Part shown: one piece after another, positions 1 through 64,000 of the stretch | Layout of the letters: every line of letters starts with the position of its first letter | Position numbering within the stretch: position 1 is the first letter of the stretch | Origin: Fibrobacterota bacterium | GTDB lineage: Bacteria > Fibrobacterota > Fibrobacteria > UBA11236 | DNA: 64,000 nt | Reading direction: 5' to 3' | Assembly (NCBI GenBank): GCA_947466585.1 | Contig: CANIEU010000003.1 | Coordinates: 124,001 to 188,000, forward strand | Made by a program: the position numbers and the translations under genes | The notes under the pieces: model-generated | Seen by the model: the letters and a program-made list of their open reading frames with translations, nothing else | Database searches by the model: none | What the model was told of the DNA's origin: nothing

Positions 1-2
1 CC

Positions 3-1217
3 CTTCTCGCTCCCGGCGTTTCGACCTTGCGCAACGTTCCCGAGATCGGCGATGTCGAGATCACCAAGCGGGTGATCGAATCGGTTGGTTGCGTCGTGAA
101 GCACGATATGGCTGCCGGCACGGTGACGATCGACGCGACCACCCTTGCCGGTCCTGAAGTGCCCGAAGAATATTCCGGCCTCAACCGCATCCCCATTCTG
201 CTCGCAGGTGCACTCCTGCACCGCTTCGGCCGCGCGGTCATTCCAGCTCCCGGCGGCTGCGACATCGGCGCCCGCCCGCTCGACTTCCATTTGCAGGGAT
301 TCGAACGCCTCGGCGCGAAAGTCGAACATCGCGACGGCGCATACCACTTCAGCGCCGAACGCCTGACGGGCGCTCGCATCACCCTCCCGTTTCCCAGTGT
401 GGGCGCGACCGAGAACCTAATGATGGCCGCTGTGCTCGCGCGCGGCACCACCGAGATTCGCAATGCGGCGGTCGAACCCGAAATCGTCGACCTCGCGCTT
501 TTGCTCCAGTCGATGGGCGCAATCATCGTGCAGGAAACCGACCGCACCTGGGTGATCCAAGGTGTTGACGCTCTGCGCCCCGCCGATCACCGCGTGGTGA
601 ACGACCGTATCGAAGCGGCCTCCTTCGCCGCATCCGCTGTGGCCACGCGCGGCGAGGTCTACATCCGCGGCGCCGATCAACTGCATTTGCTCACCTTTCT
701 CAATTGGTTGCGCCGCGCGGGCGGCGAATACGAAGTGCGCCCCGACGGCATCGTTTTCAGCGGCCGCGACTCCAAGCTCAAAGCCGTGGCCGCTGAAACC
801 GCGGTGCATCCCGGCCTTATGACCGACTGGCAGCAGCCGCTGGTGATCCTGCTCACGCAGGCCGAAGGCATGTCGGTGATCCATGAGACGGTGTACGAAA
901 ACCGCTTTGGCTACACCGAGGCGCTCAACCGCATGGGTGCGCGCATCCAGCTCTTCAGCGAATGCCTCGGCGGCAGTGAATGCCGCTTTCGTCACCTCGG
1001 CCACAAACACTCCGCCGTCATTCTCGGCCCCACGCCGCTGCAAGGCGCCGACATCGAGATCCCCGATTTACGGGCCGGGTTCTCCTACCTCGTTGCCGCC
1101 GCTCTGGCGAAGGGGCGTACCACGCTCAGCGGCGTACGCTACATCGAGCGCGGCTACGACCGCGTGGTGGAAAAGTTCAAGGCGCTCGGCCTGCCGATCG
1201 AAGTCATCGAAGGATAG
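3..1217 (+). CDS. murA: UDP-N-acetylglucosamine 1-carboxyvinyltransferase (MurA family), 5' truncated by the window edge
   Basis: MurA transfers enolpyruvate from PEP to UDP-GlcNAc in the first committed step of peptidoglycan synthesis in the cytoplasm. The frame is open from base 3 and reads into the window, so the true start lies upstream; the in-frame TTG at 27 is internal. Visible family signatures are the PGGCDIGARP loop carrying the PEP-binding cysteine (codon 258-260), PSVGATENLMMAA, the NAAVEPEIVDLA segment and a C-terminal YIERGYDRVVEKFKALG. Roughly 404 residues are present, against about 420 for the whole family protein, so little is missing. A paralogue of the MurZ type cannot be excluded. 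Confidence 0.93.
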   Translation, partial: LLAPGVSTLRNVPEIGDVEITKRVIESVGCVVKHDMAAGTVTIDATTLAGPEVPEEYSGLNRIPILLAGALLHRFGRAVIPAPGGCDIGARPLDFHLQGFERLGAKVEHRDGAYHFSAERLTGARITLPFPSVGATENLMMAAVLARGTTEIRNAAVEPEIVDLALLLQSMGAIIVQETDRTWVIQGVDALRPADHRVVNDRIEAASFAASAVATRGEVYIRGADQLHLLTFLNWLRRAGGEYEVRPDGIVFSGRDSKLKAVAAETAVHPGLMTDWQQPLVILLTQAEGMSVIHETVYENRFGYTEALNRMGARIQLFSECLGGSECRFRHLGHKHSAVILGPTPLQGADIEIPDLRAGFSYLVAAALAKGRTTLSGVRYIERGYDRVVEKFKALGLPIEVIEG

Positions 1218-1223
1218 GGGAGT

Positions 1224-1343
1224 AAAATCGGAAATATGAAAGCGAAAACGAACAACCTCACATTACGTAGGGAAGCCGACCTGTCGAGTGGTAAGGTTAT
1301 TGGTTCCTGCAATTCTTTCATATTTCTGATTTCATATTTCTGC
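1224..1343. repeat. Inverted pair of heptanucleotide arrays between murA and the ParA gene
   Basis: The left arm (1224-1244) contains AAAATCG, GAAATAT and GAAAGCG. The right arm (1316-1343) is four 7-nt units: TTTCATA, TTTCTGA, TTTCATA, TTTCTGC. The right arm is the reverse complement of GAAATNN-type units, so the two arms can pair across about 70 nt. A near copy of the right arm, identical at 25 of 28 positions, lies at 43867-43894. The array ends 11 nt before the ParA start and no gene is seen in it. Confidence 0.7.
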
Positions 1344-1354
1344 TTTGGAGTTGC

Positions 1355-2176
1355 ATGACCCAAGCCTATTGCCTTCTCTCCAAAAAGGGCGGGGTGGGGA
1401 AAACCACCTTTACGCTCAACTGCGCGCACGCCCTGGCATTCTCAGGCTTTCGCGTATTGCTCGTCGACCTCGACGCGCAGTCCAACCTCACCAAGCATCT
1501 GCTCGGCAAGGGCAAGGACGGCGCCTTTCCGCGCGATCCGGACCGCCCCGACATTTCCAAGGTGATGCAGCAACGTTGCGCCGCCGAAGACGCCTGTCTG
1601 GAAACCGGCTACACCGGCCTTCATCTGATCGCGGGCAGTCCCGATCTCGACGACCTGCTCCTGCTCAACCCCCGGCTCGCGCGCGAACCCATGCGCCTGC
1701 GCGCACTGCTTTCGCCGCTGTTCCCCAGCTACGATTACGTGCTCATCGACTGCCCGCCCGTGCTGAACTGGCTCACGCGCATGGCTCTGATGACCGCGGG
1801 TGACGTGATCGTGCCCACCCAGCCCGAAGCCTACGCGCTGCAAGGCCTCGACGATCTCGTCCCCTGGCTCGACAAGATGAGCTCCACCGCGAAGCTCTAC
1901 CGCATCGTGATCAACATGTACCGCGCCAACACCCAGTTGCATCAGGCTCTATCGTCACAGATTGAAAAAGCCTATCCCGGTCGGGTGGCCAAACAGCGGG
2001 TGCGCCTCACCATCGACCTCCCCGAAGCCGCCCGGGCCGGACTGAGCGTTTTCGAGCACGCCCCGGCCTCTTTGGCTGCCATCGACCTGTTCTCCCTGTG
2101 TTTCGAGCTTTTCGGCCTGTCTCCCGAAGCCATCCGCGCCAGAATGGCCGAAAAAGCGAAGGAAAAGACCGCGTAG
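1355..2176 (+). CDS. ParA/Soj/MinD-family ATPase
   Basis: Cytoplasmic deviant Walker-A ATPase of the ParA type, 273 aa. Residues 11-17 read KGGVGKT with the family's signature lysine, VLLVDLDAQSN (34-44) is the Walker A' region, and YDYVLIDCPP (127-135) is Walker B. A GGAG ribosome-binding site precedes the ATG. No ParB gene or parS-like site is adjacent: the neighbours are murA and the rpsF operon. A chromosome-partition role is therefore not shown by context, and the protein may be an orphan ParA that positions another cell component. Confidence 0.88.
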   Translation: MTQAYCLLSKKGGVGKTTFTLNCAHALAFSGFRVLLVDLDAQSNLTKHLLGKGKDGAFPRDPDRPDISKVMQQRCAAEDACLETGYTGLHLIAGSPDLDDLLLLNPRLAREPMRLRALLSPLFPSYDYVLIDCPPVLNWLTRMALMTAGDVIVPTQPEAYALQGLDDLVPWLDKMSSTAKLYRIVINMYRANTQLHQALSSQIEKAYPGRVAKQRVRLTIDLPEAARAGLSVFEHAPASLAAIDLFSLCFELFGLSPEAIRARMAEKAKEKTA

Positions 2177-2288
2177 GAACCCGAACACGGAGGGATCAGG
2201 GGTCGAAATCGACTCTAAACCCTTGATTTTGTCGGGTTTGTGCCTTGGCACCCCGTCCGGTATTAAATAAGTTTGCTTCCCTCCCGTT

Positions 2289-2377
2289 GGTCGTTCGACC
2301 GATGGGTATTCCTGCCGTTCCACTACAAGGGAACGGCCAATCCTCTGGGAATTCACCCGGAGGAAGTCCAAAGGAAG
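2289..2377 (+). promoter_or_regulatory. Structured 5' leader of the rpsF operon (possible S6:S18 autoregulatory leader)
   Basis: Three consecutive hairpins precede the rpsF ribosome-binding site: GGTC/GACC (2289-2300), GCCGTTCC/GGAACGGC (2314-2337, 8-nt loop) and CCTCTGGG/CCCGGAGG (2342-2363, one T-G pair), followed by AAGGAAG at 2371-2377. rpsF-rpsR leaders bound by the S6:S18 complex are known in many bacteria. I cannot confirm that this leader matches that consensus. Confidence 0.4.
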
Positions 2378-2382
2378 TTTAC

Positions 2383-2760
2383 GTGAAGCGTTACGAAACC
2401 ATCCTTGTCGTGGATGCAATGATCCCCGATGAGTCCATCGCCTCGGAATTCGATGCGGTGGCCAAGCTGATCGAATCCCAAGGCAACATCACCCGCGTCG
2501 ATCGCTGGGGCAAGCGCCGTTTGGCCTATGCCATCCGCAAGCGCACGCACGGTGAATACGCCGCCTTCTACTACAACGCCGAAGCTGGTCTTCCGGCCGA
2601 ACTCGAAAAGCGCTTGCGCATCAACGAGAACGCGCTGCGCTGGCTCACCGTTGTCGAGAACCCCTCCGGCATTCCGCCGGCGCCCACCGCAGCCGCCCCC
2701 GAGGGCGTGTCCGTGATCGATGAGATCGAAGAAAAAGCCAAGAAAGAAGGGGACGAATAA
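2383..2760 (+). CDS. rpsF: 30S ribosomal protein S6
   Basis: Small-subunit protein that pairs with S18 on the ribosome platform; 125 aa. The N-terminus [15 protein letters not shown] and the core [16 protein letters not shown] are typical of S6, and the tail is acidic. The frame is open further upstream, but GTG at 2383 sits 5 nt after AAGGAAG and gives the normal S6 N-terminus, so it is taken as the start. The stop codon overlaps the rpsR start by one base (TAATG), indicating translational coupling. It is the first gene of an rpsF-rpsR-rplI operon. Confidence 0.95.
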
Positions 2761-3035
2761 TGCCGCCACGGGAACGGGAACGCGACGCGAAGAAGGACGG
2801 CAAGCGCGAGGCCAAGAGCCGCAAGCGCAAAACTTGCTGGTTTACCGAAAACAAGATCGCGCACATCGATTACAAGGACGAGAAGCTGCTCCGCAAATTC
2901 ATCAACGAGCGTGGCAAGATCGTTTCTCGCAAAGTCTCCGGGACGTCGGCTCGTTACCAGCGTGAGCTGGCCGAGGCCATCAAGCGCGCCCGTCACCTCG
3001 CCCTTCTGCCCTTCGTGGCAGAAAACATGCGCTAA
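2760..3035 (+). CDS. rpsR: 30S ribosomal protein S18
   Basis: 91-aa basic protein with a lysine/arginine-rich N-terminus followed by the conserved S18 core ([54 protein letters not shown]). It binds S6 and rRNA in the 30S platform. The ATG overlaps the rpsF stop, so translation is coupled to S6. A single-stranded-DNA-binding protein gene sits between rpsF and rpsR in many genomes but is absent here. Confidence 0.96.
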
Positions 3036-3061
3036 GCCGCAGGGAAAGGACAGGAGTCATC

Positions 3062-3514
3062 ATGGAAATCATTCTGAACGAAACGATCCAGGGCCTCGGT
3101 AAGGAACTGGACGTGGTCAAGGTCAAGAACGGATTCGCACACAACTACCTCTTCCCCCGTGGACTCGCCCAACTTGCGACCCCGGCTTCGCGCAAGCGTC
3201 TCGACGCCCTGCGTGCCAAAGCCGAGGCCCGCTCCGAGCGCGAGAAGGCGTCTTTCGAGACGCTCGCGGAAAAGATGAAGAACGTGTCGCTGACCATCGC
3301 GGCGAAGGTGCACGACGGCGAAAAGCTGTTCGGGTCGATCCAGGCTCAGGACATCTCCGCCAAACTGCGCGACGCCGGCTACGAGATCGACCGTAAGGCC
3401 GTGCTGCTTGAAGAGCCCATTAAGGCGCTCGGCATGTACACGATCAAGCTCCAACTCCATAAGGATGTGGAAGCGAAGGTCAAGCTCTGGGTCATCTCGG
3501 ACGAATCCAAATAG
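3062..3514 (+). CDS. rplI: 50S ribosomal protein L9
   Basis: 150-aa large-subunit protein with the two-domain L9 architecture: an N-terminal rRNA-binding domain (MEIILNETIQGLGKELDVVKV, then NYLFPRGLA), a long charged connecting helix, and a C-terminal domain beginning near KLFGSIQAQDIS. It lies 26 nt after rpsR and is followed by a strong terminator, making it the last gene of the operon. Confidence 0.96.
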   Translation: MEIILNETIQGLGKELDVVKVKNGFAHNYLFPRGLAQLATPASRKRLDALRAKAEARSEREKASFETLAEKMKNVSLTIAAKVHDGEKLFGSIQAQDISAKLRDAGYEIDRKAVLLEEPIKALGMYTIKLQLHKDVEAKVKLWVISDESK

Positions 3515-3535
3515 ATTCGAGCGAGAAGGTGTTCA

Positions 3536-3570
3536 GAAAGGCCGCGCAATAGCGCGGCCTTTCTTTTTTT
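3536..3570 (+). terminator. Rho-independent terminator of the rpsF-rpsR-rplI operon
   Basis: A 12-bp stem (GAAAGGCCGCGC, loop AATA, GCGCGGCCTTTC) is followed directly by a run of seven T residues, 22 nt after the L9 stop codon. Confidence 0.95.
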
Positions 3571-3621
3571 AACCAAGGTCCAGACTTTTCTTCGCTGCGC
3601 CGGGCGGCGACCGTCGCCCCG

Positions 3622-3972
3622 CGGCGTTAGCCCTCCTCGTCATACTCCCGGTGCGACCGCGTCGGGCTGCCTAGCGGGACTCGGTCGGCGCTCCGGCGTC
3701 CCTGTTTGGCCGTGCGTTTTTCCGTCAAAACTTTCTATGAGGTTTTGGGAAACCTGCCTCTGCCCTTGAAGACGGAGAAAACGAAGAGCGACGAAGAATA
3801 ACGAAGCGATCCAAAGAGCCACGAAGAAAAACAAAGAGGACCAGAGAGATACAAAGTGAGGCGCAGAGCGGCGAAGAAATACGAAGAATAACGAAGAGCC
3901 CGGGCGAGAACGAGCTAGACAAGGCGGCCCGACGCGGTCGCACCGGGAGTATGACGAGGAGGGCCAACGCCG
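3622..3972. repeat. 351-bp element with 50-bp terminal inverted repeats
   Basis: The terminal segments 3622-3671 and 3923-3972 are reverse complements over 50 nt with two mismatches (GGCAGCCC against GGCGGCCC, and GGCTAACGCC against GGCCAACGCC). The interior has no credible gene; its right half (3781-3900) is a 12-unit decamer array described separately. No target-site duplication was recognised at the ends. It fills most of the 493-nt gap between rplI and dapB. It could be a non-autonomous (MITE-like) element or a large cruciform-forming structure. Confidence 0.85.
3781..3900. repeat. Twelve-unit decanucleotide array, consensus ACGAAGANNN
   Basis: From 3781 the sequence divides into twelve consecutive 10-nt units with strong similarity, such as ACGAAGAGCG, ACGAAGAATA, ACGAAGCGAT and CCAAAGAGCC, ending ACGAAGAATA, ACGAAGAGCC. 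The strand is strongly purine-rich. The phase is kept over all 120 nt, close to one DNA helical turn per unit. It lies inside the 351-bp inverted-repeat element. Confidence 0.85.
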
Positions 3973-4050
3973 TATGGCGCGTTCGCAGCCTGGGCACAGG
4001 GAACGGTCAGGGCCCTAATTTATCAGGCCTTCGCCGATTCACACCGCAAT

Positions 4051-4056
4051 TATCTT
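4051..4056 (+). promoter_or_regulatory. -10-like hexamer placing the dapB transcription start at its ATG
   Basis: TATCTT ends 7 nt before the dapB ATG at 4064 and no Shine-Dalgarno sequence is present in between. This spacing fits a leaderless mRNA. No convincing -35 element was seen. Confidence 0.4.
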
Positions 4057-4063
4057 TCCCGAC

Positions 4064-4879
4064 ATGTCCAACCAACCAACCGAAATAATCGTCCTAGGCG
4101 CCAAGGGCCGCATGGGCCAAATGGTCCTGTCTGCATGTGCAAAGGCCATGCGCGAAAAGCCGGATAGCCTGAAGGTCATCGCCGCCGTTGAATACAAGGG
4201 CTTCCCCGGTGCGTCGGGAACGCTTACGGTCGACGGTCTCGAAGTCCCCTTCACCGACGATCTGGAATCCGTCGTCAAGGCGGGATCCGTGCTCATCGAT
4301 TTCACGACGCTCGACTCGTCGTTGCAGGCGCTTGAAATCGCCGAGCGCAAGGGCGCGGCGCATGTGCTCTGCACCACCGGCTTTACGCCCGAGCAAAAGG
4401 CGCGCATCGGCGCTGCGGCGCAAAAAATTCCCGTGCTGTTCTCGCCCAACATGAGCATCGGCGTGAACGTGCTCTTCAAGGCCACTGAGGCGATCGCGCG
4501 CGCGCTGGGACCCGACTTCGATGTGGAAATCATCGAGGCGCACCACAACCAGAAAAAGGATTCTCCCAGCGGTACCGCGCTCGGCTTCGCCGAAGCCGTG
4601 GCGCGCGGGCATGCCGTGAAGCTGGAAGACAAGGCCGTGTACGGCCGCGAAGGCATGGTGGGCGCACGCCCGCGCGGCGAGATCGGTATCCACGCGGTGC
4701 GCGGTGGTGACATCGCCGGAGATCATACGGTGTTGTTCGCGGGCGACGGCGAGCGCATCGAGATCCGTCACGTGGCGCACGGTCGTCAGGTGTTCGCCCA
4801 AGGCGCTCTGCGGGCCGCTCTGTTCCTGAAGGGACGCAACCCGGGACTCTATACGATGGCCGACGTTTTGAGCCTTTAA
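4064..4879 (+). CDS. dapB: 4-hydroxy-tetrahydrodipicolinate reductase
   Basis: Reduces hydroxy-tetrahydrodipicolinate with NAD(P)H in the diaminopimelate/lysine pathway; 271 aa. The nucleotide-binding loop is GAKGRMG (12-18), and the substrate/catalytic motif is EAHHNQKKDSPSGTA (158-172) with His160/His161 and Lys164/Lys165. Length and motif order match the family. It stands alone, with no other dap genes nearby, between the inverted-repeat element and a Tat-exported dioxygenase. It has no Shine-Dalgarno and may be translated from a leaderless transcript. Confidence 0.95.
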   Translation: MSNQPTEIIVLGAKGRMGQMVLSACAKAMREKPDSLKVIAAVEYKGFPGASGTLTVDGLEVPFTDDLESVVKAGSVLIDFTTLDSSLQALEIAERKGAAHVLCTTGFTPEQKARIGAAAQKIPVLFSPNMSIGVNVLFKATEAIARALGPDFDVEIIEAHHNQKKDSPSGTALGFAEAVARGHAVKLEDKAVYGREGMVGARPRGEIGIHAVRGGDIAGDHTVLFAGDGERIEIRHVAHGRQVFAQGALRAALFLKGRNPGLYTMADVLSL

Positions 4880-5086
4880 AAGGGGTCCCACCGGGCCCCG
4901 GTCGTACTCCGGGTTCCCGATCGAAAACGGAGATCCGGCTTTGAATCCTTGGATCATTTGCTCCAAACCAGTCGGAAATTTGACCGGTAGGCCTTTTCAC
5001 TCCGTCTTTCCACCAAGGGGACGGTTTGTACCCGATTTTTACGTGGTGGTGCTCAAGGCGCCATTCCTCCGGGCTTATATTCCCTG

Positions 5087-5118
5087 CGCGCCCTTATCTG
5101 AACTATCGGGAGGGCGCG
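5087..5118 (+). promoter_or_regulatory. Leader hairpin upstream of the dioxygenase gene
   Basis: CGCGCCCT (5087-5094) and AGGGCGCG (5111-5118) form a perfect 8-bp stem 45 nt before the dioxygenase start. There is no T-run, so it is not a standard terminator. The rest of the 283-nt gap after dapB shows no gene. Confidence 0.35.
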
Positions 5119-5162
5119 ACTGATGTGACGTCTAGAGAGAGCGTCGTTTCAGGGAGGATTCC

Positions 5163-6215
5163 ATGGACAGACGGGATTTTTTCAGGACGGCGGGGCTTGG
5201 CGGCTTGACCGCGCTGCTTCCGTTGCGCAAGGCGGTCGCCGCCGGTTCCGTGCTGGATTCGGTGCAAACTTCGTTGCAAAAATCCTCCCTCGGAGCCGTG
5301 TCCTGCATTTTGACGCCTCAGGAAACCGCCGGTCCGTTTCCCCTCAACCTTTCGGCCGATGGCACCAAGTTCCGCCGCAATATCACCGAGGGATTTTCTG
5401 GAATCCCGATGCGCGTGACTCTCAGGGTGCTAGATCTGAATAATGGATGCGCACCGGTTTCTAACGCGCGGATCGACATGTGGCAGTGCGACAAGGACGG
5501 GTATTACTCGGGTTATACCAACTCCGGTTATCTCGGGACGCGCAACGCCACCGGGCAAACTTTTTGCCGCGGCATCCAGATCACCGACTCCGAGGGTGAG
5601 GTTTCCTTCGATACCGTTTACCCGGGTTGGTACAGCGGCCGCGTGCAGCACATTCATTTTCAAGTGTTCCTGAACACCGTGCTGACCGCAACGTCGCAGT
5701 TGGCTTTTCCCGAATCGCTGAATACGGCGGTGAACAGTTCGGCGCTCTACATGCCCCACGGGCAGAACCCGACCAAGAACACCAACGACAGTGTGTTTTC
5801 GGACACCGCGAATACCGCTTACCAGATCGCCGACGTCACCCTGGCTTACGGTGGAGGTTATCAGGCCGACCTCACGGTCGGCATCGCAGTGCCCCCCACG
5901 GCGCTTTCGCGCCCCGATCCGGTCATCGGCGGGCAGTTCCGCCTCGGTGTGGCCCGTCTGGACCCGTTCGGGCGTGTGGCGGTAATTCCCTTTTGGTTGG
6001 CGGAATCGTCCGATGTACGGCTCGAACTGTTCGATCTACAGGGCCACCGGGCGCTCGTGCTCGAGCACAAGGGATTGTCGGCCGGAGATCAGGACTTCAC
6101 CCTGGATCGGTCCGGTTCCGCCTCGGTGTTGCGGCAGGGCAGCTATGCCTACCAGATCACCGTGCGCAACCAGCATGGCGAATACCGGCAAGCCAAGCTC
6201 CTGACGGTGGAGTGA
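5163..6215 (+). CDS. Tat-exported intradiol ring-cleavage dioxygenase-like protein with a C-terminal sorting-type domain
   Basis: 350 aa. The N-terminus MDRRDFFRTAGLGG is a twin-arginine signal followed by a hydrophobic stretch. The middle (about 45-240) matches non-haem iron intradiol dioxygenases, which cleave catechol-type rings between the hydroxyls: ETAGPFP, IDMWQCDKDGYYSGY and YPGWYSGRVQHIHF (153-166), where the HIH pair and nearby tyrosines are the expected iron ligands. The last 85 residues resemble FlgD-like/type IX sorting domains (VRLELFDLQGHRAL, then GSYAYQITV). AGGGAGGA precedes the ATG. The substrate is unknown; extracellular aromatic or lignin-derived compounds are plausible. 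Confidence 0.82.
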   Translation: MDRRDFFRTAGLGGLTALLPLRKAVAAGSVLDSVQTSLQKSSLGAVSCILTPQETAGPFPLNLSADGTKFRRNITEGFSGIPMRVTLRVLDLNNGCAPVSNARIDMWQCDKDGYYSGYTNSGYLGTRNATGQTFCRGIQITDSEGEVSFDTVYPGWYSGRVQHIHFQVFLNTVLTATSQLAFPESLNTAVNSSALYMPHGQNPTKNTNDSVFSDTANTAYQIADVTLAYGGGYQADLTVGIAVPPTALSRPDPVIGGQFRLGVARLDPFGRVAVIPFWLAESSDVRLELFDLQGHRALVLEHKGLSAGDQDFTLDRSGSASVLRQGSYAYQITVRNQHGEYRQAKLLTVE

Positions 6216-6264
6216 CCCTCCCCCCTTGATTTTGTAGATTCCCCCGACACATCGGGAGCGGGAT

Positions 6265-7485
6265 TTGCGTTCAATTTTCATGCGTTCAAAGGCCGACCAG
6301 TCGGCCCCTTCGGCCCCAACGGTCCATAGGGGGCTTGCGTTTACGACGGCCTTGCTGTCGGCCGCGTTTTTGGTCTGCCTTGCGGCCGCTCCGGCCCGGG
6401 CCCAATCCTCGAATGACGACCTCTACGGTGTTCCCGGCTCGACCGCACCGGTGGCCAGCCCTGCAGACAGCGCGGCGTCCCGTCCCGACTCAGGCGCCGA
6501 TTCCCTGAGTACCGGTTCCGCAGTCGTGGCTCCCGTGCCTGTACCGATCATCGCCCAACCGGATACCGTGAAGCGGGCGCCCCGTGTCCGGGTGACGCGC
6601 GAAACCACCATCAATCCGCTCGACACGCGTCGCGGCGAATACCGCAATCCGAAAAAAGCCTTGTTCATGTCGCTGATCGTGCCGGGCTTGGGGCAGGCGT
6701 ATGTGGGACAGACCGCCTTCAACTACGCCCGTGCGGCGTTTTACTTCGGCACCGAAGCGACGTTGGGCATTTTGTGGTACCAATACACGGTGGTGAAATA
6801 CGATCGCGAAGTGAAGCGTTACCGCCGCTACGCCGATAACCACTTCAGCGCGGGCCGCTACGAAGACGAAGCCTACGCGGCGAGCGCGGCCACAAGCTTC
6901 AAGGACATCAATCCCTACCGTACCTCCTATTGCGAAGCGTTGATCAACCGTGAATCCTCCACTGGCGCGGGCCTTTACGGGGGGTGCGTGAACCTGCTCA
7001 TTCCCGACAGCGCCAACGTCAGCAGCAGTTACCAGAACTTCCGCGCCGCCTACGACGACAACACCTTCTTCAGCCCGGTGGCCGATCCCGCGGGCCTCAG
7101 TGTCAAGCGTTCCACCTTCGCCGACCCGGTGGAATTTTACAGCCTGATCGGGTCGTATCAGGAGTTCATCGCCGGATGGGACGACGCGGGTTCGAGCGTG
7201 GTGTACAGCGATTCTTTGATCGCCGGAACAAGCGCCCATCGTGACAGCTACAACTCCATGCGCGACCGGGCACAGTCCTACTCGCGCATGCAGGCTTGGT
7301 TCATCGGCGGACTGGTCATCAACCACATCGCCTCCGCGCTCGACGCGGCCCTTACGGCGCGGCGCAACAACCGCATCCTGTACGAGGGAGAGGCCCGTTG
7401 GTACGATAACTTCGACGTGCACGGCGGGCTGGCGTTCGAGCGGGGGCGCCCCCTCACGCATCTGGCCGCTAGCTTGGCTTTCTGA
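6265..7485 (+). CDS. Exported membrane protein with a DUF5683-like segment
   Basis: 406 aa from a TTG at 6265, which has GGGAG just upstream; an ATG at 6280 is the alternative. A signal peptide (cleavage near ARAQ) is followed by a Ser/Pro-rich region, then a hydrophobic part starting NPKKALFMSLIVPGLGQAYVG. This PGLGQ-Y-G pattern is typical of DUF5683-like proteins of the Bacteroidetes/FCB group, whose role is unknown. A second hydrophobic helix lies near FIGGLVINHIASALDAAL. The next gene encodes a shorter relative, so the two are probably paralogues in one operon. No enzymatic motif is visible. Confidence 0.65.
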   Translation: MRSIFMRSKADQSAPSAPTVHRGLAFTTALLSAAFLVCLAAAPARAQSSNDDLYGVPGSTAPVASPADSAASRPDSGADSLSTGSAVVAPVPVPIIAQPDTVKRAPRVRVTRETTINPLDTRRGEYRNPKKALFMSLIVPGLGQAYVGQTAFNYARAAFYFGTEATLGILWYQYTVVKYDREVKRYRRYADNHFSAGRYEDEAYAASAATSFKDINPYRTSYCEALINRESSTGAGLYGGCVNLLIPDSANVSSSYQNFRAAYDDNTFFSPVADPAGLSVKRSTFADPVEFYSLIGSYQEFIAGWDDAGSSVVYSDSLIAGTSAHRDSYNSMRDRAQSYSRMQAWFIGGLVINHIASALDAALTARRNNRILYEGEARWYDNFDVHGGLAFERGRPLTHLAASLAF

Positions 7486-7492
7486 GCTTCTC

Positions 7493-8269
7493 ATGACGCG
7501 TCGATTTTCGCGGCCGCTCCTTGTTTTGCTCGCGCTGCTGGCAGGCCTCGCGCTATTTGCTGCACCTGTGCAGGCGCAAGCTCGTCCCGATGCGTTTGAC
7601 CCGGCGGTTACGTCCGGCGCGGCAAGTGCCACTCCCGACGGCGAAATCACGATCGAACTCGATACCGCCCACGGCAAAAACGCCGAACGCTCTCTTGGGC
7701 TGGCCCTTTTGGGTTCGGCTCTGCTCCCCGGAACCGGTGAGGCCTACCTGCGCGAGGAAAATTCGGCGAAGGCTTTTCTGCTCGCCGAGGCGGGATTTTG
7801 GGCAGGGTTGGTCATCGCCTGGCAGGCGCGCGAAAGCTATCTCCAATCGGCCCGCAATTACGCCTCAGAATATGCCGGCGCCGATGCGGCCGGGCAGGGG
7901 CCCGCGTATCTCGAACGTCTTGTGGTCTACCGTTCCTATCGCGAGAAAGAGCATCGTCAAGACAGCTACGAGCTCGCGCAGGCGCTTTCGGGCCAGGACA
8001 TGGCGGCCATGCCCGAGTGGGATTTCGGCAGCTCGAACACGCCCGAAAACACGGCGCATTGGCACCGCTATCAATCCGTCATGCGCAATTACCGCGGAGC
8101 CAAGGTGGCGTTGTCGTTTGCGGCCGGAGCCTTGGTGCTCAATCGCGTGGCCTCGGTGGCACACACCCTGCGCCTGTACCGCCGCACCAGCGGCAAGGGA
8201 CTGAGCTATCGCTTCGAACCGCAGTGGACTCCCGAAGGCAGCGGAATCCGGGTGTCGACGATGTTTTAA
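7493..8269 (+). CDS. Exported membrane protein, shorter paralogue of the upstream gene
   Basis: 258 aa starting at ATG 7493, seven bases after the preceding stop; the frame is open upstream but this start gives a clean signal peptide ending APVQAQA. The mature part has SLGLALLGSALLPGTGEAYLREE, a variant of the PGxGxxY pattern in the preceding protein, and later hydrophobic stretches (KVALSFAAGALVLNRVASVAHTLRLYR) in the same order. Function is unknown. The shared layout suggests duplication and possibly a heteromeric envelope component. Confidence 0.6.
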   Translation: MTRRFSRPLLVLLALLAGLALFAAPVQAQARPDAFDPAVTSGAASATPDGEITIELDTAHGKNAERSLGLALLGSALLPGTGEAYLREENSAKAFLLAEAGFWAGLVIAWQARESYLQSARNYASEYAGADAAGQGPAYLERLVVYRSYREKEHRQDSYELAQALSGQDMAAMPEWDFGSSNTPENTAHWHRYQSVMRNYRGAKVALSFAAGALVLNRVASVAHTLRLYRRTSGKGLSYRFEPQWTPEGSGIRVSTMF

Positions 8270-8276
8270 TGCGGCG

Positions 8277-8582
8277 CTAGAATTTTTCGGGTCGCAGTAC
8301 TTCTACATCGGACAAATAAAGAATCATCGCGTAGTTCGAGTAATACTTCGCTTTGAGATGTTCGGCGATGGCACAGGCCGTCTCCTTGGTGCAGACCACT
8401 TCTACGCGGATATTGCCGCTTGGATCCCATGCGGCTTCGCGCACTCCTCGATGACCTTTTCCACGGGCGTCCGTCACGGTATAGCCGTGTGCACCCAAGG
8501 ATTCAAGATCGGAGCACAGATCCTTTTCGAGCGCCGACTCGGTGATCACGGTCAAAAGCTTGCGTAAATGCGAGGTCGCCAT
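8277..8582 (-). CDS. sbtB: PII-like regulator of the bicarbonate transporter (SbtB type)
   Basis: 101-aa cytoplasmic protein with a PII-like ferredoxin fold. It lies one base after the sbtA stop on the same strand, the classic SbtA-SbtB arrangement. GYTVTDARGKGHRGV is the PII signature leading into the T-loop, and IRVEVVCTKETACAIAEHL follows. In cyanobacteria SbtB binds adenine nucleotides (cAMP, AMP, ADP, ATP) and controls SbtA. The C-terminal CGPxGC redox extension of many cyanobacterial SbtB proteins is missing; this one ends VLRPEKF. The assignment rests on fold motifs plus the neighbour. Confidence 0.85.
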   Translation of the reverse strand: MATSHLRKLLTVITESALEKDLCSDLESLGAHGYTVTDARGKGHRGVREAAWDPSGNIRVEVVCTKETACAIAEHLKAKYYSNYAMILYLSDVEVLRPEKF

Positions 8583-8583
8583 G

Positions 8584-9525
8584 TCATCCTCCGAACAAGG
8601 TTACGGCCATACGGTGATAAAGGGGAATGCCAACCAATACATTGAACGGGAAGGTGACCCCTAAAGCCGCAGTCAAGGATAGCGCCGGGTTGGCCTCCGG
8701 CACCGCGAGTCGCATGGCTGCCGGCACGGCGATGTAAGATGCGCTTGCAGCCAAGGTGGCCAGCAAGGTGATGCCGCCGATGGAAAGCCCCATGGCTGCC
8801 CCGAGTGACCCGCCGATCAAGGCGCAGACCAACGGAGTGATGATTCCGAACAGAGCGAGAAAGAGCCCATGCTTCCGGAGATTTCCCGCTTGGGCTGCGG
8901 CGATGAGCCCCATCTCTAATAGAAAGAGCGCGAGCACGCCTTTGAAGATGCCGAAGAACAATCCGCCGATGGGCTCCACGCCTTGCGGACCGGAAATCCA
9001 ACCGACGATCAAGCCGCCCGCCAGCAACACGATGCCTTTGCCTAAAAAGATTTCATGCGCAAGTTTTCCCCAGCGCGTTTCCCGACTTACGCCCCGGGCC
9101 AGTAAAATTCCGACCACGATGGCGGGCACTTCGAGCAGGACCACGAAAAGCGCCATGTATTCCTCAAAGGGAACGCTATGCGCGGTTAGCCATGCCGATG
9201 CAGCCGCAAAAGTCCCCACGCTCACGGATCCGTAATGCGCCGCGAGGGATGCCGCATCGGCTCGTGCCAGCTTCCCAAGCAGCCGCAATACCGGGTACAG
9301 CAACAGGGGCAGCGTGAACCCCAAGGCCAGAACCAGTCCCATCTGCCCGACCAGGCTTCCGAAGGATTGCTTCGACAATTCCACGCCACCTTTAAGGCCG
9401 ATAGAGATCAGCAGAATGACGCTTAGAAATTCATAGATGGCCGGCGGCAACCGCAACTCGGAGCGCAAGAGGCCTGCGAACAATCCGAGCAGAAAAAAGA
9501 GAATGACGGGGTCGAGGGTTGTCAT
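8584..9525 (-). CDS. sbtA: Sodium-dependent bicarbonate transporter SbtA
   Basis: 313-aa inner-membrane protein of the SbtA (former DUF897) family, which imports bicarbonate with sodium. It has about ten hydrophobic segments and characteristic stretches such as RLPPAIYEFLSVILLISIGLKGG, YGSVSVGTFAAA and NPALSLTAALGVTFPFNVLVGIPLY near the end. The start is ATG at 9525, where MTTLDPVILFFLLG begins the first helix; the longer open frame upstream is non-hydrophobic. It is followed directly by sbtB. A gamma-carbonic anhydrase gene at 25160 could act on the imported bicarbonate. Confidence 0.88.
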   Translation of the reverse strand: MTTLDPVILFFLLGLFAGLLRSELRLPPAIYEFLSVILLISIGLKGGVELSKQSFGSLVGQMGLVLALGFTLPLLLYPVLRLLGKLARADAASLAAHYGSVSVGTFAAASAWLTAHSVPFEEYMALFVVLLEVPAIVVGILLARGVSRETRWGKLAHEIFLGKGIVLLAGGLIVGWISGPQGVEPIGGLFFGIFKGVLALFLLEMGLIAAAQAGNLRKHGLFLALFGIITPLVCALIGGSLGAAMGLSIGGITLLATLAASASYIAVPAAMRLAVPEANPALSLTAALGVTFPFNVLVGIPLYHRMAVTLFGG

Positions 9526-9703
9526 GGTCTTCAGTGGTTTGAGGGAGAGGTTTTGCAAAAAATGTTTTTTTACCCGGCGGTTTTCATCGGGCGCCCCATT
9601 TTGAGCCTGCACAGGGTGCCCAAAACCGTTCATCCTTCGAAAATGATGCAATCAAGGTGGGGGAGACTTGCCAATCACCAGTTTTCCAAGGGAATCCCCC
9701 GCC

Positions 9704-9733
9704 TTGCCACTGAGCCTTCCCAATATCTATTCT
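9704..9733 (+). promoter_or_regulatory. Promoter of the leu attenuator/leuA/rapA transcript
   Basis: TTGCCA (9704-9709) and TATTCT (9728-9733) are separated by 18 nt. A start about 7 nt downstream of the -10 falls on the A of the leader-peptide ATG at 9740, so the leader peptide would be translated from a leaderless mRNA. Confidence 0.6.
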
Positions 9734-9739
9734 GTACAC

Positions 9740-9799
9740 ATGACCTCCGCGAACGCAAAGAACACCATCTCGCTTCTACTCCTCGGCCTTATCGGCTAA
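9740..9799 (+). CDS. leuL: Leucine leader peptide of the leuA attenuator
   Basis: A 19-codon open frame, MTSANAKNTISLLLLGLIG, ends in TAA at 9797-9799. It has four consecutive leucine codons (CTT CTA CTC CTC, 9773-9784), another Leu codon at 9788 and Ile codons on either side. It lies between a good promoter and a terminator that precedes leuA. Such peptides make the ribosome stall when charged tRNA-Leu is scarce. No Shine-Dalgarno is present, in line with a leaderless start. Confidence 0.85.
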   Translation: MTSANAKNTISLLLLGLIG

Positions 9800-9850
9800 G
9801 GAGCGGCGCTGCGTTTGGAAAAAAGCCCGCTCTTTCGAGCGGGCTTTTTT
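9800..9850 (+). terminator. Attenuator: terminator with a competing antiterminator upstream of leuA
   Basis: The terminator stem is AAAAAAGCCCGCTC (9819-9832), loop TTTC, GAGCGGGCTTTTTT (9837-9850). The segment GAGCGGCGCT at 9801-9810, immediately after the leader-peptide stop, can pair instead with AGCCCGCTC (9824-9832). A ribosome stalled on the Leu codons leaves 9801-9810 free and favours antitermination; one that reaches the stop codon covers it and allows termination. Confidence 0.82.
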
Positions 9851-9870
9851 CTTTCCCCCCAAAATTCCCT

Positions 9871-9896
9871 CAGCCCTTCGACAGGCTTAGGGACCA
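9871..9896. repeat. CCCTTCGACAGGCTTAGGG palindromic repeat
   Basis: CAGCCCTTCGACAGGCTTAG followed by GGACCA forms a small hairpin (CCCT/AGGG). Sequences very close to this (CCCTTCGACAGGCTCAGGG) recur between genes in many unrelated bacterial genomes. Here it lies in the leuA leader, between the attenuator and the gene. Confidence 0.5.
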
Positions 9897-9999
9897 AGGG
9901 GCGGAAAGGGGGAACACCCCCGGAGGAGACGAACATTTTTCCGACACTGCGCTGGCATGGCAAGGTCATGAACACGCAACGAAGAAAAGGAAGGATCCC

Positions 10000-11589
10000 A
10001 TGAACGGGACGAACAAGATCACGGAAATCGACACTTCGGGCGGCCGCCGCCCGTTCTTTTACGACGTCACCCTGCGCGACGGCAACCAGGCTTTGCGCCA
10101 GCCGTGGAACGTGGTGGAAAAGGAGAAGGTGTTCCGCCAGCTTCTGAAGCTGGGCGTACAGGGCATTGAGGTCGGCTATGCCGGCGCCAGCGATCTGGAT
10201 TTCGCGTCGGTGGAACATTTGGCGAAGATCGCACAGGCCGAAAACGTGGACATTGTGGTCGCAAGCCTCGCGCGCGCTGTGCCGCGCGATATCGAAAAAG
10301 CCGGCGAGGCGATCCGCCATGCGCCGCGCCCGCGCATCCACACCTTCATCGGCCTGTCGCCGTTCGCGATGGAAAACGTGCTGCGCATGCCGCCCGAAAA
10401 GGTGGCGCAAAAAGCCGTGGAAGCCGTCGCGCTCTGCAAGCAGGTGCTGAACGGCAAAGGCGATATACAGTTCTCCGCCGAACATTTCGGCGACAGCATG
10501 GACAACCTCGATTTCGTGATCGACACCTTCCATCGGGTGATCGAGGCGGGTGCGACGGTGATCAACCTGCCCAACACGGTGGAGCGCTACCGTCCGCTGG
10601 TGTTCGTCGACATGGTTCGCCGCGTCGTGGAGGCGTTGCCGAAACACATCACGGTTGCCGTGCATACGCACAACGATTTGGGCATGGCGACGGCCACTAC
10701 GGTGGAAAGTTTCTTCGCGGGTGCGACGCAGTTGGAGTGCGCATTGAACGGCTTGGGCGAACGCGCAGGCAATACCAACTTGTACGAGGTCGCGGTCGCC
10801 ATCCATAACTGCGGCGTCGAAAACCCCGTGAACATGCGCGAGATCTACGAAACCGCCTTGCAGGTTTCGGAGTGGTCCCACGTGCCCATCTACGAGAAGG
10901 CGCCCCTGGTCGGTTCCGACGTGGTGGCGCATCGCAGCGGCATCCACCAGGACGGCGCGGCCAAAACCAAGGGAATGAAGAAGGGCGCCTATCGGGCCGT
11001 CGAGGGCGATCTGATCGGCCGCGGCGAGTCGGACCGCGTGGTCTTCACTAGTCAGTCGGGCAAGAGCGCGGTGTACGAAATCGTGAAGGCCATAGGCTTG
11101 CCGATCACGCTCGAAGAGGCCGCCGTTTTGCAGCCGGTGTTGAAGACGCGGTCGGAAGCCAAGGGCGGCGAATTGTCCGACGCCGAAGTGGCGGAGGTTT
11201 ACGAGGCCGTGCTGCTCAAGGCCGCCGGTCCGCTGGAGTTCCGCGCCTTGCGTGTTTCGGCCGATGAGACGGAATTCTCCTTCGACATCCGTTGGCAGGG
11301 CGCGGAGAAGACCTTGGTCGGCAAGGGCACCGGTCCTATCGACGCGTGCATGCACGCCGTGGAATCGTTGGGTTTGCACTTCCATCTCGCGGAATATTCG
11401 CAGTTGGCCGTGGACGCGGCGCACAGCGATTCTGCAGCCTTCGCGTTGTCGGAGATCAAGCTGCAGCGTCGCGGCCCAAACGGACAGCCCGAAGGTGCCG
11501 TGGGCATCGGCCGCGGCAAGGACACCGACACGATCAAGGCGAACGTGAAGGCCCTGTTCAACGGGATGAACCGGTTGTTGGCCGCGTGA
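10000..11589 (+). CDS. leuA: 2-isopropylmalate synthase
   Basis: Condenses 2-oxoisovalerate and acetyl-CoA in the first committed step of leucine synthesis; 529 aa. The catalytic TIM barrel has FFYDVTLRDGNQAL near the N-terminus and HTHNDLGMA, the metal-binding HxHND motif. The C-terminal 130 residues match the LeuA allosteric domain that senses leucine (KTLVGKGTGPIDA, then GIGRGKDTDTIKANVKALFNGMNR). ATG 10000 follows GGAAGG at normal spacing. The attenuator upstream supports leucine control and argues against a citramalate synthase. The stop overlaps the rapA start (TGATG). Confidence 0.9.
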   Translation: MNGTNKITEIDTSGGRRPFFYDVTLRDGNQALRQPWNVVEKEKVFRQLLKLGVQGIEVGYAGASDLDFASVEHLAKIAQAENVDIVVASLARAVPRDIEKAGEAIRHAPRPRIHTFIGLSPFAMENVLRMPPEKVAQKAVEAVALCKQVLNGKGDIQFSAEHFGDSMDNLDFVIDTFHRVIEAGATVINLPNTVERYRPLVFVDMVRRVVEALPKHITVAVHTHNDLGMATATTVESFFAGATQLECALNGLGERAGNTNLYEVAVAIHNCGVENPVNMREIYETALQVSEWSHVPIYEKAPLVGSDVVAHRSGIHQDGAAKTKGMKKGAYRAVEGDLIGRGESDRVVFTSQSGKSAVYEIVKAIGLPITLEEAAVLQPVLKTRSEAKGGELSDAEVAEVYEAVLLKAAGPLEFRALRVSADETEFSFDIRWQGAEKTLVGKGTGPIDACMHAVESLGLHFHLAEYSQLAVDAAHSDSAAFALSEIKLQRRGPNGQPEGAVGIGRGKDTDTIKANVKALFNGMNRLLAA

Positions 11590-14435
11590 TGCACAAATTC
11601 CTTCCCGGCCAACGCTGGGTCAGCGACAGCGAACCCGAACTCGGCCTCGGCATTGTGCTTGAGGTCGGGTTTCGAGATGTGAAGATCCGTTTTGCCGCTG
11701 CGGAAGAAACCCGTTTGTACATGCAGCGTGGCGCGCCCTTGCGACGCGTTCTTCTGGCACCGGGCGACCGTGCCCGGGGCCGCAGCGGCGCGGCGGTCGT
11801 GATCGAGCGCATCGAGGAAAAGGACGGCCTCATCGTGTATCACGGGGGCGGATGCTCGCTTCCCGAAGGCGAGTTGCTGGACCGCGCCGCCTTTTCCGAT
11901 CCCGACAAGCGCCTGTTGGCCGGCCAGGCCGGCAAACCGCGCGCGTACGCGTTGCGCTTGCGCACTCTCGAGCTGCGTCGCGCCATGTTGGGCTCTCCCG
12001 TGCGCGGGCTCGCAGGGGCGCGCATGGAATTGTTGCCGCATCAAATCGCGATCGCCCACGAGGTGGCCTCGCGGCATCGCCCGCGCGTGCTGCTCGCCGA
12101 CGAAGTCGGCCTCGGCAAAACTATCGAAGCGGGCATGGTGTTTCACCGGTTGCACGCAACGGGTCAAATCGACCGCGTACTCGTCATCGCCCCAACGCAA
12201 CTGGTGCACCAATGGATGGCGGAGCTCTATCGCCGGTTTCATCACCTCTTCACCGTGCTCGACGAGGATTTTTGCCGCGCCGAGGAAAAAGGCGAGAAAG
12301 GTGAGAAAGCCGCGGCCGGAAGCAGCGAGGCGAAAAACCCCTTTGCGCTGCGTCAGTTGATTTTGTGCCCGCCAGAACTATTCTCCGCGCCGGGTTCGGG
12401 AGCGCGTCGCGTGGCCCAGGCCATCGCCGCCGGCATCGATTTGCTCATCGTCGACGAGGCGCATCATTTGCAATGGTCGCTCGAAAATACCCCTCCCGCA
12501 TCGCCGGAATATGCCGCGGTGGAAGCCTTGGCACGCGCCGCTGGCGGTGTGCTGCTGCTCACCGCCACTCCGGTGCAGCTCGGACAGGCAGGGCATTTTG
12601 CGCGCTTGCGCTTGCTCGATCCGGATCGCTTCACGGACTTCGAAACCTACCTCGCCGAAACCGGCCGATACGAAGAATTGGCACGCGTCGCTGATGCTTT
12701 GCTTCTGTCCGATACACCCGACCGCGTGGTGGCGGAACGCTTGCGTGCGCTTTTTCCAGGCGATGCGGCGCTGCAGTCACGCCTTGTCGAATATCTCGGA
12801 GATCCGGATTTCAAGAAAGGGGCGCGCGACCGCCTGATCGCCGATCTCATAGACCGGCACGGTACCGGACGCCTCATGTTCCGTAACCGGCGTCAGGCCA
12901 TGGGGGGGTTCCCTGTGCGCGTGGTGCATCCGGTTCCCCTTGCCCCGGCGGGAGATGGGACGATCGCCCACGATCCGCGCACCACGTGGCTCGTGCAGTT
13001 CCTCGCCGATCATCCCGACGATAAAATCCTGCTGATCACCTCGCGCAAGGCGGATGTGTTCGCCCTGCAGGAAGTATTGCCGACGCTTACGACCGCGCCG
13101 TTTGCAGCCTTCCACGAGAACCTCACCATGACCACGCGCGACAAGAACGCAGCCTGGTTCGCCCGTGAAGGCGGCGCGCGGATGCTGCTCTGCTCCGAGA
13201 TCGGAAGCGAGGGGCGCAACTTCCAGTTCGCCAAACATCTGGTCCTCTTCGATCTGCCCGCCGATCCCGGTTTGCTGGAGCAGCGTATCGGCCGTCTCGA
13301 CCGCATCGGGCGGCTCGGCGACGTGCATATCCACGTACCGTACGTCACGGGCACAGCGCACGAAGTGTTGTTCCGGTGGTATCACGAGGGCTTTGATGCC
13401 TTCCGCAACACCTTGCTCGGCGCGGACGCGTTTCACGAGTTGCTCGGCGAAGAGGTGAAAAAGGTGTGTGCGTCACCGGATGAAGATTCGGTGGCGGCAT
13501 TGTTGGGACGGACGCGCGACAGGGCCGCCCATGTTCGGGAAACTTTGGAAAAAGGGCGCGACCGCCTGCTCGAAATCCATAGCAACCGTGCGGGGATCGC
13601 GGCCGATCTCATTGCCGAAATCCACGCGACAGATGATGACCCCGATCTGGAAGAATATCTGGTGGAGGTTTTCGATCACTTCGGGATGGACGTGCAGGAG
13701 ACGGCGGTGCGCCGCGGCTTGCTGGTGGTGCCTGGAGAGCGCATGTTGCTCGATGCCTTTCCCGGCATTCCCGAAGAGGGCCTGCCGCTGACGTTCGATC
13801 GCGGCGAAGCGTTGGCGCGCGAAGATATGGCCTTCGTGTCGATCGATCATCCGATCGCGCGCACCGCCGTTGATCTGATTCTAGAGGATGAGGACGGGCG
13901 TTCGGCTTTCGTCACTTGGCCGAATCCGCCTGCGGCTGCTGAGGTCCGCCTCGGCAGCCTTGCGCTTGAGGCGGTGTTCGTACTGGCGCCCACGGCCCCG
14001 GGCGCTTTGCACGTGGACCGCTTCCTTCCTCCAACGCCGATTCGCGCGTTGGTGGATCAGGATGGAGAAAGTATGGGCGGTCTCCTGGCGGCCCTCACTG
14101 CGGCCGGTCCGGATTTGGAACAGGCTCCGACGGGGCTGCTCGAAGAGCATCACGCGCTGTTCGGAAAACTGATTCCGCAGCTCATCGAAGCGGCGCAACG
14201 CCAGGCTGCGCTGAAGGAATCGGTGTTGAAGCGTGCGGCCCACAAGGAGGCGGAAGCGCGTTTGCTTTCGGAGGCAGACCGTTTGCGTGCGTTGCGCACG
14301 GTGAATCCCGCCGTGACCGATGCCGAAATCGCGGCGGTTGAATCCCGCGCCCGTGCGGTACTGGAGCATATCACCCGCGCCGAGCTGCGACTCGATGCGG
14401 TGCGGATCATCCTGATGGGTGAAACGGACCTGTAA
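11589..14435 (+). CDS. rapA: RNA polymerase-associated ATPase RapA (Swi2/Snf2 family)
   Basis: 948-aa Swi2/Snf2 ATPase that recycles RNA polymerase in Enterobacteria. Residues 1-110 fit the N-terminal Tudor-like region (MHKFLPGQRWVSDSEPELGLG). Motif I is LLADEVGLGKTIEAG (168-182), motif II DEAHH (289-293), motif III LLLTATPVQ, and the second RecA lobe has LLCSEIGSEGRNFQFA and QRIGRLDRIGR. Length and domain order match E. coli RapA (968 aa). A charged insert (EEKGEKGEKAAAGSSE) lies near 232-247. The ATG overlaps the leuA stop, so it is probably co-transcribed with leuA and exposed to the leucine attenuator. Confidence 0.92.
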   Translation: MHKFLPGQRWVSDSEPELGLGIVLEVGFRDVKIRFAAAEETRLYMQRGAPLRRVLLAPGDRARGRSGAAVVIERIEEKDGLIVYHGGGCSLPEGELLDRAAFSDPDKRLLAGQAGKPRAYALRLRTLELRRAMLGSPVRGLAGARMELLPHQIAIAHEVASRHRPRVLLADEVGLGKTIEAGMVFHRLHATGQIDRVLVIAPTQLVHQWMAELYRRFHHLFTVLDEDFCRAEEKGEKGEKAAAGSSEAKNPFALRQLILCPPELFSAPGSGARRVAQAIAAGIDLLIVDEAHHLQWSLENTPPASPEYAAVEALARAAGGVLLLTATPVQLGQAGHFARLRLLDPDRFTDFETYLAETGRYEELARVADALLLSDTPDRVVAERLRALFPGDAALQSRLVEYLGDPDFKKGARDRLIADLIDRHGTGRLMFRNRRQAMGGFPVRVVHPVPLAPAGDGTIAHDPRTTWLVQFLADHPDDKILLITSRKADVFALQEVLPTLTTAPFAAFHENLTMTTRDKNAAWFAREGGARMLLCSEIGSEGRNFQFAKHLVLFDLPADPGLLEQRIGRLDRIGRLGDVHIHVPYVTGTAHEVLFRWYHEGFDAFRNTLLGADAFHELLGEEVKKVCASPDEDSVAALLGRTRDRAAHVRETLEKGRDRLLEIHSNRAGIAADLIAEIHATDDDPDLEEYLVEVFDHFGMDVQETAVRRGLLVVPGERMLLDAFPGIPEEGLPLTFDRGEALAREDMAFVSIDHPIARTAVDLILEDEDGRSAFVTWPNPPAAAEVRLGSLALEAVFVLAPTAPGALHVDRFLPPTPIRALVDQDGESMGGLLAALTAAGPDLEQAPTGLLEEHHALFGKLIPQLIEAAQRQAALKESVLKRAAHKEAEARLLSEADRLRALRTVNPAVTDAEIAAVESRARAVLEHITRAELRLDAVRIILMGETDL

Positions 14436-14446
14436 CCTTCAGCAGC

Positions 14447-15613
14447 CTAGAGCGCGCATTCCCATGCGGAGCGGGCTGTGACGTCTCTGCGCGGGCCGAA
14501 CCGGGGTGCGCGGAACCAAAGCCGCACGCCTACGCCGGCAAGCTCCGGATTGAATGCTGTAGTCTGTTCGCAATCCCGCCAACGGATTTTCGCGGTCGGC
14601 GGTGTCGGCGGTCTAGGCGGTATGCGTGCGGAGTCGGTACTCCCGGAGTCCGTGGGTGACCGGGGAACTGCTGCCGTCAACCCGGTCAGAAACGGGCGGG
14701 CTTTTTCCAGATCGTAAACTGCGACGGTGATTTCGGTCGCGGTTTTCTCCGAAAGACTTTCGAAAGATCGCGTGGCGATGCGGTTGGCCAAGGCGCGGAT
14801 CGCGGTGTCCGCGCCGGCGGAAGCTTCGACGGGGGTCGAATCGGCCAATGCCCGGGTGTCGAGATAGGATAAATGCAGGTCGGCCGGAGAGGCCACCACG
14901 AAATCGGCCCGCGACAACAGGGCGTTCAACAAGGGAGGGTTGCCTCCGTTACAAGTTGAAAGCACCACGAGGTCGAAGGGCTTGGTTGCGCCATCAGAGG
15001 GAAGCGTCCATTGAGAAAGACCGTCGGCGAATCGCGCGACGGAGAAATCCTGATCCGGGTGAGAGGCCGAATAGCGGGTGTAAGCCTGTAACGGAATTTC
15101 ATGCCCGAAATACGCGAACACGCGACGCGGTTGTTCGAAGTCGTCGACGTTCGACTGATACAATGCCGCTTCGGCGGAGAAAGCGCCCGTGCCCGCTCCT
15201 AGGGAGTAGTTCCGTCGAGTGAGGAGCACGCCGTAACGGTAATGCAGGAAGGTTCCGCCGGGAGCGCGTCGGAACATGCGTGTGGTCACGGGTCGTTGAT
15301 GAAAAATGAAAACTTCGGATCGCGGTGCGCTGACCGCGACGGCGACTGCCTGCTTGAACATCTCTTCATCCGCCTGCAGGGAGTGCCCGTCGGCGTCGTG
15401 AAAGAGATAGTCTGCGTCGCCGTGGATGAGGTAGACGATCCGCCGTTCAATGGGTTCGTGGACGGTACGGTCCGCTCCGCGCACCGCGCCTTCAGTCCCG
15501 GGGTGCGGGGAGGATGGCGCGCAGGCGACGAGCAGGATCAGCGCGGTCAGTGCGCTTAGAGCACGTAGGGCGCTTTGAGCCGCGCCCGCACGTACCGGAT
15601 TCCCCGGGTTCAC
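14447..15613 (-). CDS. Lipoprotein with a putative clan CD (clostripain-like) cysteine peptidase fold
   Basis: 388 aa. The N-terminus ends in a lipobox (LVAC, Cys31), so the protein is probably membrane-anchored outside the cytoplasm. The body has three features of clan CD peptidases (clostripain, caspase): an early beta strand IVYLIHGDADY (59-69), a Gly-His in VFAYFGHEIPL (His171), and a Cys after a hydrophobic strand in DLVVLSTCNGG (Cys221). The His-Cys spacing of 50 fits that clan. The tail is Pro/Thr-rich. Its ATG overlaps the stop of the preceding small membrane protein. The peptidase call is an inference from motifs only. Confidence 0.5.
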   Translation of the reverse strand: MNPGNPVRAGAAQSALRALSALTALILLVACAPSSPHPGTEGAVRGADRTVHEPIERRIVYLIHGDADYLFHDADGHSLQADEEMFKQAVAVAVSAPRSEVFIFHQRPVTTRMFRRAPGGTFLHYRYGVLLTRRNYSLGAGTGAFSAEAALYQSNVDDFEQPRRVFAYFGHEIPLQAYTRYSASHPDQDFSVARFADGLSQWTLPSDGATKPFDLVVLSTCNGGNPPLLNALLSRADFVVASPADLHLSYLDTRALADSTPVEASAGADTAIRALANRIATRSFESLSEKTATEITVAVYDLEKARPFLTGLTAAVPRSPTDSGSTDSARIPPRPPTPPTAKIRWRDCEQTTAFNPELAGVGVRLWFRAPRFGPRRDVTARSAWECAL

Positions 15614-16173
15614 AGGAGGATCAGAATGATCAGCAGAACGATGATGATCGCACCGGTGCTGAGGTAAATCCCACCGGAGCTGGCTTGCTCAAGATCGTTC
15701 TGCACATAGGTGGCGAAACCATCCAGATCAGCGGCCGGCGCACGAGCCACACCAGATGGTTCGGAAGCCTGCGACGCGTTAGCCGGGCTTGCCTGGGTCG
15801 ACCCCAATCCCGGAACCACGCGTAATTCCGCAGCGTACCGATCAAATTTTTCATGCAACATCGTAAGGGCAGCGTGATTTTCGGTCGATAGGAACGGCAG
15901 TTTTTCCGCAAGCGCGGTTCCGTTTTCGGCCTTGGCGAGAAACTGGTCGAGCACGGCGCGTTTTTCCAATTGGGAATGTGCGGAGTGCACGTCTTGAACC
16001 ATGCGGTTCAAGGAGATTTTGATGCGCTGGTTGACGCGTCCGTTGAGAAGATCGGATTCGGGTCCTGCTTGCGCGCCGACGGTGGTCATCATGGTCAGAA
16101 GCAGGATTTGCAAGCTCAAGGCGATGGGCTTGAGGCCCAGCTTGGTTTGGGAATTGGAAAAAAGGTTGGGCAT
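15610..16173 (-). CDS. Small exported protein with a C-terminal membrane anchor
   Basis: 187 aa from ATG 16173 (MPNLFSNSQTKLG); a longer frame starting at 16221 is possible. It has an N-terminal signal segment (ALSLQILLLTMMTTVGAQA), a soluble helical part rich in Glu/Lys/Ala, an Ala/Ser/Pro linker and a terminal hydrophobic helix (STGAIIIVLLIILILL). The layout recalls the PA2779/DUF6627 proteins that sit beside a cysteine peptidase gene, but I could not establish homology. It overlaps the putative clan CD lipoprotein gene (ATGA), so the two form an operon and probably act together. Confidence 0.5.
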   Translation of the reverse strand: MPNLFSNSQTKLGLKPIALSLQILLLTMMTTVGAQAGPESDLLNGRVNQRIKISLNRMVQDVHSAHSQLEKRAVLDQFLAKAENGTALAEKLPFLSTENHAALTMLHEKFDRYAAELRVVPGLGSTQASPANASQASEPSGVARAPAADLDGFATYVQNDLEQASSGGIYLSTGAIIIVLLIILILL

Positions 16174-16293
16174 GGTCGGCTCCTTCGGGGATGATACCCG
16201 TCCGGTACCGGTGCGGGTCATCCCAGCAGGTAGGTCTGCCGCGGTGGGGATTATATGGGGTAAAGACCCCAGAGCGGGGAACGCGGTCGATTT

Positions 16294-16782
16294 TTAGCCG
16301 GACTTTGACGCGAGTTCGTCGAGCAGGGACGCACACGATCGGCGCAGCATGGCGTACATGTCCTCGAATCCCTGCGGGCCGCGGTAGTAGGGATCGGGCA
16401 CTTCGGGGTGCTCTTCCGACGTCTCGGCGTCCCACTCGCGCATCAGGCTGATTTTTCCGTGATGTTCTGCGGGGGAGAGTTCGCGCAGGTCGCGCAGATT
16501 GGCGCGGTCCATCGCGAGAATCAGGTCGAAGGATTCGAAATCTTTGTACCGATCCACCTGTCGCGCGCGGCAGACCAGCGTCACGCCGTTTTTTTCGGCG
16601 ACCGCTTGTGAGCGCGGGTCGGGCGCATGGCCGATGTGCCAGTCGCCGATGCCGCAGGAGTCGACTTCGAAGCGGTCGGCCAGGCCGCGCTCGCGGGCGA
16701 GATGCAGGAACAGGCCCTCGGCCAGTGGCGAGCGGCAGATGTTGCCCATGCAGACGAAAAGAATTTTGTGCGGAATTTTCAA
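16294..16782 (-). CDS. Low-molecular-weight protein-tyrosine phosphatase
   Basis: 162-aa cytoplasmic enzyme. The P-loop CMGNICRSP has nucleophile Cys11 and Arg17, and EVPDPYYRG carries the general-acid aspartate. Family length is normal. The ATG overlaps the trpC stop by four bases (ATGA), so it is translated with trpC. The family dephosphorylates tyrosine kinases in exopolysaccharide export or arsenate-type substrates; no kinase or capsule gene is adjacent, so the target is unknown. Confidence 0.9.
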   Translation of the reverse strand: MKIPHKILFVCMGNICRSPLAEGLFLHLARERGLADRFEVDSCGIGDWHIGHAPDPRSQAVAEKNGVTLVCRARQVDRYKDFESFDLILAMDRANLRDLRELSPAEHHGKISLMREWDAETSEEHPEVPDPYYRGPQGFEDMYAMLRRSCASLLDELASKSG

Positions 16783-17576
16783 CGCGTGCCCAGAATTTCG
16801 CGCAGCTTGTTTTCAGGGGAGTCGTCACGCATCAGACTTTCGCCCACGAGGACGGCGTTCACACCCTCGGCCTGCAGCAGCTCTACGTCGCTGCGGGAGA
16901 AGATGCCGGATTCCGAGACGAAGGGGACTTCGCGCGGCACCATTTGGCGCAGGCGGAAGGTCGTGGAAAGCGAGACCTCGAAAGTGCGGAGGTTGCGGTT
17001 GTTCACGCCGATCAGCGGTGCGCCCGCGCGCAAGGCGAGTTCGGTCTCGGCTTCGTCGTGTACTTCGGTGAGCGCTGTGAGCCCAAGCTCCGTGCCGAGC
17101 GCAATGAGATCGCGCAACTTCGACTCCTCAAGACATGCGGCGATGAGCAGGTAGGCGCTGGCGCCGAAGAGTTTGGCTTCGAAGATCTGATAGGCTTCGG
17201 TGAGAAAATCTTTCCGCAGCGTGGGTAGCGAGACCAGTCCGGAGATTTCACACAGGTACTCGTCGGACCCATGAAAGAAATCCTGTTCGGTGAGCACGGA
17301 AAGGGCGGAGGCACCGCCGCGCGCGTAGGCCCGGGCGATGTCGAGCGGGTGGAAGTCTTCGCGGATGATTCCCTTGGACGGCGAGGCCTTTTTGACTTCG
17401 GCGATGACATGCATGCCGTACGGGGCGGGTGCCTTCAATATCTCAAGCAGGTTGTAGGCGGGCGCGGGAAGGGCGCGGGCCTTGGCCTCGGCATCGGGGG
17501 GGGCGAGGCGGTGCTTGGCCTCGGCGAGCCGGTCGGCTTTTTTCGCCAGAATCTGGTTGAGGATATCGGAGGGCAT
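16779..17576 (-). CDS. trpC: Indole-3-glycerol phosphate synthase
   Basis: 265-aa TIM-barrel enzyme that closes the indole ring in tryptophan synthesis. Visible motifs are VIAEVKKASPSKG (substrate phosphate and catalytic Lys), LRKDFL, IGVNNRNLRTFEV and FVSESGI, ending GVNAVLVGESLM. The start is ATG 17576 (MPSDILNQILAKK), typical for TrpC; the open frame extends 23 codons further without similarity. It is on the same strand as trpE-trpG-trpD but about 2.3 kb beyond trpD, separated by five genes on the other strand. It overlaps the phosphatase gene downstream. Confidence 0.94.
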   Translation of the reverse strand: MPSDILNQILAKKADRLAEAKHRLAPPDAEAKARALPAPAYNLLEILKAPAPYGMHVIAEVKKASPSKGIIREDFHPLDIARAYARGGASALSVLTEQDFFHGSDEYLCEISGLVSLPTLRKDFLTEAYQIFEAKLFGASAYLLIAACLEESKLRDLIALGTELGLTALTEVHDEAETELALRAGAPLIGVNNRNLRTFEVSLSTTFRLRQMVPREVPFVSESGIFSRSDVELLQAEGVNAVLVGESLMRDDSPENKLREILGTR

Positions 17577-17665
17577 GGAGGCCAAAGTAGCGTTTTTCCG
17601 AATTCCGCGAACAATTTCGGCCCCGCATCCGTCTAACTCCAACAAGCTTCATTTTCGGATGCAAG

Positions 17666-17684
17666 TGATATCATAATGATATCA
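17666..17684. promoter_or_regulatory. 19-nt perfect palindrome, probable HicB operator
   Basis: TGATATCATAATGATATCA is a perfect inverted repeat around a central A. It ends just before the hicA ribosome-binding site (AAAGGAG) and 16 nt before the hicA ATG. HicB antitoxins with a ribbon-helix-helix domain repress their own promoter through such palindromes. Confidence 0.75.
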
Positions 17685-17700
17685 AAAGGAGTATTTTTTA

Positions 17701-17898
17701 ATGCCGAGGAAGATTCGGGAGTTGATCGCAGAGTTAGAGCGGGCGGGTTTTCGGGATCGGGGCGGAAAAGGGAGTCACCGTATTTTCGTTCATCCGATTC
17801 GCGGAGGTCACGTTGTGCTGTCTGGGCATTCGGGTGGTGACGCCCAGGCTTATCAGGAGAAGCAGGTGAAAGCGGCGCTTCAGGAGGATCGGGCATGA
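17701..17898 (+). CDS. hicA: HicA-type mRNA interferase toxin
   Basis: 65-aa double-stranded-RNA-binding-like toxin that cleaves mRNA. RELIAELERAGF and GGKGSHRIFVHP contain the family's catalytic histidine (His26) within GKGSH. AAAGGAG lies 9 nt before the ATG, and the stop overlaps the start of the antitoxin gene (ATGA). Toxin first, antitoxin second is the usual hicAB order. It forms the trpC-proximal end of a five-gene block lying inside the trp gene set. Confidence 0.9.
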   Translation: MPRKIRELIAELERAGFRDRGGKGSHRIFVHPIRGGHVVLSGHSGGDAQAYQEKQVKAALQEDRA

Positions 17899-18227
17899 AA
17901 ATTTCAGATCGTTATTTGAAAATCGTCGAGTGGTCAGAGGAGGATGGCGTCTATGTTGGGACGTGCCCTGGGCTCTTCTATGGAGGGGTCCATGGAATGG
18001 ACCAAGCCAAGGTCTATGCCGAATTGTGCGAGGTCGTTGAAGAAAACATCGCTCTGTACCTCGAAGACAAACGTCCTTTGCCTCCGGCAACGAATCGCGA
18101 ATATTCGGGTAAGTTCATGCTTCGGGTTGAACCGGAGCTCCATAAGGTGATCGCCATTAAAGCCCTGAAAGCGGGCCAGAGTCTGAACAGCTTTTGCCAA
18201 ACCGTATTGAAGTCGGCGGTGTTCTAA
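17895..18227 (+). CDS. hicB: HicB-type antitoxin with a ribbon-helix-helix domain
   Basis: 110 aa. The N-terminal half is the partly degraded RNase H-like HicB fold (LKIVEWSEEDGVYVGTCPGL), which binds and inhibits HicA. The C-terminal half (YSGKFMLRVEPELHKVIAIKALKAG, then SLNSFCQTVL) is a ribbon-helix-helix DNA-binding domain that should recognise the palindrome upstream of hicA. Translation is coupled to hicA by overlap. Confidence 0.9.
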   Translation: MKISDRYLKIVEWSEEDGVYVGTCPGLFYGGVHGMDQAKVYAELCEVVEENIALYLEDKRPLPPATNREYSGKFMLRVEPELHKVIAIKALKAGQSLNSFCQTVLKSAVF

Positions 18228-18276
18228 GTTTTTCGTCGGATCCCAATAGATTCCGGACGTGTACCGGGAGGAATCA

Positions 18277-18672
18277 TTGACTCTAAAGAAGCCTGCATCC
18301 GCAAAAGCATCCGTTGACGCCTACCTCGCCGCGCTGCCCGCCGACAAACGCGCGACGCTCGAAAAAATTCGCAAGGCGATCAAGGTGTCCGCACCGGAAG
18401 CCGAAGAAGGCATCAGCTACGGCATTCCCACCTTCAAGCTGCACGGGCGCATGCTTGGGAGTTGTGGGGCCGCGGCAAAGCACTGTGCCCTGTATGGGTT
18501 CGTCGGAGCGAACAAGGCCCTTCTCAAGGATTACGACACCAGCCCCGGTACGATCCGGTTTCCCGTGGACAAGCTGTTACCCGCCGCGCGCGTCGAGGCC
18601 GCAACAGGAAAGAAAGCTGCGCCGGCGAAGAAACCCGGCGCGAAGAAACCCTCGGCGAAGCGCGTCGATTAA
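18277..18672 (+). CDS. DUF1801 (YdhG-like) protein
   Basis: 131 aa from a TTG at 18277, placed 4 nt after GGGAGGA; a GTG at 18259 is an in-frame alternative. SVDAYLAALPADKRATLEKIRKAIK followed by EEGISYGIPTFKLHGRML is the DUF1801 core, whose fold resembles frataxin; some members are annotated as iron chaperones, but the role is not settled. The tail is lysine/alanine/proline-rich (KKAAPAKKPGAKKPSAK), suggesting nucleic-acid contact. Confidence 0.8.
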   Translation: MTLKKPASAKASVDAYLAALPADKRATLEKIRKAIKVSAPEAEEGISYGIPTFKLHGRMLGSCGAAAKHCALYGFVGANKALLKDYDTSPGTIRFPVDKLLPAARVEAATGKKAAPAKKPGAKKPSAKRVD

Positions 18673-18716
18673 TTAATCTTCGACCTTCGTTTCCCGGTAC
18701 GCCAAGGACTTTCTTC

Positions 18717-19181
18717 ATGATCGATACGCCGCAAATCCTTCAGACCGTCGCATTACCCGCCGCAGTCATCCACCTGACGATTCCTCGATCAAAGATGATG
18801 CAGGAGTTCGGACCCGCCGTCGGTGAGTTGCTGTCGGAGCTGGCGACGCAGGGTATCGTTCCGCTGAGTGCAGCCTTCGCACACCACTTGAAGATGACGC
18901 CTGATGAATTCGATTTCGAGTTAGGTTTTGTGGTGGACGCTCCGGTCACGGCGTCGGGGCGCGTGCAGCCGGGCGAATTGCCGGCGGGCAAGGTGGCCCG
19001 CACCATTTACCACGGCCCCTACGAAGGCCTTCCCCAGGCCTGGGGCGAGTTCGTGAAATGGATGGGTGCGCAAGGCCTGAAGCAGGCGGACGATTTGTGG
19101 GAATTGTATTTCCATGGGCCGCAATCCGATCCCGACCCCAAAACCTGGAAGACGGAATTGAATCGGCCCTTGGTGGATTAA
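18717..19181 (+). CDS. GyrI-like effector-binding domain protein
   Basis: 154 aa from ATG 18717; the frame is open upstream, but this start gives a complete domain. VALPAAVIHLTIPRSKMMQEFGPAVGELLSEL and the C-terminal AGKVARTIYHGPYEGLPQAWGEFVKWM, then DLWELYFHGPQSDPDP, are typical of the stand-alone AraC effector-binding/GyrI-like domain, which binds small hydrophobic ligands or DNA gyrase. No DNA-binding domain is attached. It sits 45 nt after the DUF1801 gene, probably in the same transcript. Confidence 0.78.
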   Translation: MIDTPQILQTVALPAAVIHLTIPRSKMMQEFGPAVGELLSELATQGIVPLSAAFAHHLKMTPDEFDFELGFVVDAPVTASGRVQPGELPAGKVARTIYHGPYEGLPQAWGEFVKWMGAQGLKQADDLWELYFHGPQSDPDPKTWKTELNRPLVD

Positions 19182-19196
19182 GGTCGAGGTCTTCGT

Positions 19197-19817
19197 ATGT
19201 CCTCGTCTTTCGGTTCGGTAACCTTCGCGGCCCTGTTTGCCGTTTTGTTTCTGATCGCGCTGGCGCCCAACCTCAGTGTGTTGATCGTAACTACCCGCGC
19301 CGCCGCTTCCGGTTTTAAACAAGGTGCGCTGGCCGCGTTCGGTATCGTGGTGGCCACTTTGTTTTACGTGGTCCTCGCCTTGTTTCTACTGAAAATCGTG
19401 GCGGTGATGCGGCCCGAGATGCGGCATGTGTTGCGTTTGGTCGCGGCGATGTATCTGGTGTGGAACGGGATGGGTTTGATCCGCAATGCGTCGAAGCCGC
19501 CGGTAGCGGTGTTGCCGAATACGCAGCGCGACGCGGCGAGTTTTGCAATGGGATTCATCCTGACGTTGTTGAACGTGAAGGCGCTGCTGTTTTATCTGAG
19601 TGTACTTCCCGTGTTCCTGAATGTCGGGAGTCTGGGTCTTCGAGGATTGCTCCTGCTGGCCGGAGTCGTTGCGGCGGCGGGGTTCGCCGCACGGCTGGTC
19701 TATGTGAGCGCGTCGGCGCAGGGACGCATCGTGCCGGGAGTTCTGAAGGGGCGCGTTCTCAATGTCCTCGCCGGTGTGGTCACCGCGTGGGTGGGGATCA
19801 AGTTGGTGGCGGGGTAA
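19197..19817 (+). CDS. LysE/RhtB-family amino acid exporter
   Basis: 206-aa inner-membrane protein with about six hydrophobic helices. The N-terminal helix followed by APNLSVLIVTTRAAASGFKQGALAAFGIVVA is the conserved LysE/RhtB signature, and MGFILTLLNVKALLFYLSVLPVF is the second diagnostic stretch. The family exports amino acids or homoserine lactones. It is the last gene of the five-gene block and converges on trpD. The substrate is unknown. Confidence 0.85.
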   Translation: MSSSFGSVTFAALFAVLFLIALAPNLSVLIVTTRAAASGFKQGALAAFGIVVATLFYVVLALFLLKIVAVMRPEMRHVLRLVAAMYLVWNGMGLIRNASKPPVAVLPNTQRDAASFAMGFILTLLNVKALLFYLSVLPVFLNVGSLGLRGLLLLAGVVAAAGFAARLVYVSASAQGRIVPGVLKGRVLNVLAGVVTAWVGIKLVAG

Positions 19818-19857
19818 AGCTAGGTAGGCCTAGTTCGCCCCTTCCTCATCCCTTCGC

Positions 19858-20913
19858 CTAAGCGTGCGTAAGCGCCGCCCAATCCTCTAGCGTCTTCGTG
19901 GCCTTGCCTTCGTCGATCGCCTTTGCTGCAAGCGCGGTACCTTCCTTGATCGTCTTCGCCAGTCCCGCCACGTAAAGCGCCGCTCCGGCATTCAGTAGCA
20001 CGATGTCCCGCTTCGGGCCCTTTGACCCGGACAACACTTCGCGCAGCACTTCCGCATTGCGGGCGATGTCGCCGCCTTGCAGGTCCTCGTGGGTTGCCAG
20101 GGAGAACCCGAGGTCTTGCGGGTTAAGGATATACTCGACAATCTTCCCCTCTTTTAGCTCCGCCACCTTCGTGGGTGCGCAAAGTGAAATCTCGTCGATG
20201 CCGTCGGTGCCGGCAACGACGAGCACATGCTCTGACCCGAGGCGCTGCAGAACTTCGGCGAACACGCGCGTGTGGTTTTGGTCGTACACGCCGATCACCT
20301 GGCGCTTGGCGCGCGCGGGATTCATGAGCGGGCCGAGCAGGTTGAAGATGGTGCGCTGGCCGAGTTCGGTGCGCGGACCTGCAACATGCTTCATGGCGGG
20401 GTGGAGGCTCGGGGCGTAGAGAAAGCCGATGCCCACGGTGTCGACTGCTTTGGCGACTTGCTCGGGGGTTTGCTCGATGTTGACGCCGAGTTCCTGCAAC
20501 ACGTTGGCGCTGCCGCAGCGGCTGCTGATCGCGCGGTTGCCGTGCTTGGCGACGGCGGCTCCCCCGGCGGCGGCGACGATGGCCGAGGCGGTGGAGATGT
20601 TGAAGGAGCCGCTGTGATCGCCGCCGGTGCCGCAGGTGTCGATGGCGTGCGGTCGGGTGACGGGCACGACTACGGAATGGGCGCGCATCGCTTCGGCGGC
20701 ACCGGCGATCTCTTCGGCGGTTTCACCCTTGATGCGCAATGCCACCAGAAAGCCGCCGATCTGCGCGGGCGTCCACAGGCCCGAGGCGATGCCTTCCAGG
20801 GCGTGGCGCATTTCCTCGAACGAAAGGTTCTCGCCCTTCATGAGTTTGCCGAGCGAGGCGGGTTCGTAAGGGGCGGCGGTAACCGGAGCGGCGGCGTGGG
20901 GAGCGTCGGACAT
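19858..20913 (-). CDS. trpD: Anthranilate phosphoribosyltransferase
   Basis: 351 aa. Transfers phosphoribose from PRPP to anthranilate. The PRPP loop DTCGTGGDHSGSFNIST, the KHGNRAISSRCGSANVLQELGV segment and FLYAPSLHPAMKHV match the family. An N-terminal extension of about 15 Ala/Pro-rich residues precedes the usual start. The Shine-Dalgarno GAGGTG, 7 nt before the ATG, lies within one arm of the 18-bp inverted repeat that separates trpD from trpG, so folding of that repeat could hide it. Confidence 0.95.
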   Translation of the reverse strand: MSDAPHAAAPVTAAPYEPASLGKLMKGENLSFEEMRHALEGIASGLWTPAQIGGFLVALRIKGETAEEIAGAAEAMRAHSVVVPVTRPHAIDTCGTGGDHSGSFNISTASAIVAAAGGAAVAKHGNRAISSRCGSANVLQELGVNIEQTPEQVAKAVDTVGIGFLYAPSLHPAMKHVAGPRTELGQRTIFNLLGPLMNPARAKRQVIGVYDQNHTRVFAEVLQRLGSEHVLVVAGTDGIDEISLCAPTKVAELKEGKIVEYILNPQDLGFSLATHEDLQGGDIARNAEVLREVLSGSKGPKRDIVLLNAGAALYVAGLAKTIKEGTALAAKAIDEGKATKTLEDWAALTHA

Positions 20914-20916
20914 TTC

Positions 20917-21078
20917 AGGGCACCTCTAATGATGGATTTCGTTGTGAGAATCGAGCGAGACCGAGGCCAAGTAGGAGCGCGAAGCAGGCGATATGTTCGA
21001 ATATCGCCGATGGAGCGGGACGAACTTGGGCGAAGGTCGCAGCCGATTTGAGTAGAAAGACATCATTAGAGGTGCCCT
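20917..21078. repeat. 162-nt element with perfect 18-bp inverted ends between trpG and trpD
   Basis: AGGGCACCTCTAATGATG (20917-20934) and its exact reverse complement (21061-21078) bracket the intercistronic region. Inside is a second hairpin, GGCGATAT/ATATCGCC (20987-21008), flanked by imperfectly complementary stretches, so the whole segment can fold into one long structure. One end abuts the trpG stop and the other contains the trpD ribosome-binding site. It may be an inserted palindromic element or a regulatory RNA structure. No gene is seen in it. Confidence 0.8.
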
Positions 21079-21659
21079 TAACTTCCCTTGATGTTCAAAA
21101 AGTTCCGCAGCATCGTCTTGCCGTGTTCGGTCAGAATCGATTCGGGGTGGAACTGCAAACCGAAGATGGGCCGCGTTTTGTGCTTGAGGCCCATGATGAT
21201 CGGACCGGCGGGATGTTCCGTAGTTGCCGTGACCTCGAGTTCCTGCGGCAACGATTTACTTTCGACGATGAGCGAATGGTAGCGCGTGGCCGTAAAGGTC
21301 TTCGGCATGCCTGCGAACAGGTCGCGCTGGTTGTCTTCGACCGTCGAAGTTTTGCCGTGTAGCGGCTCAGGTGCGCGTAGCACCGTGCCGCCGAAGGCCG
21401 CGCCGATGGCCTGATGGCCGAGGCACACGCCGAGCAGCGGGATGTCGGAAGGCACCGCCTTGATCAGATCCATGGAGATGCCGGCCTCGTGTGGCGTGCA
21501 CGGCCCCGGGGAGACCACGATGTGCGAGGGCTTGAGCGCGAGCGCCTCGGCCACGGTGACCTTGTCGTTTCGCAGCACACGCAGGTCGGGATTCATCTCC
21601 CCGAGATACTGCACGAGGTTGTACGTAAATGAATCGTAGTTGTCTAAGAAGAGTATCAT
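21078..21659 (-). CDS. trpG: Anthranilate synthase component II (glutamine amidotransferase)
   Basis: 193-aa class I glutamine amidotransferase that supplies ammonia to TrpE. The nucleophile is Cys79 in GVCLGHQ, the catalytic His/Glu are in [11 protein letters not shown], and [14 protein letters not shown] is the standard TrpG N-terminus. The start is ATG 21659; the open frame runs 11 codons upstream without similarity. A decayed second copy of the gene's 5' end lies between trpE and this gene. No strong Shine-Dalgarno precedes this ATG. Confidence 0.94.
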
Positions 21660-21663
21660 ACGC

Positions 21664-21759
21664 TCATTTCCGCCCAAAGGACGCGCCCCCAAAGAGGCAA
21701 TTGTTGGCGTAGAGGGAAATGAGCGTCAAGCTGTCGTAATTATCGAGGAAGAGTATCAC
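21664..21759 (-). pseudogene. Remnant of a second trpG 5' end at the trpE-trpG junction
   Basis: A 31-codon frame begins at GTG 21759, overlapping the trpE stop (GTGA) 9 nt after GGAGGG, exactly where a coupled trpG would start. It encodes [11 protein letters not shown], which matches the N-terminus of the intact trpG ([11 protein letters not shown]) but uses different codons at many positions, then loses similarity and stops 4 nt before the intact trpG ATG. It looks like the leftover of an original or duplicated trpG, and its translation could still couple trpE to trpG. Confidence 0.7.
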
Positions 21760-23375
21760 GATTGTTTTCCCTCCGTCAGGGACGACGCATGCGTCGTCCG
21801 TGCGGACGGGGATCGTCCGGATTCTAAAGTTGATTCGGCCATCTCCACAGCGAGCATGGCCGCGCGGGCCTTGTGGTAGGTCTCTTCGTATTCGGTCTGC
21901 GGCACAGAGTCTGCCACAAGGCCTGCGCCCGCTTGCACGTAGGCCGTGCCGTCCTTGAGCAACAAGGTGCGGATGGCGATGCACGAGTCGAGGTTGCCGC
22001 GGAAGTCGAGGTAGCACACCGCGCCGCCGTAGATGCCGCGCCGCGTGGGTTCGAGCGAATCGATGATCTGCATGGCGCGGATCTTGGGCGCGCCCGAGAG
22101 CGTGCCGGCGGGCAGGCACGACATCAGCGCATCGAGCGCATGTCCGCCTTCCTTGAGCCGCCCCTTCACCACCGACACGATATGCATCACGTGGCTGAGC
22201 GGTTCGATCTCCATGAACTGCGGCACCTGCACGCTGCCGTAGGCCGCGATGCGTCCGATGTCGTTGCGGCCCAGATCGACCAGCATCAAATGCTCCGCGC
22301 GCTCTTTCGGATCGGCGAGCAAATCAGCTGCGAGCGCCTGGTCTTCCGCATCGTCCTTGCCGCGCGGGCGCGTACCCGCGATGGGTTTCGTTTCGCATTC
22401 TCCGCCCTGCACTTTCACAAGTGTTTCGGGAGAGGCGCCGACGACTTCAAAGTCACCGAATCCCTTAAAGTCGAGATAGAACATATACGGCGAGGGATTG
22501 ATCGCGCGCAGGCGGCGGTAGATCGAGATCGCGTCGGCTGAGACCTTCGCCTCGAAACGCTGCGACAGCACGATCTGGAAGGCGTCTCCCGCGCGGATGA
22601 ATTCCTGGCACTTTTCCACGCCGCCGAGATATTGCTCAGCGGTCATGTTCGCGTTCCATGCCAGCGGTGCAGGCGTCTTGCCTGCGTCGGAGGCAAGGGT
22701 CATAACCGCATCGTCCCCGGCAAGCGGCGCGCGCAGCTCGGCTTCGAGCGCGTCGATCAGCGACAGGGCACGGGCGTAGGCGGGCTCGAGGCCACCGAAC
22801 TCGTCGGGCATCACGTTGGCCACGATGCTCAGGCGGTGCTTGAGATGGTCGAAGACCACGAAGGCTTCGTAAATGCCGAAGTCGAGGTCCTTGAGCCCGT
22901 AATCGTCGCGCCCGTTTTCGGGAATCTTGTCTTCCAGGAGACGAATGGAGTCGTAGGCGAAGAAGCCCACCGCGCCGCCCGCGGTAGAAGGGATGGCGGA
23001 GTCTTCGATGCCCCGGAAGCGCCCCAGAAAAGAGCGGAATTCGGCCAGAGCGTCGCCCTCGTAGGTCTTGGATTCCTTGCCCAGGATTTCGATGGAGCGG
23101 CTGCGCGCGCGGAACACGTACAGCGGGTTGCGGCCGAGAAAGGAGTAACGCGCCAGCTTTTCGCCTATTTCAACGCTTTCCAGTAGGAACGCGCGCCCGC
23201 GCAGGGCACCGCCGGAGGGTTGCCCCAAGGGGGAATCGACCCGCTTCAATTTCAGAAGCGCCGTAATGGGCGTCTCCAAATCGGGTAAATAATCACGGCT
23301 GACGGGGAACACATTGGCACCCGTCCCTTCGCCGTTCTGCATGCGGGAACGGATGTCTTGAATCGTTGCAATCAC
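21756..23375 (-). CDS. trpE: Anthranilate synthase component I
   Basis: 539 aa from GTG 23375 (MIATIQDIRSRMQNG); ATG 23414 is possible but overlaps the divergent protease gene. Makes anthranilate from chorismate. The C-terminal chorismate-binding domain shows AFQIVLSQRFE, SPETLVKVQGGECETKPIAGTRPRG, LVDLGRNDIGR, SHVMHIVSVVKG, LPAGTLSGAPKIRAMQII and YGGAVCYLDFRGNLDSCIAIRT. The N-terminal LLESVEIGEKLARYSFLG region carries the tryptophan feedback site. It heads the trpE-trpG-trpD set. No trp leader peptide was found in the 37-nt gap to the divergent gene. Confidence 0.94.
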   Translation of the reverse strand: MIATIQDIRSRMQNGEGTGANVFPVSRDYLPDLETPITALLKLKRVDSPLGQPSGGALRGRAFLLESVEIGEKLARYSFLGRNPLYVFRARSRSIEILGKESKTYEGDALAEFRSFLGRFRGIEDSAIPSTAGGAVGFFAYDSIRLLEDKIPENGRDDYGLKDLDFGIYEAFVVFDHLKHRLSIVANVMPDEFGGLEPAYARALSLIDALEAELRAPLAGDDAVMTLASDAGKTPAPLAWNANMTAEQYLGGVEKCQEFIRAGDAFQIVLSQRFEAKVSADAISIYRRLRAINPSPYMFYLDFKGFGDFEVVGASPETLVKVQGGECETKPIAGTRPRGKDDAEDQALAADLLADPKERAEHLMLVDLGRNDIGRIAAYGSVQVPQFMEIEPLSHVMHIVSVVKGRLKEGGHALDALMSCLPAGTLSGAPKIRAMQIIDSLEPTRRGIYGGAVCYLDFRGNLDSCIAIRTLLLKDGTAYVQAGAGLVADSVPQTEYEETYHKARAAMLAVEMAESTLESGRSPSARTTHASSLTEGKQS

Positions 23376-23412
23376 GGTGTGAACCTCGTTTTGGAATAAT
23401 AACTTAAGGCCC

Positions 23413-25011
23413 ATGCGCTTTCCCCGGTTTTTGCCCTTTCGGGTCTTTCTCTCCCTCCTCGCCCTGCCCGGGGCGGTTGCGGCGGGAGCTCCTGCGGGAA
23501 AGGTCAAGGTGTGGATCGCCCTGCGCGACAAGGGACCCGCGGTGGCGGCCGCCTCCGGAACATCGGCGCGGTTGTTCGAAGACGCACCGGTCTACGCCCC
23601 CTGCCTCGAGCAATTGCGCGGGGCAGGGGTGGAAATCGCGACGGTTTTGAAGTGGCAGAATCGAGTCTCGGGTTGGATCGAGGCTGCGCGCACCGGGACG
23701 GTGGCGGGCCTTTCCTGCGTGCGGGGCATCGAGGAAATGCCCCGCAAAGCCTTGCCGGTCGCACTGCCGGACCCGGCCCCTTCGGCAGCAGAAAAATCCG
23801 TTGCGCTCGCCAAATCCTCCGCGCAGGATTTCGGCGCCTTCCAATCCCTTTTCATTGCCGTGGGCGCCGAAGAATTGCGCGACACGCTCAGCGCGCACGG
23901 CAAGGTTCCGGGAGCGGGCATGCGCATCGCGGTGATGGATGCCGATTTCATGCTGGGCCACAAAGCGTTCGACTCGCTGTTCGCGCGCGGCGCCGACGGG
24001 ATCGTGGATCAATGGGATTTTGTCAGCGACACCTCGGTCGCCGTATCGCGCGCCTTCGGCAACAGCCACGGCGCGCAGGTGCTCTCGCAAATCGCGGGCA
24101 ACCTCCCCGGCGTGTTGCAAGGGCTCGCGCCGCTAGCACGGCTCCTGCTCTATCGCACCGAGGACGAAGTGAACGAGCGCTATGTCGAAGAGGATTTTCT
24201 CGCCGCCGCCTTCGAGCGTGCGGTGGACTCGGGCGCGCAGGTGATCAGCATCAGTTTGGGGTACCGTTACGATTTTGACAGCGGGCCGAACTATCCCTAT
24301 GCCCAGATGGACGGCCGCAGGCGCCCTTCCTCGATTGCGGCCGTGGGCGCGGCCCGGCGCGGGGCGATCGTCGTGGTGGCGATCGGCAACGAAGGTTTGA
24401 CCCGGGACGGCGCGCCGACCGTGACGGCGCCTTCCGACGCCGACAGCATTCTCGCTGTTGGCGCGGTCACGGGCGCGGGCGCACGCTGTTCTTACTCCAG
24501 CACGGGCCCCGCGTACGACGCGCGCCTCAAACCCGAGGTAGCGTCGCTCGGCTGCTCGATGCCGCTCGCCAATCCCAACACCTCCATCGGAACTTGGACT
24601 CAAAGCGGCACCAGCTTCGCCGCGCCGGTGGTGGCGGGCGTGGCCGCGCTGCTGCGGCAATTGCATCCCGACTCCTCGGGTATCAACGCCCAGCGCATCC
24701 GGCAAGCGCTCATGACCACGGCCGCGGGTTCGGGTTCGCCCGACAACCTCACCGGCAACGGCCTGGTCCGCGCGGCAGAGGCGCACCGGTTCTTGCTGCC
24801 CGGGCCGGTCACGGGCATGATGGTCTGGCGCAACGGCCACCGTGCCCGCGTCCGATGGGCCAACGTGAATCCCGCGCGCGCCAAGGCATGGGATTTTCGC
24901 GGGCGCTCCCGCGCCGTGCAGGGCGCCTATTCGCCCGAAGGAGATTTGCTGATCACCACTCCGGAGCGGATGGCACCAGGGGCTTACATCCTGAAAATCC
25001 CGCCCCGGTAG
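23413..25011 (+). CDS. Secreted subtilisin-like serine protease (S8)
   Basis: 532 aa with a signal peptide (LSLLALPGAVAAGA). The catalytic triad is visible in order: Asp in MRIAVMDADFMLGHKAF, His in GNSHGAQVLSQIAG, Ser in SGTSFAAPVVAGVAALLRQ. A prodomain-like segment of about 150 residues precedes the catalytic part. The final 55 residues (KAWDFRGRSRAVQG, then GAYILKIPPR) resemble a short type IX sorting domain. It is divergent from trpE with overlapping promoter regions. Probable role: extracellular or surface proteolysis. Confidence 0.88.
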   Translation: MRFPRFLPFRVFLSLLALPGAVAAGAPAGKVKVWIALRDKGPAVAAASGTSARLFEDAPVYAPCLEQLRGAGVEIATVLKWQNRVSGWIEAARTGTVAGLSCVRGIEEMPRKALPVALPDPAPSAAEKSVALAKSSAQDFGAFQSLFIAVGAEELRDTLSAHGKVPGAGMRIAVMDADFMLGHKAFDSLFARGADGIVDQWDFVSDTSVAVSRAFGNSHGAQVLSQIAGNLPGVLQGLAPLARLLLYRTEDEVNERYVEEDFLAAAFERAVDSGAQVISISLGYRYDFDSGPNYPYAQMDGRRRPSSIAAVGAARRGAIVVVAIGNEGLTRDGAPTVTAPSDADSILAVGAVTGAGARCSYSSTGPAYDARLKPEVASLGCSMPLANPNTSIGTWTQSGTSFAAPVVAGVAALLRQLHPDSSGINAQRIRQALMTTAAGSGSPDNLTGNGLVRAAEAHRFLLPGPVTGMMVWRNGHRARVRWANVNPARAKAWDFRGRSRAVQGAYSPEGDLLITTPERMAPGAYILKIPPR

Positions 25012-25145
25012 GGTGGTCCTTTTTAAATCCGATTTAACCGTGGACCGCGTTTTTCAGGGATTCCGGCCGGATATCACTTTTGGATTTTGAATTCATCCTC
25101 TTTTCCGTCCACCTGAAGCCATCCGCCTTAAGCTTCCTTCCCTGC

Positions 25146-25151
25146 TATCTT
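25146..25151 (+). promoter_or_regulatory. -10-like hexamer placing the carbonic anhydrase gene start at its ATG
   Basis: TATCTT is followed by 8 nt (TCCCGTCC) and then the ATG at 25160. The motif and spacing match those at dapB, and no Shine-Dalgarno is present. Confidence 0.4.
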
Positions 25152-25159
25152 TCCCGTCC

Positions 25160-25720
25160 ATGATTCGCAAAAACCCCTCGGGCGACCTGCCCATTATCGC
25201 AGTCTCCGCCTTCGTCGATCCCACCGCCATCCTGTGCGGTAAGGTCATTGTGGAGGACAATGTTTTCATCGGTCCTTATGCCGTGATCCGCGCCGACGAA
25301 GTGAACTCCGACGGCCAGCTTGAGCCCATCATCATTGGTGCCGGCTCCAACATCCAGGACGGCGTGGTCATCCACTCCAAGGACGGGGCCGCCGTGACGG
25401 TAGGCAAAAACGTGTCCATTGCGCACCGCGCCATCGTGCACGGCCCGTGCATCGTGGGCGACAACTGCTTCATCGGTTTCAACGCCGTGCTCTTCAATTG
25501 CAAGCTCGGCAACGGCTGCGTGGTGCGTCACAATAGCGTCGTGGAAGACGTCGTTTTGCCCGCATCGTTCCATGTGCCGGCGACCATGTCGGTGCATTCC
25601 GAAACCGACCTCGACAAGATTCCGCGCATCACGCCCGACGAGCGCAGTTTTTCGGAATCCGTGGTCAAAACCAACAACGACTTCGCCAAGTCCTACAAGA
25701 ATCTCCAGAACGAGTTCTGA
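25160..25720 (+). CDS. Gamma-class carbonic anhydrase (left-handed beta-helix)
   Basis: 186 aa with hexapeptide repeats throughout. Residues expected in an active gamma-carbonic anhydrase are present: Arg44 and Asp46 (GPYAVIRADE), Gln66 and Asp67 (NIQDG), and zinc-binding His72, His89 and His94. An acidic loop (DEVNSDGQLE) follows Asp46, as in the Methanosarcina Cam enzyme. It should interconvert CO2 and bicarbonate. There is no signal peptide, so it is cytoplasmic. It could work with SbtA/SbtB encoded 16 kb upstream. Confidence 0.85.
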   Translation: MIRKNPSGDLPIIAVSAFVDPTAILCGKVIVEDNVFIGPYAVIRADEVNSDGQLEPIIIGAGSNIQDGVVIHSKDGAAVTVGKNVSIAHRAIVHGPCIVGDNCFIGFNAVLFNCKLGNGCVVRHNSVVEDVVLPASFHVPATMSVHSETDLDKIPRITPDERSFSESVVKTNNDFAKSYKNLQNEF

Positions 25721-25812
25721 TTCTGTTTCCGTTTTCCTTTTCGTTTCCGGCGGGTCGTGCGTCGTGGCGGCTGCTTGCTGCACTGGTTTTTGCGGGAGCG
25801 ACCGCCACCACC

Positions 25813-26556
25813 GTGTCTGCCCAATGGGCGCGCACGCCGGTGGTGCGTCCCGAAATTCTCGCTGAGATTCCACACGACAGCGTGGCCTTCACGCAAGGTC
25901 TGGTGTGGCTGAACGGCAAGCTCTACGAGAGCGCGGGATTATACGGCACCTCCTCGCTGCGCGAACTCGATCCGGCCACGGGTGCGGTCAAGCGTAAGCA
26001 GGCGTTGCCCGCGCGCTATTTCGCCGAAGGTCTCGCATGGTTCCACAACGAGTTGGTTCAGATCACCTGGAAGGAGGGCGAGGCGCTGCGCTGGCCGCTT
26101 TCCGTTTGGTCCTCTGACGGAAACACGCGCGCCTCCTCGGCCAAGCCCACTGGGAAATTCCGGTACGCGGGCGAAGGCTGGGGCCTCGCCACGCTCGGCG
26201 CGGACTTATGGATGAGTAACGGTTCCGACACGCTGTACAAGCGCGACGTGGCGTTCCGGATCACGGGCCGCGTTGCGGTGCACCGCGACGGCATGCGGGT
26301 AGATCGGCTCAACGAGCTCGAAGCCGCGCGCGGCAAAATCGTCTCCAACGTGTGGTATTCGGACTCGCTGGTCGTCATCGATCCGCGCGACGGCCGCGTT
26401 CTGGTCGTCGTGGATGGATCCGAACTGGTGGCCCGCAGCGGCCGTCGCGATCAGAATGACGTGCTGAACGGCGTGGCCTATAATCCCGCGAAAAACGAAT
26501 TTTACGTGACCGGTAAAAACTGGCCGAAAATGTACCGGGTCCGGATTCCCTACTGA
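25813..26556 (+). CDS. Glutamine cyclotransferase (glutaminyl-peptide cyclase, beta-propeller type)
   Basis: The listed region (GTG 25813, 247 aa) covers the beta-propeller: FTQGLVWLNGKLYESAGLYGTSSLRELD, YFAEGLAWF, EGWGLATLGADLWMSNGSDTLY, LNELEAARGKIVSNVWYSD and DVLNGVAYNPAKNEFYVTGKNWPKMY are family hallmarks. The enzyme cyclises N-terminal glutamine of exported proteins. In-frame codons upstream encode a convincing signal peptide (WRLLAALVFAGATATTVSAQ), so the true start lies before 25741, but only ATT or CTG codons near 25717-25725 are available. It follows the carbonic anhydrase gene closely. Confidence 0.82.
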   Translation: MSAQWARTPVVRPEILAEIPHDSVAFTQGLVWLNGKLYESAGLYGTSSLRELDPATGAVKRKQALPARYFAEGLAWFHNELVQITWKEGEALRWPLSVWSSDGNTRASSAKPTGKFRYAGEGWGLATLGADLWMSNGSDTLYKRDVAFRITGRVAVHRDGMRVDRLNELEAARGKIVSNVWYSDSLVVIDPRDGRVLVVVDGSELVARSGRRDQNDVLNGVAYNPAKNEFYVTGKNWPKMYRVRIPY

Positions 26557-26573
26557 TTCGTATTTTAACCCCC

Positions 26574-26897
26574 ATGCGGAATCTGCGCACTTCCCTGACG
26601 GTTTTTCTGGCAGCATTCTATTTGCTGCTTGGGGTCTCCGCGTCTTGGCACGCCCCGCATTTCTCCCGCGGCGAATCCGCCGTGCATGTCGATCGACACG
26701 CCGCGGGGCACGAATTTCCCGCCACCGGCGAATGCGCACTCTGCGCGTGGAAAACCGTCTCGCAGGAACGCTCCTCTTCGCGGGTGTTTGCGCCCGCGGC
26801 GCAGACCTCTTGGTTGGCGCAGCGTACCGCAACGAAGGCTCCCGCAGACGGTCTGGTGCGCGCGGCCCGGGCGCGCGCGCCGCCCCTTCTTTCCTGA
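26574..26897 (+). CDS. Small exported His/Cys-containing protein (DUF2946-like)
   Basis: 107 aa. A signal peptide (LRTSLTVFLAAFYLLLGVSA) is followed by histidines (WHAPHFSRGESAVHVDRHAAGHE) and a CxxC pair in GECALCAWK. Such small proteins, often annotated DUF2946, occur near metal-uptake genes and probably bind a metal ion in the periplasm. It precedes an outer-membrane protein gene and znuA-znuB, which supports a zinc-related role. Homology to DUF2946 is a guess from layout. Confidence 0.55.
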   Translation: MRNLRTSLTVFLAAFYLLLGVSASWHAPHFSRGESAVHVDRHAAGHEFPATGECALCAWKTVSQERSSSRVFAPAAQTSWLAQRTATKAPADGLVRAARARAPPLLS

Positions 26898-27012
26898 CCC
26901 CGTCCTAAAAGCCCGATCCGGATATTGAAATCCGGGTTTCCGTTCCGTGACGGTTCTTGCGTTTCCTGCAAGACCTTCGGAATCCATGCATTCAAGGTTT
27001 CAGGAGACTTCC

Positions 27013-28086
27013 ATGTTATCCAATTTTTTCCGACGCCCGCGAAAGGTCGCCGTGCTCTTTTCTCTCGCACTAGCTCCGGCGTTCGCCGGCGTGGTCAACC
27101 CCGACCTCTCCGCGCTCGGTCAACTGCGCGCGCAGGTAACGGATGATGCCGCTTCGCCCGACCGCAACCAGCCGACGCTGAGCCCGGGCGAGGCCGAGGT
27201 GATCCTGTCGGCCCCGCTCAACCCCTATTTCAACGGCGCCTTCACCTTTTCGGGCAGTGAGAACGGGGTCGCGGTGGAGGAGGCGTACACCACGATGGTG
27301 CGCGGTTTACCGTGGGGCCTGGGGCTCAAGGCGGGTAAATACCGGCTCGATTTCGGCAAGCTCAACGCCGCCCATCCGCATGCCTATCCGTTCATCGATC
27401 CACCACGCGCGTGGGTGTCGCTGATGCCGGGCGGAGAAGAGGGTTTCAACGAAGGCGCGTTCGAGGTGTCGGCGCTTTTGCCCACGCCGGGGGATTGGGC
27501 TTCCACGGTTTCGGCCGACGTGATCCAGGGCGCGTCCTTTCATCCGGGCGACGATCGCGCACGCGTGGGCTGGCTGGGGCATTGGAGCAACAGCTTCCTC
27601 ATCGGCGATGCGGGTGCGCTGGAAGCCGGTGTATCGACCGCGACGGGTTTGGATGATATCGACACCAAGTCGCGCGGAGTGTTGGTCGGCGGAGATCTCA
27701 AGGCGAAATTCACCTTGGCCAATACGGCCCAGTTGACCCTGCAAGGCGAAGGGGCGTACCGGCGTTCGCACAAAGTGGATACCGCGACCGGAACGGCTTC
27801 GCCCGAAGATCGCGCGGGATTTTTCGTGATCGCCGATTACCGGCACCCGTCTCGATTCAGCGGCGGCGCCTTGTTCGAGCAGTGGGCGCGCGCGGGAGAA
27901 GCTTCCGTCACGGATCGCGCGGCGCGGGTGTTCGCGGGGTATGCCGTGCTCGAAGAGAGCACCTTGTTCCGCATTTCTGTGGAGCGCTTCATGCCCGATG
28001 GCGGAACACTCGGTACGCGCGCGGTGCACACGGTCTCGGCCAAACTTCTCTTCAGCATGGGGCCGCATAAAGCGCATCAATTTTAG
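27013..28086 (+). CDS. Outer-membrane protein associated with zinc/manganese uptake
   Basis: 357 aa from ATG 27013, 6 nt after AGGAG. A signal peptide (VLFSLALAPAFAG) precedes a sequence of alternating amphipathic strands with no large hydrophobic helix, as expected for a beta-barrel. The segment KLNAAHPHAYPFIDPP, with spaced histidines, resembles stretches in zinc-regulated outer-membrane proteins encoded beside ZnuABC. It lies 62 nt before znuA. It could let the metal cross the outer membrane; this is inferred from the barrel-like pattern and context. Confidence 0.62.
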   Translation: MLSNFFRRPRKVAVLFSLALAPAFAGVVNPDLSALGQLRAQVTDDAASPDRNQPTLSPGEAEVILSAPLNPYFNGAFTFSGSENGVAVEEAYTTMVRGLPWGLGLKAGKYRLDFGKLNAAHPHAYPFIDPPRAWVSLMPGGEEGFNEGAFEVSALLPTPGDWASTVSADVIQGASFHPGDDRARVGWLGHWSNSFLIGDAGALEAGVSTATGLDDIDTKSRGVLVGGDLKAKFTLANTAQLTLQGEGAYRRSHKVDTATGTASPEDRAGFFVIADYRHPSRFSGGALFEQWARAGEASVTDRAARVFAGYAVLEESTLFRISVERFMPDGGTLGTRAVHTVSAKLLFSMGPHKAHQF

Positions 28087-28148
28087 GGCCCATCAATTTT
28101 AGACGGCACCATCCGCCTTCAACCTTTAAGAACCAACAGGAACCAAGC

Positions 28149-29069
28149 ATGAAAAAGAATATTTCGCTTTTACTTTCGGCGCTTTTTTTGACGAGCGCAT
28201 TTTCAGAGCAGGCCAAAATCAAGGTAGCCGCGTCTTTGCCTGATCTCGCTTCCATCGCTTCGGCGGTGGGTGGCGAGGAGGTCGAAGTGTTTTCGATCGC
28301 CAAATCCAATGCCAACCCCCATTTCGTCGAGGTGCTGCCGTCTTATATGATCCGCGTGGCCAAGGCGCGGATTTATGTGAAGGCGGGGCTCGGTCTCGAC
28401 CAGTGGGCCGACGCCATCCTCGACGGTTCGCGCAACAACAACATCACCGTGGTCGACGCTTCTTCGGGAGTGTCCGTCCTCGAGAAACCCACCGGCAAGG
28501 TGGACGCTTCTCTGGGCGACGTGCATCCGCAGGGCAACCCGCACTACTGGCTCGATCCCCGCAACGGCGTGCACGTCGCCGAAACGGTGCGCGACGCGCT
28601 AAAGAAGACGGATCCCGCCCATGCGGCGGCGTATGAGGCGAATTTCGAAAAGTTCCGTACGGGTTCCGAAAGCCGTATCCGCGACTGGAATGGGCGCATG
28701 GCACCGCTGAAAGGCAAGGCCGTGATCACCTATCACAGCTCGTGGGTGTATTTCGCGCACGCCTTCAATCTGCGCATCGTGGGCTATGTGGAGCCTTATC
28801 CCGGCATTCCGCCCACGGCGCGCCATTTGCGGGAATTGCTGGAAACGATCAAGGCCGAGAAGGCGGAGTTGCTGATCCAGGAGCCGTACTACTCCGGCAA
28901 GGACCCGGAGTTTCTGGCGCGCGAGACCGGGATCAAGGTATTTCGCTTCACGCCTTCGTGCGATGGAACGGGTGTGGGAGATTACTGGAAGCACTTTGAC
29001 GACATCACTAACGCCATCTCCGCCGGAATGTCGAATACCCCGGTTAAAAATTCTGCAGGAGGAAACTAG
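28149..29069 (+). CDS. znuA: Periplasmic zinc/manganese-binding protein (cluster A-I, ZnuA-like)
   Basis: 306 aa with a signal peptide (ISLLLSALFLTSAFS). Metal ligands typical of the family are recognisable: His58 in SNANPHFVE, His132 in GNPHYWLDP, His in ITYHSSWVYF, and a downstream acidic residue near LLIQEPYYSG. The His-rich loop of many zinc-specific proteins is absent, so manganese is not excluded. It is followed 2 nt later by the permease gene. Confidence 0.88.
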   Translation: MKKNISLLLSALFLTSAFSEQAKIKVAASLPDLASIASAVGGEEVEVFSIAKSNANPHFVEVLPSYMIRVAKARIYVKAGLGLDQWADAILDGSRNNNITVVDASSGVSVLEKPTGKVDASLGDVHPQGNPHYWLDPRNGVHVAETVRDALKKTDPAHAAAYEANFEKFRTGSESRIRDWNGRMAPLKGKAVITYHSSWVYFAHAFNLRIVGYVEPYPGIPPTARHLRELLETIKAEKAELLIQEPYYSGKDPEFLARETGIKVFRFTPSCDGTGVGDYWKHFDDITNAISAGMSNTPVKNSAGGN

Positions 29070-29071
29070 CC

Positions 29072-29908
29072 ATGATGATTTTCCAGTTTCATTTCGTGAT
29101 GCTGGCGCTGCTGCTGTGCTTGTTGCTAGCGGGTATGCTCGGCGTGTTCGGCCACCACGTGGTGCGTCGGGGTGTGATTTTCGTCGATCTCGCCTTGGCA
29201 CAGGTGGCGGCACTGGGTTCCAGCGTAGGCATTCTGCTAGGGTGGGGTGAAGCCTTCCCCTTGCGGAACTTCGCACTTTCGCTGGCTTTCACCCTGGCGG
29301 GCGCAGCGTTGTTCTCGTGGTTTCGTTCTCGGAAGAACGCTCCAATCGAGGCGCTCATCGGCATCACCTACGCGGGCGCGATGGCGTTTTCCCTGCTGAT
29401 CCTCGAGAAGTCGGCCACCGGCTCCGAGGAGCTCAAGGAGATGCTGGTGGGATCCATCCTTACCGTGCCCGGTTGGGAACTCTGGGCGGCGGCGGCGCTG
29501 ACCTTCGTGGTCGGATCGTTTTTGTGGTTGGCCCGCAGACCTCTGTTCCGCATCACCGCCGATCCGGAAGCCGCCGCCGCACAGGGGTTGCGACTGGGTG
29601 TATGGGACTTTTTGTTTTACGCGGCCTTCGGTGTCATGGTCACCTTCTCGGTCAAGGCGGCGGGCGTCCTCCTTGTGTTCGCCTTCCTGATCGTGCCGTC
29701 TTTGGCCTCGATCATGGCAGTGACGGGCACTCGGGCGCGGCTACTGTACGGGTGGGTATTCAGCTTGATCGGCTGCGTAGTCGGGCTGGAACTCTCCCTG
29801 AGGCTCGACTGGGCCGCCGGTCCGTCGATCGTGGGGGTTTTCATCGTCCTAATGATCGTGTCGGGGGTGTTGACGGGCAAATTCGGCCGAAAAACGGTTG
29901 GGGGGTAG
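29072..29908 (+). CDS. znuB: ABC-3 family metal permease (ZnuB-like)
   Basis: 278-aa inner-membrane permease with about eight helices. LLAGMLGVFGHHVVRRGVIFVDLALAQVAALG is the conserved first block, and GVMVTFSVKAAGVLLVFAFLIVPSLAS the EAA-type region. It pairs with the ZnuA-like protein. No ATPase of the ZnuC type follows; the next genes belong to a different ABC system. The ATPase may be encoded elsewhere, or the ATPase at 32245 may serve both. Confidence 0.88.
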   Translation: MMIFQFHFVMLALLLCLLLAGMLGVFGHHVVRRGVIFVDLALAQVAALGSSVGILLGWGEAFPLRNFALSLAFTLAGAALFSWFRSRKNAPIEALIGITYAGAMAFSLLILEKSATGSEELKEMLVGSILTVPGWELWAAAALTFVVGSFLWLARRPLFRITADPEAAAAQGLRLGVWDFLFYAAFGVMVTFSVKAAGVLLVFAFLIVPSLASIMAVTGTRARLLYGWVFSLIGCVVGLELSLRLDWAAGPSIVGVFIVLMIVSGVLTGKFGRKTVGG

Positions 29909-29942
29909 CCCCCAACAAAGGCATTTTTCCCGGGTGCCTTTG
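29897..29942 (+). promoter_or_regulatory. Two adjacent hairpins at the znuB end and btuF-like start
   Basis: GTTGGGGG/CCCCCAAC (29897-29916, 4-nt loop) is followed by CAAAGGCA/TGCCTTTG (29916-29942). The first spans the znuB stop codon; the second contains the likely GTG start (29934) of the next gene. No T-run follows, so translational control is more likely than termination. Confidence 0.45.
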
Positions 29943-31226
29943 ATCCCGAAATACCTTCCCCGACGCCTTTCCTCGGTCCGCGCGCGCCTCGGTGTTTTTA
30001 CCGACCGCGTTTCGGCCGACGTCGCTCTCGCGGCGGGGGCGTTGTTCATCCTGTCCGTCGCTCTGACGGCGTGTGACAACGCGCGGGCCGCCCGCACCGA
30101 ATCCGCGCCGGCGTCGCTTTCCTCCGCCAAAGTTACGGTGGTCTCCGGGTTTCGCTGGGCCAAAACGGTGGAATGGTCGCAGGGCGGTCCCGAACTTGCG
30201 CTCACGATTTCAGAGCCGTGGAAGGGCGCGCGCGCGCCGTTGCGCTACATACTCCGCAGGACAGGTGCTTCAGAAGCCGGGAGTCCCGAACAGGGCGCCT
30301 CCACATCGAAATCCGCCCCCTCCAAAAAAACGGCTGGAACGATTCCGACGCTTCTTCTTCCCGCGCGCCGCATCGTTTGCCTGGCGGCCGTGCATGTCGG
30401 TTTTCTGTCCGCGCTCGGCGCGACCGACCGCATCGTGGCAGTGGACGAAAAAAGTCACGTGCACGACGCCTTCGTGCGTTCGGGCATTGAGGTGGGCCGC
30501 ATCGCCGAAGTGGGATCGGGAGCGCAACTGAATGTGGAGCGCCTGCTTACCGTGAAGCCGGATCTAGTGCTCGCCAATGCGATCAGTGAATCCGAGAATC
30601 AGGCGCTCGACCGTTTGCGGCGCGCGGGCATTCCGGTTCTCGTCACATCCGAGTGGATGGAAAATCATCCGCTGGCGCGGGCCGAATGGATCCGTCTCAT
30701 CGGAGTTTTGATCGGTCACGATGCCCGGGCTGATTCCTTGTTCGGTGCCGTGGAATCGGCCTATCTCCGCCTTGCGGATCGCGCGCGTCGTCTCCCGGAT
30801 CGCCCCACGGTCTTGCTCGGGGGGCCGTTCCGCGATCAATGGTTCGTCTCGGGCGGACAGAGTTTCATGGCGCGTCTGCTCGGCGATGCCGGTGGTCATT
30901 ATCTGTGGGAAGACGACTCCACTGCGGGCGGGGTGCCGTTGAGCTTTGAAGCCGTGTTGGTGCGCGCGCGTGATGCGGACGTGTGGTTGCATCCGAGCGA
31001 CTGGCGTAGTGTCGGCGAAATCGGAAAGCGCGACGCCCGCTTCGCCCGCTTTGGCGCGTTCCGCCGCGGCGACGTGTACAACAACGACGCGCGTTTGCTC
31101 CCCGACGGCGCCAACGATTATTGGGAGACGGGCGTGACGCGCCCCGATCGCGTGCTCGCGGATCTGGTGTCGATCTTTCATGGCGGCGAAGATTCGTTGT
31201 ACTACTACCGGAGACTGCCGCCTTGA
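29934..31226 (+). CDS. Periplasmic substrate-binding lipoprotein (BtuF/FecB type)
   Basis: 430 aa from GTG 29934. A hydrophobic segment ends in a lipobox (LTAC). The domain from about 155 (ARRIVCLAAVHVGFLSALGATDRIVAVDE) to the end is the helical-backbone binding fold for cobalamin, haem or siderophores (NVERLLTVKPDLVLAN, FVSGGQSFMARLLGDAGGHYLWEDD). About 100 extra residues rich in Ala/Ser/Lys separate anchor and domain. The stop overlaps the permease start (TTGA). The substrate is not determined; no riboswitch or Fur-like box was recognised. Confidence 0.82.
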   Translation: MPLIPKYLPRRLSSVRARLGVFTDRVSADVALAAGALFILSVALTACDNARAARTESAPASLSSAKVTVVSGFRWAKTVEWSQGGPELALTISEPWKGARAPLRYILRRTGASEAGSPEQGASTSKSAPSKKTAGTIPTLLLPARRIVCLAAVHVGFLSALGATDRIVAVDEKSHVHDAFVRSGIEVGRIAEVGSGAQLNVERLLTVKPDLVLANAISESENQALDRLRRAGIPVLVTSEWMENHPLARAEWIRLIGVLIGHDARADSLFGAVESAYLRLADRARRLPDRPTVLLGGPFRDQWFVSGGQSFMARLLGDAGGHYLWEDDSTAGGVPLSFEAVLVRARDADVWLHPSDWRSVGEIGKRDARFARFGAFRRGDVYNNDARLLPDGANDYWETGVTRPDRVLADLVSIFHGGEDSLYYYRRLPP

Positions 31227-32248
31227 GGCGCATTCCGGTCTCAGGGCTGTTCCTCCTCTTGGGAGCCGTCGTCGCGCTCGCCTTCGCCGTGGACGTGGCC
31301 TTCGGCCCGGTCGTTCTTCCGTGGCGCGACGTATGGAACGGCCTGCTCGGCGTGGGTGATCCCGAAGCGGTATCCAATGTGATTTTGCACGAGTTCCGAT
31401 TGCCGCGCGCGGTGGCGGCACTGTTCGCTGGCGCGGGCCTCGGCGTCGCGGGCTTTTTGCTGCAAACCCAATTCCGCAGTCCGCTGGCGGGACCCGCCGA
31501 ACTGGGCGTGAGCTCGGGTGCGGGTTTGGGTGTGGCGGCGTTGCTGCTCGCCGAACCCTTGCTTCCGGCCGCATTGCTCGGGGCGCTCGGGCCGTGGCCC
31601 GTTGCCGCCGCCGCCGCATTAGGCGCCGCCGCGGCGATGGCGCTTGTGCTGGCGCTCTCGGCACGCCTGTGGGACTCGGCATCCTTGCTGCTCGCAGGTC
31701 TGATGATCGCGAGCGCTTGTGGCGCCGTCATCAGCCTGATGCAGTACTTCAGTGATGCGACACAGCTCAAGGCGTATTCGTTGTGGGGCTTCGGCGGTTT
31801 GGGCGGAGTTACCTGGGCGCAGAACGGTGTATTGGCACTGTGCGTGCTCGCGGGTTTGGCCGCGGCGCTTGCCCTGTCGCGTCCGCTCTACGCTTCGCTG
31901 CTCGGAGATTCCGCCGCGGCCTCGCTGGGGGTTCCCGTGCGCGGGTTCCGCATGGCCACGCTCGCGATTGCCAGTTTGCTGGCCGGGTCGATCACCGCCT
32001 TCTGCGGCCCCATCGCCTTCGTGGGTCTTGCCGTTCCGCATTTGGCGCGGGCGCTTTTCCGCCGCTCCGACCCGCGCGTGTTGCAGCCCGCCTGCATGCT
32101 CACGGGAGCTGCCTTGCTCTTGGTTTGCGACGCCCTCAGTCATTTCCCGGGACGCGATGCTGTGCTTCCCCTGAATGCGATCACTTCGCTTTTCGGCGCG
32201 CCCGCGGTGCTGTACTTTCTGCTGCGGCACGGCGGGAGGTCGGCATGA
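31223..32248 (+). CDS. FecCD/BtuC-family ABC permease
   Basis: 341 aa from a TTG overlapping the preceding stop, with GGAG about 9 nt upstream. About ten hydrophobic helices; FRLPRAVAALFAGAGLGVAGFLLQTQFRSPLAGPAELGVSSGAGLG is the diagnostic N-terminal block, and GPIAFVGLAVPHLARALFRRSDPR with ITSLFGAPAVLYFLLR ends the family pattern. It forms the membrane channel of the uptake system with the lipoprotein upstream and ATPase downstream. Confidence 0.9.
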   Translation: MRRIPVSGLFLLLGAVVALAFAVDVAFGPVVLPWRDVWNGLLGVGDPEAVSNVILHEFRLPRAVAALFAGAGLGVAGFLLQTQFRSPLAGPAELGVSSGAGLGVAALLLAEPLLPAALLGALGPWPVAAAAALGAAAAMALVLALSARLWDSASLLLAGLMIASACGAVISLMQYFSDATQLKAYSLWGFGGLGGVTWAQNGVLALCVLAGLAAALALSRPLYASLLGDSAAASLGVPVRGFRMATLAIASLLAGSITAFCGPIAFVGLAVPHLARALFRRSDPRVLQPACMLTGAALLLVCDALSHFPGRDAVLPLNAITSLFGAPAVLYFLLRHGGRSA

Positions 32249-33048
32249 ACGCACCATTGCTCGCGGCCCAAGAACTTTTGGTCGGCTTCGGCTCGGGAAA
32301 ATCCCCGTGCAACCTGTTCCCACGCTTCGACCTGGAATTCGGATCCGGGGAACTGGTGTGCTTGCTTGGCCGCAACGGTGCGGGCAAAACGACGCTTCTG
32401 AAAACCTTGGCCGGCATTCATCCCAAGCTGGGCGGCCGTGTGTTTCTCGATGGCGAGCTTTCGGAAAATCTCGGCGGACGGGAGCGGGCACAACGTGTGG
32501 CCTTGTTGCTTACCGATCCGGGCCTGCCTCCGTATTTGCTCGGCCGCGAACTGGTGGCGCTCGGTCGCACGCCCCACGCAGCGTGGTTTGCGAGCGCGCG
32601 TGCCGATGATGAGGCCATGGTGGAGGCCGTGATGGAGGACTTGCATTGCCTGCACCTCGCCGATCGTCGCCTCGGGCAACTCAGCGACGGCGAGCGCCAA
32701 CGCCTGTGCCTCGCGCGTGCTTTGGCGCAGGATGCGCCGGTGCTTCTGCTCGACGAACCTCTGGCGCATCTCGATCCACCGGCAAAGGCGGAGCTGCTCG
32801 GACTGCTGCGGGACTGGACACGCGCGGGCGAGGCGCAAGGAGTGCATCGTCTCGTACTCGCTGCCGTGCATGAAGTGGATCTCGCCCTCGGCTATGCCGA
32901 TCGGTGCCTGTTGTTGACCGTCGGTTCACCCCCCTTTCTCGGAACACCCGAAGAGGCCGCCGGTGAACCGCTGCGCCGGGCGTTCCCGGGATGGCCGGAT
33001 TTTTGGGACCCTCTCGCTCTGCGTAAACGCAGAATCCAGAATTCCTAA
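32245..33048 (+). CDS. ABC transporter ATPase (BtuD/FecE type)
   Basis: 267 aa; the ATG overlaps the permease stop (ATGA). Walker A GRNGAGKTT, Q-loop region with LLLTDPGLPPYLLG, signature LSDGERQRLCLARAL (a variant of LSGGE with Asp for the second Gly), Walker B VLLLDEPLAHLD and the switch His in AAVHEVD. Drives the FecB-FecC type transporter. Since znuC is missing beside znuB, it could energise both permeases; that is speculation. Confidence 0.9.
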   Translation: MNAPLLAAQELLVGFGSGKSPCNLFPRFDLEFGSGELVCLLGRNGAGKTTLLKTLAGIHPKLGGRVFLDGELSENLGGRERAQRVALLLTDPGLPPYLLGRELVALGRTPHAAWFASARADDEAMVEAVMEDLHCLHLADRRLGQLSDGERQRLCLARALAQDAPVLLLDEPLAHLDPPAKAELLGLLRDWTRAGEAQGVHRLVLAAVHEVDLALGYADRCLLLTVGSPPFLGTPEEAAGEPLRRAFPGWPDFWDPLALRKRRIQNS

Positions 33049-33062
33049 CTTCCCGAATTCCT

Positions 33063-34142
33063 ATGGTGCCGAAACTGTTTTCTGATCCCCGTGAGGGACG
33101 TACCCTCATCCTATGCCCCATCGGCATCGGCAACTTCATCATGGCCACGCCCGCGCTCAAGGCATTGTCCTCCGCGCTCGGCCCGGACCGTCTCTCGTTT
33201 CTCGCACTAAAGACCGGCATCGGTGCGATGGCACGCGAAAGCGGATTGTTCGGAGCGGTGCACACCTGGGATCCCGATCGGGAGGGGTTGACGAAGGGCG
33301 CGACCATCCTGTCCACCATTCGGGATAACGGCTATACTCATAGCCTCGCGTTGTTCCCGACGTCGCACTGGAAATTTTCCCTGTTCCACGCCTTGGCGAA
33401 CGCCAAGTTCCGCGTGGGCTTCCGCTATCCTCACCAACGTTTGCCCGAGTGGGTGCAATATTTTTCTTTGCCGCTGGAGCGCGTGCACGATACGCCGCAA
33501 AACCTTCACCTCGCCGAAGCGTTTCTGCGCGAGCTGATCGTCGATCCGGGAGCGCCCTTTTTGCCTTTCACGCCGGTGCTTCCGGAAAGCGTTCCGACGC
33601 AACCCTATTTCGCTTGTCATCCCGGATCGAGTGCGGAGCGGGGCATGGCGGAAAAGCGCCTGCCCCCACATGCGTTCGCCACCTTGATCCGGCGCGTGCA
33701 TCGCGAAACTGGTTGGCCGTGCGTGTTGGTGGGCGGCCCGGAAGAGCATGCGCTGCGTGCGGCAGTGGCGATGGATTGTAAGGACGCGTTGTTTTCGGTC
33801 GAGACGCGTTCCTTGGCGGAAACGGCCGGTGTGCTTCGAGGCGCACGTTTCTTTCTCGGCAACGACAGCGGGCTCATGCACGTGGCAGCAGCCGTCGGCA
33901 CGCCGTGCGCGGCCTATTTCGGCCCGACGGATGAGCAGCGCACCGGGCCATTCGGTTTTTGGGAACTCGTGGGCGACAAGCCGCGTCATTTGATTTTGCG
34001 TCGCGAAGGCTCGAAGCCTTTGTGGACGATCGATACAGTGGGTGTGAATCCGCACATCGATCGCTCCGCGGCGCTTGCGCGCTGGAACCTCGATCTGCCG
34101 CATACGTGGCCGGTATTGCAGGAATGGATTAAGATGCTTTAG
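33063..34142 (+). CDS. Glycosyltransferase family 9 (heptosyltransferase-like)
   Basis: 359 aa. ILCPIGIGNFIMATPALKAL is the GT9 N-terminal glycine-rich motif, FACHPGSSAERG and FFLGNDSGLMHVAAAVGTPCAAYFGPT form the nucleotide-sugar site. GT9 enzymes add heptose or similar sugars to the lipopolysaccharide core at the inner face of the membrane. It is 14 nt after the ABC ATPase gene. Acceptor and donor are unknown; no other LPS genes adjoin it. Confidence 0.85.
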   Translation: MVPKLFSDPREGRTLILCPIGIGNFIMATPALKALSSALGPDRLSFLALKTGIGAMARESGLFGAVHTWDPDREGLTKGATILSTIRDNGYTHSLALFPTSHWKFSLFHALANAKFRVGFRYPHQRLPEWVQYFSLPLERVHDTPQNLHLAEAFLRELIVDPGAPFLPFTPVLPESVPTQPYFACHPGSSAERGMAEKRLPPHAFATLIRRVHRETGWPCVLVGGPEEHALRAAVAMDCKDALFSVETRSLAETAGVLRGARFFLGNDSGLMHVAAAVGTPCAAYFGPTDEQRTGPFGFWELVGDKPRHLILRREGSKPLWTIDTVGVNPHIDRSAALARWNLDLPHTWPVLQEWIKML

Positions 34143-34159
34143 AAGAAGAAGTAAAAGAA

Positions 34160-34287
34160 GTGGATAGTGGATAGTAGAGAGAATTGTCTTAGGTGACGGG
34201 AACAGAGTCTCAAGTCAACGGTTCGAATATTGAATTCACATATACAACTCACCACTATCCACTCTCCTCTACCCACTTCTCGCTACC
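34160..34287. repeat. Inverted pair of heptanucleotide arrays (GTGGATA family)
   Basis: The left arm holds GTGGATA, GTGGATA, GTAGAGA (34160-34180). The right arm holds CACTATC, CACTCTC, CTCTACC, CACTTCT, CGCTACC (34253-34287), the complementary unit type in the same 7-nt phase. The arms lie between the convergent GT9 and ogt genes, and the right arm runs into the last codons of ogt. Confidence 0.7.
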
Positions 34288-34876
34288 CCTGAAATGCCAC
34301 GCCTTCCATCCGCAAGAGCAAACGCTTCACGGCTAATCCACCGCTGAAGCCGCCGATCTTTCCGTTGGCGGCGAGCACGCGATGGCAGGGCACGAACAGC
34401 GGAAGGGGGTTGGACCCGCAGGCCGCACCCACGGCGCGCGAGGCGCCGGGGTGCCCGATTTGCGCAGCGATCTCGCCATAGGTTTTGGTTTTTCCGAGCG
34501 GGATCTTCTCGATGGCCGCCCATACCTTGCGTTGGAAATCGGTGCCTTCGAGCGCGCTCTTGAGCGTGCGCGGCAAGCCTTTGTTCTTGGCGAAGTAGTC
34601 GCGCAGCGCGGATTCGGCAGTTCGCAAGGCGTCTCGATCACGCGGGGTCGCCGGAGTGCTTCCGGCCGCAATTTTCGCTCCCGGAAAATCGAGCGCCACC
34701 AATCCTTTTTCATCTACGTACACGAGGAGAGCGCCGAGCGGGGTGTCGATCTTGGCGCACAGGATTTCGCCGGGATGCGCGTGCGCGTGTGGGGCAGAAT
34801 GCTTGGCAGGCGCGGTTGTGGCGGTTTTGGAAACCTTGGCTGACTTGGCTGAAATTGGGGGTTTGGTTTTGTTCAT
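34283..34876 (-). CDS. ogt: Methylated-DNA--protein-cysteine methyltransferase
   Basis: 197-aa suicide enzyme that repairs O6-methylguanine. The acceptor Cys is in LFVPCHRVLAANGKIGGFSGG, and TDFQRKVWAAIEKIPLGKTKTYGEIA, then GASRAVGAACGSNPLPL, is the helix-turn-helix DNA-binding part. The first 35 residues are Lys/Ala/Pro-rich and low complexity. The ATG overlaps the rlmN stop (ATGA), so it is co-translated with rlmN. Confidence 0.93.
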   Translation of the reverse strand: MNKTKPPISAKSAKVSKTATTAPAKHSAPHAHAHPGEILCAKIDTPLGALLVYVDEKGLVALDFPGAKIAAGSTPATPRDRDALRTAESALRDYFAKNKGLPRTLKSALEGTDFQRKVWAAIEKIPLGKTKTYGEIAAQIGHPGASRAVGAACGSNPLPLFVPCHRVLAANGKIGGFSGGLAVKRLLLRMEGVAFQG

Positions 34877-36006
34877 ACGGTTTCCAGCGTGGAAGGATTG
34901 CGCGCTTCGGCGTGGGATTTCTTTCGCGACACGGCACGGTTCCCGAGTTGGCCACAGGCGGCCATCACCCCGTCCCCTTTGGTGCCGCGGATGCGGCAAT
35001 ACTGACCGAGGTCCTGCAAAAGGCGGAAGAACTCCGCCACGCGCTCGGGCGTCGGGCGCGCATAGGGCGAATCGTTGCGCGGGTTGTACGGAATGAGATT
35101 GACGCAGGCACGCACCTCGCGGAGGTAGTCGGCGAGCAGGCGGGCGTGTTCGGGGCCGTCGTTCACTCCGGCGATCAATACGTATTCCGCGAGTACGAAA
35201 TCATCGGGACGGGCGAGCGGCCATTTCAGAAAAGCTCCCTTGAGGGCGGCCATGTCGTGCGTTCCGTTCACCGGCATCAGGCTGGAGCGCACGGCATCGT
35301 CCGGAGCATTGAGCGACACCGCGAGGCGCAATCCGCGCAGCCCGCCTTCCTGGAGCCGGAGTTGCGCGGCTTCGGCGAGGCGGAGGATGCCGGGGACGCT
35401 TCCCACGGTGGAGACGGTGATCGAGCGCAAGGGAATCCGCAATCCGCGTTGGTCCGAGAGGATGCGGATGGCGCGGATCACGGCGTCGAGATTGTCGGTC
35501 GGCTCGCCCATGCCCATGAAGACGACGTTCTCGATCGGCTCGCCCAGCACGAAGCGGGCGGTAAACACCTGTGCCACGATTTCGCCCGCCGTGAGATTGC
35601 GGAGGAATCCCATTTGCGCGGTCTCGCAAAAGCGGCAGCCCATTTTACATCCGACTTGTGACGAGACACACAAGGTCTTGTAGGCCTTCATGGGAATCAC
35701 AACACTTTCCGTTTCGAGCGCGGATTCTCCATCAACCTTCAACAAAAATTTGAAGGTATCCCCGTCCCCTTGGCGCCCGGTGATGTCGGGCAAGGCGAGG
35801 CGGAAGTGATCGCGCACCCGTTCCGCCAAGCCGGGGTTGTCACCGAATTCGGGGAGCAATTCCGGGGCGAAGCGGGCGTTCTCGTAGAGGTCTTTGAACA
35901 CCGCATCGGCGTGGTACGCACCCTTGCCGGGCTTGCCGTGCAAAATACCGACCTCGATGGCCAGTTCGGCGCGCGTCAGGCCGAGAATGTCGAGGGGTTG
36001 AGGCAC
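34873..36006 (-). CDS. rlmN: 23S rRNA/tRNA (adenine-C2) methyltransferase
   Basis: 377-aa radical SAM enzyme that methylates A2503 of 23S rRNA and A37 of some tRNAs. The cluster motif CKMGCRFC has Cys120, Cys124, Cys127. ETESVVIP, CVSSQVGC, FMGMGEPTDNLDAVIRAIRIL, ITVSTVGSVPGI, LAVSLNAPDD and YVLIAGVND follow the family order, and MAACGQLGN carries the second catalytic cysteine. GTG 36006 is chosen since the protein then starts as typical RlmN; no Shine-Dalgarno is visible. Confidence 0.94.
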   Translation of the reverse strand: MPQPLDILGLTRAELAIEVGILHGKPGKGAYHADAVFKDLYENARFAPELLPEFGDNPGLAERVRDHFRLALPDITGRQGDGDTFKFLLKVDGESALETESVVIPMKAYKTLCVSSQVGCKMGCRFCETAQMGFLRNLTAGEIVAQVFTARFVLGEPIENVVFMGMGEPTDNLDAVIRAIRILSDQRGLRIPLRSITVSTVGSVPGILRLAEAAQLRLQEGGLRGLRLAVSLNAPDDAVRSSLMPVNGTHDMAALKGAFLKWPLARPDDFVLAEYVLIAGVNDGPEHARLLADYLREVRACVNLIPYNPRNDSPYARPTPERVAEFFRLLQDLGQYCRIRGTKGDGVMAACGQLGNRAVSRKKSHAEARNPSTLETV

Positions 36007-36047
36007 GGAGAAAAAGTAGCAAGCCGTCTGCGGGCTGCTGAGAGCGG

Positions 36048-36755
36048 TTAGAGCTTCACCGAGAACGGCGTGAAATTGGTGTGCGTGTCGTAATAATCCT
36101 CGTGTTCGGTTTTCTTGAGGAATGCCACGATGCGGTATGTCACGGGAGTCATCACGATCTCCCAGCCGGTTTTGAGCACGTATTGGGCCATCGCCACCTT
36201 GATCACATCGCCCGTCGCCCAAATGCCGTAAAAAGCGATGAGGTAAAACAGTCCCGAATCCACCAGTTCGCCGATGAGCGTTGATCCGATGGTGCGCATC
36301 CAAAGGAAGCGCCCCTGACTTCGAATTTTCATCTTCGCCATCACATAGCTGTTTGCGAAACTTCCGCACCAGAAGGCGATCATCGAGCCGCCGGCGATGC
36401 GCCATGCATTTCCGAACACACCCTGCAAATGCCCCTGGTATTCGCGCATGAAATCGCTGTCGGCGGCGGGGAGGCTGACCACGACCCACGCCATCAGGGA
36501 GGCGAAAGCGAGGGTTGAGAATCCCGCCCAAACAGCGCGGCGGTCGCGGCCGTAACCGTAGACCTCGGTGAGGATGTCGCCGAAGATGTAGGAGATGGGG
36601 AAGAAGAGAACGCCGGCGCTGAAGGTCACCGTGCCGAACAGGGGCAGCGTCACCACGGCCTGCTTGGCGGCCCCGATGAAGTTGGAGCAGATGAGAACAG
36701 CCACAAACGCGGCCATCACGAAGTCATAATACTTGTACTGGCGGTGCGTGTTCAT
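36048..36755 (-). CDS. yhhQ: Queuosine precursor transporter (YhhQ/VUT family)
   Basis: 235-aa inner-membrane protein with six or seven helices. FVAVLICSNFIGA, FPISYIFGDILTEVYGYGRDRRAVWAGF, GGSMIAFWCGSFANSYVMAKMK and RTIGSTLIGELVDSGLFYLIAFYG are characteristic. The family imports preQ0/preQ1 for tRNA queuosine synthesis. It stands in a run of RNA/DNA-maintenance genes on the minus strand. No preQ1 riboswitch was recognised upstream. Confidence 0.92.
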   Translation of the reverse strand: MNTHRQYKYYDFVMAAFVAVLICSNFIGAAKQAVVTLPLFGTVTFSAGVLFFPISYIFGDILTEVYGYGRDRRAVWAGFSTLAFASLMAWVVVSLPAADSDFMREYQGHLQGVFGNAWRIAGGSMIAFWCGSFANSYVMAKMKIRSQGRFLWMRTIGSTLIGELVDSGLFYLIAFYGIWATGDVIKVAMAQYVLKTGWEIVMTPVTYRIVAFLKKTEHEDYYDTHTNFTPFSVKL

Positions 36756-36842
36756 GGCTGCAAAAGATAGCGAACCGGGAATGGTGCGAGGAGGGCTACT
36801 GACTGCGGGCTGTGCGCCGGCGAAATACAGGAATTTCTAAGC

Positions 36843-37331
36843 CTACCCCTTATAACCCGCGTCATCCGGCAGGTCCGGGCCCGTGGCGGCCGTGTTGGCG
36901 AGGCGGTCGGCGCGTTCGTTTTCTTCCACGCCGCTATGCCCCTTCACCCACTGAAAGGTCACGCGATGCTTGAGGCGCAGGCGCAGCATCTGCTCCCACA
37001 AATCCGGGTTCATCGCGGGCGTGTTGCCCGCGGTTTTCCATCCGCGGGACTTCCACTTTTCCGCCCAGCCTTCGTTCATGGCCTTGGTCACGTATTGCGA
37101 GTCCGTATAAACCGTGACATCACATTTTTCTTTGAGAGCTTCGAGCGAGCGGATCACCGCGAGAATTTCCATGCGATTGTTGGTGGTGCGCTTGTACCCG
37201 CCCGCGAGTTCCTTGCGGTTGCCGCCGCTGAGCAGTACGGCACCGTATCCGCCGGGGCCGGGGTTGCCAAGGCAACAGCCGTCGGTCCAGGCCGCGACGC
37301 GGGGGATCTCAGAGGAAGTGGTCGAGTTCAT
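36843..37331 (-). CDS. rnhA: Ribonuclease HI
   Basis: 162-aa enzyme that cuts the RNA strand of RNA-DNA hybrids. WTDGCCLGNPGPGGYGAVL gives the first catalytic Asp, NNRMEILAVIRSLEAL the Glu, VYTDSQYVTKAMNEGWAEKWKSRGWK the second Asp, and VKGHSGVEENERADRLAN the His and fourth acidic residue. Family length. It is 33 nt before the end of the exonuclease gene on the same strand, so the two may be co-transcribed. Confidence 0.95.
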   Translation of the reverse strand: MNSTTSSEIPRVAAWTDGCCLGNPGPGGYGAVLLSGGNRKELAGGYKRTTNNRMEILAVIRSLEALKEKCDVTVYTDSQYVTKAMNEGWAEKWKSRGWKTAGNTPAMNPDLWEQMLRLRLKHRVTFQWVKGHSGVEENERADRLANTAATGPDLPDDAGYKG

Positions 37332-37364
37332 GGAAGGGACTCTGCGTTCGGTCGACTGCGCGGA

Positions 37365-38009
37365 TCAAGCATATTGCGCGAAGCGCAGCGACGGGCCGTG
37401 CAGATTTTCGAAGGACTTGAGCGCCGTGTCCATCGCGAGATCCTTGTCTTGGTAACGCTTACGCAGGCAGGCCGTGAAGACTTCCTTGAGCACGATGCAG
37501 TCGTAGGTGGCGCGATGCAGTTCCTCGGGGTTTAATGCGAGGTTGGTTTGGTCGCCGAGCTTGCGCGCCACTTCGCCGAGGCGGTGCGAAGAATATTCCG
37601 GCATGAGTTTGCGCACGAATTTGAGGCTGTCCACCACGGGATTCTGCGGCATCACCAGGCCATGCTTGCGGATGCCTTTGGCCACGAACTTGGTATCGAA
37701 CTCGGCGTTGTGCGCCACCAGCACGGTACTGAGGCCGCAAAAGCGGAAGAAACCCTGCAGCACGGTTTTGAGTTCGGGCGCGTCTTCCACCATCTGGTTG
37801 GTGATTTTATTGATACGCGTCGCCTCTTCGGGAATCATCTTGGTCGGCTTGGCGAGGCTCTGGAACTGGGCTGTTTCCACTGCAACGAGTTTCCCGTCTT
37901 TGCGGGCCAGCGTGAACTTCACCCCCGCCAATTCGATGATGTCTTCCTTCTCGGCCTCCAGACCGGTGGTTTCGACGTCAAAGGCGACCAGGGTGATAAA
38001 GGGAAGCAC
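37365..38009 (-). CDS. DnaQ-like 3'-5' exonuclease (DEDDh)
   Basis: 214 aa from GTG 38009, which follows CGGAG at normal spacing. Exo I FDVETTGLEAEKEDIIELAGV, Exo II LVAHNAEFDTKFV, and Exo III HRLGEVARKLG, then HRATYDCIVLKEVF with the catalytic His and Asp. Similar to the exonuclease part of PolC or DNA polymerase III epsilon. No tau- or polymerase-binding tail is obvious. Likely roles: proofreading or RNA/DNA end trimming. Confidence 0.88.
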   Translation of the reverse strand: MLPFITLVAFDVETTGLEAEKEDIIELAGVKFTLARKDGKLVAVETAQFQSLAKPTKMIPEEATRINKITNQMVEDAPELKTVLQGFFRFCGLSTVLVAHNAEFDTKFVAKGIRKHGLVMPQNPVVDSLKFVRKLMPEYSSHRLGEVARKLGDQTNLALNPEELHRATYDCIVLKEVFTACLRKRYQDKDLAMDTALKSFENLHGPSLRFAQYA

Positions 38010-38033
38010 GGGGGAACTCCGGGGGACAGGGAC

Positions 38034-38061
38034 CAATGATCAATGAATAGTGCTCAATGCT
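38034..38061. repeat. Heptanucleotide array (CAATGAT family)
   Basis: Four consecutive 7-nt units: CAATGAT, CAATGAA, TAGTGCT, CAATGCT. It lies just upstream of the exonuclease gene, in the gap before the acyltransferase gene on the same strand. No inverted partner was seen nearby. Confidence 0.65.
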
Positions 38062-38141
38062 CTAGGAAAGAGGCGCATGAACCAACGGCAAGGATAAAAA
38101 TTCGGGCGGGTGTCCGCGACGGATTCAACCGGTTGAGCCGA

Positions 38142-38705
38142 TTAAAATCCGATCCCCGTTTTTTGCATCGCCTTTTCGATTTCGATCGGCGATTCCGGGT
38201 AGAAAGGCTCTGATAAACAAATATTCACACGCGCAAAGGGCAGTGGAATCCGCACCTTCGCCCAGCCGGCGAGCGTGAAGCCAAAGCGGGCCTTCGCGGT
38301 GGCGCAAACGACCGGAAACCCCGTCTGTTGCACCAACCAAACCGCGCCCGGCTTGCATATACCGCGCGGCCCGCGCGGCCCGTCGGCGACGAGCGCGACC
38401 CATCCGCCATCGGTATTCATCTCGCGCGCGATGCGCTTCAATGCGCTCACCCCGCCGCGACTGCTCGACCCCCGCACCACCCGATAGCCGAGGCGGCGCG
38501 CAGCTTCCGCACCCAAATCGCCGTCACTGCTTGAAGAGATCAACACCCGCATCTTGCGCCCCGCGAAAGCGCGCAAACACGGCAGCATGTCTGCGTGCCA
38601 AAGAACGAGAATACCCGAAGTGGGGAGGGGGGGAATAAAATCGATGCGAGGACGCAATGTGCGGACCCACGCGAGGGCCGCAGGCAACAGGATTTTCCGG
38701 ATCAC
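38142..38705 (-). CDS. DUF374 lysophospholipid acyltransferase-like protein
   Basis: 187 aa. ILVLWHADMLPCLRAFAGRKMRVLISSSSDGDLGAEAARRLGYRVVRGSSSRGGVSAL and LVADGPRGPRGICKPGAVWLVQQTGFPVV fit the DUF374 branch of the acyltransferase superfamily, often found with lipid A genes. The first helix could associate with the membrane. It overlaps the end of the preceding small zinc-site protein gene (ATGA). The acyl substrate is unknown; a role in lipid A or phospholipid synthesis is likely. Confidence 0.8.
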   Translation of the reverse strand: MIRKILLPAALAWVRTLRPRIDFIPPLPTSGILVLWHADMLPCLRAFAGRKMRVLISSSSDGDLGAEAARRLGYRVVRGSSSRGGVSALKRIAREMNTDGGWVALVADGPRGPRGICKPGAVWLVQQTGFPVVCATAKARFGFTLAGWAKVRIPLPFARVNICLSEPFYPESPIEIEKAMQKTGIGF

Positions 38706-38995
38706 GCGATTGCCGCGCTCGCCAATCTTTCCTTGTGGAATTCACGGCGGTACTCGCTGCGGTGGGCCGCGCAGAATTTCGGGTACAAGGTCTGGTTGGG
38801 AATCAGCAGCACGGAGAAGCCGTTGTCGCAGCCCTCCAGCGTGCACCGGCAATCCTTGATCGAAGCCGCACGAAAATTATGCAGCAGAATCTGGTTGTTG
38901 CGCAACACGCGCGCAATCAAGGGCGAGGTCTCGGCGGAATGCCCGGCCCGCAGTTGCCCCAGTAGGGCGCGCTCGATGTTTGCCGCGGTATCCAT
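38702..38995 (-). CDS. Small conserved-looking hypothetical protein with a Cys-rich site
   Basis: 97 aa of unknown function. Four cysteines and a histidine (DCRCTLEGCDNGF, then YPKFCAAHRSEYRREFH) could form a zinc site. The N-terminal half is helical and charged, with no signal peptide or membrane helix. It overlaps the DUF374 gene by ATGA, so they are co-translated, and ends a short distance from mutM on the same strand. It may be a regulatory partner or a nucleic-acid-binding protein. Confidence 0.6.
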   Translation of the reverse strand: MDTAANIERALLGQLRAGHSAETSPLIARVLRNNQILLHNFRAASIKDCRCTLEGCDNGFSVLLIPNQTLYPKFCAAHRSEYRREFHKERLASAAIA

Positions 38996-39043
38996 GGAGG
39001 GAATAATGCGAAGGTTCCAGACGTTTGTCCACGCCTTCCTCGT

Positions 39044-39949
39044 TTAAACCGGCTTTTTCCGGGGGCTCGCGAGGGGTTGGCAAAGGGGGCAAAATACGGT
39101 TCCGCGCTGCGCCACAACGGTCTTATGCAAGGTCGTTCCGCAGATGCGACAAGGCATGCCACCGCGCCCGTACACCATCAGGCGTTCGTAATTGCCGCCC
39201 TTGCCACCGTCGGGTTTGCGATAGTCCGAGAACGTGGTGCCCTGATATTTGATGCCTTTGCGCAACACGCTTTGCACGGCTTTAAGCAGCACGGTTTTTT
39301 CCGCGGGTTTGAGCGTTTTCACTTTTCGCCGCGGATGAATTCCCGCCAGAAACAGCGCTTCGTCGGCGTAGATGTTGCCCACACCCGCGAGGAATTCCTG
39401 ATCGAGCAAAAGCGCTTTGACCGGCCGGATGGAATCCTTCGGAAAGGTCGGAACGACCTCGGCGATTTTCATTTCGAGTGGTTCTGGACCGAGTTTACTC
39501 AGGCGCGGATGCTCCCGCCATTTGTGGCCGGGCACGAGCACCAGTTTCCCGAAGGTACGCGGGTCGCGGAACAGCAATCGACCTCCCTGATCCAAATGCA
39601 GAATCAGGTGTGTGTGCTTGTCCACCGGATGCACGCCCACGGGTTTTTGAAGGCCAGTAACGGTTTTGTGAAAGTTCGGGTTTTCTGTGGCGTCACGGCT
39701 CGCGGCGGTCAATTGTCCGGTCATCCCCAAGTGCACGATCAAAGCGTATTTGTCGAGTTCCAACACCAGATATTTGCCGCGGCGGATCACGGCGCGGATT
39801 TTTTGTCCCTTGAGCTTCGCTGAAAAATCGGCGGCGGGAAACCCGAGCAACAGGCGCGGCAATCGCAATTCCGCTAAAAGGATGCGACGCCCGGTCAAGG
39901 GCTCGACCAAGGCGCGGCGGATGGTTTCGACTTCTGGGAGTTCGGGCAT
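39044..39949 (-). CDS. mutM: Formamidopyrimidine-DNA glycosylase
   Basis: 301-aa bifunctional glycosylase/lyase that removes 8-oxoguanine. MPELPEVETIRRAL provides the catalytic Pro2 and Glu3, RRGKYLVLEL the conserved Lys, the helix-two-turn-helix is near DQEFLAGVGNIYADEALFLAGIHP, and the zinc finger CRIC...CPLC closes the protein. Slightly longer than the usual 270 aa because of a linker near THLILHLDQGG. It is divergent from metX-metW. Confidence 0.95.
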   Translation of the reverse strand: MPELPEVETIRRALVEPLTGRRILLAELRLPRLLLGFPAADFSAKLKGQKIRAVIRRGKYLVLELDKYALIVHLGMTGQLTAASRDATENPNFHKTVTGLQKPVGVHPVDKHTHLILHLDQGGRLLFRDPRTFGKLVLVPGHKWREHPRLSKLGPEPLEMKIAEVVPTFPKDSIRPVKALLLDQEFLAGVGNIYADEALFLAGIHPRRKVKTLKPAEKTVLLKAVQSVLRKGIKYQGTTFSDYRKPDGGKGGNYERLMVYGRGGMPCRICGTTLHKTVVAQRGTVFCPLCQPLASPRKKPV

Positions 39950-39972
39950 ATCGACAAGGTAGTAGTGCTCCT

Positions 39973-40005
39973 CCCTCTCCCTCTGGGAGAGGGTCGGGGT
40001 GAGGG
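39973..40005. repeat. CCCTCTCCC/GGGAGAGGG palindrome with GGGGTGAGGG tail
   Basis: CCCTCTCCC, loop TCT, GGGAGAGGG, then TCGGGGTGAGGG. It belongs to the same family as 54648-54686 and 59927-59964. It sits in the divergent promoter region of mutM and metX-metW. Closely similar palindromes recur in many bacterial genomes. Confidence 0.75.
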
Positions 40006-40087
40006 TTGTGTCCGCGAAATAGTGTGGTTGGCCCCAGCAACTACGTGATCCGGGCGCCTCGTCCTCTATCTAGATTTGCTTCATCCC

Positions 40088-41872
40088 ATGAATGATGACG
40101 TCTCCGTTCCCCGCCTTTTGGCGCAAACCCGCATCGCGTCCATCGCGCTGTCTGCGGGCGGCTTTCGACTGGTTTCAGGCCACGGCCTGAAGGCACTCGA
40201 CATCGCGTACGAAACCTACGGGACGCTGAACGCCGACCGCTCAAACGCGATCTTCATCTGTTCGCCCCTCACCACCGATGCGCACGCGGCCGGCTGGCAC
40301 GAAGGCGAAGCGAAACCCGGCTGGTGGGACGACATGATCGGCCCGGGCAAGGCGATCGATACCGACCGGTATTTCGTGATCGCTCAGAACATGCTGGGCG
40401 GTTGCAAGGGCACCACCGGCCCAGGTTCGATCGACCCGGGAACGGGCAAGCCCTACGGCTCCTCCTTTCCGAAAATCACCGTCGAAGACATGGTGCACGC
40501 CCAGCGCTTGCTGGTGGAGTATTTGGGTATCGATGTTTTGGAGGCGGTGATCGGTGGAAGCATGGGCGGCATGCAGGCGTTGCAATGGTCGGTGAGCTAT
40601 CCCGACAAGCTGCGCAAATGCCTGTGCATCGCGGCTTCGGCGAGCTTGTCGGCGCAGTCCCTCGGTTTCGAGGTGATCGGTCGCAAGGTGATCGTGAACG
40701 ATCCGAACTTCCACGGCGGCGATTACTACGACAAACCCTCGCGTCCCGACGGCGGCCTCGCCTACGCCCGCATGATCGGCCATATCACTTATTTGTCCGC
40801 GGTGGCGATGCACCAGAAATTCGGCCGCAACGTGCGTCCGGGTGCGGAGTCCACGGATCTTGAGTCCGGGTTTCAAACCGGTTTCGAGGTCGAGAGCTAT
40901 TTGAATTACCAGGGCGATGCGTTCGTGAAGCGCTTCGATGCGAACTCCTATTTGCATATCACCTATGCCATGGACCGCTTCGATCTGGTATCGCGTCACG
41001 GTTCGCTCGAAAACGCCTTCCGCAACGCTTCGGCCGAATTCCTGCTGGTGGCGCTGTCTTCCGATTGGCTGTTCCCGCCCGAGCAGACGCGCGAATTGGG
41101 AAAGACCTTGCTGAAACTGAAGAAGGTCGCCTCGGTGGCCGAACTGCATTCGCCCCACGGGCACGACGCCTTTTTGCTCGAGGTCGAACATCTTTCGGCG
41201 GTGATCCGCGGATTTTTACATCAGCCCGCCCTGAACGCGCCGCGCCCCTTGCCCAAGCGCGTGCGTAACGGCGGCGCTTCGGTGGAGTTCGATGCCTTGG
41301 CGAAGTTGATCAAACCGGGCAGTCACATCCTCGACCTCGGCTGCGGCGACGGAAGCTTCGTGGACGCGCTGTTCTGGGCCCGCGACGTGACCGGCATCGG
41401 CATCGACCGCGATCTGCATCACGTGGTACAGTGCCTGCGCAAGAACGTGCCGGTGCTGCAGGCCAACGTGGATCACGGCCTGGCGTTTTTCGAGAACGAC
41501 TCCTTCGATTACGCCGTGCTGAACCGCACCTTGCAGGAGATGAAACATCCCCGCGACGTGCTACGCGAAATCCTCCGCGTCGCGCCGCGCGCGATTGTGG
41601 CCTTCCCGAACTTCGGGCATGTGGGAAACCGCATTTCTCTCATGCTGCGTGGCTCCATGCCCGTCACGCGCGCGTTGCCGCACCATTGGTACGACACGCC
41701 GAACATCCACCTTTTCAGCCTCGACGACTTCCGCGATTTGTGCAAAGAAGAAGGCTATACGATCGAGAAACTGTTGTGCGTGGCCAAGTCGGGCCGCTCG
41801 AAACTTCTGGTGGCGCTCGGCTTCCAGAATCTCGGTGCTGAGTGGGTTGTCGCCCAGATTAGCAGAGGGTAG
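40088..41872 (+). CDS. metXW: MetX-MetW fusion: homoserine O-acyltransferase plus MetW domain
   Basis: 594 aa. Residues 1-380 are the MetX alpha/beta-hydrolase (LDIAYETYGTLNADRSNAIF; nucleophile Ser158 in GGSMGG; Asp326 in SSDWLFPP; His357 or His359 in SPHGHDAFLLE). Residues 393-594 are MetW, a methyltransferase-like domain (ILDLGCGDGSF, NRTLQEMKHPRDVLREILRV, FPNFGHVGNRISLMLRGSMPVT, WYDTPNIHLFS). In many Proteobacteria metX and metW are separate neighbours and MetW is needed for full MetX activity; here they are one chain. It acylates homoserine in methionine synthesis. No Shine-Dalgarno is visible. Confidence 0.92.
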   Translation: MNDDVSVPRLLAQTRIASIALSAGGFRLVSGHGLKALDIAYETYGTLNADRSNAIFICSPLTTDAHAAGWHEGEAKPGWWDDMIGPGKAIDTDRYFVIAQNMLGGCKGTTGPGSIDPGTGKPYGSSFPKITVEDMVHAQRLLVEYLGIDVLEAVIGGSMGGMQALQWSVSYPDKLRKCLCIAASASLSAQSLGFEVIGRKVIVNDPNFHGGDYYDKPSRPDGGLAYARMIGHITYLSAVAMHQKFGRNVRPGAESTDLESGFQTGFEVESYLNYQGDAFVKRFDANSYLHITYAMDRFDLVSRHGSLENAFRNASAEFLLVALSSDWLFPPEQTRELGKTLLKLKKVASVAELHSPHGHDAFLLEVEHLSAVIRGFLHQPALNAPRPLPKRVRNGGASVEFDALAKLIKPGSHILDLGCGDGSFVDALFWARDVTGIGIDRDLHHVVQCLRKNVPVLQANVDHGLAFFENDSFDYAVLNRTLQEMKHPRDVLREILRVAPRAIVAFPNFGHVGNRISLMLRGSMPVTRALPHHWYDTPNIHLFSLDDFRDLCKEEGYTIEKLLCVAKSGRSKLLVALGFQNLGAEWVVAQISRG

Positions 41873-41905
41873 TTTCATTCGGCGGATGCGCCATCTGATC
41901 CCAAC

Positions 41906-41944
41906 AAAAAAGCCTCCGTCCCTTTGGGAGCCGAGGCTTTTTTT
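41906..41944. terminator. Bidirectional terminator between metXW and a convergent small gene
   Basis: AAAAAAGCCTC (41906-41916) pairs with GAGGCTTTTTT (41933-41943), with an inner TCCC/GGGA stem. Six or more T residues follow the stem on either strand, so it can serve both convergent genes. Confidence 0.9.
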
Positions 41945-41966
41945 CAACCCAAAGTGTTGACGGCGA

Positions 41967-42305
41967 CTACTTCTCCGCGTTTTTCTTGCAGCACACTTTG
42001 TCTTCACCGCTCTTGCCACCGACCGTGATCTCGTTGTCCGCCGCCGCGCCGGAGGTCGAATCCATCATGCCGTGGCGCGTGCAACCCTCGTGATCGCCCA
42101 CCTCTCCCATCGCGCCCATGTTGCCGTGGCGCTCACAGGCCTCGTGACCGCCCATGCCCATGCCGCCCATCATGCCACCGTGACGCGAACACGAGGCGCC
42201 GCCGTGCGGTCCGCAGCGATGCATGCAACGTTCCGCGATGCCGTGAACGGCGAAACCGAGAACGAAGGCTAAAACCAAACCGAGAACGAGGGCGAGCTTT
42301 TTCAC
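41967..42305 (-). CDS. Small exported Cys/His/Met-rich protein, probable metal binder
   Basis: 112 aa. A hydrophobic N-terminal segment (LALVLGLVLAFVLGFAVHGIA) is followed by a compact domain with CMHRC, three CxRHG motifs (CSRHGG, CERHGN, CTRHGM), Met/Gly-rich linkers and a final CC pair. The density of Cys, His and Met suggests binding of copper or another soft metal outside the cytoplasm. It is monocistronic with its own terminator. No homologous family was recognised. Confidence 0.65.
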   Translation of the reverse strand: MKKLALVLGLVLAFVLGFAVHGIAERCMHRCGPHGGASCSRHGGMMGGMGMGGHEACERHGNMGAMGEVGDHEGCTRHGMMDSTSGAAADNEITVGGKSGEDKVCCKKNAEK

Positions 42306-42429
42306 GAGAAATCTCCGGGGAAAGTATCCTCATAATCTACAAGATTTGCTCTCCCGGAAAGCATCCAGAAAGGTTCCAGAAAGCCCCCGTATTCCCGCGT
42401 TTCCTTCACTCCTGAACACGGGACAACCG

Positions 42430-42435
42430 TATATT
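42430..42435 (+). promoter_or_regulatory. -10-like hexamer placing the beta-CASP gene start at its ATG
   Basis: TATATT is followed by 6 nt and the ATG at 42442, with no Shine-Dalgarno. It matches the pattern at dapB and the leu leader. Confidence 0.4.
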
Positions 42436-42441
42436 CAAAGC

Positions 42442-43797
42442 ATGAACATCACCTTCCTCGGTGCCGCAGGCACGGTCACAGGGTCCCGGCACCTCCTCGA
42501 AAACGGCCGCAACCGTCTGCTGGTCGACTGCGGGCTATTTCAGGGTCTCAAACAACTCCGCCTCCGCAACTGGGCCGACTTTCCGTTCCCTCCCGCCAAG
42601 ATCGGATCGGTGCTCGTCACCCATGCCCATCTCGACCATAGCGGGTATTTGCCCAAGCTCGTAAAGGAAGGGTTCGGGGGGCCGATCATCGCGACCTCCG
42701 CTACGCTCGACTTGCTGCGCATTCTGCTCCCGGACTCGGCCAAACTGATGGAACAAGAAACCGAGTTCGCCAAGCGCCGTGGTTTCTCCAAGCACAAAAA
42801 TCCTAAACCGCTGTACACCGCCCGCGACGTGGAGAAATGCTTCACGCACTTCAAAGCGGCGGGGTGGGAACAAGCTCTCCGCGCACCAGGCGGGTTCGAC
42901 ATCTCGCTGCGACATGCCGGGCACATTCTCGGAGCGGCTTCCGCGTGCATCACTGCCGGCGGCACCTCCATCGTGTTTTCCGGAGACCTGGGACGTCACG
43001 GCGACCCGCTCCTCGCCGACCCGCAACCGCCCGCCGCTGCCGACTACGTGGTGATCGAGTCGACCTACGGGAACCGCGAACATTCGCCCGAGGATCCGCT
43101 CGTAACCCTCGAGCGGCATATCAACGCCGTATCTGCACGCGGCGGAAAAATCGTGATCCCCTCCTTCGCGGTGGGGCGCATGCAAAACCTGTTGTGGTAC
43201 ATCCATGAACTGCTGCGGCAAAAGCGGATTCCGCAGCTTCCCGTGTTCGTGGACAGCCCCATGGCCACCAGCGCCACGCAACTTTACGCCCTGCATGCCG
43301 CCGATCATTGCCTCGATGCCGGAGGCTGTGAAGAGGCGTTTTCCTTCGCGCATTATGTGAACGATCGCGACGAGTCCGAAAAATTACAGGCCCGCAAGGA
43401 GCCGTGCATCATCCTCAGTGCCTCGGGCATGGCCACCGGCGGCCGCGTGCTGCATCACATTCGCAGCGTCGCGGGCGACTCCCGCAGCCTCATCCTGTTC
43501 GCGGGCTTCCAAGCCGCCGGTACGCGCGGCGCCGATCTGGTGGCCGGCAACCGCCGCCTGAAAATGCACGGCGAATACGTCGACATCCTCTGCGAAGTGG
43601 CGCAGCTGGAAAACGCATCCGCGCACGCCGATGCCACGGGCCTCATCGCCTGGTTGGGGAAAATCCCCAAGCGCCCGAAGAAGGTATTCGTGGTGCACGG
43701 CGAACCCACCGCCGCCGATGCCTTGCGCCGTCGCATCAGCGAGGAGCTCGGCTTCGACGCGATGGTGCCCGAGCAAGGGCAGCGGGTGGAGCTGTAA
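42442..43797 (+). CDS. Metallo-beta-lactamase/beta-CASP RNA exonuclease-like protein
   Basis: 451-aa cytoplasmic nuclease of the YSH1/CPSF-like group. Motif 1-2 is VTHAHLDHSGYLP, then LRHAGHILGAASACI (motif 3), FSGDLGR (motif 4). The beta-CASP part shows VIESTYGNREH, IPSFAVGRMQNLLWYIHEL, DSPMATSAT, CIILSASGMATGG and the C-terminal NASAHADATGL and VFVVHGEPTAADAL. Likely involved in RNA decay or processing. The start at 42442 is the first Met consistent with the family (MNITFLGAAGTVTGS). Confidence 0.9.
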   Translation: MNITFLGAAGTVTGSRHLLENGRNRLLVDCGLFQGLKQLRLRNWADFPFPPAKIGSVLVTHAHLDHSGYLPKLVKEGFGGPIIATSATLDLLRILLPDSAKLMEQETEFAKRRGFSKHKNPKPLYTARDVEKCFTHFKAAGWEQALRAPGGFDISLRHAGHILGAASACITAGGTSIVFSGDLGRHGDPLLADPQPPAAADYVVIESTYGNREHSPEDPLVTLERHINAVSARGGKIVIPSFAVGRMQNLLWYIHELLRQKRIPQLPVFVDSPMATSATQLYALHAADHCLDAGGCEEAFSFAHYVNDRDESEKLQARKEPCIILSASGMATGGRVLHHIRSVAGDSRSLILFAGFQAAGTRGADLVAGNRRLKMHGEYVDILCEVAQLENASAHADATGLIAWLGKIPKRPKKVFVVHGEPTAADALRRRISEELGFDAMVPEQGQRVEL

Positions 43798-43802
43798 AAA
43801 AC

Positions 43803-43894
43803 GAAATCAGAAATCAGAAATCAGAAACTGGACATCTAATTAAACCTAAGATTGCCCAATCTCTTTTTTCATATTTCCGATTTCATATTTCAGA
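43803..43894. repeat. Inverted pair of heptanucleotide arrays (GAAATCA family)
   Basis: The left arm is (GAAATCA)x3 followed by GAAACTG (43803-43830). The right arm is TTTCATA, TTTCCGA, TTTCATA, TTTCAGA (43867-43894), whose reverse complement is GAAATAT/GAAATCG-type units. The arms flank about 36 nt between two convergent genes, directly after the beta-CASP gene stop. The right arm is 25/28 identical to 1316-1343. Confidence 0.75.
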
Positions 43895-43896
43895 TT

Positions 43897-44367
43897 TTAA
43901 CCTCGCGTTCCCTGAATCACTTCGACGAGCTGTTCGAGTGCCTTGCCCCAACCCTCGTGGAAGCCTATCTCCTCGTGCTTCTTCTTCGTCTCTTCATCCT
44001 TGTGCAACGCCGTCGCGCGATAGCGCGTACCGTTGCCTTCGGGAATGATCTCCACGATCCCCGTCATGAACGGATTTGCAGAGGGGCGAAATCCAGCCAA
44101 TAAAGCGTCGGTGAAAACGAGTTTGCGACCGGGAACGGCTTCGAGCACGCAGCCCATGTTCGGGAACTGCGTTCCATCGGGGCCTTGCATTGTGGTGTTG
44201 AAGGCGCCGCCCGGTACAAGGTTCACTTCACACGCAACGACCTTCCACGGATCGGGGCAGAACCATTTCATCAGGATTTCAGGCGTGGTCCACGCTTCGT
44301 AAACCTTGGCGGGCGGCACGTCGACGAAGCGTTCGAGAACGAGGTCGTAGGTATTTTCGGTGGTCAT
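43897..44367 (-). CDS. SRPBCC (AHSA1-like) domain protein
   Basis: 156-aa helix-grip protein of the AHSA1 group: LERFVDVPPAKVYEAWTTPEILMKWFCPDPW, then EVNLVPGGAFNTTMQGPDG and GWGKALEQLVEVIQG. These bind hydrophobic ligands; the biological role of the group in bacteria is poorly known. It is the third gene of an ArsR-SRPBCC-SRPBCC set, an arrangement common in bacteria where the ArsR protein controls the downstream SRPBCC genes. Confidence 0.87.
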   Translation of the reverse strand: MTTENTYDLVLERFVDVPPAKVYEAWTTPEILMKWFCPDPWKVVACEVNLVPGGAFNTTMQGPDGTQFPNMGCVLEAVPGRKLVFTDALLAGFRPSANPFMTGIVEIIPEGNGTRYRATALHKDEETKKKHEEIGFHEGWGKALEQLVEVIQGTRG

Positions 44368-44409
44368 GATTTATTTCCTTGCGGATCGGATTTTGGATGG
44401 AGGTGCTGT

Positions 44410-44820
44410 TTACTTCGCGGTTTTTTCCGCGTGATTCTTGAAGTTGTCCAAAATGGTCTGCCATCCGACGCGCTGCATTTCCACGGGGTTTTCTTCCTCC
44501 CCGTCGAAATCGACACCCACAGTGACACCGTTCGGACCCTCCGAGAAGGACACGGTCGCCGCGCGGTCGCCGAAGGCGTATTCGATTAGACTGTTTTTCT
44601 CGACCTTGGTATAGGTTCCAGCGAAATCGAAGCCCATACTCCCATCCTTCGCTTCCATGCGTGAGGTGAACGCGCCACCCACACGCAGGTCCACGCTGGC
44701 AGAGGGCGTATGCCAGTCCGGGTGGCCGCTGTTCCAGTGCACGATGTCGGCGGGCGTGGTGTAGGCTTCCCATACGCGCGCGATGGGCGCGGCGACGGTG
44801 GTTTCTAGGTGAATCTTCAT
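44410..44820 (-). CDS. SRPBCC (AHSA1-like) domain protein
   Basis: 136-aa helix-grip protein: IHLETTVAAPIARVWEAYTTPADIVHWNSGHPDWHTP and GGWQTILDNFKNHAEK-like end (VGWQTILDNFKNHAEK). Its ATG overlaps the ArsR gene stop (ATGA). It is a distant relative of the next gene. Ligand unknown. Confidence 0.87.
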   Translation of the reverse strand: MKIHLETTVAAPIARVWEAYTTPADIVHWNSGHPDWHTPSASVDLRVGGAFTSRMEAKDGSMGFDFAGTYTKVEKNSLIEYAFGDRAATVSFSEGPNGVTVGVDFDGEEENPVEMQRVGWQTILDNFKNHAEKTAK

Positions 44821-45164
44821 GGTGATTCTCCTTCAGGGTTTTTGAATTGTTCCAGGTATGCTTCCAGTGCATCCGCCCGGCGGTGCCAAAGCCCGCGCAA
44901 ACTTCGCATCCAACCTTCCCCCACGTCGAGCGCCGCGGGAGCGATGCTGCAAATGCGCACGCGTCCCTGTTTCTCCGACGTGGTCAAACCCGCCTCCTCC
45001 AACACGTCGATGTGCTGCAGGAACGAGGGCAATGCCATTTCGAACGCCTTCGCCAGTTCGCCCACCGTGGCGGGCCCGTGACTCAAGCGTTCCAGCACCG
45101 TGCGCCGGGTCGAATCCGCGAGAGCGCGGAAGACTCGATTCAGATCCGGTGAACTGTTAGGCAT
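44817..45164 (-). CDS. ArsR-family winged-helix transcriptional regulator
   Basis: 115 aa. VFRALADSTRRTVLERLSHGPATVGELAKAFEMALPSFLQHIDVLEEAGLTTSEKQGRVRICSI is the ArsR-type helix-turn-helix with wing; no metal-binding cysteines (CxC) are present, as usual for the ArsR proteins linked to SRPBCC genes. It probably represses its own three-gene operon. The operator was not identified. Confidence 0.9.
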   Translation of the reverse strand: MPNSSPDLNRVFRALADSTRRTVLERLSHGPATVGELAKAFEMALPSFLQHIDVLEEAGLTTSEKQGRVRICSIAPAALDVGEGWMRSLRGLWHRRADALEAYLEQFKNPEGESP

Positions 45165-45304
45165 AGACCTAAGTTACAACCAGAAAATAGTTAGGACAAT
45201 ACCTTTGTATAGAATATTTTCGTCGAATTTCCTTAATTCTGAGCGGTTTATTCCCAGACACCCCATTTTTCGGGAATCGGTGGAGTGGACTAGGGGCAAC
45301 GCAG

Positions 45305-45394
45305 CAACACAACATCACAGCAATAAGCCGCAAGGATTGGCCGGACGGTTCCGACCCCTGTGTTTTATTGTTGTGTTGCTGTGATGTTGTGTTG
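45305..45394. repeat. Octanucleotide array with a 19-nt inverted copy
   Basis: CAACACAACATCACAGCAA (45305-45323) is repeated in inverted form at 45376-45394. The right arm divides into three 8-nt units: GTTGTGTT, GCTGTGAT, GTTGTGTT (45370-45393). About 52 nt separate the arms. It fills much of the 271-nt divergent gap between the arsR-type gene and the cysteine desulfurase gene, where no gene was seen. Confidence 0.8.
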
Positions 45395-45435
45395 ATTTAC
45401 CCTCCCGTTTTCCGGATGCCTACTATTCCCTTTCC

Positions 45436-46593
45436 ATGATTTACCTCGATCACAACGCCACTACGCCGCCGCTTCCCGAGGCGCTGATTTCCCTTGCGCG
45501 CGTGGCGAACGAGGCCTGGGGCAACGCCTCCAGCCTGCATACGTCCGGCCGCACGGCCAAGGTCGAGATTGAAAACGCGCGCGAAGAACTGGCCGCGCTC
45601 ATTCACGCCGCACCGCAAGAAATCATCTTCACCGGCGGGGGCACCGAAGCCTGCAATTTTGCGATCCTCGGTGCTGCGCGCGCCCAAAAAAACAAAGGCC
45701 GACACCTCGTTGCCTCCGCGCTCGAACACTCCGCCGTCAAGGCCGTGTTGCGCGCGCTCGTTGAAGACGGATGGGAAATCACCTGGGTCGATCCCGACGG
45801 CGACGGCGTGATCGCGCCGGAGTCCGTCGTGGCGGCGCTGCGCCCCGACACGGTGCTTTGTGCCGTCATGCACGCCAACAACGAAGTCGGCACGGTGCAA
45901 CCGATCGCCGCCATAGGCTCACTGTTAAAAGCAAAGAGCATCACGTTCTTTTGCGACATGACCCAGTCGCTCGGAAAAATTCCGGTGGATGTCAAAGCCC
46001 TGAACGTCGACCTCGCGGCCTTTGCCGCGCACAAAATTGGCGGAGTGAAGGGAGCGGGAGCCCTTTACGTGCGCAAAGGCGTTACGGTCGAATCCTTGGT
46101 GCGCGGCGGGGGACAGGAGCGCGGCCTGCGCGGCGGCACCGAGAACACGCCCGGGATCGCGGCCTTGGGTGCCGCCGCAGCGTGGTGGCGCGCGCACGGT
46201 GATGCCGAGCGCGCGCGCGCCGGCGTTTTGCGCGACGCGCTGCAGTCCGCGCTTTTGCAGCGAATCCCGAACCTTCAGGTGACCGCACAGAATGTCGATC
46301 ATCCGGTTGAACGTCTTCCCAATACCTTGCACGTCACCTTTCCGGGGGCGCGTGGCGATGTGCTGGTGATGGCGCTCGATCTACGCGGCATGGCGGTATC
46401 GGCGGGTTCGGCCTGCGCTTCGGGATCGGTGAAGCCATCGGAGGTTTTGCTCGCGATGGGGCGCTCGACGGAAGAGGCCTCGTCGTCGTTGCGCTTTTCA
46501 TTGGGGTTCGGGAATACGCCTGCTGATATTCCCGTGGTGGCGGATGCCGTGGCCGCGGTTTATGCAGCCTCGCGCGCAGCCTACGGAAGTTAG
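45436..46593 (+). CDS. Cysteine desulfurase (NifS/IscS family)
   Basis: 385-aa PLP enzyme that takes sulfur from cysteine for Fe-S clusters or tRNA thiolation. MIYLDHNATTPP, FTGGGTEACNFAILG, ALEHSAVKAVL, MHANNEVGTVQPI, PLP-binding Lys200 in AAHKIGGVKGAGAL, GGGQERGLRGGTENT and the catalytic Cys in VSAGSACASGS (about 325). No iscU or trmU gene is adjacent. TACTAT ends 9 nt before the ATG, with no Shine-Dalgarno. Confidence 0.93.
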   Translation: MIYLDHNATTPPLPEALISLARVANEAWGNASSLHTSGRTAKVEIENAREELAALIHAAPQEIIFTGGGTEACNFAILGAARAQKNKGRHLVASALEHSAVKAVLRALVEDGWEITWVDPDGDGVIAPESVVAALRPDTVLCAVMHANNEVGTVQPIAAIGSLLKAKSITFFCDMTQSLGKIPVDVKALNVDLAAFAAHKIGGVKGAGALYVRKGVTVESLVRGGGQERGLRGGTENTPGIAALGAAAAWWRAHGDAERARAGVLRDALQSALLQRIPNLQVTAQNVDHPVERLPNTLHVTFPGARGDVLVMALDLRGMAVSAGSACASGSVKPSEVLLAMGRSTEEASSSLRFSLGFGNTPADIPVVADAVAAVYAASRAAYGS

Positions 46594-46632
46594 AGGTCTA
46601 GAAGTCGCGCGCCTGCAGTCCGGCGCACCACG

Positions 46633-47199
46633 TTACGGCCCGTTGGCGACCACGCTGATGCGGATCTGCAAGGCATCGTCCACCGGAATCATCAGCAAGC
46701 TGGGACGCTCGATCTTGAACTCCGTGAGGCTGATGTCGAAGATGCCCTCGATGCGCACCTTGCCACCGCCGATTAGGGGGCGCACCAGAAAGTTCACGGG
46801 CTTCTTCACACCGTGAAAGGAGAGACGACCGAACACGCGCCACAGCTGCTGACCCTTGTCATCCATGCCGCCTTTGCGCACAGAATCGCTGGCGAACTCC
46901 ACATAGGGATACTTCGCCGCCTCGGTGACTTCGAGCATGTTGCCGTCGCGGCTGGAGTTGCCGCTATTGAATTCGACGATGCCCGCCTTGACGTAGATGC
47001 GCGCCTTGAGCGTGTCTTCGGGCAGATCGACGGCGCAGCGGAACTTTTTGCTGACGCCGGTGAACTCGTGCATTTTGTGGACCATGTGATAGGAAATCAC
47101 CGATTCTTCGGGCAGCGCGTTGTAGACCTTGGCCGATACGTTGCCGATCGCGAAGACCAGCGTAGCGGCGGCCAATAATCCTTGATGCAGAACTTTCAT
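46633..47199 (-). CDS. YceI-family exported protein
   Basis: 188 aa with a signal peptide (QGLLAAATLVFAIGNVSA). The mature part is a lipocalin-like YceI barrel: ISYHMVHKMHEFTGVSKKF, NSGNSSRDGNMLEVTEAAKYPYVEF, GRLSFHGVKKPVNFLVRPLIG and LTEFKIERPSLLMIPVDD. YceI proteins bind isoprenoid-like lipids and are often encoded with cytochrome b561. The gene downstream of a membrane protein with intramembrane histidines fits that pattern. Confidence 0.88.
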   Translation of the reverse strand: MKVLHQGLLAAATLVFAIGNVSAKVYNALPEESVISYHMVHKMHEFTGVSKKFRCAVDLPEDTLKARIYVKAGIVEFNSGNSSRDGNMLEVTEAAKYPYVEFASDSVRKGGMDDKGQQLWRVFGRLSFHGVKKPVNFLVRPLIGGGKVRIEGIFDISLTEFKIERPSLLMIPVDDALQIRISVVANGP

Positions 47200-47229
47200 C
47201 GCAGGTCTCCGGGTGTTGGGTTTATTGGG

Positions 47230-47922
47230 TTACAGCGTGACGACGAGCAATGCCGCCGCGAAAGCGGTGGTTGTTGTATATGCGGAAACCAGATGCAGCC
47301 TTCTGGCATCCTGGTTGTTTCCCATCGACGCGCCGATCGCCGGGGTAAGCAACATGCCGGTGAAATGGATCGTGGCCAGAAGTTTATGTGTGGAGACGGT
47401 ACTCCATTCGCCGCGTCGAATGGCGGGGGGAGGTGTAAAGATGGCGAGGCTTGCCGTTGTGAAATACGAGGCGATGGCCGCTCCCGCCATGGCTCCATGG
47501 AGATCACCCGCACCTTGGTTTCCGTTGTAGGCCATTTGTCCTAACGCTACCGTTCCGATGAGAGCGGCAAGCGTTGTGAATCCGCCGATCTGGTGGACTT
47601 TTAACATGGTGCGGCGGAAGCTCAATTCTTTTTCACGCTCTTCGCGCGTGAGCGGCATATCGAAAGTTCTGCGCATGAGGCCGTGCTCCGACCACATGAA
47701 GGATTCCATGGGGCCGATATGATCGGGCAGAAGCCCATAGGCGTGATCGCCGGACGCGCCCGCGATCTCCGGTGCGGTAGTCGCCGTGGAATCTCCGCCG
47801 ATCAACGCATCGAAGGACGCGCCGTCGGGAAAGGTGCTGTCTTGTTGGGCGCGCGCTTCGGTGGCGAAACCGGCTGCAAGAAGGAAAACGATACCGGTTG
47901 CGACAGAATGAAAGGTTTTCAT
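47230..47922 (-). CDS. Four-helix membrane protein with intramembrane histidines, possible b-type cytochrome
   Basis: 230 aa from ATG 47922. A signal segment is followed by a soluble stretch and about four hydrophobic helices, each with a histidine: LKVHQIGGFTTLAALIGTVALGQ (His110), DLHGAMAGAAIASYFTTASLAIF (His142), STHKLLATIHFTGMLLTPAIGA (His179, His186) and RRLHLVSAYTTTTAFAAALLVV (His210). Paired histidines in helices are how b561-type cytochromes hold haem. The YceI gene follows 30 nt later. No b561 sequence signature was recognised, so this is inference. Confidence 0.5.
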   Translation of the reverse strand: MKTFHSVATGIVFLLAAGFATEARAQQDSTFPDGASFDALIGGDSTATTAPEIAGASGDHAYGLLPDHIGPMESFMWSEHGLMRRTFDMPLTREEREKELSFRRTMLKVHQIGGFTTLAALIGTVALGQMAYNGNQGAGDLHGAMAGAAIASYFTTASLAIFTPPPAIRRGEWSTVSTHKLLATIHFTGMLLTPAIGASMGNNQDARRLHLVSAYTTTTAFAAALLVVTL

Positions 47923-48200
47923 GGGGAGTTTGGGGTTGGAGGAAGGGCCGTTCGACACCTATCAAATACCAAGTTGCGGGGACAAAGCGCCTTTAAACGA
48001 CTATTTGTCTTGGTTTATTTTGTCCCCAAAAAGATGGATCGAAATCGTGTCTAGGTCTCAAAATGAATCGAATCGGGAATTTAGGCGAAAAGTAGGGAAA
48101 ATCCTTAAAAATTGAAAAATTGGAGGGGTTGGATCCCGAAAAGGTATTTTCGCCCTTTGGGCAACTTCTTGTCCCTTTGTTTGGATTTCCCAGGGAGTTA
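47923..48200. other. Gap upstream of the esterase gene with no recognised gene
   Basis: The 336-nt stretch between the membrane protein gene and the esterase start (48259) holds no gene I can support. Its 3' part from 48201 is a period-9 array, listed separately. An open frame from TTG 48112 runs into the esterase, but its first 49 codons have no similarity and cover that array. Confidence 0.5.
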
Positions 48201-48273
48201 TTTCGTGTGTTTCGTGCCTACCGTCAGGACGATCCGAATCGTCCGTGCCTTGCGAACGATGCGAATCATGGGT
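48201..48273. repeat. Nonanucleotide arrays upstream of the esterase start
   Basis: TTTCGTGTG, TTTCGTGCC (48201-48218), then after one base ACCGTCAGG, ACGATCCGA, ATCGTCCGT, GCCTTGCGA, ACGATGCGA (48220-48264). Read in the esterase frame the second set gives a repeated x-x-Arg pattern. Both likely start codons of the esterase (48259, 48268) fall in the last units. Confidence 0.65.
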
Positions 48274-49167
48274 CCGCCTCGGCTCATCATTTTTCTCGCT
48301 CTCTTTGGCACCCTTGGGAAGGCCACAAGTCAGACGCGCCTTCCTGACTTGGTCGCCACCTATGCCCGCGTTGACACCTTCGATCTGAAGATCGATTTGC
48401 ACCTTCCGCCGCCGCGCTATGAGAAGAGCGGTCAGGACAGCACCATGGTCTCCGGAGAGGCGCAACGTCCGGTGTTGTTGTGGATTCATGGCGGCGGATG
48501 GCGCGGTGGCAGCCGCAGTGAAGAATGCCCGGCGCTCCCCTTGCTCGATTCGGGATACGTGGTGGCGAGCATCGACTACCGCTTGAGCCAGCAGGCACCG
48601 TGGCCCGCGCAACTTTACGACGCGAAAGCGGCGGTGCGTTGGTTGCGCGCGCATGCCGAGGTGCTGCGTCTCGATACCGCGCGCGTGGTGGCTTGGGGCA
48701 CCTCGGCGGGTGCGCATGTTGCGGCCATGCTCGGTGTAACGTCGCCCGGTGACAGCCTTGAGGGCCGCGTCGGCGCGGATACGGGTACAACCAGCCGTGT
48801 ACGCGCGGTGGTGGACTATTACGGCCCGACGAATTTTCTGGAGTTTGTGCCGCGCCGCTGGACGCCGTGGTCGTCCGTCGGGCAACTCCTCGGCTGTGGG
48901 GTGGCGAAGTGTTTGGAGCGCGCGCGCCTCGCCAGCCCCGTGACCTACGCGTCACCCGGTGACCCGCCGTTTTTCATCACGCACGGGCTCGCTGATTCGA
49001 CGGTTCCGTTTTCGCAATCCGTTTCTCTCGACTCGGCCTTGCAGGTGGCCGGCGGCTGGGTCGAGTTCGTGCCCGTGTCGGGCGCGGATCACGGCGGGGC
49101 TGCCTTCGTCGCCCCGACGATGATCAACCGGGTGTCGCTGTTCCTAAAGCGCGCGTTTGGGGAATAG
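48259..49167 (+). CDS. Exported alpha/beta-hydrolase esterase
   Basis: 302 aa from ATG 48259 (or 48268). A signal peptide (PPRLIIFLALFGTLGKATSQ) precedes an esterase/lipase of the hormone-sensitive-lipase-like group: oxyanion LLWIHGGGWRGG, YRLSQQAPWPAQLYDAKAAVRWLRAHAEVLRLD, nucleophile Ser in AWGTSAGAHVAAML, Asp in HGLADSTVPFSQS and His in GADHGGAAF. The substrate is unknown; acetyl esters of polysaccharides are common targets. The N-terminus overlaps a period-9 repeat. Confidence 0.83.
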   Translation: MRIMGPPRLIIFLALFGTLGKATSQTRLPDLVATYARVDTFDLKIDLHLPPPRYEKSGQDSTMVSGEAQRPVLLWIHGGGWRGGSRSEECPALPLLDSGYVVASIDYRLSQQAPWPAQLYDAKAAVRWLRAHAEVLRLDTARVVAWGTSAGAHVAAMLGVTSPGDSLEGRVGADTGTTSRVRAVVDYYGPTNFLEFVPRRWTPWSSVGQLLGCGVAKCLERARLASPVTYASPGDPPFFITHGLADSTVPFSQSVSLDSALQVAGGWVEFVPVSGADHGGAAFVAPTMINRVSLFLKRAFGE

Positions 49168-49304
49168 TCCTTTGTCCGCGACAGGTGGAGTGTCTGCGAA
49201 GGTGGCGCCATTGGCCATTACAGCACGCGTGGCCTCGGGCGCCCATCCCCAATTTCGGGTGATTTTGCTCCCCTGCCTATCCTATATTTTGCCCCGGAGG
49301 ATTT

Positions 49305-50390
49305 ATGACCGTTTCTGCCGTTGAAACCCGCGCTTCCTTGCTGAATTCCGCTCAATTCGCTCAGGATTTGGCTGAAAAGAGCATCGCAGGTGAAGAGCTT
49401 TCCCGTGAGGAGGCTTTCGCTGTTTTGAGTTGGCCCGCCGACGACATCCTGACCTTGATGCAGGGGGCCTTCCGCGTGCGGCAGGAGTTTTTCGGCAAGC
49501 GCGTCAAACTGAACTTTCTCCTCAACGTGCAGAGCGGCATTTGCGCCGAAGATTGCGGTTATTGCTCGCAGTCTCGTGTTTCGGACGCGCCGGTTGACAA
49601 GTACAAGCTCATGGGTCCCGACGATATTCTTGAAGCCGCGGAAAAGGCAATTGCGAACAAGGCAACCCGTCTTTGCATGGTGGCTTCGATGCGCGGCCCC
49701 ACCGACAAGGATGTGAATTCGGTGGCCACCGCCATCCGTCAGGTGCGCCAGACTTATCCGCAACTCGAATTGTGCGCCTGCCTCGGCCTGCTTAAGGAAG
49801 GCCAGGCCGAGAAGCTCGAAGAAGCCGGCGTGACGGCGTACAACCACAATCTGAACACCTCGGAGCGCCACTACGACGAGGTCTGCTCCACGCACACCTT
49901 CGCCGACCGCCTCGACACGGTGTCGAAGGTGCAGAAGGCAGGCATTTCGGCTTGCAGCGGCGCCCTGTTCGGCATGAGCGAAACCGCCGAGGACATTCTC
50001 GAAGTCGGGTCGCGCCTGCGCGAAATGCAGGTGGAATCGATTCCGGTGAACTTCCTGGTGCCTGTGCCGGGCACGCCTTTCGTGGGCAAGCAGGAACTGA
50101 CGCCGATCCAGTGCCTTCGCATTCTCGCGCTGTTCCGCTTTTTGAATCCGCGTTCCACGCTGCGCATCGCGGGCGGCCGCGAGCTGCACCTGCGCAGCCT
50201 GCAACCGCTGGGGCTGTATGCGGCGAACTCGATCTTCGTGGGCGACTACCTCACCACCGAAGGCCAGGCCGGCAACCTCGACGTGGAGATGATCCGCGAC
50301 ATGGGCTTTGAGCTCGAGGGCGACGTACCGGGCGCGGCGGGGGAAGAAACCCCGCTGTCGGAGCGCGTCAAATTCACGCACCGGGGATAA
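49305..50390 (+). CDS. bioB: Biotin synthase
   Basis: 361-aa radical SAM enzyme that inserts sulfur into dethiobiotin. CAEDCGYCSQS gives the 4Fe-4S cysteines (Cys80, Cys84, Cys87); AYNHNLNTSERHYDEVCSTHTFADRL, FGMSETAEDILEVG and IPVNFLVPVPGTPF are standard, as is RIAGGRELHLRSLQPLGLYAANSIFVGDYLTTEGQ. CGGAGG lies 8 nt before the ATG. No other bio genes are adjacent; it is followed by hisH-hisF. Confidence 0.95.
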   Translation: MTVSAVETRASLLNSAQFAQDLAEKSIAGEELSREEAFAVLSWPADDILTLMQGAFRVRQEFFGKRVKLNFLLNVQSGICAEDCGYCSQSRVSDAPVDKYKLMGPDDILEAAEKAIANKATRLCMVASMRGPTDKDVNSVATAIRQVRQTYPQLELCACLGLLKEGQAEKLEEAGVTAYNHNLNTSERHYDEVCSTHTFADRLDTVSKVQKAGISACSGALFGMSETAEDILEVGSRLREMQVESIPVNFLVPVPGTPFVGKQELTPIQCLRILALFRFLNPRSTLRIAGGRELHLRSLQPLGLYAANSIFVGDYLTTEGQAGNLDVEMIRDMGFELEGDVPGAAGEETPLSERVKFTHRG

Positions 50391-50397
50391 CCTCCCC

Positions 50398-51015
50398 TTG
50401 ATCGTCATCGTCGACTATAACGCGGGCAATCTTACGTCCGTACAATTGGCTCTTCGCGCCGTGGGCGTGGAGGCCGTGATCTCGCGCGACCCGGCGGTGA
50501 TCGCCGATGCGGAGCGTCTGATATTTCCGGGCGTGGGCGCCGCGGGTTCGGCGATGGAAGGCTTGCGCGATCTCGGATTGACGCAAGCCGTGATCGATTT
50601 CACGCAAACGGGCAAGCCGTTCCTCGGCATCTGCATCGGGTGCCAGATCCTGCTGGGCTCGAGCGAAGAGGACGGCGGCACCGCCTGTCTCGGCATTTTT
50701 CCAGGTCGTGTCGCAGCCTTCACGCCCGCGCCTGGCGTGAAAATCCCCCACATGGGTTGGAATGCCGTGCGCTTCACGCGCGACCATGCGGTATTGCAGG
50801 GCCTTCCGACCGGCTCGCACTTTTACTTCGTGCACGGGTATTATCCCCAGCTCGACGATCCGACGTCGCCGCTCGGCGTCACGGATTATGCGGGCGTCAC
50901 GTTTCCGGCGATCTACGCGCGGGGCAACGTGGTGGCCTGCCAGTTCCACGCCGAGAAAAGCGGCGAAGCGGGGCTGCGCCTGCTCAAAAACTTTTGCGCC
51001 TGGGACGGGACGTAA
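50398..51015 (+). CDS. hisH: Imidazole glycerol phosphate synthase, glutaminase subunit
   Basis: 205 aa from TTG 50398, 7 nt after bioB. Class I amidotransferase: [30 protein letters not shown], catalytic Cys79 in [10 protein letters not shown] (usual form GICLGMQ), PHMGWN and FYFVHGYYP, and His/Glu in [19 protein letters not shown]. It supplies ammonia to HisF. The stop overlaps the hisF start (TAATG). The longer frame upstream would overlap bioB and lacks similarity. Confidence 0.92.
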
Positions 51016-51785
51016 TGCTGACGAAGCGCCTCATCATCTGCCTCGACGTGCGCAACCGCAAGGTGACCAAGGGCGTGAAGTTCGCGGGTAACGTCGATCT
51101 CGGCGATCCCGTGCAGATGGCCGCGCAGTATTACCGCGACGGTGTCGACGAGCTGGTGTTCTACGACATCATGGCTTCTGCCGAGAACCGCCCTATAGAC
51201 ATCGGCATGGTGCGCGATGTGGCGCGCGAGGTGTTTATTCCGTTCAGCGTCGGCGGGGGCATCCGCAACCTCGAAGACATGCGCGAGGTATTGTTGGCCG
51301 GGGCTGAAAAGGTATCGGTCAATTCGTTGGCGGTCCGGAATCCGGGCATCATCCGCGACGGTGCCCGCGCCTTCGGGAACCAATGCGTGGTGCTGGGCAT
51401 GGATGCGCGTAGGTCCGCGGACCCGAAGTATCCGTCGGGTTACGAAGTGGTGATCCAGGGCGGGCGCACACCGGTGGGCAAGGACGCTGTGGCCTGGGCG
51501 ATTGAAGCCGAGAAAATTGGGGCGGGGGAGATCTGTCTCAACAGCATCGATGCCGACGGCACCAAGGTAGGCTACGATCTCGAATTGACGCGCAAGGTTT
51601 CCGAGGCAGTGGGCATTCCGGTGATCGCCTCGGGCGGCGCGGGCACGCCGCAACATTTGATGGACGTGCTGACTGTCGGAAAAGCGGACGCGGCGCTGGT
51701 CGCTAGCATGGTGCACTACGGGACGTATACCGTTGGTGCGATTAAGAGCGAGATGGCGAAGGCGGGATTGCCGGTTCGGATTTGA
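51015..51785 (+). CDS. hisF: Imidazole glycerol phosphate synthase, cyclase subunit
   Basis: 256-aa TIM barrel that closes the imidazole ring in histidine synthesis with His[23 protein letters not shown] has the first catalytic Asp; [63 protein letters not shown] (second Asp) and [18 protein letters not shown] follow the family. ATG overlaps the hisH stop. The FYDIMAS and KVTKG motifs are also seen in the HisF2/WbuZ group, so involvement in sugar-amidation cannot be fully excluded. Confidence 0.92.
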
Positions 51786-51827
51786 TTCGGATCGCGAAGA
51801 ACGTTTTCGCGACCCGTACTTTCACGA

Positions 51828-52178
51828 CTAGTGTGCGCTCCAAACGCCCAATTCATACCCGTCCAAATCCGTGAAGTGAAAGCGCCGTCCCCCCGGGAAT
51901 TCGAAGGTCGGCCGCGAGATTTTGCCGCCTGCCTTTTCAATGCGGTTGATGGTCTCTTCCAAACTTACAGTATGTAACACGATCAACGGACCTCCCGGAT
52001 TGCGCGAACCCTGGGTTGTCAATCCGCCGCGCAGGCGGCCGTCGAAAAACTCGCAGTAGTGCGGGCCGAAATCGGTAAAGGTCCAGCCGAACGCGTTCGC
52101 ATAGAACGTACGGGCTCGCGGGATGTCGGAGACGTTGAACTCGAAATAGTCGATGCGGGGGCTCGGATGCGTGTTCAT
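51828..52178 (-). CDS. VOC (glyoxalase/bleomycin resistance) superfamily protein
   Basis: 116 aa with one vicinal-oxygen-chelate domain: RIDYFEFNVSDIPRARTFYANAFGWTFTDFG, then GPLIVLHTVSLEETINRIEKAGGKISRPTFEFPGGRRFHFTDLDGYELGVW. The terminal Glu is a metal ligand in many members. Probable dimeric metalloenzyme or small-molecule-binding protein. Substrate unknown. Confidence 0.87.
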   Translation of the reverse strand: MNTHPSPRIDYFEFNVSDIPRARTFYANAFGWTFTDFGPHYCEFFDGRLRGGLTTQGSRNPGGPLIVLHTVSLEETINRIEKAGGKISRPTFEFPGGRRFHFTDLDGYELGVWSAH

Positions 52179-52287
52179 GATGCCTCCTCGGTGTGTTCTT
52201 AAATCTAAGCCATCGGGACGGGTGTCGGTGGCCCTCCTTGATTGTTAAAATTCAAATGAACCGAACGCCGTATCAGTCAGGAACACG

Positions 52288-53169
52288 ATGTCGATCTTCC
52301 TCTTTGCGCTTGCCTCGCTCGGGCTTGCCGCTTGGGCGGGAATCCGCTTTTACAGTCTCCCTGTTTGGGACTGGATCGATACCGTCTATTTTCCGCTCGC
52401 CGCCGTCGCCCTCGTCCTGTTCTTTACCAGCAATGAGGTGCATCACAACTTTCTGAACGTCAGCCAGAACTTGCTGACCAAACGCATCGGCACCAATCAA
52501 AGGCAGGCCCGGAGCCTCGGGATCGCCAAACTGGACTCGCTGATGCCGACGGAGGATATTCTGGCGGAGTTCAAGCGGATCGAGGAATTCACCCGGTATG
52601 CGCGCACCTGCGGAAACTATCCGGTTACGCAGGATTCGCAAACCGCCCCTGCGAAGCCTCCCCTTCAAACCGGATCCGAAGCGAAATGCGTGGCGGCGCG
52701 CAAATTCCTTTCGGGTCTGCAGATTCTCGATGTGACGCTGCGGAGGGAACAGCTGACCTTGGGCGAACGTCCCGTGGACAAGTTATTCGCCGGATGCAAC
52801 GCAGCGGACGCGATGGTGGATGAATTCGTTTTGGGAGGACGGGTCTCGAATTCGGTGGCGGAAGGAACCGCCGACATTTACAAGTCGTATCGAAAGAAGG
52901 AAATCGGATCCATCCGGGTGCGTGAGGAAATCCTTCCCAAAATCCAGCAGCACGTCGCTACAGTAAAATCCCAAATCGCCTCGGGCATGCAGGAGTCCGG
53001 AGCGAATGCGACCGGCCCGGAGAACAGAACGGTGAAAGTGCGTTTGTGCGAGGCGGAGATTTCCGGGTTGGTCCTGGAATCGCGGCTTCCGTGCACCGAG
53101 TTCGCCTCCATCGATTTGGAAGCGTTGCGGGAAGTGATTCATCGCGACAGCCTTTTCGCAGTGCGGTAA
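52288..53169 (+). CDS. Membrane protein of unknown function with two N-terminal helices
   Basis: 293 aa. Two hydrophobic helices (FLFALASLGLAAWAGIRFY and IDTVYFPLAAVALVLFF) are followed by a long soluble part with charged helices and scattered cysteines (RTCGN, EAKCV, AGCN, VRLCE, LPCTE). No family was recognised. It is flanked by a VOC gene and by prfB; no operon partner is evident. Confidence 0.55.
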   Translation: MSIFLFALASLGLAAWAGIRFYSLPVWDWIDTVYFPLAAVALVLFFTSNEVHHNFLNVSQNLLTKRIGTNQRQARSLGIAKLDSLMPTEDILAEFKRIEEFTRYARTCGNYPVTQDSQTAPAKPPLQTGSEAKCVAARKFLSGLQILDVTLRREQLTLGERPVDKLFAGCNAADAMVDEFVLGGRVSNSVAEGTADIYKSYRKKEIGSIRVREEILPKIQQHVATVKSQIASGMQESGANATGPENRTVKVRLCEAEISGLVLESRLPCTEFASIDLEALREVIHRDSLFAVR

Positions 53170-53321
53170 AAGCACATCGAGCAACAGCGCGCTGAATGGC
53201 GCAAACCCGCGAGGAGGCGGCGATCCATCCGGTGCGGGCATGGCTGCGTTTCCGCCTATGCTCCTACCTGATCGTGGTCGTTGTCGCCCTCAAATTCGGA
53301 CGCGTATTGGCCGACTATTGC

Positions 53322-53384
53322 CGAGATAGACGGGATAATCGGGATCAGCGGGACAATCGCGACCATCGGGACCACCGGGAAAAT
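53322..53384. repeat. Seven-unit nonanucleotide array (CGGGACAAT family) upstream of prfB
   Basis: Seven consecutive 9-nt units: CGAGATAGA, CGGGATAAT, CGGGATCAG, CGGGACAAT, CGCGACCAT, CGGGACCAC, CGGGAAAAT. One forward frame reads as repeated Arg-Asp-x, another as collagen-like Gly-x-x, but neither has a convincing start. It lies in the 297-nt gap between the unknown membrane protein gene and prfB. Confidence 0.8.
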
Positions 53385-53452
53385 CCCGGAGCCTGAACTC
53401 CCGCTTTTCAACGCCGCAAACTGGGAAACTGGGAACGGGCCCGGGGTGTTCC

Positions 53453-53458
53453 TACCTT
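53453..53458 (+). promoter_or_regulatory. -10-like hexamer placing the prfB transcription start at its ATG
   Basis: TACCTT is followed by 8 nt and the prfB ATG at 53467, with no Shine-Dalgarno. Same pattern as at dapB. Confidence 0.35.
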
Positions 53459-53466
53459 TGCCCCCC

Positions 53467-54565
53467 ATGGAAAGCATCGAAAAACTGCGCGCGCGGGTCC
53501 TCAAACTACGGGGGTATCTTTGACATCCCCAGCAAAGAAGAAGAACTCGCCCTTTTAGAACGTCAGGCGTCGACCCAGGAATTCTGGGATGACGCCATCA
53601 AGGCCCAGAAAGTCCAGAAGGAAATCAAAGGCCTGAAGGATTGGATCGAAGGATGGGCTTCTGTTCACCGTGAAGTCGAAGAGGCTGCCGGTTTGGCGGA
53701 GATGGCCGCCGAGGAAAAAGACGAGGGGATGCTCGCCGAGATCGAAGCATCCGCCGCGGGCTTGGAGCAGCGCCTCACCGATATCGAACTGAAGAAAATG
53801 CTGGGCGGCGAGAACGACAGCCGTCCCGCGATTCTGTCGGTCACCTCCGGGGCGGGCGGTACCGAGAGCCAGGACTGGACCCGCATGTTGTACGAGATGT
53901 ACACGCGCTGGATGACCAAACGCGGCTTCAAGTACGAAGTGCTCGATCTGCAAGAAGGCGAAGAGGCCGGCATCAAGGGCGTGACGCTCGAAGTGCACGG
54001 CGACTTCGCGTACGGGTATTTGAAGGCCGAGAATGGCGTGCACCGTCTGGTGCGCATCTCGCCGTTCGACGCGAATGCGCGCCGCCATACCTCTTTCTCA
54101 TCGGTTCACGTGTATCCTGAACTCGATGACATCGAACTCGAAATCGACGAGAAGGATATCAAGGTCGACACCTTTCGTGCCGGCGGTGCGGGCGGACAGC
54201 ACATCAACAAAACAGACTCGGCCGTGCGTATGACCCACATTCCCACGGGGATCGTAGTGGCCTGTCAGAACGAGCGGAGCCAGCACAAGAACCGGGCGAG
54301 TGCGATGAAGCTGTTGACCTCCCGCGTCTACCAGCACATCAAGGAAGAGGAAGAGGCGAAGCGCGATTCGAAGAAGGCCTCCAAACTCAAAATCGAGTGG
54401 GGCAGCCAGATTCGTTCGTATGTGTTGCAGCCGTACCAGATGGTCAAGGACGTGCGCACCGACTATGAGACCTCCGACGCGCAGGGCGTGCTGAACGGCA
54501 ACCTGGACGGGTTCATCAACGCCTATCTGCTGGCGCTCGATGCGGAGAATCAGGAAGCGCCTTAG
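53467..54565 (+). CDS. prfB: Peptide chain release factor 2 with programmed +1 frameshift
   Basis: The first frame, ATG 53467 to TGA 53521-53523, encodes 18 residues (MESIEKLRARVLKLRGYL). A +1 shift at the in-frame UGA continues at GAC 53522 to give a 365-aa RF2. The product has the SPF tripeptide that reads UGA/UAA stops (RISPFDANARRHTSF), the catalytic GGQ (GGAGGQHINKTDS) and the family C-terminus. Shifting increases when RF2 is scarce, giving autoregulation. The gene starts 8 nt after a -10-like hexamer. Confidence 0.96.
53509..53524 (+). promoter_or_regulatory. prfB programmed +1 frameshift signal
   Basis: CGGGGGTATCTTTGAC: an internal Shine-Dalgarno-like CGGGGG (53509-53514), spacer TAT, the slippery CTT codon (53518-53520), and the in-frame stop TGA followed by C. 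It is nearly identical to the E. coli prfB site (AGGGGGTATCTTTGAC). Confidence 0.97.
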
Positions 54566-54566
54566 G

Positions 54567-54686
54567 AGGGCGCGTGGGGCCACGGCGGGGCATCCCCACC
54601 GCGCTACTTCGTCGACGAAGAGCTTTCGCCAACTCATCAGTGGTACTCCCCTCTCCAACTTTGTTGGAGAGGGGTTGGGGGTGAGG
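54567..54686. repeat. Composite repeat: AGGGCGCGT module plus CCCCTCTCCAAC palindrome (copy 1)
   Basis: 54567-54611 carries a module (AGGGCGCGTGGGGCCACGG... ending CTTCG) shared with 59870-59915. It is followed by CCCCTCTCCAAC, loop TTT, GTTGGAGAGGGG (54648-54674) and TTGGGGGTGAGG. It lies in the gap between prfB and lysS. The palindrome family is that of 39973-40005 and 59938-59964. Confidence 0.8.
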
Positions 54687-54759
54687 CCAAAGGTGGCGCC
54701 GAAAGAATCCCCCGGCATAGACCCAGGCGCCCGTCCCTGTTGCTAAATTGCCCGAATCC

Positions 54760-56256
54760 ATGGAAACCAACGACCAAGTCGAGGCGCGACTCGACACGCT
54801 TGCGAAATTGCGCGAAAAGGGGATCAACCCCTATCCTTACCGCTTCCCCCTGACGCACGACAGCGATGCGCTGAAGGCGAAGGAAGAGGACCTGCTTGCT
54901 TCCGGTGAAACCGTGGCCTACGCGGGCCGGGTGATTCGCTACAACCTCAAGGGCAAGATCGCCTTCATCCACCTGAAGGACGGCTTCGGCCGCATGCAGG
55001 CCATGATTCAGAAGGACGGCGTGGGCGAAGACGGATTCGACCTGGTGAAGATGCTCGACATCGGCGACTGGGTGGGCGTGAAGGGACCGATGGTCCGCAC
55101 CAAGACCGGCGAGTTCAGCGTGCAGGCGAAGGAAGTCGAACTGCTTTCGAAGGCCGTGCGCCCGCTGCCGATTCCGAAGGAAAAAACCGACGAGCACGGC
55201 AACAAGGTGATCTTCGACGAGTTCAAGGACGTCGAAACGCGCTACCGCCAACGCTACGTCGATCTCGCGCTTAACGACAACGTGCGCGCCACCTTTTTAA
55301 AGCGCTCGCGCGTGCTGCAGGCCATCCGCGAATACCTGATCACCAAGGGATTTCTGGAAGTCGAAACACCCGTGCTGCAGTCCATCTACGGCGGCGCGAA
55401 CGCGCGCCCGTTTTTGACGCATCACAACGCGCTCGACATTCCGCTCTACCTGCGCGTGTCGAACGAACTCTACCTCAAGCGCTGCATTGTGGGCGGCTTT
55501 CCCAAGGTGTTCGAGTTCGCGAAGGACTTTCGCAACGAAGGCATCGACCGCACCCACAATCCCGAGTTCACGCTGCTCGAGTTTTACGAAGCCTGGTCGG
55601 ACTATAACGACATGATGGTGCATTTCGAGAACCTGTACGCTGCGGCTTGCGTGGCGGCCAACGGCTCGACCAAGTGCACGTTCCAGGGCAAAGAGTTCGA
55701 CCTTGCGCCGCCGTGGCCGCGCATGACCGTGAAGCAGGCGATCAAGAAATACGCGGATCTCGATGTGGACGCGCTCAGCGACGAGCAGATCAAGGCCGAG
55801 TGCTCAAAGCACCACGTGGAGCTCAAGGGCAACTTGTGGATGCGCGGGCTCGCGATCAAGGGTTTGTTCGAGACGCTGTGCGAACCGCACCTTGATGGTC
55901 CGGTGTTCATCACTGATCACCCGCGCGAGAGCACCCCGCTGTGCAAGGTGCATCGCGACGATCCGACCTTGGTGGAGCAGTTTGAGCCGTACGTCAATGG
56001 TTGGGAAGTGGGCAACGCCTATTCCGAATTGAATGATCCGATCGAGCAACGCGCGTTGCTGGTTCAGCAAGTAGAGCGCGGACGCGGCGGCGAAGACGAA
56101 ACCCATCCGCTCGACGAGGACTTCCTCCGTGCCCTGGAATACGGAATGCCCCCAACGGGCGGCGTGGGAATCGGCATCGATCGTATGATCATGCTGTTGA
56201 CCGACAGCGCGACCATCAAGGACGTTCTGTTGTTTCCATTGATGAAGCCGGAATAA
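54760..56256 (+). CDS. lysS: Lysyl-tRNA synthetase (class II)
   Basis: 498 aa. N-terminal anticodon-binding OB fold (VAYAGRVIRYNLKGKIAFIHLKDGFGRMQAMIQ), class II motif 1 (FLEVETPVLQSIYGGANARPF), motif 2 (FEFAKDFRNEGIDRTHNPEFTLLEFYEAW) and motif 3 (GGVGIGIDRMIMLLTD). Start ATG 54760 has no Shine-Dalgarno; TAAATT lies 10 nt upstream. Followed by two perfect palindromes. Confidence 0.95.
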   Translation: METNDQVEARLDTLAKLREKGINPYPYRFPLTHDSDALKAKEEDLLASGETVAYAGRVIRYNLKGKIAFIHLKDGFGRMQAMIQKDGVGEDGFDLVKMLDIGDWVGVKGPMVRTKTGEFSVQAKEVELLSKAVRPLPIPKEKTDEHGNKVIFDEFKDVETRYRQRYVDLALNDNVRATFLKRSRVLQAIREYLITKGFLEVETPVLQSIYGGANARPFLTHHNALDIPLYLRVSNELYLKRCIVGGFPKVFEFAKDFRNEGIDRTHNPEFTLLEFYEAWSDYNDMMVHFENLYAAACVAANGSTKCTFQGKEFDLAPPWPRMTVKQAIKKYADLDVDALSDEQIKAECSKHHVELKGNLWMRGLAIKGLFETLCEPHLDGPVFITDHPRESTPLCKVHRDDPTLVEQFEPYVNGWEVGNAYSELNDPIEQRALLVQQVERGRGGEDETHPLDEDFLRALEYGMPPTGGVGIGIDRMIMLLTDSATIKDVLLFPLMKPE

Positions 56257-56310
56257 TCCGCCAAGGCGGATTGTTCCGGTTGCAGGGGTAATTCATGAAT
56301 TACCCCTGCA
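56255..56310. repeat. Two perfect palindromes after lysS
   Basis: AATCCGCC/GGCGGATT with a 2-nt loop (56255-56272) overlaps the lysS stop. Eight bases later comes a perfect 30-nt palindrome at 56281-56310, centred on CATG and beginning TGCAGGGGTAATT. No T-run follows. Similar GGGG-NATTCATGAATN-CCCC palindromes occur in other bacterial genomes. The remaining 185 nt to the next gene show no coding sequence. Confidence 0.85.
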
Positions 56311-56495
56311 TCGTTCGGGCGATCATCAACGGACCCCATCCGTCCCCCGCAGCAACCCGTCGCAGCCGGGTTTCCATGGAACCTCGACCATCCCCCAAAA
56401 TTTGTGGTAAAATCACCGGATTCGTTGGATATTGCTGCCCGGCCCCGTGTCCGCGACCGGATTTTGCTAAAGATTGACGCTCCCCGGAGGTTTCC

Positions 56496-57515
<1,020 letters not shown>

Positions 57516-57524
57516 CTTTCGCGC

Positions 57525-58817
57525 ATGCGGATACTTCCAGTTTTGATGCTTTGCGGGGCGGCCTTGGTCGCCGCCCAAACCTTCTCCAACGCCACGTCGC
57601 GCGGCGGGGCGGACGTTTTTGATTTCAGGTCTGCCGCCCGCACCTCGGGCGGCGGCTGGCTTGACGACCCCGGCACGGGCACCGGTTCCGGCGGCGGCAG
57701 CAAGGGTTCCCCCCGCAAGGCTTCCGGTTCGGCGGCCAACCGCACGGCCTACCTCGGTTATCAGACCGCGCTTTCGACCTATGTGTACGGCATCGGTGTG
57801 CCGCTTGGCTTGGGTTTCAACGGCCCGCGTGCGCTCATCGCCACGCCGCTTATTGTGGCTCCGCTGGCCTTCGGTGCGCACCTTTCCACCACCGGGAATC
57901 TCGACTTCACCGATGCGCAGGTGAAGGCCTCTTTTTACGCGCCGACCTTGGCCACCTATTCCGCCACGGCGCTCTCGCTGGCCTTCACTCCGCACGCGGG
58001 CGACGGCTATTGCATCGGCTCGTTGATCGGTGCGGCGGCTTATCCCGCCGGTTTGTGGTATGGTTGGCAACTCGCGGATACCTACCGCAGCGAACCGAAG
58101 CGTCTCGATGACAAAATGATGTTCGCCCTCGGCTACGGGTTTCTCGGGTTCGTCACGCCGGTCTTGTATTTCGAGCACCCCAGCCAACACTCCCAAGACA
58201 TTCTCCGCGTCGGGCTGGGACAAAGCGTGGGCATGGCTGCGACCGGTCATTTCATCTCGGACTATTATCGCCCGAGTGGTACGTCTTCTGGCGTTCCGCT
58301 GGGCCTCGCCACGCACGGCGCTCTCGGCGGTTTGGGCGGCATCGCCGTGGCCGCCTATGCCGATGCGTCCAATTCGTGGAGACCTTGGACAGGTGCGGCC
58401 ATCATCGGCTCCGCGTTGGGCGTGACCGAAGGCGTGTATTTCTTCCACGATAGCCGCGACACGCAGGAGCGTTCGCAGTATGCGGCTCTGGGCGCCGCCG
58501 GTGGTGCGATGATGGGGCTCGGCATCCAGATCCTCACCTACAACGGCGACTACTCGGTGTACGGGCAGAAAGTATCGTGGGTCTCCTTCCTGGTGGGCGG
58601 CGCGTTTGCGGGCTATGTCGCGACCTACGCCTTGACCGGTCATCTCACCGAGACCGCCGCGCTTCCCTCGCAGGGTGCGCGCGACCGTGTGGCGGCGAAC
58701 GAAGTTTCGGAGCCGTCGCACTGGGATGTGAATCCGGTTCCCGTCCGCGAGACGGTGCTTTCACGCGGCGAGCCGGCCACACGCTGGAAAGTGCCGGGCG
58801 TGACGTACCGGTTTTAA
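57525..58817 (+). CDS. Exported membrane protein of unknown function, glycine-rich
   Basis: 430 aa. A signal peptide (LPVLMLCGAALVAAQ) is followed by a Gly/Ser-rich segment (GTGTGSGGGSKGSPRK), then many hydrophobic, glycine-rich stretches (YVYGIGVPLGLGFNGPRAL, GYGFLGFVTPVLYFE, IIGSALGVTEGVYFFHD). Could be a multi-spanning or outer-membrane barrel protein; no family recognised. It starts 10 nt after the prolyl isomerase gene and is probably co-transcribed. A perfect TACCGGTT/AACCGGTA hairpin spans its stop codon (58806-58823). Confidence 0.55.
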   Translation: MRILPVLMLCGAALVAAQTFSNATSRGGADVFDFRSAARTSGGGWLDDPGTGTGSGGGSKGSPRKASGSAANRTAYLGYQTALSTYVYGIGVPLGLGFNGPRALIATPLIVAPLAFGAHLSTTGNLDFTDAQVKASFYAPTLATYSATALSLAFTPHAGDGYCIGSLIGAAAYPAGLWYGWQLADTYRSEPKRLDDKMMFALGYGFLGFVTPVLYFEHPSQHSQDILRVGLGQSVGMAATGHFISDYYRPSGTSSGVPLGLATHGALGGLGGIAVAAYADASNSWRPWTGAAIIGSALGVTEGVYFFHDSRDTQERSQYAALGAAGGAMMGLGIQILTYNGDYSVYGQKVSWVSFLVGGAFAGYVATYALTGHLTETAALPSQGARDRVAANEVSEPSHWDVNPVPVRETVLSRGEPATRWKVPGVTYRF

Positions 58818-58912
58818 CCGGTAACCGCGCGGCGCGTCCGTCCGATCCGCTCAACCTGCGGTTTTACACCCCGAATCGTTCGATTTCGCATCGATCTCGG
58901 GCGCTTTGCCCG

Positions 58913-58940
58913 ACAGCTGACGGCTGAAAGCTGACAGCTT
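58913..58940. repeat. Heptanucleotide array (ACAGCTG family)
   Basis: Four consecutive 7-nt units: ACAGCTG, ACGGCTG, AAAGCTG, ACAGCTT. Outer units can pair with each other as the unit is partly palindromic (AGCT). It lies in the 196-nt gap upstream of folE2. Confidence 0.7.
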
Positions 58941-59013
58941 TCCCCAACTTCCTATCTTCTTTCTCCCGCTTCTTTCCCGCCTTTTCGGGAAGATCAACCC
59001 GCGGAAGGCCCCT

Positions 59014-59868
59014 ATGTCCAACACCCCAGAGTCCGCTTCCTCCGCCGCCGGCGCTCCTGCCGGCAAGCCCCTCGTTTCCATCGCCGACGTGCAGGGGTAC
59101 GACGATACCCGCCGCATCGACATCGACAAGGTGGGCATCAAGGATATCAAGCATCCCGTCCGCGTGAAAGACCGCAGCGGCGGCGAGCAACATACCATCG
59201 CAACTTTCAGCATGCTCGTGTACCTGCCCCACAATTTCAAGGGCACGCACATGAGCCGGTTCGTGGAAATCCTCAACCGCCGCGAAAAGGAAATCACCGT
59301 CGAAACCTTCCAACTCATGTTGCCGGAGATGGTGAAGCGCCTCAACAGCGAGTGTGGCGTGCTCGAGATGCGCTTTCCGTATTTTGTGAAAAAGCAAGCG
59401 CCGGTTTCAAAGGTCGAGAGTCTGATGGATTATGACGTGACCTTCATCGGCGAACATCGCAATGGGGCTACCGAGATGACACTGAAAGTGGTCGTGCCTG
59501 TGACCTCGCTGTGCCCTTGCTCCAAGGAAATTTCCGATTACGGGGCGCACAACCAGCGTTCGCATATCACCGTGACCGCGCTGCTCGCAGCCGCACCCAG
59601 CTTCGTTTGGATTGAAGATCTCGTCGATCTCGTCGAATCCATCGCCTCATGCGAGCTGTGGGCCCTGCTCAAGCGCCCCGACGAAAAGTGGGTGACCGAG
59701 CGCGCCTACGAGACCCCGAAATTCGTAGAAGATATGGTTCGCGACGCGGCGCATTTGCTTAACCAGGATGACCGCATTGTGCAGTACACGATCGAGTCGG
59801 AGAACTTCGAGTCGATCCACAATCATTCGGCGTATGCCCTGATTGAGAAGGACAAGAGAACGAAGTAA
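59014..59868 (+). CDS. folE2: GTP cyclohydrolase FolE2
   Basis: 284-aa type IB GTP cyclohydrolase, zinc-independent counterpart of FolE, for folate and queuosine precursors. Signature blocks: [63 protein letters not shown] (with the metal/active Cys) and [38 protein letters not shown] precedes the ATG. Together with the YhhQ transporter (36048) it can feed queuosine synthesis. Confidence 0.95.
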
Positions 59869-59869
59869 G

Positions 59870-59964
59870 AGGGCGCGTATGACCACGGCGGGGCGTACGC
59901 ACCGCGCTATCTTCGCGGGCGCAGTCCTCACCCCTAACCCCTCTCCAAGCGAGTTGGAGAGGGG
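59870..59964. repeat. Composite repeat: AGGGCGCGT module plus CCCCTCTCCAA palindrome (copy 2)
   Basis: 59870-59915 repeats the module of 54567-54611. CCTCACCCCTAA, CCCCTCTCCAA, loop GCGAG, TTGGAGAGGGG (59927-59964) is the palindrome, in opposite orientation to copy 1. It lies between the convergent folE2 and clpS genes. Confidence 0.8.
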
Positions 59965-59988
59965 AAGGTCATACCTTCGTTCGGTAGC

Positions 59989-60336
59989 CTAGCACCCCTG
60001 CACCTCCGCATTCATCGACGACATCGATTGCGGCAGCCGATGATCCGGCCCGTAGGCACGAACTTTCGAGACCACACCCGTACAGGCCGCGCGCGAGCCG
60101 TAGAACACGATCGTGCGGCCGGTGAGGTCGACTTCGACTGCGCAGCGGAAGGCCTTTTCGCGCGTGAGCCCGCAGGCCTGGGAGAGCATTTCCACCACGT
60201 AGTCGTAGGTATGCTCCTCGTCATTATACAGGATCACCTTGCACGAGCGAGCCGCCCGCGTTTCGGTTTGCGTCTCGGTGTCTTGCTCCGAGTTCGGAGA
60301 CGGCTCACCGGGGCCGTGGTTCGCGCTGGAGTTCAT
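59989..60336 (-). CDS. clpS: ATP-dependent Clp protease adaptor ClpS
   Basis: 115 aa. ARSCKVILYNDEEHTYDYVVEMLSQACGLTREKAFRCAVEVDLTGRTIVFYG is the ClpS core, which hands N-degron substrates to ClpA. The N-terminal tail is longer than usual and Ser/Thr/Glu-rich; the C-terminus extends past the core with SSMNAEVQGC. No clpA is adjacent. It follows the unknown gene at 60369-60875 on the same strand by 32 nt. Confidence 0.9.
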   Translation of the reverse strand: MNSSANHGPGEPSPNSEQDTETQTETRAARSCKVILYNDEEHTYDYVVEMLSQACGLTREKAFRCAVEVDLTGRTIVFYGSRAACTGVVSKVRAYGPDHRLPQSMSSMNAEVQGC

Positions 60337-60368
60337 CGTGTCCTCACCGCGTCACGCGTGCTGGTTAT

Positions 60369-60875
60369 TCATCGTGACATCACCTTGCCCCAAAAATACG
60401 TCCAAGCCTTTTCCTGTTCCCCGGCGGGAAAGGCGTGGTTCCCGCCGAAGAGGAGGTCGAGGTATTCGTTGATCACCGCGCAGGTTTGTCGCAGAAAAAA
60501 CGCCTGCCGGCTTTGCACGAAGGCGAGGTCGTCGAGCGTGTTCACCGGAAGGTAGAGTTCGAGCGGATTGAATTGCCGGGCGCCTTCGGGAAGGGCGAGT
60601 ACGGAGCGGTAGTAGCGGGCGAAGAATTCGTCGACGAGGGGGCGGTTGTCTTCTTCGTGGTCGCCCATGAGCTTGGCGAACAGGGATTCGCCGCGGCCGG
60701 TGCATTTGAGGAGCTGGATGAGGAGTCCGAGTGCGGCTTCGTCGACCCTGCGGGCCAGTTGCAGAAGCTCGCGCGGGGAGAGGGCGGCCAAATCCTCCAC
60801 ACTGCGAAGGCGCGGGCCGCGGCGCAGTCCCGACAAGTAGGCCAGCATCATGTTTTGATGCTCTTCGGAAAGCAC
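60369..60875 (-). CDS. Hypothetical soluble protein upstream of clpS
   Basis: 168 aa from GTG 60875, 9 nt after AAGGA; an ATG at 60959 would add 28 low-complexity residues. Helical and charged: LSPRELLQLARRVDEAALGLLIQLLKC, PLVDEFFARYYRSVLALPEGARQFNPLELYLPVNTLDDLAFVQSRQAFFLRQ. No signal peptide, membrane helix or known motif. Co-directional with clpS, so possibly linked to proteolysis; that link is only positional. Confidence 0.6.
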   Translation of the reverse strand: MLSEEHQNMMLAYLSGLRRGPRLRSVEDLAALSPRELLQLARRVDEAALGLLIQLLKCTGRGESLFAKLMGDHEEDNRPLVDEFFARYYRSVLALPEGARQFNPLELYLPVNTLDDLAFVQSRQAFFLRQTCAVINEYLDLLFGGNHAFPAGEQEKAWTYFWGKVMSR

Positions 60876-61023
60876 GTTAGGGGATCCTTGGGGTGGTTCC
60901 GTTGCAGTGGGGAATATAGACGAAAGGAAGCGCTCTCTTCCCCTGCCCGGTTCCCCCATTTTTTAAGATTCTTATACGGCCGGTCACCGGCCCCTCGTTT
61001 TCCCTGAATTCTGGAGATTTCTC

Positions 61024-61407
61024 ATGTCCGTTCAATGTCCCAAGTGTTCGACCGCGATGGAAGCCGTTGAGTTTTCCGGCATCACCGTAGAGCGTTGCGT
61101 TGCATGCAAGGGCATCTGGTTCGACGGGACGGCGCACCGCGACCTCAAGAAGATCAAGGGTTCCGAAGCCATCGATACCGGATCGGCGGAAGTGGGGAAG
61201 GAGTTCGACAAAATGACGGGCGTGGCCTGCCCCGTTTGCGGCGTGGCGATGGACCGTAAGCCCGACACGTATCAGCCCCACATTCATTTCGATGTCTGCC
61301 CCGTTTCGCACGGCGTGTTTTTCGATGCGGGAGAATTCCGCGATTTCGTGAAGGAAGACTTCGGCGATTTCTTCCGGGATCTGCTGGTCAAGAACCCGAA
61401 AAACTAA
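61024..61407 (+). CDS. Double zf-TFIIB zinc-ribbon protein
   Basis: 127 aa with two zinc-binding repeats: CPKCSTAMEAVEFSGITVERCVACKGIWFDGTAHRDL (5-41) and CPVCGVAMDRKP followed by FDVCPVSHGVFFDAGEFRDF. Each has CPxC and a second Cys pair or Cys-His before the W/FFD-GE/H pattern of the zf-TFIIB family. Cytoplasmic; function unknown but probably nucleic-acid or protein binding. Ten bases before argH, so likely co-transcribed. Confidence 0.87.
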   Translation: MSVQCPKCSTAMEAVEFSGITVERCVACKGIWFDGTAHRDLKKIKGSEAIDTGSAEVGKEFDKMTGVACPVCGVAMDRKPDTYQPHIHFDVCPVSHGVFFDAGEFRDFVKEDFGDFFRDLLVKNPKN

Positions 61408-61416
61408 GGCTATTCC

Positions 61417-62904
61417 ATGACCCGCAAATCCTCCATGACCCCGTCCCGCAAGAGCATTCCCGCAGCGTCTCGAAAAAAGGCGAAGCCCGCGCAGACCTCG
61501 ACCATCCCTTCCTCCGGTTCGAAGGGTAAGGTTTCGGCAATGTGGGCCGGGCGTTTCTCGGGCGGCATGTCGCCCGCGATGGAAAAGTTGTCGGTGAGCC
61601 TGCACTTCGATAAGAAGTTGTATCGCGAAGACATCGAGGGTAGCGTGGCGCATGCGCACGGGTTGTTCGCGGCCAAGGTGCTGACGGCATCGGAACGCGA
61701 CCGCATGATCGCGGCACTCAAGGGGATTCAGGCCGACATCGCCGCGGGCAAGGCGTTGTTCTCGCCTTCGGATGAAGACATCCACATGGCGGTGGAGCGG
61801 ATCCTCACCGACCGCATCGGCGGTTTGGGGAAGAAGCTGCACACGGGCCGCAGCCGCAACGATCAGGTGGCGACCGACTTCCGCCTTTACGTGATGCGCC
61901 GCGCCGAGGCGCTGGTAGGTCGCGTGGAAGATCTGCAGCGCGCGCTGCTGGAAAAAGCGAAGCAGTATAAGAAAGACATCATGCCCGGCTACACGCACGT
62001 GCAGCAGGCGCAGCCGATTCTGATCGCGCACTATTTGCTTTCGTTCTTCTTTGCGCTGGAGCGCGACAAGTCGCGTTTGCGTCACGCGTGGTGGTCCGCC
62101 GGCGAGATGCCTCTCGGGTCGGGCGCGCTGGCAGGCTCGGCGTTCCCGTACAAGCGCGAGATGGTGGCGGAGCGTCTGGGATTCCCGGCGGTATCGCGCA
62201 ACAGCATCGACGCCACGGCCCATCGCGATTTTGCGTTGGAGTTTTTGGGTTCGCTGGGTTGCCTGGGTGTTTTGCTCAGCAGTTACGCAGAGGATTTTGT
62301 GATTTGGTCGACCTCGGAGTTCGGTTATGTGAAGCTGGGCGAGGCCTACACTTCGGGTTCGAGTATGATGCCGCAGAAACGGAACCCTGATTCGATGGAA
62401 TTGATCCGGGGCAAGGCGGGCCGCTTGATGGGCGCGTACGCGCGCCTGTTTACAGTGCTCAAGGGTCTGCCGCATGGGTACGACCGTGATCTGCAGGAAG
62501 ACAAAGAGCCTGTGTTCGATGCGGTCGAAACGGCTTCGGTATGCTTGCAGGTGATGGCCGAGGCGATCGAGTCGCTGACGTTCGATACGAAAAAGATCTT
62601 GACGCGCATGCAACCCGCTTTGCTCGCGACCGACCTCGCCGACATTCTGGTGGAGAAGGGCGTTCCTTTCCGCGACGCGCATCACATTGTGGGGCGCCTC
62701 GTGGGCGAGGCGGAGAAGAAGGGCGTTTCCTTCCTCGAACTGCCTGCGGAGTCGTGGAAGGCCGTGCCCGACGCGGCGGCGGTGAAGAAGCTGCTGACCT
62801 TCGCGTTTTCGGTGGAGCGCCGCAACATCCAGGGCGGTACGGGTAGCAAGTCCGTGACGGCGCAGCTCAAGGAAGCGGAGAAGATGTTGAAACGCGTGGG
62901 GTAG
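61417..62904 (+). CDS. argH: Argininosuccinate lyase
   Basis: 495 aa. Splits argininosuccinate into arginine and fumarate. MWAGRFSGGMSPAMEKLSVSLHFDKKLYREDIEGSVAHA, HTGRSRNDQVATDFRLY, MPGYTHVQQAQPI, AHRDFALEFLGSL and the signature GSSMMPQKRNPDSMELIRGKAGRLMG follow the fumarase/ASL superfamily order. The first 41 residues are an unusual Lys/Ser/Pro-rich extension; the typical start would be near residue 42 (MWAGRF), which is also ATG but lacks a clear ribosome-binding site. Confidence 0.95.
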   Translation: MTRKSSMTPSRKSIPAASRKKAKPAQTSTIPSSGSKGKVSAMWAGRFSGGMSPAMEKLSVSLHFDKKLYREDIEGSVAHAHGLFAAKVLTASERDRMIAALKGIQADIAAGKALFSPSDEDIHMAVERILTDRIGGLGKKLHTGRSRNDQVATDFRLYVMRRAEALVGRVEDLQRALLEKAKQYKKDIMPGYTHVQQAQPILIAHYLLSFFFALERDKSRLRHAWWSAGEMPLGSGALAGSAFPYKREMVAERLGFPAVSRNSIDATAHRDFALEFLGSLGCLGVLLSSYAEDFVIWSTSEFGYVKLGEAYTSGSSMMPQKRNPDSMELIRGKAGRLMGAYARLFTVLKGLPHGYDRDLQEDKEPVFDAVETASVCLQVMAEAIESLTFDTKKILTRMQPALLATDLADILVEKGVPFRDAHHIVGRLVGEAEKKGVSFLELPAESWKAVPDAAAVKKLLTFAFSVERRNIQGGTGSKSVTAQLKEAEKMLKRVG

Positions 62905-62931
62905 GGCGAAGTCGGCGTTCGAAATCAAGTG

Positions 62932-62994
62932 TTGAGAGCGGCATAAAAAAAGGCGGTCGCGAGGAGCGATCGCCTTTTTTTATGCCGCTCTCAA
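62932..62994. terminator. Very long bidirectional terminator (29-bp stem)
   Basis: 62932-62960 and 62966-62994 are complementary over 29 nt with a single G-T pair, around a GAGGA loop. The stem contains AAAAAAAGGCG/CGCCTTTTTTT, giving a T-run on both strands, and continues outward with TTGAGAGCGGCAT/ATGCCGCTCTCAA. It separates the convergent argH and transporter genes. Confidence 0.93.
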
Positions 62995-63042
62995 ATCGAC
63001 CTTTGCGAAAGGGGCAGGTCTTTCGAATCCCCACATTGAATC

Positions 63043-63480
63043 TCACCGCTTGCTCAATCCAAAAAACGCGATCGACACGGTCGCCGCGACGATGCTCAGT
63101 ACGCCGTAGAGGTTGATGCCCTCTCGCAAAATCCAGAGGCTCAGTACTAACGTCGTCAAAATCATCGACGTCATCACGAACAGCGTATAGTACGACGTGC
63201 CGAAGCGGCTGTAGAGCAGGTAAAAGCCCAGGAAGGTCATGAACATTCCGATGCCCGCGAGCGCCATCCAACCGCCGCTGCGGCGGATGAATTCCATCGA
63301 CCCGCGCGGCCCGAACAGCAGCCAACCCGTGAGAAAAAGCGTCAGGCTCACCGTCATGGCGCCCGCGGTGAAGGTCAGCGGATTGGGCGAGGGGCCCGAC
63401 TTGCGGCTGCCCAGCACGAAGAAGACATTGCCAAGGGCGGCGAACAGTGCGAAGGAAAGGGAGATGAGGAATCGGTTCAT
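63043..63480 (-). CDS. EamA-like (DMT superfamily) single-domain transporter
   Basis: 145-aa inner-membrane protein with about five helices, half the usual EamA length: LISLSFALFAALGNVFFVLGSRKSG, FTAGAMTVSLTLFLTGWLLFGPRG, MALAGIGMFMTFLGFYLLYSRFGTSYYTLFVMTSMILTTLVLSLWILREGINLYGVLSIVAATVSIAFFGLS. Works as an oligomer in related proteins. Substrate unknown. Confidence 0.8.
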   Translation of the reverse strand: MNRFLISLSFALFAALGNVFFVLGSRKSGPSPNPLTFTAGAMTVSLTLFLTGWLLFGPRGSMEFIRRSGGWMALAGIGMFMTFLGFYLLYSRFGTSYYTLFVMTSMILTTLVLSLWILREGINLYGVLSIVAATVSIAFFGLSKR

Positions 63481-63661
63481 AGGGGAAATTTAGCTGTCCA
63501 AGTCGGCTGCCCGTGGTCCGAAACGGGGCAATTCGCGCGGGTTGAGTCGGGGAAGTGCCCGTCGCAGCCGGGTCTGCGAAGGCGCTCTCGATCTGCGTGC
63601 TCCGGTGCTACATTTAGGCCCCTAAAATCACGATTTCCCCCGATTTTCCGGAGTCTTCGCT

Positions 63662-64000
63662 ATGTCCTTCGACCCGCAGGCCCAGCAGCTCAACGACGCC
63701 ATTTCCGCTACGCACCCGCAGGTGCTCGACATGCTTTCGCAACGCGGCAAGGCGATTTATTTCCCCAAGTTGGGTGTGTTGTCGCAATCGGCCGAAGCGC
63801 AAGGCAAAAACATCAACGCCACCATCGGCATCGCACTTGAAGAAGACGGGAGCCCGTTGGTGCTGCCGAGCTTGGCAGATGCGATCAAGTTGCCGAAGGC
63901 CAGCGCTTTCACCTACGCGCCGAGCCCCGGCCGTCCCGACCTGCGCAAGCTCTGGAAGGAAATGATCCTGCAAAAGAGTCCGTCGCTGGCGGGCAAGCCG
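63662..64000 (+). CDS. Class I/II PLP-dependent aminotransferase, 3' truncated by the window edge
   Basis: The frame from ATG 63662 (8 nt after CCGGAG) is open to the window end: 113 codons. It begins MSFDPQAQQLNDAISATHPQ and contains GVLSQSAEAQGKNINATIGIALEEDG and FTYAPSPGRPDLRKLWKEMILQKSPSLAGKP, typical of the first part of a fold-type I aminotransferase where the TIGIA and YAPSPGRPDLRK segments form the substrate-binding arm. The PLP-lysine lies beyond the edge. The amino-acid specificity cannot be told. Confidence 0.78.
   Translation, partial: MSFDPQAQQLNDAISATHPQVLDMLSQRGKAIYFPKLGVLSQSAEAQGKNINATIGIALEEDGSPLVLPSLADAIKLPKASAFTYAPSPGRPDLRKLWKEMILQKSPSLAGKP

Follow-up and report, generated by a model that had tools for sequence, protein, structure and literature searches.

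The inverted repeats lying between rplI and dapB in the window (the whole 64,000-nt stretch of DNA analyzed here) are probably an inverted pair of copies from a dispersed family of non-coding hairpins, REP/MITE-like in character. The identity of this family is well supported and its mechanism moderately so; on our best reading the family is new, and no description of this hairpin element was found in open-licence papers. The two inverted arms, at 3622–3672 on the minus strand and 3922–3972 on the plus strand, match over 51 nt with two mismatches, in agreement with the initial annotation, which had described 50-nt inverted ends with two mismatches; a looser alignment (3615–3672 against 3922–3979) reaches 58 nt at 91%. 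Because each arm is the middle, or core, of a hairpin unit of ~104 nt, the feature is wider than the 3622–3972 first delimited, and its true extent is ~3599–3994. The left unit occupies 3599–3703 on the minus strand (100.1 bits over 104 positions of R1, the covariance model built from six arm sequences) and the right unit 3892–3994 on the plus strand (98.7 bits), both being members of the R1 training set. An array of twelve decamers (3781–3900, plus strand), supported by its phase and its column conservation, precedes the right unit as an expanded 5′ tail, and its last decamer overlaps the first bases of that unit. On the left, the boundary is the intrinsic terminator of rplI, located outside the element (3535–3564, plus strand; a 13-pair stem followed by a T-run), and dapB follows at 4064, the genes having been named by reading their translations. 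The placement beside the ribosomal operon, also given in the initial annotation, was confirmed, the feature standing directly after rplI and beyond its terminator. A third unit was detected in the window at 20943–21048 on the plus strand (R1 43.5 bits, outside the training set), between trpG-like and trpD-like genes that were likewise named from their translations. This third unit carries copy-specific inverted flanks of ~27 nt, which take in the Shine–Dalgarno region of trpD.

The alignment of the six arms yielded a hairpin of ~104 nt with 33 pairs, 12 of them showing changes on both sides. A larger alignment (A3) comprised 46 distinct copies from this genome and its congener G003, after the removal of 2 of 48 rows that were duplicate readings of the window units, and here both-sided changes were observed in 29 of the 33 pairs. 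Standard pairs filled 93.6% of its 1466 cells, against 27–38% when the structure was slid, and the covariation score reached 0.486 in comparison with 0.149 for shuffled and 0.03–0.06 for slid alignments. In a further alignment (A6), made of 42 matches from 40 loci that are mostly the best of each genome and therefore form a non-random sample with non-independent orthologous copies, 21 of 26 pairs changed on both sides, 95.8% of the cells paired and the covariation score was 0.612 (0.180 shuffled). It is this pairing under strong evolutionary conservation that makes the hairpin matter. The internal loop is conserved as well, with GA-N-GNA on its 5′ side and GA-N′-GA on its 3′ side, N and N′ covarying: in A3, columns 44:146 form a standard pair in every one of the 45 rows that have letters there (CG 25, GC 16, AU 4). 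GA occupies columns 42–43, on the 5′ side of the loop, in 45 of 46 copies, and in 44 of 46 another GA comes directly 3′ of the inner stem; these positions may form sheared G·A pairs. Rfam 15 returned no match at gathering score in 20 loci, and none near threshold for the window units.

Copies of the hairpin are dispersed through this genome (2.24 Mb in 28 contigs), where a DNA search with the arm located it at additional sites that lack a comparable partner arm. R1 produced 16 matches here, two of which are the window arms and a third the unit at 20943–21048, together with 30 matches in G003 and none in the congeners G001 and G002. Across 41 genomes R1 matched 24, many of these matches being weak (E 1e-4 to 0.01), and weak matches also came from genus g4, presumably Fibrobacter, in family f3. 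A second model (R2), built from 17 copies of g4 and its neighbors with both-sided changes in 20 of 26 pairs, matched 40 of the 41 genomes of g4, at 0 to 14 copies per genome, and 86 of 158 genomes in the phylum. The same model also matched this genome, G003 and the window's own units (left, 3609–3686, E 0.016; right, 3896–3994, E 0.0002), which links the two sets of hairpins. The hairpin element spans the class Fibrobacteria, and the phylum gains a large, strongly covarying hairpin family. A search of the viral_contigs collection with the core pattern gave no match, hence no support for viral carriage.

The array retains its place in this family as a tail of the hairpin unit. The initial annotation had reported twelve 10-nt units in exact phase, and this holds: the longest run of decamers is 12 in the window and 2 in each of 20 window shuffles. 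All twelve decamers share C2, A5 and G6, positions 9–10 are near random, and ACGAAGA is exact in 5 of the 12. The consensus is a purine-rich ACRRRGNNNN, whose number before the unit is variable and optional, the window array being the longest such tail among the copies here. A search for the decamer array, proposed earlier, was carried out in six genomes with a pattern of three consecutive ACRRRG decamers; all 3 matches lie immediately 5′ of a hairpin unit, and the reversed pattern had no match in the same genomes. Among the flanks of the 46 copies, ACRRRG occurs 58 times on the 5′ side and 11 times on the 3′ side, and 9 of the 46 copies show a second one a decamer ahead of the unit. The unit itself opens with such a decamer in its first ten bases, which often read ACAGGGACGC. 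The adjoining matches, the 5′ excess and the unit's own first decamer together identify the array as a variable-length tail of the unit. Bending had also been proposed for the array, and this part did not stand: under a wedge model with Bolshoy-type parameters, its predicted curvature was 38.5 degrees against 29.9 ± 16.3 for 120-mers of the window, 27% of which are at least as curved, while a synthetic phased A-tract control reached 292 degrees. A phased A-tract bend was consequently rejected; on our best reading the array is a product of tail growth and no DNA-bending device.

Evidence that the copies insert comes from occupied and empty sites at two loci. Between parA and parB, G003 carries the element and 6 of 6 other genomes, in which the parA stop overlaps the parB start, do not; between nuoA and nuoB, the element is present in this genome and absent from 5 of 5 other readable genomes (G002 being unreadable there). 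Empty sites, whose lack in close relatives the initial annotation had regarded as weakening a mobile-element view, are thus found at both loci, with occupancy in 1 of 7 and 1 of 6 genomes, respectively. Both insertions lie directly after the upstream stop codon, and in both the end of the inserted element bears a Shine–Dalgarno-like sequence ahead of the downstream gene. The sequence ATGA(G) stands on both sides of the parA–parB insertion, and nothing clear was seen at nuoA–nuoB; the genome-wide search for the arm delivered the multiple copies that had been anticipated for a MITE without the clear target duplication. A constant terminal inverted repeat is absent, as the ends differ among copies; 9 of 46 have strong inverted flanks of their own, mostly copy-specific, compared with 3 of 2070 cross pairs. 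RAYT/Y1 (PF01797) had no match in the four congeneric genomes (G000–G003) and the IS630-type DDE_3 (PF13358) was absent from G000, the genome of the window, and from G003, leaving mobilization by RAYT or IS630 unsupported in these two.

The orthologous rplI–dapB gap of G003 holds a single unit (L072), in the orientation of the left window unit. These two share an outer insertion, CCGACC, and differ in their cores. The two window cores, in turn, are near-identical and both carry an unusual C·A mismatch, the units differing outside the core. From these sequence comparisons, the left window unit is probably ancestral and the long-tailed right one an additional copy. Conversion between these two inverted units may have homogenized their 51-nt cores.

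The position of the element relative to genes was most regular in g4. Stop adjacency was defined by an ORF of at least 100 codons whose stop lies between −8 and 12 nt (mostly between −1 and 4) from the element 3′ end, given enough flank, and such a converging ORF was found for 30 of 40 copies, against 1 of 42 on the opposite side. The host genes belong to seven families: pgk (9), GH94 phosphorylase (8), glnS (5), Na/Pi transporter (3), purB (3), argD (1) and DUF1846 (1). By eye, an intrinsic terminator comes next in several cases, read in the mRNA direction, and the unit junctions vary between TAA, TAG, TGA and others. A codon-usage gene caller conflicted with the direct count, placing only 5 of 42 copies beside a stop; it was set aside because it had chosen ORFs antisense to pgk and other genes, and the pgk, glnS and other proteins end at the element. 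In this genome and G003, the bias toward the stop side is weaker, at 16 of 46 against 7 of 45 when ORFs are counted (p 0.09) and 22 of 46 against 6 of 46 when genes are called heuristically (p 0.004). Neither unit of the inverted pair in the window is stop-adjacent, the left one being separated from the rplI stop by 84 nt and the terminator. Placement downstream of a stop, as in REPs, is clear in g4, weaker in this genome and G003, and absent for the window pair. With so near base-accurate and orientation-specific a site after stops, it becomes testable whether the element takes part in termination or acts on mRNA 3′ ends.

Substitution patterns bear on which strand, if any, is selected as a folded molecule. 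On the strand opposite the adjacent mRNA, G·U exceeds A·C with 38 against 7 cells in A6 and 29 against 15 in A3, a bias that becomes weak when distinct types are counted (13 against 5 and 15 against 11). This excess on the antisense strand fits poorly with the mRNA as the selected folded strand. G·U is in any case rare in A3, with 29 cells against 1343 Watson–Crick cells. Within single loci, both-sided changes stood to one-sided changes as 254:39 at pgk, 188:19 at GH94 and 9:14 at glnS, and as 7:3, 7:1 and 10:2 at the three loci common to this genome and G003. Two-sided changes can be produced by template switching, as described in PMC8794818, and can also arise by conversion between paralogues. 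Because tens of its copies at fixed loci can be aligned, the family lends itself to the question of how long hairpins evolve, by single changes or by two-sided switches.

Several other readings were weighed against a dispersed hairpin family. The initial annotation's proposal of a single MITE of ~351 bp, with 50-bp terminal inverted repeats and a bending array, is very improbable and was rejected, as the arm occurs elsewhere as a solo unit of ~104 nt and the rplI–dapB gap of G003 contains one such unit. The arms and array are real, the repeats are multi-copy, a degenerate second unit appears by eye to face the C9 copy, and BrickBuilt is an example of a MITE that contains a minisatellite (PMC4596501, as there described); the other 14 matches in the genome nevertheless have no recognized facing partner at a like distance, the curvature is ordinary and no common terminal repeat exists. 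What survives of that proposal is the repetitive and mobile nature of the sequence, borne out by the 16 and 30 matches and by the empty sites at parA–parB and nuoA–nuoB. We also regard as unlikely a structured RNA with a dedicated function, either a cis element or a 3′-UTR sRNA, whose double GA loop would bind a protein or ligand and control metabolic genes, dispersal being secondary. The strong covariation (29/33 pairs in A3, 21/26 in A6), the recurrence beside the same genes across species (pgk 9, GH94 phosphorylase 8, glnS 5) and the presence in 40 of 41 g4 genomes speak for an RNA of this kind. Set against them are the insertion polymorphism among congeners, widely different host genes, a copy number of 0 to 14 per genome, the lack of a match in Rfam and the G·U bias favoring the strand opposite the adjacent mRNA.

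An excess of both-sided over one-sided changes as marked as that at pgk and GH94, the rarity of G·U, the location of conserved GA mismatches on one strand and the copy-specific inverted flanks (9/46 against 3/2070) would all suit a structure of single-stranded DNA, comparable to HUH-enzyme substrates or attC sites, in which the hairpin of the purine strand is recognized by a recombinase. This account seems quite improbable to us, given that Y1 transposase is absent from this genome and G003 and that template switching or paralogue conversion leads to the same arithmetic with no recognition of single-stranded DNA. Under the dispersed-family reading, by comparison, the element would spread as DNA through some mobilizing activity and survive mainly at gene ends, the hairpin would act at the mRNA 3′ end in the manner of a REP, as a decay barrier or by affecting the ribosome as it terminates, and the stems would be kept complementary by conversion between copies or by two-sided template switching. 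Counting against this reading are the absence of PF01797 and PF13358 from this genome and G003, the unclear target duplication, the window pair standing away from a stop codon, the weaker stop bias in this genome and G003, and the G·U excess opposite the adjacent mRNA. A bolder form of it can be put forward only tentatively: the class-wide hairpin, locked in orientation at the base after stop codons, might be a translation-termination or mRNA 3′-end device, its stems being rewritten on both sides at fixed loci while the double GA loop stays constant. If true, this would be a natural case of DNA template switching or conversion upholding a functional hairpin.

Among the known systems that come closest are REPs and BIMEs, which, as described in PMC12306157 and PMC3733652, are dispersed, palindromic and intergenic, often lie at most 15 nt from a stop, sometimes supply it and, in BIMEs, form paired inverted copies as in this window. 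The same sources state that a REP no more than 15 nt from the stop codon is able to stall the ribosome, and that in GTAG REPs the codon itself is often supplied by the element. The present hairpin differs in its length (~104 nt against 20–40 nt), in having no constant GTAG/CGTC tag, in the absence of RAYT from this genome and G003, and in its extensive both-sided covariation and decamer tail. Chunjie, Correia, RUP and ERIC elements are likewise short, non-coding and multi-copy, situated between genes or inside operons, and the Chunjie MITE has also entered an operon (PMC10969869, as far as its account extends); unlike them, the element here lacks a terminal inverted repeat common to its copies, a proven target duplication and, among the families searched (PF01797, PF13358), a matching transposase. 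BrickBuilt of Porphyromonas gingivalis resembles it in being a repeat element that includes a tandem array, yet with 23-nt units in the description of PMC4596501, whereas the 10-nt units here have three invariant columns and two random ones and are joined to a hairpin that covaries. The L17 downstream element, as presented in PMC2864571, is also structured, downstream of a coding region and hard to assign to a strand; the hairpin described here differs in having many host genes, in varying among congeners and in its absence from Rfam 15.

The apical core is also found in other phyla within long palindromes, for which homology and a likeness confined to the core are both possible. A Deltaproteobacteria MAG (G041, JACPFM01) harbors 24 near-identical palindromes of ~190 nt with CTAG ends (L158–L181), among which one-armed forms recur, cut at query positions 49–51 or 145–147. 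Palindromes of full length that share the apical core and have CTAG at their ends or close by were likewise observed at L027, L028 and L029 (in G006, G009 and G008, respectively) and at L104. The CTAG-ended palindromes may be IS630-type MITEs. Three copies of G003 (L069, L079 and L080) contain a second short repeat (GAGTTGAAAGTATGAG with GAATCAC) inside or beside the hairpin units, and palindromic repeats of the GTCATCCCCGC type accompany the units in the 5′ flank of L011 and the flanks of L079. Short tandem repeats of 7/14 nt (TTTCATATTTCTGA, GAAATCA and TTTCATATTTCAGA) recur at two distant places of the window itself, at 1316–1346 and at 43803–43827 with 43867–43897.

Follow-up and report, generated by a model that had tools for sequence, protein, structure and literature searches.

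A probable leucine attenuator with a predicted leaderless control peptide upstream of leuA across the Fibrobacteria

The leader of leuA in a Fibrobacterota MAG (class Fibrobacteria; a 2.2-Mb draft) is very probably a Rho-independent transcription attenuator, ribosome-mediated and responsive to charged leucyl-tRNA, that controls leuA, and its control peptide is predicted to be translated from the first base of the transcript. Classical leucine attenuation had been proposed in an earlier sequence-only reading of this DNA; it is now supported by comparative evidence, with a response to leucine as the expected behaviour. It is the best reading of the region because the order of the parts is conserved, the antiterminator and terminator strands covary, the third bases of the leucine codons vary, the codon CTA is enriched in the leaders, and folding calculations yield a switch.

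The window, by which we mean the whole analysed stretch of 64,000 nucleotides, comes from a genome most closely related, among named genomes, to Fibrobacteria and Fibrobacteres MAGs. Between positions 9704 and 9850, TTGCCA, an 18-nt spacer, TATTCT, 6 nt, ATG, an open reading frame (ORF) of 19 codons, TAA, GGAGCGG, GCGTTTG and a terminator follow one another in this order. The individual features, all on the plus strand, are as follows:

9704 to 9709, plus strand: -35 element TTGCCA in the context CTTGCC; most relatives have CTTGNN 16-19 nt before the -10 element.
9728 to 9733, plus strand: -10 element TATTCT, with 6 nt between it and the ATG; relatives have TATAAT, TATCAT or TATATT at equal spacing.
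9740, plus strand: predicted transcription start at the A of the leader ATG, deduced from the -10 spacing, with a pyrimidine at -1.
9740 to 9799, plus strand: leader ORF MTSANAKNTISLLLLGLIG with its stop codon, without a Shine-Dalgarno sequence; homologous leucine-run leaders occur class-wide.
9750 to 9757, plus strand: 5′ strand of the outer helix, CGAACGCA, pairing with 9810-9817 in ribosome-free minimum-free-energy folds.
9773 to 9784, plus strand: control codons CTT CTA CTC CTC, with third positions varying and leucine kept in relatives.
9779 to 9803, plus strand: protector hairpin, in which CTCCT (9779-9783) pairs with AGGAG (9799-9803) and GGCC (9785-9788) with GGCT (9794-9797).
9799 to 9810, plus strand: antiterminator strand AGGAGCGG-CGCT, pairing over 11 bp with 9824-9834 when a ribosome is placed on the leucine codons.
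9810 to 9817, plus strand: 3′ strand of the outer helix, TGCGTTTG, with the conserved GCGTTT motif, from the minimum-free-energy fold and the alignment.
9819 to 9850, plus strand: intrinsic terminator AAAAAAGCCCGCTC-TTTC-GAGCGGGCTTTTTT, identified from sequence, fold and covariation between genera.
10000 to 11589, plus strand: leuA2, encoding 2-isopropylmalate synthase, the regulated gene, with AGGAAGGA before its ATG.

The promoter, leader peptide, stop codon, antiterminator and terminator were each confirmed in the sequence at the positions given by the sequence-only reading, with one small correction to the terminator: its T-run is present and ends at 9850, and the C at 9851 closes the stem. 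A fifth leucine codon, CTT, lies at 9788-9790; the codon run of the short ORF specifies the very amino acid that the downstream operon serves to make. GGAGCGG (9800-9806) directly abuts the TAA of this ORF. The terminator consists of a 14-bp stem and six T, and the fold of 9740-9870 has a free energy of -51.1 kcal/mol (z = -5.7 against shuffles).

The regulated gene encodes a LeuA2-type enzyme (NF042434, 579 bits against a cut-off of 500), and this independent test bears out the LeuA function that had been assigned to it. Enzymes of the same type are held by 111 of the 126 genomes of the class, and the leader element seems to be tied to them, since the best LeuA matches elsewhere in the phylum, beyond families f1-f4, are only ~35% identical. 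Beside leuA, on the minus strand (window 8277-9525), a divergent gene pair encodes a Na+-dependent bicarbonate transporter (Sbt_1, PF05982) and a P-II protein (PF00543), and resembles sbtA-sbtB. An imperfect palindrome, CCCTTCGACAGGCTTAGGG, with the look of a REP-type element lies between the terminator and leuA (window 9874-9892); its pattern has no second copy anywhere in the genome. When ilvB of the same genome was inspected for a leader, none was evident.

The pairings of the protector, antiterminator and terminator strands are mutually exclusive, and the ribosome position that selects between them was modelled by folding the leader under a mask with a footprint of -16 to +13, a simplification in which minimum-free-energy folding ignores kinetics. 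In the ribosome-free fold, the leucine codons pair with AGGAG inside the outer helix formed by CGAACGCA and TGCGTTTG, and the terminator strand is free. With the ribosome on the leucine codons, the computed pairing of AGGAGCGG-CGCT with 9824-9834 takes in the 5′ arm of the terminator; a ribosome at the stop codon covers GGAGCGG and again leaves the terminator strand free. The number of core pairs engaging the terminator arm in this genome is thus 0 in the free, 8 in the stalled and 0 in the stop state. Formation of the antiterminator on a leucine stall and its absence at the stop, so that ribosome position selects the hairpin in the calculation, was obtained for 93% of genera; with shuffled spacers the figure is 30%. 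In many Fibrobacteraceae it is the antiterminator that prevails in the fold without a ribosome, and the basal state of the switch may therefore differ between lineages. During antitermination the 5′ end may also form a pseudoknot with GCGTTT, but the switch would not need one to work, because GCGTTT is already used within the antiterminator stem in the calculated folds.

Taken as a mechanism, these states suggest the following course of events. RNA polymerase would start at, or within a base of, the leader ATG, and a ribosome would load on the 5′-terminal AUG without a Shine-Dalgarno sequence. When leucyl-tRNA is ample, the ribosome would reach the UAA and cover GGAGCGG, leaving 9825-9832 free to form the terminator; when no ribosome loads, the leucine codons would sequester AGGAG, with the same outcome. 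When leucyl-tRNA is scarce, the ribosome would stall at CTT CTA CTC CTC and release AGGAGCGG, which would pair with CCGCTCTT, block the terminator and allow leuA to be transcribed.

Comparison across the class supports this reading. Among 80 upstream regions of leuA fetched for the purpose, about 70 contain leaders of shared design, spread over at least 13 genera; they combine a peptide containing a leucine run with a terminator whose 5′ arm is matched by a strand close to the stop codon. The sequences of the antiterminator and terminator-arm pairs differ, as in GGCGGGTT/AACCCGCC (genome G001), CAGGAGTG/CACTCCTG (G114), TGGAGCG/CGCTCCA (G025) and CGAAGCG/CGCTTCG (G027). Members of the same genus are not independent, and figures per genus are the reliable ones; covariation was therefore examined with one representative from each of 13 genera, comparing each strand with its own and with permuted partners. 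Each strand fits its own partner better than a permuted one, both for the antiterminator (z = -4.2) and for the terminator (z = -4.8). Covariation of the outer helix at the 5′ end is weaker between genera (z = -3.3, p about 0.001). Free duplex energies of the 5′ end with the spacer that follows the leucine run are thus significant between genera, yet weak against shuffles within the host family, for which reason we treat this helix as secondary; its partner motif GCGTTT is nearly invariant within that family.

The codons themselves point in the same direction. Between relatives, the CT of each leucine codon is kept and the third base varies. CTA accounts for 2.3% of the leucine codons in the 37 long ORFs of the window, but for 19 of 52 in the leaders of the host family (binomial p about 2e-18, a value that ignores shared ancestry). 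The peptides are otherwise poorly conserved beyond the leucine run and a short C-terminal context, and leaders with few leucine codons also exist, such as MTKYFFLPGLF in G108. In genera g5 and g7 this leuA is present and the leader is absent from the upstream regions examined. One group within genus g9 has mismatched terminator stems, which the detector missed, and leaders that are otherwise typical.

A leaderless start of the control peptide would be weakly founded in any one sequence, and draws strong support from being conserved throughout the class. A promoter scan recovers the TTGCCA/TATTCT site with a 9-of-12 match; as a match this good is weak evidence alone, it is the spacing kept by the relatives that supports the promoter call. 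In leaders from all over the class, 6 or 7 nt separate the end of the -10 box from the ATG, and a free search for the best hexamer 0-40 nt upstream of the ATG placed it at 6-7 nt in 59 of 72 cases. A pyrimidine, C or T, precedes the ATG in 69 of 70 leaders, which fits initiation at the A. A Shine-Dalgarno-like word is found before none of the 70 leader ORFs, and before 69 of the 70 leuA genes. Promoter spacing that puts +1 at the start codon and the lack of a Shine-Dalgarno sequence thus occur together. Both had been claimed for the single sequence: the lack of a Shine-Dalgarno sequence holds for all of these leaders, and the start at the A of the ATG, still a prediction from sequence comparison, gains the backing of the class-wide spacing. 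The spacing is 7 in most Fibrobacteraceae, where transcription could start one base upstream of the A.

Leaderless genes appear to be common in the host family, because the pattern TTGACA-N16-18-TANNNT-N6-7-ATG has 46 matches in ten of its genomes and none for the reversed control; TetR-, ArsR- and Fur-like genes are among the matches. A promoter pattern based on CTTG alone is not enriched in the genome studied here (4 matches against 4 for the control). Among individual genes, four that by eye encode Fur-, TetR- and ArsR-like regulators (L194 at G000:C8:4391, L264, L265 and L266) have their ATG 6 nt after a -10 box and are probably leaderless.

A related element precedes cimA, which encodes citramalate synthase in this genome (TIGR00977, 681 bits), and came to light through a covariance model derived from the aligned family. 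Each of the eight family genomes examined has, ahead of cimA, a leader that combines an isoleucine run (LIRII or IIRI in most) with a GCCCGCT terminator; the distance from the -10 box to the ATG is 6 or 7 nt in all but one of the eight. In the present case the feature is:

G000:C7, minus strand (L002), upstream of the cimA start at contig base 95544: cimA leader peptide MQSSKSALLIRIISPQHSGL, with the -10 box TACTTT six bases before its ATG.

The cimA and leuA leaders share the leaderless spacing, a run of control codons, a GAGCGG-type antiterminator strand and the GCCCGCT terminator. They differ in that the cimA leader has isoleucine codons (with a ATTCGAATT core), an antiterminator strand inside the end of the ORF and a weaker switch calculation. 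As the stall/stop switch works in five of eight cimA leaders, compared with 28% of shuffles, an attenuation mechanism is less certain here than at leuA. No isoleucine leader of cimA was seen outside the host family.

Further short ORFs of similar layout occur in genus g2. Six of these (L256, L257, L258, L259, L262 and L263), leaderless by their spacing, are followed by an intrinsic terminator and then by a gene for an EamA-type transporter (PF00892 in L256); five of the six contain A-K-A-W-[HQ]-[VA]-K or a close variant, and they are candidate leader-peptide attenuators. At two other loci (L260 and L261), apparently leaderless ORFs of 43-48 codons with a W-R motif and an SG[LS]L-type end precede a terminator and a gene; L213 and L215 probably share an ORF of this type. 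The product of the gene downstream of the L260 ORF has no Pfam match. From these cases a wider idea can be put forward, tentatively and as something possible rather than probable: that Fibrobacteria as a rule use leaderless initiation for attenuation, a format reused for leucine (leuA), isoleucine (cimA) and, in g2, other leaders, and that a pioneer ribosome reads the switch essentially once per transcript. With a control ORF beginning at +1, the first ribosome would have to load before the outer helix of 9750-9757 and 9810-9817 closes the 5′ end.

Other accounts of the leuA leader accept the attenuator in part or replace it. Transcription might begin several to tens of bases further upstream, giving a genuine attenuator with a short 5′ UTR that lacks a Shine-Dalgarno sequence. 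TATTCT matches a -10 element in only 4 of 6 positions, fewer than in most relatives, the best -10 box of G004 lies 9 nt from the ATG and that of the cimA leader of G121 11 nt away, and ten leaders have a comparable hexamer 14-17 nt upstream; yet the 6-7 nt spacing in nearly all genera, the pyrimidine before the ATG and the missing Shine-Dalgarno word are set against these exceptions, as is the 46-to-none excess of the TTGACA-to-ATG pattern, and we regard an upstream start as unlikely. By analogy with rnTrpL and peTrpL of Sinorhizobium, the terminated RNA, its peptide or both might also act in trans, with attenuation in cis as only part of their role. The product of attenuation would indeed be a short leaderless mRNA (~110 nt), which is also how rnTrpL has been described (PMC7298713), but the poor conservation of the peptides outside the leucine run and the short C-terminal context speaks against such a role, which we consider improbable.

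The account that dispenses with attenuation altogether has a constitutive terminator insulating leuA from upstream transcription, next to a small ORF that arose by chance. The stem is flanked by A and T tracts on its two sides and could act bidirectionally, and similar hairpins are widespread as terminators in these genomes. There is little to insulate against, however, because upstream transcription is divergent (the sbtA-like gene on the minus strand), and the leucine run, stop position, antiterminator and promoter have been kept together in at least 13 genera; we consider this account very improbable indeed. Leucine attenuation from a predicted leaderless peptide thus stays the preferred reading. 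Together with its isoleucine partner on cimA, the class-wide leader offers a natural series in which to ask why a control peptide should be read without a Shine-Dalgarno sequence, and amino-acid control would be expected in a class to which rumen cellulose degraders belong. The rule of a -10 box, 6-7 nt, ATG, short ORF and terminator has already yielded the further candidate leader ORFs described above.

In enterobacteria, leuA is preceded by the leuL attenuator, in which a run of four leucine codons with the rare CTA goes together with protector, antiterminator and terminator strands. The Fibrobacteria leader resembles leuL (RF00512) in its leucine run with rare CTA and in the three alternative strands before leuA, and differs in showing no sequence homology to it, in lacking a Shine-Dalgarno sequence, in preceding a LeuA2-type enzyme and in belonging to another phylum. 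Membership in the Rfam family Leu_leader (RF00512) was rejected, as the score of 27.7 bits, against a gathering threshold of 50, came from the terminator alone. At gathering scores nothing in the whole window matched Rfam, release 15 of which holds no matching family, and permissive E-values gave only sub-threshold matches resting on the terminator hairpin. The family covariance model found its own leuA leaders together with many plain terminators, and is not independent evidence.

Closer parallels in the mode of initiation are found in Actinobacteria, where leuL1, leuL2, trpL1 and ilvL of Streptomyces lividans are leaderless leader peptides (PMC8079986), as is the ilvB leader peptide of Corynebacterium diphtheriae (PMC5784534); there, as predicted here, a control peptide before leuA or other amino-acid genes is read from the first base of the transcript. 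The leuL1 leader of S. lividans, before leuA, has been described as having no typical terminator (PMC8079986). In the LEU element of Actinobacteria a pseudoknot extends to the leuA Shine-Dalgarno sequence (PMC1262725), whereas the Fibrobacteria leader has a full intrinsic terminator and an antiterminator. Identity with the LEU element, which is marked by leucine codons paired with the leuA Shine-Dalgarno box and by the lack of a terminator, was rejected: a terminator is present, leuA starts 150 nt beyond it, and the leucine codons pair with the AGGAG that follows the stop. Sinorhizobium meliloti trpL (rnTrpL) likewise combines a leaderless leader ORF with an attenuator terminator, but has tryptophan codons, precedes trpE(G), belongs to another phylum and has demonstrated roles in trans (PMC7298713). 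A survey from 2010 described such leaders as previously known only in Proteobacteria and Actinobacteria, and added the Firmicutes (PMC2965389). The literature searched, which did not cover the survey of Lopatovskaya et al. (2010), contained no report of leader-peptide attenuation in Fibrobacterota, including Fibrobacter. The type of leader is itself known, from the leaderless attenuators of Actinobacteria and Sinorhizobium; what is new is its class-wide occurrence in Fibrobacteria.
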